From the NCBI GenBank assembly GCA_035528375.1, contig DATKYS010000110.1, positions 1-19,755 on the forward strand: 19,755 bases of DNA, given 5' to 3'. The position numbers and the translations under genes were made by a program. This document shows, one piece after another, positions 1-19,755 of the stretch. How positions within the stretch are numbered: the first letter of the stretch is position 1; each line of letters starts with the position of its first letter. The DNA is from a bacterium. Its GTDB lineage: Bacteria > RBG-13-66-14. The notes below the pieces were generated by a model. It saw only the letters and a list, made by a program, of their open reading frames with translations, did not search any database and was not told where the DNA came from.

Positions 1-836
1 GCCTTGGGGACCTCCGCCGCCGCCGCGGGCAGCCGCCGGACGAAGCTCGACTGCGGGCAGGCCCGCAGGGCGTCGGCGAAATCGTGCCCCGGATGGTCGA
101 AGTCCAGCACCGGCAGGGCATCGTCCATCTCGATCCCGCCCTTGGGGTTGCCCTTCTCCTTGGCGCAGATGGAGCAACCGATGCAGCCGACCCGGCAGGC
201 GTCCTTGACGGCCTTGCCCCGGCCGCGGTTGACGCAGCCGAGGTAAACCGGCTCGTCGGCGGGGATGAGCGCGATGATGTTCCGGGGACAGGCGCGCACG
301 CAGGCCCCGCAGGCGGTGCACTTCTCCTCGACCACCACCGGCAGGCCGGCGGCACTCATGAAGAGCGCGTCGAATGGGCACGCCTCCACGCAGTCGCCGA
401 AGCCCAGGCAGCCGTAAGTGCAGGCCTTGTGGCCCGAATCCAGGTTCACCGCAACCGAGCACCGCGGCACGCCGTAGTAGGTGTAGGCGTCCACGGCGCG
501 TTCATGGTCGCCCTGGCATCGGACGACGGCCATCATCTTCCGCGTCCCCTCCGCGGTGACGCCCATGATTTTGGAGATTATCGCGGCCACGGGGTCGCCG
601 CCCGGGGTGCAGCCGGTCACCGGGGTCTTGCCCGTGGCCACCGCCTCGGCGTAACCGGAGCAGCCGGGATAACCGCAGGCGCCGCAGTTGGCGCCGGGCA
701 GGTTGTCCAGGATCTCGGCCACCTTGGGGTCCACCTCGATGCCGAACTTCTTGGCCACCGCGCCAAGGGCGAAGCCGAACAGGAGCCCCAGGACGCCCAG
801 GCAGATGACGGCGTAGATGAGGGCGGTCAGGTCCAT
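1..836 (-). CDS. rnfB: RnfB-like electron transport complex iron-sulfur subunit (3' end beyond the window)
   Basis: The reverse complement reads from an ATG at 836 to the window edge, about 278 residues, with no stop reached, so the gene is cut by the window and not broken. RnfB is the ferredoxin-like membrane-associated subunit of the Rnf complex, which couples ferredoxin:NAD oxidoreduction to ion translocation. Visible are an N-terminal membrane helix (about residues 5-28) and the RnfB four-cysteine 4Fe-4S motif (C51, C54, C59, C76; NCGACGYPGC). Two ferredoxin motifs follow (C139/C143/C149/C153 and CTACGACVRACP, C173-C183). More cysteines come after these (C201, C214, C218, C221, C224, C260). 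That is more than the minimal RnfB and suggests an extended multi-cluster version. A purine-rich GAGGAG lies only 2 nt before the ATG, which is closer than usual, but the N-terminus MDLTAL is typical. Other rnf genes would have to lie to the left. Family identification is very secure. Confidence 0.95.
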   Translation of the reverse strand, partial: MDLTALIYAVICLGVLGLLFGFALGAVAKKFGIEVDPKVAEILDNLPGANCGACGYPGCSGYAEAVATGKTPVTGCTPGGDPVAAIISKIMGVTAEGTRKMMAVVRCQGDHERAVDAYTYYGVPRCSVAVNLDSGHKACTYGCLGFGDCVEACPFDALFMSAAGLPVVVEEKCTACGACVRACPRNIIALIPADEPVYLGCVNRGRGKAVKDACRVGCIGCSICAKEKGNPKGGIEMDDALPVLDFDHPGHDFADALRACPQSSFVRRLPAAAAEVPK

Positions 837-899
837 ATCTCCTCGCAACGTACGGGTTCGAGTGGGCGACGAACTCGTCGGATTTCCCTTCGGGCGCAG

Positions 900-928
900 A
901 TTATAAAGTTCCCCCGGGGGGCAGTCAA
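900..928 (-). promoter_or_regulatory. Near-consensus sigma70 promoter for rnfB
   Basis: On the minus strand TTGACT (928-923) is followed by exactly 17 nt and then a perfect TATAAT (905-900). Transcription should start near 893, giving a leader of about 57 nt before the rnfB ATG at 836. It lies in a divergent intergenic region and is the best sigma70 match in this window. Confidence 0.8.
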
Positions 929-972
929 CCCCGCGGATTTCCCTTCGGTCGCAGTAACCCTTCGGGCGCGGA

Positions 973-1001
973 TTGCCACCCGACCGGCGTCGTGGTACGC
1001 T
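973..1001 (+). promoter_or_regulatory. Possible sigma70 promoter for the tamB-like gene
   Basis: TTGCCA (973-978), a 17-nt spacer and TACGCT (996-1001) preceded by TGG give an extended -10 arrangement pointing at the tamB-like gene. The -10 hexamer itself is weak (3 of 6), so this is tentative. If used, the transcript would start near 1008, upstream of both candidate start codons (GTG 1023, ATG 1059). Confidence 0.35.
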
Positions 1002-1058
1002 TGTCCGAACGCGCGGGAGGCCGTGTCCCCGCCACGGAGTAGCCGAGACGCGCAACCC

Positions 1059-4000
1059 ATGACCCCAAAGAACGTCAAACCCAGCGCCAAAGGGGACTCT
1101 AGCGCCCGAAACGGGCGGTGGCCCCGCTGGCTGCGCGTCGGCCTGAAGGTCCTGTCGTGGACCGTCGGGTCGGTGTTGGGGCTGGTCGTCGTCGCCGTCA
1201 TCTTTCTCCAGACCCCCTTCGTCAAACGCTGGATCATCCGGACCGTGGAGGAAGCCCTCAGTGAAGAGTACGACGCGGACTTCTCCATCGGCGGCCTGGA
1301 GGGTGTGCTCTTGACCGGCGCCACGATTCGCGACGTGACCATCTCCAACCCGCCCGGTTGCAAGGCGCCTTACTTCGTCGTGGTAAAAGAAACGGACGTG
1401 GAGTACAACCCCTTCGAGATGCTCGCCGGCGAGGTGCGGCTCCGTGTGGCCAGGGTGGTGGGCGCCGAGGTCGTGCTGGAAGAGATGCCGGGCGACCGGC
1501 TGAACGTGACGGAGATTTTCAGAAGGCGGGGCGAGGAGACGGCGGCGGCGGCGCCCCTCGTCGTTGACGACGTGAGGCTGGTGAACGCCGGATTCCGCTT
1601 CGACTTCCTCGACGAGGGGCAGTCGGACCTGGAGTGCGACGGCTTCTCGGGGCGGGTGTCCCTCGACCTGGAAACGGGGGACGTGGGCTTGAGCGGCATA
1701 GACATAAGCGGCAGGACGAACCTGTACCAGGGCGGAACCTTCCGGGTCTACGGCGGGATGAAGGTCATCGAGGACGGTCCCATCCGGTTCGACGGCGTAA
1801 CCATCGTCACCTCCTCCTCGATGGTCTACGTGACGGGTGAGATGGAACCGGATACGGACCGCCTGGACTTCGATGTCTACTCGCCCCACTTCTCCCTGTC
1901 CGAGCTCCGGAACATGGGTCTCGGGGATCTCGCCCCGGCCGGCGACACCGAGCTCACCTGCCGTCTAGAGGGCACTTTCACCGATCCCCGGGCCCGGTTC
2001 ACGCTGAAGGCGCGGAACCCCTCCGCCGGAGGGTACCTCCTCGACCGCCTGGAGCTCGTGGGCGGATACGCGGACGGGCGGCTCGCGCTGGAGGAGGTCC
2101 GCCTGCGCCGGGGCGGCGGTCGGGCCTCCGGTTCCGCAACGGTGGACTTCTCGGGGGAGCGACCGACCGTCGAGGCCGCGCTGGATTTCTACGGCCTGGA
2201 CCCCGCCGAGCTGGCGCCCCTGACGCTGGCCCAATGGCCCGGCGACTTCAACGGCCGGTTGACCGTCCACGGTGGTGACGACGCCGTGGACGGTATCACC
2301 GCCAAGGTCGTCCTCTTCCCCAGCCGGCTCAGGGGGGTGCGCATCAACGGGCTCCGCCTGGCCGGTCATGGCACCCCGGACGACTTCGTGGTCACCGAGG
2401 GTTTTTTGAGCATGGCCGGCGCCCGGATCAACGCCCGCGGGCGCTTTAACTCCTCGGGGCTGGCCTTCACCGTAGACGGCCGCGGGGTGCCCCTGGACCG
2501 ACTGGCCGGGCTGGCCGGAGTACCCGACCTGGCGGGGAATCTCGACTTCCGCGCCGCCCTGGAGGGCATCCCTCGTGACCTGGCCGCCCGCTTCGAGTTC
2601 CTCCTCACCCGCGGCTCCTGCGCCGGTTTCACCGTCGGGGAGGCCCGGTGTTCGGGCAACGTGCGACTGACCTCGACCGGGGAGGTGATCGGCCTGAACG
2701 ACCTCCTCTTCGAGCTGGACGCCCGCGACGCCGGATACGGCGAGAACCGGGTGGAGCAGGGGTGGGTCGGCGGCGCGCTGTCCCTCACCGACCGGCCCGC
2801 GTTCAGGGGCGAGCTGCGCCTGGCGGGCATCACGGCCGCCGGGAGGACCTTCGAGGAGCTCCAGGGACGACTGAGCTTCGCCGACGATACCGGCGAGATC
2901 GAGCAGCTCCACCTCGTCGTGGACCCGGAGACGTACCTCTTCTACAGGGGCGGCTTCCGGCTCCTCGGGCCGGGTTCCCCCGGGACCGACGTCCTCTTCT
3001 CCACGGACCTCCTCCACGTCGTGTACCACGACTTCGACATCCTGAACTCCCGCCCCTTCGTCACGGAGCTGACCGAGGACGGGGTGAAGGTGGAGGACGT
3101 GGAGCTGGTGACCGCCGCCGGCTCCGTCTCGCTGGGGGGGACGTACTCCTTCGGGGACGAGGAGCTCTCCGCGCGGATCCACGCCCCCGAGGTGGACCTG
3201 GGGGCCCTTTCGTCCGCGCTGGGCCTCTCCGAGAATCCAGTGTCCGGCCTGGCCCGGCTGAACCTGGAGGTTTCCGGCCGGCCCTTGGAACCCCAGGTGA
3301 ATCTCGAACTCAGCCTGGCGGGCGTTGCCTGCGAGGGGTACCATCTGCAGAACCTGTCGCTGGGGCTCGTCATCCGCCCCGGCGTGAACTTGGGCGAGTT
3401 GGTGGACGCCATCGCCGGAGTGGAGCCCCTGGCCCCCGGCAACGGTGATGCAAACCTGGGGACACTGACCCTCACCGCCCGGAAAATCGGCACCGAGGGG
3501 TTCGAGGTGGAGCACCTGCATCTCGACGCCGAGCTCACCGGTGAGGAGGTTCGGCTCGTCGGTCTGGACGCCTCCCTGGTGGGCGGCTCCCTGGACGCCG
3601 TGGGACGTCTCGGCCTCACCACCGTCGAAAGGCCGCTGGAGCTATACTTCGGCGCGTACGACTTCCCCCTGGACGAGCTGCCGTTCATGCCCGACACGGT
3701 GGAGGTGGAGGACGGGCACGTGTCGGCGCAGGGGCTGGTCTCCGGTCCCGTGGACCGGCTCCAGGCCGACGGCCGGGTCCACGCCCGGGTGAAGAAGCTG
3801 GAGCTCTACGATTACAACGTCCGGCTGGATAACCTCGCGGTGGAACTGAATTTCACGCCCCGGACCGCCGAGCTGACGGCTTTTCGGTGCCTGGTGGGCG
3901 GCGGGGAGCTGGTCGGCGCCGGAACCCTCACCTACGGGGCGGACCGCCTCTCAGGCGGGTTGAAGCTCACGGGGCGGGGCCTGCGGGTGAAGAACCTGGC

Positions 4001-4955
4001 CGACCTCTTCTCGGGGGAGCTCAACCTGGAGGTGGACGTCGAGACCGGGCCCTCGGGAACCTCGGTGACCGGGCTGGTCGAGGTCGTGGAGGGCAACGTG
4101 GACCTGCCGCTGGGCGAGAGCGGGACGGTGGCGGCCGGGCGGCCCGCAGAGAACGGCGCTGAGTCGTCCCTCAGGCTCGACCTGCGGATCGTCGCCGAGA
4201 AGAACCTCTGGATCAGGTCGGACCTGGCGGAGCTGGAGGTGGGGGCCGATCTGCGCCTGTCTCTCGCCGGCGGCGACCTGGCGCTGGGCGGCGACCTGGT
4301 TACACGGCGCGGGAGTGTGTACTTCCTCAACAAGGCCTTCGACCTGGACTCCGGCACCATCGGCTTCGACCGCATGGTCCCGCCGGACCCCACCCTCTCC
4401 ATCCGGGCCTCGAGCCGGATGCGCCGGCGCGCCGCGGGCCAGACCACCGAGGACCTCACCCTGGTCGTCAACGTCGGCGGCAGGCTGTCGGAGCCGGTGA
4501 TCACCCTCTCCTGCGCCGAGCACCCCGAGTGGCCGGAGCGCGACGTCATCATGCTCGTCGCCCTGGACATGACCTGGGACGACTACCAGCAGATGCTCTC
4601 GGAGCAGGGCGCGGGGGGGGCCACACGGCACGCCACCGGACAGGCCGCCTTCTACCTGGCCAGCTTCATCGAGACCAAACTGCAGCGTCTCGCCCGCGAG
4701 GCCGTGGGGCTGGACACCCTCAAGATTGAGGGCATCACCGAGTCGGGGGACATAGACCGCCTCGACATCACCATGGGGAAGTACCTCTTCCGCGACCTCT
4801 ACGTCTCCTACTCCCGGGACATGCTCGCCGAGGGCAACCAGAGCTTTTCCGTGGAGTACTTCATCACCGACAAACTCTCCCTGGTGGGCACGACGGTGGA
4901 GGAGGCGGGGGAGGTGGGTTACGACCTGAACTTCCGGTGGAAGTTCAAGTACTGA
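1059..4955 (+). CDS. tamB: TamB-like translocation/assembly module protein (DUF490 / AsmA-like, 1298 aa)
   Basis: A very long envelope protein. It has a short basic N-terminus, one membrane anchor (about residues 31-50, VLSWTVGSVLGLVVVAV), then over 1200 residues of beta-strand-rich sequence. It ends in a C-terminal DUF490-type segment finishing in alternating aromatic strands (NFRWKFKY). TamB-family proteins span the periplasm as a hydrophobic-groove beta-helix. They work with an Omp85 protein (TamA or BamA) in outer-membrane protein insertion and in phospholipid transport between membranes. No Omp85 gene is adjacent here. The frame stays open upstream to position 84, but that part is antisense to rnfB and is not coding. 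The start is ambiguous. ATG 1059 has little Shine-Dalgarno. GTG 1023 (12 codons earlier) has GGGAGG just 2 nt before it. I chose the ATG because the basic N-terminus followed by the anchor is complete from there. The family call rests on architecture and the C-terminal pattern. Confidence 0.88.
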   Translation: MTPKNVKPSAKGDSSARNGRWPRWLRVGLKVLSWTVGSVLGLVVVAVIFLQTPFVKRWIIRTVEEALSEEYDADFSIGGLEGVLLTGATIRDVTISNPPGCKAPYFVVVKETDVEYNPFEMLAGEVRLRVARVVGAEVVLEEMPGDRLNVTEIFRRRGEETAAAAPLVVDDVRLVNAGFRFDFLDEGQSDLECDGFSGRVSLDLETGDVGLSGIDISGRTNLYQGGTFRVYGGMKVIEDGPIRFDGVTIVTSSSMVYVTGEMEPDTDRLDFDVYSPHFSLSELRNMGLGDLAPAGDTELTCRLEGTFTDPRARFTLKARNPSAGGYLLDRLELVGGYADGRLALEEVRLRRGGGRASGSATVDFSGERPTVEAALDFYGLDPAELAPLTLAQWPGDFNGRLTVHGGDDAVDGITAKVVLFPSRLRGVRINGLRLAGHGTPDDFVVTEGFLSMAGARINARGRFNSSGLAFTVDGRGVPLDRLAGLAGVPDLAGNLDFRAALEGIPRDLAARFEFLLTRGSCAGFTVGEARCSGNVRLTSTGEVIGLNDLLFELDARDAGYGENRVEQGWVGGALSLTDRPAFRGELRLAGITAAGRTFEELQGRLSFADDTGEIEQLHLVVDPETYLFYRGGFRLLGPGSPGTDVLFSTDLLHVVYHDFDILNSRPFVTELTEDGVKVEDVELVTAAGSVSLGGTYSFGDEELSARIHAPEVDLGALSSALGLSENPVSGLARLNLEVSGRPLEPQVNLELSLAGVACEGYHLQNLSLGLVIRPGVNLGELVDAIAGVEPLAPGNGDANLGTLTLTARKIGTEGFEVEHLHLDAELTGEEVRLVGLDASLVGGSLDAVGRLGLTTVERPLELYFGAYDFPLDELPFMPDTVEVEDGHVSAQGLVSGPVDRLQADGRVHARVKKLELYDYNVRLDNLAVELNFTPRTAELTAFRCLVGGGELVGAGTLTYGADRLSGGLKLTGRGLRVKNLADLFSGELNLEVDVETGPSGTSVTGLVEVVEGNVDLPLGESGTVAAGRPAENGAESSLRLDLRIVAEKNLWIRSDLAELEVGADLRLSLAGGDLALGGDLVTRRGSVYFLNKAFDLDSGTIGFDRMVPPDPTLSIRASSRMRRRAAGQTTEDLTLVVNVGGRLSEPVITLSCAEHPEWPERDVIMLVALDMTWDDYQQMLSEQGAGGATRHATGQAAFYLASFIETKLQRLAREAVGLDTLKIEGITESGDIDRLDITMGKYLFRDLYVSYSRDMLAEGNQSFSVEYFITDKLSLVGTTVEEAGEVGYDLNFRWKFKY

Positions 4956-5463
4956 CGGGGCAGTGTTTTCACCGGCGCGGGCCGGGGTGAGGGCCGCCGC
5001 GTGTCCCCTACCCCCTCTGGGAGGAAGCGCGCTTACCGGCTAGGGTGAGGGGTAAAACGGGCGGGTGTAGACACCCGCCCCTACGTCAATATCCAGCAAA
5101 CCCGACCCGTTGGGGCGACCGGTAGGACGAGTCCTCCACGGTCGCCCGTTTGGATGTAATTCGTAGGGGCCGACCGACGGCGCGCCGTTCAGGTCGGCCC
5201 GCGGGCGGGTCAGGAGACCCGCCCCTACGTCAACGCAATTACGGGTGAGGGCCGCCGCGTGTCCCCTCCCCCCTCTGGGGGGAAGCGCGCTTACGGGCCA
5301 GGGAGGGGGGCGAAGCGGGCGGATGAGGAAACCCGCCACCTTGCCCCGATTCCCCCTTAGCGGGAAATCGCGGCGGGTGCTATAATGCGGGGGCGCCGGG
5401 GCGGGTGAGCTGATACGCTCGTCGTGACCGAGTTTTTCCAAGTCTGAGGGGAAGGGGGCTCGG
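4956..5463. repeat. Gene-free region built of composite GC-rich palindromic repeats
   Basis: This 508-bp stretch holds no convincing gene. It contains a direct repeat of 95 bp (4985-5079 and 5243-5337), about 80 positions identical by eye and without gaps. Between the copies are palindromic units: GGGCGGGTG...CACCCGCCC (5059-5080), GGGCGACCG...CGGTCGCCC (5114-5148), GGCCGACC...GGTCGGCC (5168-5199) and GCGGGT...ACCCGC (5205-5222). Several units are bordered by GTAGGGGC or CCCCTACGTCA. The same units recur at 9579-9681 and 19558-19755. The minus-strand open frame across it shares a repeated peptide (ADLNGAPSVGPYE) with the one near 19600, which marks it as repeat translation, not a protein. The galE promoter lies at the right edge. 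Confidence 0.85.
5378..5386 (+). promoter_or_regulatory. Extended -10 promoter for the epimerase gene
   Basis: TGC followed directly by TATAAT (5381-5386) is a perfect extended -10 element. The -35 position (TTAGCG, 5357-5362) is poor, as is common when the TGn extension is present. Predicted start is near 5393, about 70 nt ahead of the GTG start codon. Confidence 0.65.
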
Positions 5464-6411
5464 GTGAAAGTTCTGGTAACGGGCGGCGCCGGATTCATCG
5501 GCAGCCACATCGCCGACCGCTTCGCCGCCGAGGGCCACATCGTCCACGTGGTGGACAACCTCTACTCCGGCCACCGCCGCAACCTCGACCCCGCCCGGGA
5601 CTTCAGCGAGCTGGACGTCTCCGAAGGCGACAGCCCCGGAAGCGGCCCCGGTTCGCTCCGGAACCTCTTCGAGGTGTTCGCCCCGGAGCTGGTGGTCCAC
5701 GCCGCGGCCCAGGTCCGGGTCCGTTGCGACGACCACCTCCTCGACGCGCGGTACAACGTCCTCGGGTCGCTGAACGTGATCCACCACGCGGCCGTCCACG
5801 GGGTTCGGCGGCTGGTCTACATCTCCACCGGCGGCGCCGGCTACGGCGAGCCCCAGTACCTCCCCTGCGACGAGGACCACCCCATCCGACCCATGAGCGC
5901 CTACGGCATCAGCAAGCTGACGGTGGAGCACTACCTGAGACTCTACAACCTCGAGCGCGGCCTGGACTACGCGGTCATCCGGCCCGGCAACGTCTTCGGT
6001 CCCCGCCAGGACGAGCGGGGCGAGGCCGGGGTGTGCGCCATCTTCACCGGCCTGATGCGAGCCGGTGAGCGGCCGGTCATCTACGGCGACGGCGCCAACA
6101 CCCGGGATTACGTGTACGTGGGCGACGTGGTGGAGGCGGTTTGGCTGGCCGCCACGCGGCCCGAGGCCTCGCGCCGGGTGTACAACGTCGGCACCGGCGT
6201 CGAGACCAGCACCCTGGAAATTTTCGAAAACCTGGCCTCGCTCACCGGTTACCGGGGTAAGCCGGACCACGCCCCCGAGCCCAACGAGGTGAAGCGCATC
6301 TGCCTGGATTGCACCCGGATAAAAAACGAGTTGGGCTGGAAACCGAAGCTCGACCTGCGCGCGGGGCTGACCCGGCTGGTCAACTGGTCCGCCTCGGGCA
6401 ACCCACGCTGA
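5464..6411 (+). CDS. galE: NAD-dependent sugar-nucleotide epimerase/dehydratase (GalE family, extended SDR)
   Basis: A 315-residue extended short-chain dehydrogenase, the usual length for UDP-glucose 4-epimerases. It has the N-terminal Rossmann motif GGAGFIG (residues 7-13) and the acidic NAD-ribose binder VVDNLYSG (29-36). The catalytic STGG segment is at 121-124 and the active-site pair Y147-x3-K151 is in SAYGISK. A sugar-binding region RPGNVFGPRQ follows (173-182). It probably interconverts UDP-glucose and UDP-galactose or a related UDP-sugar for surface polysaccharide. Exact substrate cannot be read from sequence, so the symbol is a family label. The GTG start at 5464 is preceded by a purine-rich GAGGGGAAGGGGG run. 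The gene stands alone between its own promoter and terminator, with no neighbouring glycosyltransferases. Confidence 0.9.
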   Translation: MKVLVTGGAGFIGSHIADRFAAEGHIVHVVDNLYSGHRRNLDPARDFSELDVSEGDSPGSGPGSLRNLFEVFAPELVVHAAAQVRVRCDDHLLDARYNVLGSLNVIHHAAVHGVRRLVYISTGGAGYGEPQYLPCDEDHPIRPMSAYGISKLTVEHYLRLYNLERGLDYAVIRPGNVFGPRQDERGEAGVCAIFTGLMRAGERPVIYGDGANTRDYVYVGDVVEAVWLAATRPEASRRVYNVGTGVETSTLEIFENLASLTGYRGKPDHAPEPNEVKRICLDCTRIKNELGWKPKLDLRAGLTRLVNWSASGNPR

Positions 6412-6426
6412 GGCACCGATATTCCC

Positions 6427-6456
6427 GGGGCGGCCCCCGCGGCGCCCCCCTTTTTT
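6427..6456 (+). terminator. Rho-independent terminator after the epimerase gene
   Basis: GGGGCG (6427-6432) can pair with CGCCCC (6443-6448), followed two bases later by six T residues (6451-6456). It sits 16 bp after the epimerase stop codon. Confidence 0.7.
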
Positions 6457-6505
6457 AAATATCACCGCTTTTTCCCCGGGTCAATGAACCGCCCGCGGAG
6501 GTCGC

Positions 6506-7849
6506 ATGGCGACGATTCTGGTGGTGGAGGACGAGGCCAACCTGAGGCGGGCGGTCTGCCGCGGTCTGGATGAAAAAGGGCACCGCACCGTGCAGGCCGG
6601 CACGCTGGGCGAGGCGCGCCGTAGGCTTCTCGGCGTGTCGCCCGACGCCGTCCTCCTGGACCTCCGGCTGCCGGACGGCGACGGCCTCGAGCTCCTGGGC
6701 GAGCTGCGCGCCGGTCACCCCGAGACGCCCGTGGTGATTTTCACCGCCTACGGCGACGTGGACACGGCGGTGCGGGCGCTTAAAGCCGGGGCGGAGGATT
6801 TCTTCGAAAAGCCCTTCGAGCTCGAGGCGCTGGCGCTCATCCTGGAGCGGCTCGTCGAGAAGAAGCGGCTGCGGGACGAGGTGGCGGCCTTGCGGGAGAG
6901 GCTGGGCGGCGCGGAGCCGCTCGGCGATTCCCCGGCCTGGCGGACGGTCATGGAGACGGTTCGCCGGGTGGCCCCCACGGGCGCCACGGTGCTCTTCACC
7001 GGCGAGAGCGGCACCGGCAAGGAGGTGGCGGCCCGGGCTCTACACCGCCTGAGCGGTCGGAAGGGCGAGTTCGTGGCGGTGCACGCGGCGGCCCTTCCCG
7101 CCGAGCTCCTGGAAAGCGAGCTTTTCGGCCACGCCCGCGGGGCCTTCTCCGGCGCGGTGAAGGACAAGCCCGGGTTCTTCGAGCGCGCCGACGGCGGTAC
7201 GCTTTTCCTGGACGAGATCGGCGAGCTTCCACCGGCGACCCAGGTCAAGCTCCTGAGGGTCCTCCAGGAGGGGGAGACGGTCCGCCTGGGGGAGACGAAA
7301 TCGCGGCGGCTGGACCTGCGCCTCGTGGCGGCCACCAACTCCGACCTGAAGGCGTCGGTCGGGAGCGGGAAGTTCCGCGACGACCTCTACTACCGGCTGG
7401 CGGTGGTGACGGTGGAGCTGCCGCCGTTGCGGGAGCGGGGGAAGGACGTGCCTCTGTTGACGGGGCATTTCCTGCGGCGGGCGTCGGCGGCGCACGGGCT
7501 GCCCCCGCGGAGGTTCTCCCAGGAGGCGGAGCGCCGTCTGGCGGGGTACGCCTGGCCGGGCAACGTGCGAGAGCTCGCCAACCTATGCGAGCGGCTGGTG
7601 ATTCTCGGCCGGGGGGAGGAAATAGCCCCGGAGGAGCTGCCCGCCGAGGTCGTGGGTGCCGGGGTCGCGGACTGGCCCCCTCCTCCGCCCGGAGGCATGG
7701 GCTTGGACGAGGCGCTGGAGAAGCTGGAGCGGGAGATGCTCGGGCGCGCCCTGGCCGAGGCCGGGGGTGTGGCTCAGCGGGCGGCGAAAATTCTGGGCAT
7801 CGGCCGCGGCGCCATGCAGTACAAGCTGAAGAAGTACGGTCTGGCGTGA
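6506..7849 (+). CDS. NtrC-family sigma54-dependent response regulator (receiver-AAA+-Fis HTH)
   Basis: A complete 447-residue activator of sigma54 RNA polymerase. The receiver domain (about 1-120) has the acidic pair E8/D9, phospho-acceptor D52 in LLDLRLPD, T80 and K102. The AAA+ domain (about 135-370) has Walker A GESGTGKE (166-173), Walker B LFLDE (233-237) and arginine-finger region DDLYYRL (292-298). The sigma54-contact loop is GAFSGA (212-217), a conservative Thr-to-Ser change from the usual GAFTGA. The C-terminus (about 400-445) is a Fis-type helix-turn-helix ending AMQYKLKKYGL. GGAGG lies 4 nt before the ATG. No histidine kinase gene is adjacent, so the phosphodonor is unknown. The next genes downstream are preceded by a strong sigma54 promoter, so they are the obvious candidate targets. 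ZraR, HydG and AtoC are the closest architectural comparisons, but I cannot assign an orthologue. Confidence 0.95.
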   Translation: MATILVVEDEANLRRAVCRGLDEKGHRTVQAGTLGEARRRLLGVSPDAVLLDLRLPDGDGLELLGELRAGHPETPVVIFTAYGDVDTAVRALKAGAEDFFEKPFELEALALILERLVEKKRLRDEVAALRERLGGAEPLGDSPAWRTVMETVRRVAPTGATVLFTGESGTGKEVAARALHRLSGRKGEFVAVHAAALPAELLESELFGHARGAFSGAVKDKPGFFERADGGTLFLDEIGELPPATQVKLLRVLQEGETVRLGETKSRRLDLRLVAATNSDLKASVGSGKFRDDLYYRLAVVTVELPPLRERGKDVPLLTGHFLRRASAAHGLPPRRFSQEAERRLAGYAWPGNVRELANLCERLVILGRGEEIAPEELPAEVVGAGVADWPPPPPGGMGLDEALEKLEREMLGRALAEAGGVAQRAAKILGIGRGAMQYKLKKYGLA

Positions 7850-7865
7850 CGCATGGTTTCATGCG
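7850..7865. promoter_or_regulatory. Perfect 6-4-6 inverted repeat, candidate activator site
   Basis: CGCATG-GTTT-CATGCG is a perfect dyad beginning directly after the stop codon of the NtrC-type regulator. It lies about 190 bp upstream of the sigma54 promoter at 8054. The size and distance would suit an enhancer-binding site for a Fis-type HTH. Without a second copy this remains inference. Confidence 0.35.
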
Positions 7866-7907
7866 CCGGATAACGCGTTGATTTTCAAAGAGTTGGTTGA
7901 ATATCGA

Positions 7908-7931
7908 GCCCCCGGCCGCCGGTCCGGGGGC
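7908..7931. terminator. GC-rich stem-loop after the regulator gene
   Basis: GCCCCCGG (7908-7915) and CCGGGGGC (7924-7931) form a perfect 8-bp stem with an 8-nt loop. Only a weak pyrimidine run follows, so it may terminate or stabilise the regulator mRNA instead of being a classic terminator. Confidence 0.45.
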
Positions 7932-8006
7932 CCTTCGTTGACCAAAAACCTGCGCCGGCGGGATTCGCGGTCAGACATGGGTGAATCGCTGTAAATATCC
8001 ATCATC

Positions 8007-8026
8007 TGTATTATCAATAAAATACA
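8007..8026. promoter_or_regulatory. AT-rich dyad with an IHF-like site
   Basis: TGTATT (8007-8012) and AATACA (8021-8026) are perfect inverted arms 8 bp apart, in a conspicuously AT-rich island (about 7990-8030) within GC-rich DNA. The segment TATCAA-N4-ATA (8012-8024) matches the IHF consensus WATCAA-N4-TTR except for one base. It lies about 30 bp upstream of the -24 element. DNA bending there is expected between a sigma54 promoter and its enhancer. Confidence 0.4.
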
Positions 8027-8053
8027 CTTATCAGGCACCGACAGCCGGAGCCC

Positions 8054-8069
8054 TGGCACAACCCTTGCT
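8054..8069 (+). promoter_or_regulatory. Sigma54 (-24/-12) promoter of the zinc-ribbon/ZraP-like operon
   Basis: The sequence TGGCACAACCCTTGCT matches the sigma54 consensus TGGCAC-N5-TTGCW at every defined position, with the required 10 bp between GG (8055-8056) and GC (8067-8068). Predicted start is about 8080. That gives a very short leader that still contains the AGGAG ribosome site (8084-8088) ahead of the ATG at 8093. The gene for a sigma54 activator ends only about 200 bp upstream. Confidence 0.85.
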
Positions 8070-8092
8070 TTTAATACCGGCAAAGGAGAACC

Positions 8093-8344
8093 ATGTTCAT
8101 CATCGCGTTGATTTTCGCCCTCCCCGTCCTCGGCCTCCTCGCCGGATACCTCCGCCGGCGGGACGGGGACCGGGTCCGTCTCCTTTGCCCGGCCTGCGGC
8201 GGCGAGATTTCCCGGGACTACCTGGCCTGCCCCCACTGCGGGTCGCGGCTCCAAACCTCATGCCCGGCGTGCGGCAAGCCGGTGCGCTCCCTCTGGAAGA
8301 GCTGTCCCCACTGCGGGACGCCGCTGGGGGGTGAGACGAGGTGA
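8093..8344 (+). CDS. Small membrane-anchored double zinc-ribbon protein (83 aa)
   Basis: An 83-residue protein with one N-terminal membrane helix (about residues 2-20) followed by a basic stop-transfer RRR. The rest holds four CxxC knuckles (C32/C35, C46/C49, C57/C60, C71/C74) arranged as two zinc ribbons of the CPxCG type. By the positive-inside rule the ribbons should face the cytoplasm. AGGAG stands 4 nt before the ATG. It is the first gene after the sigma54 promoter and overlaps the start of the next gene by 4 bp, so the two are translationally coupled. I do not recognise a named family beyond 'zinc-ribbon domain protein'. A metal-sensing, scaffolding or chaperone-like role is possible but not shown. 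Confidence 0.8.
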   Translation: MFIIALIFALPVLGLLAGYLRRRDGDRVRLLCPACGGEISRDYLACPHCGSRLQTSCPACGKPVRSLWKSCPHCGTPLGGETR

Positions 8345-8895
8345 AAAAGCCGGTAATCGTGGTCCTCGGGATTCTGTCCGTCGGGGTGGTCGTGGCCGGT
8401 GTGGCGCTCATCGGCGTCTTCTGGCACCACGTCGAAGGGTGGGGGCCGCCGCCGAGCCCCTGGCGCCACGGGATGCAGGAGTGCCTCCTGGCGCCCGAGG
8501 AGCTGCCGCCGCCGGTAACGGAAAATCTCGACCGGATGGGTGTCGAGGAGCGGGAAAGAGCCTTCGACTTCCTCCGCGACCTGCGCCCCGGCCAGCGTCG
8601 GGAAGCCCTCCGCGAGCTCGGTGAGTGCCCCGCGCCTGAGTTTCGGGACCGGCTGGGTGGGATGATGGTAGAATCGCCGCACCCGCTCTTCCTGTTGCCG
8701 CTCGTCCTCCTGTTCTTTGGAAGCCTGGGCCTCGCGGTGACGCTCTACCTGGTCATCCGGAAGCGTGACCGTGGGCCTCGGCTCGAACGCTGCCCCCACT
8801 GCGGACGCCCCGTGGAGGCGGGTTGGAACTACTGCCCCTACTGCACCGGTCCGCTGGGATCCGGCAAAGGCTCGACCGACGCAGATTCATCGTGA
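8341..8895 (+). CDS. Two-TM membrane protein with helical extracytoplasmic segment and C-terminal zinc ribbon (184 aa)
   Basis: The start is a GTG within the GTGA overlap with the preceding stop codon. Membrane helices are at about residues 4-27 and 115-139. The loop between them (about 28-114) is Pro-rich and then alpha-helical. It contains LRPGQRREALREL (81-93), which resembles the LTxxQ/LSPEQR helices of Spy, CpxP and DUF3106 proteins. After the second helix a basic KRDR leads to one zinc ribbon (CPHC 151-154, CPYC 165-168). The predicted topology puts the helical domain outside and the ribbon inside, which would suit transmembrane sensing. Its operon partners are another zinc-ribbon protein and a secreted LTxxQ protein. 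No established family is recognised, and the functional reading is inference. Confidence 0.8.
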   Translation: MKKPVIVVLGILSVGVVVAGVALIGVFWHHVEGWGPPPSPWRHGMQECLLAPEELPPPVTENLDRMGVEERERAFDFLRDLRPGQRREALRELGECPAPEFRDRLGGMMVESPHPLFLLPLVLLFFGSLGLAVTLYLVIRKRDRGPRLERCPHCGRPVEAGWNYCPYCTGPLGSGKGSTDADSS

Positions 8896-8906
8896 AATTT
8901 AACGTG

Positions 8907-8922
8907 TCCCGCCCCGGCGGGA
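8907..8922 (+). other. Small stem-loop before the ZraP-like gene
   Basis: TCCCGC (8907-8912) pairs with GCGGGA (8917-8922) around a CCCG loop, in the 44-nt gap before the third operon gene and about 10 nt before its Shine-Dalgarno. There is no T-run, so it is not a terminator. It could set relative expression or mark mRNA processing. Confidence 0.35.
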
Positions 8923-8939
8923 ACGCATAAAGGAGAGAG

Positions 8940-9476
8940 ATGATACGCAGAAAAACGGCCCTGATTCTCGCCCTCGTAACCGGTATCCTCCTCGTCGCCG
9001 CCCTGCCCGCCGTATCGTACGGTCCGCTCCGCACCGGCGGTGGACCCGGTGACGGTGGGCCACGGGGGGACGGCCCCATGTGCCTGGCCTTCATCCCCGA
9101 CATCACGGCGGATCAGCTCGAGGCCATAGCCGCCATCCGCGACGAGCACCACGACGCGATGCAGGACGTGCGTGACGCGCTCTACGAGGCCAAGACCGCC
9201 TTCCGGGAGCTGATGCGCGACCCCGATCCGGACCTCGCCGCCGTGCGCCGGGCCAAGGAAAAACTGGACGCCCTGGAGACCGACATGCTCATCGCCCGGC
9301 TGGAGATGCGCGCCGCCGTGCGGGACGTCCTGACCGACGGTCAGCGGATCTTCTTCGACGAGATGCAGGCCTTCGGCCCGCACCACGGACCGGGCATGGG
9401 CCCCGGACCCGGCATGGAATGGCATCCCGGCTCGGGACCGGGCATGGGCCCCGGACCGGGCAGGTCCGACGACTAG
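8940..9476 (+). CDS. Secreted Spy/CpxP/ZraP-like LTxxQ protein (178 aa)
   Basis: An N-terminal signal peptide (basic MIRRK, hydrophobic core, probable cleavage near AVS-YG, residue 26) precedes an all-helical body. That body carries two LTxxQ-type motifs, ITADQ (55-59) and LTDGQ (131-135), which mark the Spy/CpxP/ZraP family of periplasmic chaperones and zinc-responsive proteins. A low-complexity tail follows, with GPGMGPGPG twice (about 150-158 and 166-174) and histidines (FGPHHG, EWHPG). That tail could bind metal. The length (178) is close to the family's usual 140-180. GGAG lies 4 nt before the ATG. It is last in the sigma54-driven operon, and a strong terminator follows. It probably buffers misfolded envelope proteins or excess metal. 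Confidence 0.8.
   Translation: MIRRKTALILALVTGILLVAALPAVSYGPLRTGGGPGDGGPRGDGPMCLAFIPDITADQLEAIAAIRDEHHDAMQDVRDALYEAKTAFRELMRDPDPDLAAVRRAKEKLDALETDMLIARLEMRAAVRDVLTDGQRIFFDEMQAFGPHHGPGMGPGPGMEWHPGSGPGMGPGPGRSDD
9387..9457 (+). repeat. In-frame 23-bp duplication in the ZraP-like C-terminus
   Basis: Identical 23-bp copies occupy 9387-9409 and 9435-9457, offset by 48 bp (16 codons). They encode the repeated Gly-Pro-Met tail, so the tail appears to have grown by recent in-frame duplication. Confidence 0.75.
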
Positions 9477-9512
9477 CGCCGAACCCCCTCCCTCCCAGGT
9501 GAGGCGCAAAAA

Positions 9513-9540
9513 GGGGAACCCCTCAGGGTTCCCCGCTTTT
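9513..9540 (+). terminator. Strong rho-independent terminator of the zinc-ribbon operon
   Basis: GGGGAACCC (9513-9521) and GGGTTCCCC (9526-9534) form a perfect 9-bp stem with a CTCA loop. A short T-run (9537-9540) follows, and an A-run precedes it (9508-9512), so it may act in both directions. Confidence 0.9.
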
Positions 9541-9578
9541 ATTCCCTGTTGCGGTCCTCACCCCCCAATTGTGATGAC

Positions 9579-9681
9579 GTAGGGGCCGACCTTCAGGTCG
9601 GCCCGCGGGCGACCGTGGACGGTCGCCCCTACCGGATGATGCGCGGTTTATAGCGTAGGGGCGGGTCTCCTGACCCGCCCG
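9579..9681. repeat. Composite palindromic intergenic repeat, second locus
   Basis: Three palindromic units occur in series: GTAGGGGCCGACC...GGTCGGCC (9579-9602), GGGCGACCG...CGGTCGCCC (9607-9628) and GGGGCGGGT...ACCCGCCC (9658-9680). They match units at 4956-5337 and 19558-19755, in a different order and partly opposite orientation. The last unit is just past the stop codon of the minus-strand barrel gene and could act as its terminator hairpin. Confidence 0.8.
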
Positions 9682-9688
9682 TTTCATG

Positions 9689-10741
9689 CTAAAACGTGAA
9701 ATCCAGGAGAACCGTCACCCTATTCCGGTTGTCAGAGAAATTCCACTCCGGGTCGAAGAAGAAGCCCTGCCGCACCTCGACCCGCCCGACGGCCCCCCAG
9801 GGCAGGGGGATGGAGAGCTTCAGGGTGAAGTCCAGGAACCTGAGCTCGCCGGTATCCCCCTCCTCCATCACAGAGAAGGGCTCGAGGGCGGACATCGGCC
9901 GCACGCCGCGATAGTCGTCACCCAGATACAGCGCCGTCCGCAGGTCGAGCCACCAGAAGGCGCCGCCGAGATAGACGTCCGTCAACCCGCCCCGGTCGCC
10001 GCCCGGAATCAGACCGGCGAAATACCCCCCGCCCAGGTACAGCGCCCGCTCGGGGAGACAGAGCTCCAGGCCGCCGCCGAGGTTCCAGAGTTCCTCCTTG
10101 CGCACCCCGTCGGGCGGCTCGTAGCCCTGGTAGCCCGCGGTGTCGTACCCCCCCGCGTGACGGTAGGCGAAGACGAGACGGGGGACGACGCCGATCGGCC
10201 CCAGATCGAATCGCGGCGCGACCAACCCGCCGGCCAGGTACACCTCCGCCGTCGTCTCGGTGACGCGGCCCGTCCGGACGCCGAAGATTGACCAGGACAG
10301 GCCCGGCTCCTCCCCCCACCAGCCGAGGCCCGTCGCCGGGTGGTCGTAGGGCTCGGTGTGCAGCGTCTCGGGGCCGAGTTCCGGGTCGAGGTGCCCCAGC
10401 CGGACCACGCCCCAGTCGCCGAAATCCGCCGCAAACCGTATCCGCGGGTTCAGACGGAAGTTGTCCCAATTCCCCTCGTCGAATTCGAGGGCGTCGGAGC
10501 AGTCGTGCTCGAGCTCCAGCCCGGCCTCCAGGCTCGCCCAATCCGCAAAAATCCAGCGCGCGCCGACCTCGAGGCGCTGCAATAAATATGAGCGCTCGTC
10601 TGGGCGTGGCGCGGGCGGCGTGTCGTACTCCACGTTGGCAAAACAGAAGCGGTAGGCGCCGTAGAGCTCCGGCTCGACCTCGAAGGCCGCGGCCGGTCCG
10701 ACGGCGAAAAGCAGTACGAGGAAGGCGGCGCAGCTTTTCAA
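9689..10741 (-). CDS. Outer-membrane beta-barrel protein (porin-like, 350 aa)
   Basis: A signal peptide (MKSCAAFLVLLFAVGPAAA, cleavage after about residue 19) leads into a protein dominated by alternating aromatic/hydrophobic strands separated by polar turns. It ends in the classic outer-membrane signature of a C-terminal Phe (VTVLLDFTF). The length would suit a 14-16-strand barrel. The start is a TTG at 10741 that shares bases with the miaB TGA stop. It is supported by GGAGGT six bases upstream, so translation is probably coupled to miaB. Substrate or role cannot be told. No TonB box, plug domain or known porin motif is visible. It could be a generic porin or an uncharacterised envelope barrel. 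Confidence 0.82.
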   Translation of the reverse strand: MKSCAAFLVLLFAVGPAAAFEVEPELYGAYRFCFANVEYDTPPAPRPDERSYLLQRLEVGARWIFADWASLEAGLELEHDCSDALEFDEGNWDNFRLNPRIRFAADFGDWGVVRLGHLDPELGPETLHTEPYDHPATGLGWWGEEPGLSWSIFGVRTGRVTETTAEVYLAGGLVAPRFDLGPIGVVPRLVFAYRHAGGYDTAGYQGYEPPDGVRKEELWNLGGGLELCLPERALYLGGGYFAGLIPGGDRGGLTDVYLGGAFWWLDLRTALYLGDDYRGVRPMSALEPFSVMEEGDTGELRFLDFTLKLSIPLPWGAVGRVEVRQGFFFDPEWNFSDNRNRVTVLLDFTF

Positions 10742-12063
10742 GAAATGACCTCCGCCCGGCGGCCGGTGAGCGACCAGGGCCCGGCGCCGGTTATTTCGAC
10801 CGTGCAGTAGCGCCCGGGTTCGAGGGCCTCGCCCGGCAGCTTGACCGGCTTCCCGCCGCGCGTGCGGCCGAAGGGCTCGCCCCGCTTGTCCCGCCCCTCG
10901 ACGACGACTTCCAGCGTCCGGCCCACCAACTCCCGGTTCCGCGCGAAGGCCGACTCCGTAATCAGCCCGATGACGCGCTCGAGCCGCGCCTGCTTGACCT
11001 CGGGCGACACGTCGTCGGGGAGCGCGAACGCCGGCGTGCCCGGCCGCGGGGAGTACTTGAACATGAAGGCCGAAGCGAAGCCCGTCTCCTCCACCAGCCC
11101 CGCCGTCAGCGAAAAATCCTCCTCCGTCTCGCCTGGGAAGCCCACGATGACGTCCGTGGTCAGGGTCAGGTCCGGTAAAAGCTCCCGCGCCTGCCGGACG
11201 AGCGTTCGGTAGCGGTCCCGAGTATAGCCCCGGCCCATCGCGCCCAAAATCTTATCCGACCCCGACTGCAGCGGCAGGTGGAGCTGCTCGCAAACCGCCG
11301 GCTCGGCGGCCATGACCTCCAGTAAATCGCGGCTCAAGTCCTTGGGGTGGCTGGTGGTGAAGCGGACCCGTTTTATCCCGTCAACCCGGGCGACCTCGCG
11401 CAGCAGGCGGGGGAACCGCCGGCCCTTCGAGCGGTACGAGTTCACGTTCTGCCCGAGGAGGGTCACCTCGGTGAAGCCCTGCGCCGCCAGGTGCGCAACC
11501 TCGGCCAGGACTGTCTCCGGGCGGCGGCTGACCTCGGGCCCGCGAAGGTCCGGCACCACGCAGTACGCGCAGCGATTTTCGCAGCCCTCCATCACGGTCA
11601 CGAAGGCGGCGTGGGGGCCGATGGCCGGGTGGTCCAGGCGGTGGTCGCCGTCGGGGTCGAAGTCGCCCTCGGGGCCGGCCGGGTCGAGGTCCTTCGCGAA
11701 GTCCTCCGGTTTTTTAACCTTTTCGACTAGTCGGGGGAGGCGCTCCACGGCGCCGGGGCCGGTGAGCAAATTCAGCCGCGGCAGCAGGTCGCGGGCCTCG
11801 TCGCCCAGGTGCTGGGCCAGGCAGCCGGTGAGGCCGAAGAGGAGGCCGGGGCGTTTTTGCGTCAGGCTGTAAAGTTGGCGCAGGCGGCCCAGGGCGTGAC
11901 TGGCCGCCTTTTCGCGCACGCTGCACGCGTTGACGAGGATTAAATCGGCGTCGGCGGGGTTTTTCACAAGGCGCCAGCCGTCGGTGAGGAGACCGGCGGC
12001 CAGGCGCTCGGCGTCCCGCTCGTTCATCTGACACCCCTGGCTTTCGAGGTAGAGTTGTTTCAT
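10738..12063 (-). CDS. miaB: tRNA-2-methylthio-N6-dimethylallyladenosine synthase (MiaB-type methylthiotransferase)
   Basis: A radical-SAM methylthiotransferase that adds the 2-methylthio group to i6A37 in tRNAs. From the ATG at 12063 it has 441 residues, the normal family length. The N-terminal UPF0004 domain carries the auxiliary-cluster cysteines C11 (QGCQMN), C47 (NACSVREKA) and C81 (TGC). The radical-SAM motif CxxxCxxC is C161, C165, C168 (GCENRCAYC). A C-terminal TRAM-like domain (about 375-440) ends the protein. The QMN and SVREKA signatures favour MiaB over MtaB or RimO. A TTG at 12084 would add seven residues, but the ATG gives the canonical MKQLYLESQGCQ start. Neither has a good Shine-Dalgarno. 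The stop overlaps the next gene's TTG start. No clear sigma70 promoter is visible for it on the minus strand. Confidence 0.95.
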   Translation of the reverse strand: MKQLYLESQGCQMNERDAERLAAGLLTDGWRLVKNPADADLILVNACSVREKAASHALGRLRQLYSLTQKRPGLLFGLTGCLAQHLGDEARDLLPRLNLLTGPGAVERLPRLVEKVKKPEDFAKDLDPAGPEGDFDPDGDHRLDHPAIGPHAAFVTVMEGCENRCAYCVVPDLRGPEVSRRPETVLAEVAHLAAQGFTEVTLLGQNVNSYRSKGRRFPRLLREVARVDGIKRVRFTTSHPKDLSRDLLEVMAAEPAVCEQLHLPLQSGSDKILGAMGRGYTRDRYRTLVRQARELLPDLTLTTDVIVGFPGETEEDFSLTAGLVEETGFASAFMFKYSPRPGTPAFALPDDVSPEVKQARLERVIGLITESAFARNRELVGRTLEVVVEGRDKRGEPFGRTRGGKPVKLPGEALEPGRYCTVEITGAGPWSLTGRRAEVIS

Positions 12064-12077
12064 TTTACCGAACGATT

Positions 12078-12106
12078 TTGTCAAAGTAACGGGATTGTGC
12101 TATACT
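12078..12106 (+). promoter_or_regulatory. Extended -10 sigma70 promoter for a small RNA
   Basis: TTGTCA (12078-12083), a 17-nt spacer and TATACT (12101-12106) preceded by TGC form a near-ideal promoter on the plus strand. Predicted start is about G12113. No protein gene follows on this strand; a structured region with a terminator does. The -35 box lies just upstream of the divergent miaB start. Confidence 0.75.
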
Positions 12107-12112
12107 TCTCTC

Positions 12113-12184
12113 GCGTCCCAGAGTACCGCAAGGTACGTTGGTCAAGTCCGGCACGGCCGGATACTGACCACTGGGCGTTTTTTT
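12113..12184 (+). ncRNA. Candidate small structured RNA: three-way junction with U7 terminator
   Basis: From the predicted start to the T-run the roughly 72-nt transcript folds almost completely. The outer helix pairs 12114-12121 with 12171-12177 (7 bp, one bulged U). Hairpin one is GUACC-GCAA-GGUAC (12123-12136), with a GNRA tetraloop. Hairpin two has UGGUCA (12139-12144) with UGACCA (12165-12170), then an asymmetric internal loop, then UCCGGC-ACG-GCCGGA (12147-12161). Junction linkers are only 0-2 nt. Seven Ts (12178-12184) follow the closing helix, so the closing helix doubles as the terminator. The promoter upstream and T-run downstream fix the plus strand. I could not match it to a known riboswitch, tRNA, SRP or 6S family. 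It is convergent with the DUF3800 gene, whose stop codon overlaps the T-run. Confidence 0.65.
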
Positions 12185-12950
12185 ATGGCCAGAGCTTAAG
12201 CCCTTCGGGTGTCCCCCTGCGAACCCGTGTTAAAGGTGTGCAGTCAATCTTGTCTATAATAGCGGAAAAGTACGTGTCATTCCCTCGTTCAAATTTCTGA
12301 AACGCGATACCGGCCACCAGATCGGCAAATTGCACACCGAAGCTGTATTCCGAGGGGGTCAGATAAACATTGTCAACGATATTCTCAAACTTCGTGTAGT
12401 AGGAACCATCAATAAACAATGAGTGATAGAAGCTTCTTAACCTCCGGTCTTGAGATTTGTCCCTGCTGTCCTGTATTCCGATCCCTCTGTTTTGTGTTTT
12501 CCTGAGAAAATTCTGAAATCTCTCTAACAGAAGAAGAAGCGCCTGAGAGTACATACTCTCAGGTTTATTAATATATTCTTTTTCATAAGCAGCCTGTTTA
12601 TTAATTGAAACGACATAGAATCTGACACTTCTAATGCCACGAAGGGCATCAAGCAACTCGCATAGCAGATCATGTTTCCTGGCGGGGTCCCAGTTATTCA
12701 GTGGATTCAAAGCGGCCCTCTTAGCATGCTTATCACTTAATGACGGATTGATGAACGGCTTATGGAAGTACTCCCACTTCAATTCAGTTATTAATGGGAT
12801 CGAATATTTTTGTTTAATAGAGTGAAGATAAAAGCGCAATTTCCGGCAATCAACTTCATCAATGGAAAAACCGGCAGCGACAAAAAAATTAGTCGCATTC
12901 GGACGTGGCCTTCCAACGTCACCAGACTCATCAATATAGAGGAGGTGCAT
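12183..12950 (-). CDS. DUF3800 family protein, low-GC and probably acquired (255 aa)
   Basis: A 255-residue protein with the DUF3800 hallmarks: N-terminal YIDESGDVG (5-13), a central aspartate cluster IQDSRD (159-164) and C-terminal QFADLVAGIAF (207-217). The family is thought to adopt an RNase-H-like fold with these aspartates (D7, D161, D210) as probable metal ligands. It is scattered through mobile and defence-associated loci, but its activity is poorly characterised. Base composition is strikingly AT-rich compared with all neighbours. Codon use also differs, for example many ATA, TTA and AAA codons. It starts 2 bp after the pdxA stop on the same strand, with no clear Shine-Dalgarno, so it probably depends on pdxA transcription and translation. 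Its TAA stop overlaps the T-run of the opposing small RNA. Confidence 0.88.
   Translation of the reverse strand: MHLLYIDESGDVGRPRPNATNFFVAAGFSIDEVDCRKLRFYLHSIKQKYSIPLITELKWEYFHKPFINPSLSDKHAKRAALNPLNNWDPARKHDLLCELLDALRGIRSVRFYVVSINKQAAYEKEYINKPESMYSQALLLLLERFQNFLRKTQNRGIGIQDSRDKSQDRRLRSFYHSLFIDGSYYTKFENIVDNVYLTPSEYSFGVQFADLVAGIAFQKFERGNDTYFSAIIDKIDCTPLTRVRRGTPEGLKLWP
12542..12563. repeat. 22-bp palindrome inside the DUF3800 gene
   Basis: Arms CCTGAGAGTA (12542-12551) and TACTCTCAGG (12554-12563) are perfectly complementary around a 2-bp centre. It lies within the coding sequence (around residues 129-136) and could form a cruciform or be a protein-binding site. Confidence 0.6.
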
Positions 12951-12952
12951 CG

Positions 12953-13927
12953 TTATATGCTCACGACAGAAAATGCAGATATAATGCTCTCGATATCGGA
13001 CATTCCCTTCCCTGCGATATCGAAGGCGGTGCCGTGCGAGGGGCTGGTCCGCAGGAAGGGCAAGCCCAAGGTTACGTTGACCGCGGAGTCGAAGGCCAGG
13101 AGCTTCACCGGGATGAGCCCCTGGTCGTGGTACAGCGCGATGAAGCCGTCGAAGCGGGAAAGATTCTTTTCGGTGAAGAGTGTGTCCGCCGCCAGGGGGC
13201 CGGAGATGTCGAGCCCGTCCGCCCGCAGCTCCTCCGCCGCCGGGACGACGATTCTTTCCTCCTCGTCGCCGATGACGCCGAAATCCCCGGCGTGGGGGTT
13301 GAGGCCGCAGAGCGCCAGTCGCGGCTCGCGGTCAAGTTTTTTCCCCAAAAACGCGCGGAACAGACGGGCGACGTGGACGATGTGCCCCGCGGTCAGTTGA
13401 ATGGAAACCTCGGCCAGCGGGATGTGGGTGGTGGCGAGGACGACGTTGATTTTCGGCGAGAGGAAGGCCATCGCCTCGCGTCCCGACACGCCGCAGCGCT
13501 CGGCCAGATACCCCGTATGGCCGGCGTAGGGGATGCCCGCTTGAGCCCAGGCCTGTTTCGAGATGGGCCCGGTGACAAGGGCGCGGGACGGGTCGGCGAG
13601 GCACAGGTCCACGGCGCGCTCGACCCAGGAAAAGCTCGCCCGTCCGGCGACCGCGGAGATGACGCCCCATTGCGGGGCGAGGTCGGTGCCGGGGACTTCG
13701 ATGAGGGGGATGCGGTTCGGGGCGGAGTCGGCTTCGTCGGGAGAGTGGACGGGGACGATTTCGAGGTCGAGACCGCAGAGCTCGATGGCGGCGGCCAGGG
13801 GCGTCGGCGCCCCGACGACTACCGGCCGGCAACCCTCGGTTATGCGGCCCCAGGCCCTGACCAGGACCTCGGGGCCGATGCCGTTGGGGTCGCCCGGCGT
13901 CACCAGAACCAGTGGTCGGTCGCCCAT
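12953..13927 (-). CDS. pdxA: 4-hydroxythreonine-4-phosphate dehydrogenase with replaced C-terminus
   Basis: PdxA oxidises 4-phosphohydroxy-L-threonine in the deoxyxylulose-5-phosphate-dependent vitamin B6 pathway. The 324-residue protein shows the family opening TPGDPNGIGPE (10-20), YAGHTGYLAE (134-143), LNPHAGDFGVIGDEE (209-223) and YHDQGLIPVK (266-275). Probable metal ligands are H168, H212 and H267, and the SPSHGTAFDIAGKG segment (295-308) is intact. After that the last dozen residues (ESIISAFSVVSI) are coded by suddenly AT-rich DNA and do not look like the usual C-terminal helix. This suggests that insertion of the following DUF3800 cassette replaced the native 3' end. All catalytic segments lie upstream of the change, so activity is probably kept. 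It starts 12 bp after the GNAT gene, in the same operon. Confidence 0.93.
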   Translation of the reverse strand: MGDRPLVLVTPGDPNGIGPEVLVRAWGRITEGCRPVVVGAPTPLAAAIELCGLDLEIVPVHSPDEADSAPNRIPLIEVPGTDLAPQWGVISAVAGRASFSWVERAVDLCLADPSRALVTGPISKQAWAQAGIPYAGHTGYLAERCGVSGREAMAFLSPKINVVLATTHIPLAEVSIQLTAGHIVHVARLFRAFLGKKLDREPRLALCGLNPHAGDFGVIGDEEERIVVPAAEELRADGLDISGPLAADTLFTEKNLSRFDGFIALYHDQGLIPVKLLAFDSAVNVTLGLPFLRTSPSHGTAFDIAGKGMSDIESIISAFSVVSI

Positions 13928-13939
13928 GACCGTCCGCGG

Positions 13940-14704
13940 CTATTCGGGCTTGGGTTCGGGGAGGGTTATCTCCGCCTCGTTGAAGCGGCAGTGGGTGCCG
14001 AAGCCCATCCGCTGGTAGAGCTCGATCCCCTCCTTGTTCTTCACCGCGACGTTGAGGGTCGCCAGGTCGGCCTGGTCGGACAGGAGGGTGAGCACCTTGC
14101 CCATTACCTGCTGGGCGAAGCCGCGGCGCCGGTACTCGGGGTGGACCACCACGTTGCCGATGCAGGCCACCCGCTCGTCGGGGTTCACCACGTGCGTCCC
14201 CGCGCAGGCCACGAGCCCGTCGTCCAAGTAAATTCCGGCGAAGGGGTAGGCCATCTGGTCCGGGTGGAAGGCGTTCTCCGGGTAGTGGACCATCAGGCCG
14301 GCGATGGCGTCGGCGTCCTTGGAGCCCAACTCCTCGGCTACTCCGGTGTCGAAGTTTTTTCCCGAAAGGTCCAGCGTCATTCGGAGCATACGCTTGAGCT
14401 GGACCACGTTGGTGCCCTCGGGGAAGATGGCCTCGGGCTCGCCGGTGAAGGCGGCGTTGTAGTCCCCGGCGGGGAGGAACGAGCAGATGAAGCGCAGGGC
14501 GCCGACTCCGCCGAAGAGGAAGAGGGCGGGCGGCTGGAGCCCCTCGTACACCAGCACCAGGTTCGGCCCGTTAACGTAGTACCGCGAGAGGCCGAAGTGG
14601 AGGTCGGAGAGGTCGCCCAGCGCGTAGGACGCCCAGGGGCGGTCCGAGGAGAGGAGCTCGGAGATGACGTCCCGGTCGCGGCTGCGGAAGTTTTCCAGTT
14701 TCAT
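13940..14704 (-). CDS. GNAT-family N-acetyltransferase (254 aa)
   Basis: The C-terminal half (about 120-240) is a GNAT domain. A beta-strand IGNVVVHPEYRRRGFA (182-197) contains the acetyl-CoA pyrophosphate-binding signature RRxGxA, followed by a helix, then LNVAVKNKEGIELYQRMGF (217-235), the usual N/Y/GF end motif. The N-terminal 120 residues look like a second, degenerate GNAT-like or substrate domain. Two-domain enzymes of this size acetylate small molecules, peptides or proteins, and the substrate cannot be told here. AGGGA stands 6 nt before the ATG. It lies between ftsY (27 bp) and pdxA (12 bp) in the same minus-strand operon, which offers no strong functional clue. Confidence 0.85.
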   Translation of the reverse strand: MKLENFRSRDRDVISELLSSDRPWASYALGDLSDLHFGLSRYYVNGPNLVLVYEGLQPPALFLFGGVGALRFICSFLPAGDYNAAFTGEPEAIFPEGTNVVQLKRMLRMTLDLSGKNFDTGVAEELGSKDADAIAGLMVHYPENAFHPDQMAYPFAGIYLDDGLVACAGTHVVNPDERVACIGNVVVHPEYRRRGFAQQVMGKVLTLLSDQADLATLNVAVKNKEGIELYQRMGFGTHCRFNEAEITLPEPKPE

Positions 14705-14731
14705 CGTATCCCTTTGTGAAGTTGTTAGGGT

Positions 14732-15613
14732 TCAGTCGAGGCCCACCAGGGCCCGGGCGAATTTTATCGGGTCGAAGGGCTCCAGGTCCTCCAGCCGCTC
14801 GCCGGTCCCCACGTGGGAAACGGGGAGGCCGGTCTCGGCGGCGACGGCGAGGAGGAAGCCGCCTTTGGAGGTCCCGTCGAGCTTTGTCAGCACGATTCGG
14901 TCGCACCCGGCGCCTTCCAGGAAGGCCCGGGCCTGGAGGACGCCGTTCTGCCCGCCGCCCGCATCCAGCACGAGGACGGTCTCCACCGGATGAGCGCCGA
15001 GCGACTTTTCCACCACGCGGCGGAGCTTGCCCAGCTCACGCATCAGGTGATCCCGGGTGTGCATCCTCCCGGCGGTGTCGGCGATGACGGCGTCCATCCG
15101 CCGGGCCTTGGCGGCTTCGAGGGCGTCGAAAAGAACCGCTGCGGGGTCGCCGCCCCCGGAGTGCCGGACCAGCGGAACGCCGGCGCGGGCTGCCCAGACC
15201 TCGAGCTGCTCCCCCGCGGCGGCCCGGTAGGTGTCGGCCGCGGCCAGGAGCACTTTTTTACCCTCCCGGGCGTACCGGGCGGCCAGCTTGGCGGCCGTCG
15301 TCGTCTTCCCCGTCCCGTTGACCCCCACCAGGAGGAGGACCTCGGGCGGCGGGCCGTCGTAGGGCGGCGGGACCGGGGGCAGCATCCCGGCCACGAGCCC
15401 GGCCAGGAGCTCCCCGGGGTCGGCCCCTCTCTCCGGGTAGATTTCTTTAAGGCGTTCCACCAGCCCGGCGGCGACCACCGGGCCCGCGTCGGCCAGAATC
15501 AGCGCCTCCTCGAGCTCGCCCGCGGCCTCATCCCCGAGGCGGTTCCCGGCCAGCTTTCGCAGGGCTCGGTCCAGCCGGTCGCGCGTCTTCGCCAGCGCCT
15601 GAAAAAAACCCAT
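14732..15613 (-). CDS. ftsY: Signal recognition particle receptor FtsY (NG domain)
   Basis: FtsY is the GTPase that docks SRP-ribosome complexes at the membrane for co-translational insertion. This 293-residue form has only the N and G domains, without the acidic A domain of E. coli. The N-domain helices (1-85) begin MGFFQALAKTRDRLDRAL, which can bind membrane. The G motifs are P-loop GVNGTGKT (97-104), DTYRAAA (127-133), DTAGR (179-183) and TKLDG (243-247), and the closing loop is GTGERLEDLEPFDP (269-282). One oddity is DAGGGQNG at 217-224, where the family normally has DAxTGQN: a Gly replaces the conserved Thr. The ATG start is 11 bp after the pilT stop. The Shine-Dalgarno is weak, so coupling to pilT is likely. 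Confidence 0.95.
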   Translation of the reverse strand: MGFFQALAKTRDRLDRALRKLAGNRLGDEAAGELEEALILADAGPVVAAGLVERLKEIYPERGADPGELLAGLVAGMLPPVPPPYDGPPPEVLLLVGVNGTGKTTTAAKLAARYAREGKKVLLAAADTYRAAAGEQLEVWAARAGVPLVRHSGGGDPAAVLFDALEAAKARRMDAVIADTAGRMHTRDHLMRELGKLRRVVEKSLGAHPVETVLVLDAGGGQNGVLQARAFLEGAGCDRIVLTKLDGTSKGGFLLAVAAETGLPVSHVGTGERLEDLEPFDPIKFARALVGLD

Positions 15614-15624
15614 CGGGCGTTCGC

Positions 15625-16698
15625 CTACAGACCCGCTTCGGTGAGCTGCTCGGCCAGCTCCTCGCGGCGGTTGGAGGCCTCCAGGGCCGCCTCGCGGTCC
15701 ACCAGCCCGGACCCGATCAGCGTCGTCAGGGAACTGTTGAGGGTGTACATCCCGTGGGCGTGCCCCGACTGGATGACCGAGTAGAGCTGGTGCTCCTTCC
15801 CGTCGCGGATGAGCGCGCGCACCGCCGGGGTGGCGATCAAGACCTCGGTGGCCAGCACCCGCCCCGAGCCCTCCTTCTGTGGCAGGAGCGCCTGGCTGAC
15901 GACCGCCTCCAGGCAGAAGGAGAGCTGGATGCGTATCTGGCGCGTCTCACCGGACGGGAAGGCGTCTATTATCCGGGTGACGGTTTGGGTGGCGGAGTTG
16001 GTGTGCAGGGTGGTCAGTGCTATGTGGCCGGTCTCGGCGACGGTGATGGCGGCGCTCATCGTGGGCGGGTCGCGCATCTCGCCGATCATTATCACGTCGG
16101 GGTCCTGCCGCAGACACGAGCGCACCGCGGCGACGGTGTCGGTGTAGTCGGTCCCCAGCTCCCGCTGCGTCACCAGGGATTTGCCCCGCTCGTGGCGGAA
16201 CTCGATGGGGTCCTCGATGGTGATGATGTGGCGGGCGCTCTCCCGGTTTATCTTGGCGATGACGGCCGCCAGGGTGGTGGACTTGCCCGAGCCGGTGGGG
16301 CCGGTGACCAGGATCAGGCCCTTGGGCAGGGCGGTGAGGCCGGCGACTGACTTGGGCAGCCCCAGCTCCTCCAGGGAGGGGATGACGTCGGGGATGGCGC
16401 GGATGGCGCAGGCGGGCCCCTCGGAGGTACGGTAGACGTTCACGCGGAACCGGCCTTGACCCTCCAGCTCGTAGCCCAGGTCCACCTGGCCGGCGTCGTC
16501 GTAGCGGGCGCGGGCGCCGGGGCGGGACGAAAGGAAAAGCCCGGTGAAGGAGTTGGCCGTCTCCCGGGTGAAGGGCTCGAGGTTGGTGGGAATCAGCCGG
16601 CCGTCCATACGCATGTGCGGGGGATAGCCGACGACCACGTGGAGGTCGCTGGCCCCCTGGCTGCGCATCACGGAGAGGAGCTTTTCCGCCAGTTCCAC
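15625..16698 (-). CDS. pilT: Type IV pilus retraction ATPase PilT
   Basis: PilT is the hexameric ATPase that depolymerises type IV pili for twitching. Starting at GTG 16698 the protein has 357 residues, the normal length. This start has GGGAG five bases upstream and gives the canonical N-terminus ELAEKLLSVMRSQGASDLH. The longer open frame upstream runs into dinG and is not used. Motifs are AIRAIP (98-103), Walker A GPTGSGKST (133-141), Asp box ITIEDPIEF (159-167), Walker B with GEMRD (206-210; E207) and His box TGHIALTTLHTN (223-234). After GEMRD it has PPTM where PilT usually has LET(I/M). That change is tolerated in some relatives but worth noting. No other pilus genes are in the window. 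Confidence 0.93.
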   Translation of the reverse strand: MELAEKLLSVMRSQGASDLHVVVGYPPHMRMDGRLIPTNLEPFTRETANSFTGLFLSSRPGARARYDDAGQVDLGYELEGQGRFRVNVYRTSEGPACAIRAIPDVIPSLEELGLPKSVAGLTALPKGLILVTGPTGSGKSTTLAAVIAKINRESARHIITIEDPIEFRHERGKSLVTQRELGTDYTDTVAAVRSCLRQDPDVIMIGEMRDPPTMSAAITVAETGHIALTTLHTNSATQTVTRIIDAFPSGETRQIRIQLSFCLEAVVSQALLPQKEGSGRVLATEVLIATPAVRALIRDGKEHQLYSVIQSGHAHGMYTLNSSLTTLIGSGLVDREAALEASNRREELAEQLTEAGL

Positions 16699-16755
16699 GT
16701 CCGCTCCCAGAATAAAGTTACACCATCTTTTGTCCGCCGGGCGGACCGGCGGATT

Positions 16756-16784
16756 ATGATACAAGCCGCGCGCCCGCGGGTCAA
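16756..16784 (-). promoter_or_regulatory. Sigma70-type promoter for pilT and the downstream operon
   Basis: On the minus strand TTGACC (16784-16779), a 17-nt spacer and TATCAT (16761-16756) match the consensus at 5 of 6 positions each. The -35 overlaps the dinG stop codon. Expected start is near 16749, about 50 nt before the GTG of pilT. It would serve pilT-ftsY-GNAT-pdxA. Confidence 0.65.
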
Positions 16785-18814
16785 GGGCCCGCGAGGTACG
16801 TCCCAAGGGCGTCGGCCTGGAAGGAGAGAAAGCGCCTCGCCGGGGGCAGACCGGCGAGCATGACGGCGCCGTAGGCCTTGGTGAGGACGCGGGAGTCCAG
16901 AATCGCCACCACACCGCGGTCGGTCTTTTTTCGGATGAGGCGGCCGAAGCCCTGGCGGAGCCGGAGCACCGCCTCGGGCACGGAGTACTCGTCGAAGGGA
17001 CGCCCGCCGCGCTTCTCGATCGCCTCCGACCGCGCAGCCACCACCGGGTCGGTGGGCACGGCGAAGGGGAGCCGGGCGATGATCAAGAGCCGCAGCTCGT
17101 CCCCGGGCAGGTCCACCCCCTCCCAGAAGGTGGCGGTGGCGAAGAGGACGCCGCGCCGCGCCTCCTTGAAGCTTCGCAGGAGCCGGGTCCGGTCGGAATC
17201 GCCCTGGGCCAGAACCTCGCAGCCCATACCCCGAAGGTCCTCCTCCAGCCCGGATTTGAACGCGCGCAGCGCCTCGTGGCTGGTGAAAAGAACCAGCGTC
17301 CCCCCGACCCGGTTCAGCTCGACCAGCCGCCGAATCTCCCCCAGGGCCTCAGCGAAGTATCGCCGGTCGCGGGGGTCGGGCAGACGGGGCAGGTAGAGCG
17401 CCGCCTGGGTCGCGAAGTCGAAGGCCGGCGGGAGGAGGAGCTCCTCGCCGGGCGGGAAACCCAGCCGGGTGGTGAGGTGGGAGAAGTCGCCGCCCACGGT
17501 GAGGGTGGCGCTGGTGGCCACGGCGACCTCGGGGAGGGACCAGAGCCCCGACTCCAGCATCGGACCGACCTCGACGGGCGCCGCGTGGAGCCGCAGCCGC
17601 GCGGCGTCGTGGAGGCCGTCCGCCCAGTAAACGAAGCCCTCCCACCGCCGCTCCTCTATACCGACCAAGTCAACTCGGTAACCTTGTAGGTGGCGCGCCG
17701 CCCCGACGAGCTCCAGGGCGTCGTCCTCGGCGGCCCCGTCGGCCAGTTGCTCCAGCCAGCCCGCCGTCCGGCCCAGCTCGGCGTCCAGCTCAAACCCTGC
17801 GGAAAGGGGCCCGCGCAGTATGCGCTCCTCCCGCTCGCGCCCCGGGCCGAGCGCAGCGTGGAGGGAGGAGAAGTGCCCCTCCGCGACGTCGAGGATTTTC
17901 GAGAAATGCTCACTCAGCTCGTCACCATCCACCGCCCGGTCCATCACCGCCCCGGTCAGGGCCCCCGTGCGCCGGGCGGGGGCGTATAGCTCGCCCACGA
18001 GCCCGCGCAGACGGCCCAGGGAGACCCGGTAGCTGAGCTGGTCCGTGGCCGCGTCCTCGAGGCGGTGGGCCTCGTCCACCACCAGGTGGGCGTAATCGGG
18101 CAGGACCGCCGTCCCGGAGGACCGCAGGATGACGTCGGCCAGGAGGAGGGCGTGGTTGGTGATGACCAGATCGGCGGACTGTGCCCGGCGCCGTGCTCGC
18201 TGGAAGAAGCACTCTTTGACGTAGGGGCAGCGGCTCCCCGCGCAGGCGTCGGGAGACGAGGCGACCAGCCTCCACTCCGCCTCGGGGATGGCGAAGTCGA
18301 GCTCGGAGCGCTCCCCCCGTTTCAGATTTTTCGCGCGCTCGAAGAGCGCCCGCTGCCTCCCGGCGGCGTCGGCGTCGGAGAAGAGCCCCAGGAGCTGCTG
18401 GCGGTGCAGCTTCCGCAGGCAGAGGTAGTTGCCCCGCCCCAGAAGCAGGGCCACCTTCACCTCGGTCCCCAGCGCGGCCAGGGCCACGGGGATGTCGGCG
18501 GCGAGGAGCTGCTGCTGGAGGGCGATGGTGTGGGTGGAGACGACGCCCCGGTGCTCGTCCGTCACGCGGGAAAGGAGCGGGACGAGGTAGGCCAGGCTCT
18601 TGCCGATGCCGGTTCCGGCCTCGACCATGAGGCTGCCGCCGGTTTCGAGGGCGTCGGCGACGGCGGCGGCCATCCGGACCTGCCCCGGTCGCTCCTCGTA
18701 GGGGCGCAGGAACCCGGCCAGGGCGCCGGCGGGCGAAAAAAGATCCGTGATGGTCTGGGAAGTCAAGGGGTCACTCGTGCGGGTGCTCCGCGGCGAAGGG
18801 GTTCTCCCGCTCAC
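16781..18814 (-). CDS. dinG: DinG/XPD-family iron-sulfur ATP-dependent helicase (677 aa)
   Basis: A superfamily 2 5'-3' DNA helicase of the DinG/XPD type, acting in repair and R-loop or replication-conflict resolution. Motifs: YEERPGQ Q-motif region (39-45), Walker A EAGTGIGKS (65-73), four cysteines of the 4Fe-4S domain (C132, C191, C196, C202), DEAH box (247-250), ATSATL (433-438), TFWEGVDLPG (562-571) and motif VI QGFGRLIR (621-628). No exonuclease domain is present. The start is uncertain. GTG 18814 overlaps the lipoprotein gene by 44 bp, and TTG 18766 would give a start just before the typical LFSPAGALAG. Neither has a strong Shine-Dalgarno. The close overlap implies cotranscription with the lipoprotein gene. 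Confidence 0.92.
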   Translation of the reverse strand: MSGRTPSPRSTRTSDPLTSQTITDLFSPAGALAGFLRPYEERPGQVRMAAAVADALETGGSLMVEAGTGIGKSLAYLVPLLSRVTDEHRGVVSTHTIALQQQLLAADIPVALAALGTEVKVALLLGRGNYLCLRKLHRQQLLGLFSDADAAGRQRALFERAKNLKRGERSELDFAIPEAEWRLVASSPDACAGSRCPYVKECFFQRARRRAQSADLVITNHALLLADVILRSSGTAVLPDYAHLVVDEAHRLEDAATDQLSYRVSLGRLRGLVGELYAPARRTGALTGAVMDRAVDGDELSEHFSKILDVAEGHFSSLHAALGPGREREERILRGPLSAGFELDAELGRTAGWLEQLADGAAEDDALELVGAARHLQGYRVDLVGIEERRWEGFVYWADGLHDAARLRLHAAPVEVGPMLESGLWSLPEVAVATSATLTVGGDFSHLTTRLGFPPGEELLLPPAFDFATQAALYLPRLPDPRDRRYFAEALGEIRRLVELNRVGGTLVLFTSHEALRAFKSGLEEDLRGMGCEVLAQGDSDRTRLLRSFKEARRGVLFATATFWEGVDLPGDELRLLIIARLPFAVPTDPVVAARSEAIEKRGGRPFDEYSVPEAVLRLRQGFGRLIRKKTDRGVVAILDSRVLTKAYGAVMLAGLPPARRFLSFQADALGTYLAGP

Positions 18815-19484
18815 CGAGCCCGTCCAGGTAGCTGTTTATCGCTTCGATTTTACGCTGAATCTCCCGGTTCGTCCGGCAATAGGCGGCGGCCAGCGGCGTG
18901 TACTCGGCGAGGCTGGCGGACAGCCTCCCCACGAGCTCGTGCCACGAAAGGCCCTCCGTCCGACGCTCGAGGTCGTACTCGGTCAGAAGGAGCTCCGCCC
19001 GCTCGTCGAGCCCGTCCCGCACCAGGGCGTTGAACCGCTCCCGGGGTGTAAAGGCGGCGACCGTCCTCAGATCGGCGTCGAAGGCCGAGCTCCGGGGGCG
19101 GGGTGAGTCGGTCGCGACCAGGAGGTCCTCGGTCTCCCGCTCGAGGGCGACCTCGAGCTCATCGAGCCGGTGCGCCTCGTCGGCCAGGGCCCGTTCCGCC
19201 CCGGGTGTGCCGGGCTCGAGGCCGAGGGCCGTCAGAAGCCGGTCCGCGGGCCAGGCGGCCGTTTCCCGCCGGAGACGGGACTGCAGCGCGGTCAGCTCCT
19301 CCAGGAGCACCGGGTAGGCCAACCGCTCCACCCGGAGGGAGAGGGTCACCTCGTCGAGGACGTCGGCGTAGGCCAGGGCATAGAGAGAGCTTTCCTCGAC
19401 CGGTTCCTTGCAGCCGGCGAGGGGGAGACCGAGGCACAGCGACAGAAAGAGCGGGAGCGCGGCTTTTAGTGTCCTTTCAACCAT
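18771..19484 (-). CDS. Predicted lipoprotein of unknown function (237 aa)
   Basis: The N-terminus is a lipoprotein signal peptide: MVERTLK, a hydrophobic core, then the lipobox LAGC with the lipidated cysteine at residue 25. Position +2 is Lys, so outer-membrane sorting under the Lol rule is plausible. The mature part is acidic and strongly alpha-helical (heptad-like Leu/Glu/Arg stretches about 40-75, 100-125 and 155-215), suggesting coiled coils. I recognise no family. The ATG at 19484 has no Shine-Dalgarno. A TATACT hexamer ends only 7 bp upstream, so the mRNA may be leaderless. It overlaps dinG, which probably shares its transcript. Function unknown. Confidence 0.75.
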   Translation of the reverse strand: MVERTLKAALPLFLSLCLGLPLAGCKEPVEESSLYALAYADVLDEVTLSLRVERLAYPVLLEELTALQSRLRRETAAWPADRLLTALGLEPGTPGAERALADEAHRLDELEVALERETEDLLVATDSPRPRSSAFDADLRTVAAFTPRERFNALVRDGLDERAELLLTEYDLERRTEGLSWHELVGRLSASLAEYTPLAAAYCRTNREIQRKIEAINSYLDGLGERENPFAAEHPHE

Positions 19485-19491
19485 CGCCCCA

Positions 19492-19497
19492 AGTATA
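19492..19497 (-). promoter_or_regulatory. Probable -10 element giving a leaderless lipoprotein mRNA
   Basis: TATACT on the minus strand (19497-19492) ends 7 bp before the ATG at 19484, so the predicted transcription start falls on or next to the start codon. No good -35 box is visible at 16-18 bp. An imperfect dyad (AAACcGAG-TTT-CTCGTTT, about 19515-19498) occupies the spacer and could be an operator. Confidence 0.45.
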
Positions 19498-19557
19498 AAC
19501 GAGAAACTCGGTTTATGCGACGGCCGGGTCGGGCGCTGTTTACAAAGGCCACCAAAG

Positions 19558-19755
19558 AAAAGACGGGCGGGTGTGGGTACCTGCCCCTACGGGTGGGGCG
19601 TGAATCCCACGTACCCTCGTAGGGGCCGACCGACGGCGCGCCGTTTAGGTCGGCATGCGGGCGTGTCAAGAGACCCGCCCTACGTCATCGCAATACATGG
19701 GGCACAGGCCGGTTGATGGTTGCCGTATTCCCCCTCCCCCCTTTGGGGGGAGCTC
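19558..19755. repeat. Composite palindromic intergenic repeat, third locus (runs to window end)
   Basis: The segment repeats the layout of 5054-5280. It starts with a GGGCGGGTG...CCCCTAC unit (19564-19590). Next is a GTAGGGGCCGACC...GGTCGGC unit with an inner GGCGCGCC (19619-19654), matching 5163-5199 almost base for base. Then comes GACCCGCCCTACGTCATCGCAAT (about 19672-19694), and finally the CCCCTCCCCCC-TTT-GGGGGG unit (about 19730-19751) seen also at 5263-5282. The minus-strand open frame here is repeat translation. No gene is seen in 19500-19755. Confidence 0.8.

Follow-up and report, generated by a model that had tools for sequence, protein, structure and literature searches.

A sigma54-associated membrane zinc-ribbon/Metal_resist operon in Candidatus Coatesbacteria and its putative two-component control

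Comparison with known envelope- and metal-stress systems

ZraR, of the ZraSR-ZraP system, is described as sigma54-dependent and zinc-activated and as belonging to the envelope stress response (PMC7657598). In CnrYXH-type ECF systems, a Metal_resist sensor is combined with a zf-HC2-like anti-sigma factor and an ECF sigma factor. In the Psp system (PspF-PspABC), a sigma54 activator adjoins a small operon for membrane-associated proteins. We analysed a 19,755-nucleotide stretch of DNA (hereafter the window; contig DATKYS010000110.1 of assembly GCA_035528375.1) from Candidatus Coatesbacteria, an uncultured phylum. The regulator, promoter, three operon genes and terminator were all found where an initial annotation of the sequence had placed them (Table 1).

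Table 1 Features of the regulator and operon region in the window
Feature	Position	Strand	Remarks
NtrC-type sigma54 activator, 447 aa	6506..7849	+	REC-AAA+-Fis HTH architecture
Putative enhancer (UAS) dyad CGCATGGTTTCATGCG	7850..7865		188 bp upstream of the -24 element
-24/-12 (sigma54) promoter TGGCACAACCCTTGCT	8054..8069	+	Exact TGGCAC-N5-TTGC, same place in 5/5 genomes
Operon gene 1, 83 aa: N-terminal TM helix and double zinc ribbon	8093..8344	+	Four CxxC
Operon gene 2, 184 aa: TM-helical loop-TM-zinc ribbon	8341..8895	+	Start overlaps gene 1 stop
Operon gene 3, 178 aa: secreted Metal_resist/LTXXQ protein, CpxP/Spy/ZraP superfamily	8940..9476	+	Assigned by Pfam
Intrinsic terminator-like hairpin at operon end	9513..9534	+	9-bp GC-rich stem, T-rich tail

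The window resembles ZraSR-ZraP of E. coli and Salmonella in pairing a sigma54-dependent NtrC regulator with a periplasmic output protein of the CpxP/Spy/ZraP superfamily, and in the sigma54 promoter of that output protein. Unlike that system, the window has no adjacent kinase and no layout with zraP divergent from zraSR, and its operon encodes two membrane zinc-ribbon proteins. The sensor of ZraS is periplasmic, whereas the candidate kinase for the window carries a DUF4118 membrane sensor. The regulator scored 326.9 bits against the ZraR equivalog model NF007689, below the cut-off of 760. Because this cut-off is missed and no kinase adjoins the regulator, the window falls outside what defines ZraSR-ZraP, and we class it as a variant among sigma54-dependent two-component systems for envelope or metal stress, not as ZraSR-ZraP itself.

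The Metal_resist/LTXXQ superfamily is common to the window and the CnrYXH-type systems, but the window family relies on sigma54 together with an NtrC regulator, and no ECF sigma or zf-HC2 gene was found at the window locus. Three genomes from other Coatesbacteria families (G008, G011 and G012) contain tandem Metal_resist genes accompanied by genes for an ECF sigma factor and a zf-HC2 anti-sigma factor. This suggests a switch of control inside one phylum, with the same periplasmic superfamily placed under an ECF sigma factor in some families and under sigma54 in another. The Psp system shares with the window the position of the activator beside its operon. PspF lacks a receiver, which the window regulator possesses, and no PspA, PspB or PspC domain was identified in the window operon by Pfam.

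The regulator, its sites and the operon products

All features of the NtrC family are present in the regulator: an intact receiver (D9/E10, D52, T80 and K102), an AAA+ domain with an intact Walker A motif (GESGTGKE) and the GAF(T/S)GA loop for sigma54 contact (here GAFSGA), and a Fis-type HTH. The corresponding domain calls are Response_reg, Sigma54_activat, AAA_lid_14 and HTH_8. The phospho-receiver is fully kept in all five operon-bearing Candidatus Coatesbacteria genomes compared, which belong to one family. The window holds no kinase gene, and none lies near the regulator in G004 or G006 either. The initial annotation had called the regulator an orphan, which is right as to the adjoining kinase; since the receiver is canonical, the word can mean only that the kinase is not adjacent. 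It is probably encoded at another place in the genome.

The sigma54 promoter is the sole exact match to its pattern within the window. It lies 24 nt upstream of the ATG at 8093, with the ribosome site AAAGGAG in between and a predicted transcription start at about 8079-8080. TGGCAC-N5-TTGC is perfect and 24-29 nt ahead of the first start codon in every genome of the set, even where the zinc-ribbon proteins drop to 35-49% identity. This same-place conservation constitutes the evidence for the promoter. The pattern by itself is no evidence, as a genome-wide scan for other -24/-12 promoters, which had been suggested, did return 41 sites with at most one mismatch, but a reversed control pattern was commoner, with 69. 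The gene rpoN, whose absence had been named beforehand as speaking against the circuit, was found in the genome.

Allowing up to two mismatches, the 2.63-Mb genome contains no second copy of the putative enhancer dyad, so no further targets of the regulator were found. The dyad motif CGCA-N3-TTT-N2-TGC, picked after the fact, occurs once per genome (5/5), always upstream of the operon, and has no other copy in about 77 kb of compared DNA. Orthologues of the regulator (65-91%) are confined to exactly the five operon-carrying genomes, a co-occurrence that may partly reflect shared descent since these form one family. In G006, the regulator and the operon are on separate contigs while the operon keeps both promoter and dyad, which makes control of the operon in trans the best reading of the sequences. 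The proposed linkage of regulator and operon in relatives is supported by co-occurrence, also where the pair lies on different contigs. The conserved promoter, the dyad and the matching distribution of the regulator support the dedicated sigma54 circuit that had been postulated.

The product of gene 1 matches Zn_ribbon_3 (E=3e-15) and DZR (E=2e-11) in Pfam, and its eight cysteines are all invariant across the five genomes. Its double zinc ribbon is predicted to be cytosolic. For the gene 2 product, the loop would be periplasmic and the zinc ribbon cytosolic. The zinc ribbons are the best-conserved portion of both membrane proteins. The AlphaFold model of the gene 2 loop is poor (mean pLDDT 65.5). 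Assignment of this loop as a diverged LTXXQ/Metal_resist domain was rejected: the Pfam hit is sub-threshold (E=0.0037), the G004 and G006 homologues give no such match, the hhalign alignment covers the TM helix alone, and the best Foldseek match reaches only E=1.5. The gene 3 product exceeds the cut-offs of both Metal_resist (PF13801, E=5e-13) and LTXXQ (PF07813, E=2e-6) and is the sole PF13801 protein found in the window genome. It carries a low-complexity Gly/Pro/Met/His tail and falls below the Spy and CpxP-family equivalog cut-offs, being ZraP-type at the superfamily level only. A PDB sequence search with this protein gave no meaningful match, and no metal transporter was recognised next to the operon.

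A candidate kinase and a module of similar layout

A DUF4118 histidine kinase unlinked to the window regulator was identified at G000:C98:17463-18542, with a DUF4118 call just below the cut-off (28.3 bits vs 28.4). Full-length kinases of this type are present in G000-G004 and G006 only; they occur in operon-carrying genomes, unlinked to the regulator. No response regulator lies beside the C98 kinase in the stretches read. With moderate confidence, we take it as the best candidate partner of the window regulator. The circuit had been described as self-contained and lacking a kinase; this stands for the neighbourhood of the regulator, but the intact receiver and a family-specific, unlinked DUF4118 candidate with no regulator beside it call for a revision of that description.

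Bacillota-type genomes contain a module (loci L132/L202, L199, L200 and L201) in which one or two TM-zinc-ribbon genes are located immediately 5' of a DUF4118-type kinase and an NtrC regulator. Such genes directly precede 4 of 5 DUF4118-type kinases and none of 25 other kinases (Fisher p ~2e-4, computed by hand). Like the window, the module combines small TM-zinc-ribbon protein(s), a preceding sigma54-like site and an NtrC-type regulator; a DUF4118-type kinase occurs in both sets of genomes, in the window family as an unlinked candidate partner. Unlike the window, its kinase and regulator are contiguous with the zinc-ribbon genes, copper-type P-ATPases adjoin two of the four modules, and a Metal_resist protein is absent from G117, the one Bacillota-type genome checked. 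The DUF4118 calls are weaker here than the 28.3 bits of the C98 kinase, and none was reported in G350. In a quick tree with a weak backbone, the regulators from the window family fall into a separate clade with long branches, away from those of the Bacillota module, and common ancestry of the two is unsupported. The likeness is one of layout, and orthology is not claimed. The earlier suggestion that the zinc-ribbon membrane proteins are part of the circuit is strengthened by this independent module.

Zinc-ribbon matches in Acidobacteria, Chloroflexota and Planctomycetota were rejected as relatives: they match mainly the ribbon and, L137 excepted, show no kinase or regulator match in the fetched DNA. 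At L137, a kinase-NtrC pair lies about 2 kb from the zinc ribbon; this locus was left aside. The viral contigs searched contained no relatives, and no paper joining DUF4118 or LTXXQ with a zinc ribbon was found in a limited literature collection.

Proposed circuit and alternative explanations

The operon, promoter, dyad and coupling of regulator and operon, also when unlinked, are supported at the sequence level. On balance, we consider it probable that they belong to a sigma54 envelope- or metal-stress response running from an unlinked kinase through regulator and dyad to the operon. The membrane kinase with its DUF4118 sensor would phosphorylate the regulator, which would bind the dyad and activate sigma54-RNA polymerase at the promoter. 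The operon would then yield a Spy/ZraP-like periplasmic protein that may bind misfolded protein or metal, together with two proteins of the inner membrane whose zinc ribbons would lie in the cytosol; these two may act on the kinase or the regulator as accessory or feedback proteins. The signal is probably metal or envelope stress, and the feedback role is proposed tentatively. More speculatively, sigma54 two-component systems of phyla far apart may repeatedly include a third part that has gone unrecognised: small membrane proteins whose zinc ribbons face the cytosol. If so, these proteins would link the state of the envelope, or of metals, to a kinase of the DUF4118 type and its NtrC regulator.

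Alternatively, a different kinase or small phosphodonors might drive the regulator, and the C98 kinase might serve some other one. This is somewhat unlikely: at least two more NtrC-type regulators (C137 and C71) also seem to be without a nearby HATPase_c kinase, and the co-occurrence of the C98 kinase and the regulator lies within one family, but among the membrane kinases examined a DUF4118 sensor is found in C98 alone, C51 having CHASE2 and C29 lying beside a receiver gene. The zinc-ribbon genes are downstream of the promoter, that is, output, and with the LTXXQ protein their products would suit a plain ZraP/Spy-type effector operon acting in metal trafficking or membrane protein quality control, without signalling. 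In Bacillota-type genomes, however, zinc-ribbon genes stand directly before the kinase and the checked genome has no Metal_resist protein, so an accessory signalling role fits better, and we hold the effector explanation to be unlikely. Small membrane proteins with cytosolic domains encoded beside their own sigma54 activator also recall Psp, and the strong conservation of the zinc ribbons would suit proteins that hold the regulator inactive and free it on envelope stress, with phosphorylation secondary. Such a Psp-like anti-activator is improbable given the conserved phospho-receiver, the lack of PspA/PspB/PspC homologues and the kinase in place in the Bacillota modules.

With one regulator, one promoter and one operon, the circuit is small and clean and could be rebuilt in a laboratory host, which could reveal what the membrane zinc ribbons do in the signalling of the proposed two-component response. 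Elsewhere in the genomes, groES is preceded by sigma54 sites throughout Candidatus Coatesbacteria. Together, these sites and the window circuit suggest that much of this phylum's response to protein-folding and envelope stress depends on sigma54.

Regulator, promoter and operon in the family

Every element named in the initial annotation is present in the window. The single exact -24/-12 match, TGGCACAACCCTTGCT, lies 24 nt from the first start codon of an operon whose three genes encode a TM-double-zinc-ribbon protein (gene 1), a TM-loop-TM-zinc-ribbon protein (gene 2) and a secreted Metal_resist/LTXXQ protein (gene 3), and which is closed by a hairpin with a T-rich tail. The pattern by itself is weak evidence, with 41 sites genome-wide at no more than one mismatch vs 69 for the reversed control. 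The window is an entire contig of a 2.63 Mb genome (G000) assigned to the phylum Candidatus Coatesbacteria, which encodes rpoN, presupposed by the proposed sigma54 circuit, and seven full sigma54 activators.

Regulator and operon go together in relatives. A search of 117 genomes identified clear relatives of the gene 2 protein only in G001, G003, G004 and G006, all from the family of the window. A double-zinc-ribbon gene lies directly 5' of the gene 2 homologue in each of them, and a Metal_resist gene lies 3' of it in G001, G004 and G006; in G003 the contig breaks within the gene and a Metal_resist gene is found on a separate contig. A second, more diverged Metal_resist-like gene is present in G004 and G006. 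Across all five genomes, the exact TGGCAC-N5-TTGC site is kept 24-29 nt 5' of the operon start codon, and the eight zinc-ribbon cysteines of gene 1 are invariant. Within the phylum sample, the regulator has orthologues (65-91% identity) in precisely the same five genomes, and no other protein exceeds 49% identity.

One dyad, CGCA-N3-TTT-N2-TGC, a putative enhancer, is located 5' of each of the five promoters, with no further copy in about 77 kb of compared regions and, even with as many as two mismatches allowed, a single copy in the window's genome. Between its end and the -24 element lie 187-189 bp in genomes of the window's genus and 64-65 bp in G004 and G006. This evidence is strong, not conclusive, since the motif was picked after the sequences had been viewed and the G004 copy falls within a terminator-like hairpin. 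In G006, the regulator (contig 46) adjoins the same epimerase gene as elsewhere, and the operon resides on contig 24 with both dyad and promoter, an arrangement that tells predicted conserved control apart from mere neighbourhood. Elsewhere in the window, an ORF that reads by eye like a DUF3800 protein is flanked by miaB-like and pdxA-like genes and may be an insertion.

Features of the circuit and of the loci compared
Feature	Location	Description
NtrC-type regulator	6506-7849	Receiver, sigma54-interaction and Fis-type HTH domains (domain search)
Dyad	7850-7865	Putative enhancer
-24/-12 site	8054-8069	Sole exact match within the window
DUF3800-like ORF	12183-12950 (-)	
Candidate kinase	C98:17463-18542	Membrane protein; DUF4118 sensor at 28.3 bits (cut-off 28.4)
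groES-associated sigma54-type sites	G000:C132:47074-47089; L143-L154	L143-L154, groES upstream stretches of Coatesbacteria
Hsp20 gene	G000:C137:79533 (L008)	Position of the exact -24/-12 site upstream of the gene
Sigma70-family factor	G000:C21:17081 (L002)	277 aa; position is that of the exact -24/-12 site upstream of its gene
Cysteine-rich proteins	L202 6404-7172 (-)	Two, in tandem

Candidate kinase and proposed mechanism

The receiver residues D9/E10, D52, T80 and K102 are kept in the alignment of all five regulators (position 10 being D or E), so a phosphodonor is expected. Among about ten histidine kinases in the window's genome, the candidate on contig C98 has no response regulator nearby in the stretches examined. 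Its full-length orthologues are confined to the family (G000-G004 and G006), and only its catalytic part finds matches in other Coatesbacteria families. G002 (75% complete) has the kinase and lacks the regulator, and G005 (70% complete) has neither; as all these genomes come from one family, the match between kinase and regulator may partly reflect shared descent.

On the simplest reading, the kinase would act on the regulator, which would bind the dyad and from there activate the sigma54 promoter and the operon. The zinc ribbons are predicted, from a positive-inside reading, to face the cytosol, where they could contact the kinase or the regulator; the proteins bearing them may be signalling components or effectors. 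The gene 3 product belongs to the CpxP/Spy/ZraP superfamily; CpxP itself has a negative regulatory role and is believed to bind the CpxA sensor domain (PMC6737893). ZraR is a zinc-activated, sigma54-dependent regulator tied to envelope stress (PMC7657598). Unlike in ZraSR-ZraP, no kinase is adjacent at the window locus, and the equivalog test does not assign the regulator to ZraR. In other Coatesbacteria families, tandem Metal_resist genes of the same superfamily stand beside a different control system, zf-HC2 anti-sigma and ECF sigma genes (loci L105 in G012, L107 in G008 and L115 in G011), a pattern suggesting a switch of regulator type from one family to another. A literature search, with subscription papers mostly outside its coverage, returned no paper linking DUF4118 or LTXXQ with zinc ribbons.

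An analogous module in Bacillota-type genomes

At L132/L202, in a Bacillota-type genome, an exact sigma54 site precedes a run of TM-loop-TM-zinc-ribbon, TM-double-zinc-ribbon, DUF4118-type kinase and NtrC regulator genes. A search of 299 related genomes gave five best kinase matches reaching the sensor region, L132 included. One or two TM-zinc-ribbon genes lie directly upstream of 4/5 of these vs 0/25 other kinase loci (Fisher's exact p ~2e-4, by hand), and TGGCA(C/T)-N5-TTGC lies upstream of the module in 4/4 loci. DUF4118 scores for these kinases fall below threshold, and none is reported for G350, so their sensor assignment draws in part on how they align with the L132 kinase. In G345 and G350 the module adjoins heavy-metal P-type ATPases that have metal-binding domains, and in G175 an RND-type pump (the G345 and G175 names come from reading the sequence). 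The regulator reading frame of G345 is split into two pieces. In a quick tree the module regulators do not group with those of the window, and the two zinc-ribbon genes come in the opposite order; the module is therefore taken as a working analogue that does not prove shared ancestry.

The ATPases neighbouring L200 (G350) and L199 (G345) read as copper-type P-ATPase genes, and an exact sigma54 site lies 5' of that in G350. Near the L202 module, two tandem cysteine-rich proteins (MAAAGCPNGTKCN...) are probably secreted; the one searched had no Pfam match.

Other sigma54 sites

The genome holds seven exact -24/-12 sites in total; besides the operon's, there are sites upstream of groES-groEL, an Hsp20 gene and a sigma70-family gene. 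TGGCA(C/T)-N5-TTGC lies within about 110 nt upstream of groES in 10 of the 12 Coatesbacteria genomes compared, which span five families, and a pattern search found no CIRCE element there. The G006 site, at -185, may lie in a repeat, and the G004 contig breaks off at 125 nt. In Coatesbacteria, the sigma factor for chaperonin genes may be sigma54. The principle is not new, as Bradyrhizobium groESL3 is RpoN-dependent (PMC4842269); phylum-wide use at groES would be. Scattered through G006 are copies of a sequence that includes (T/C)GGCACGGTTTTTGCA (for example L058 8341 and L205 7458); they mimic sigma54 sites and look like a repeat family.
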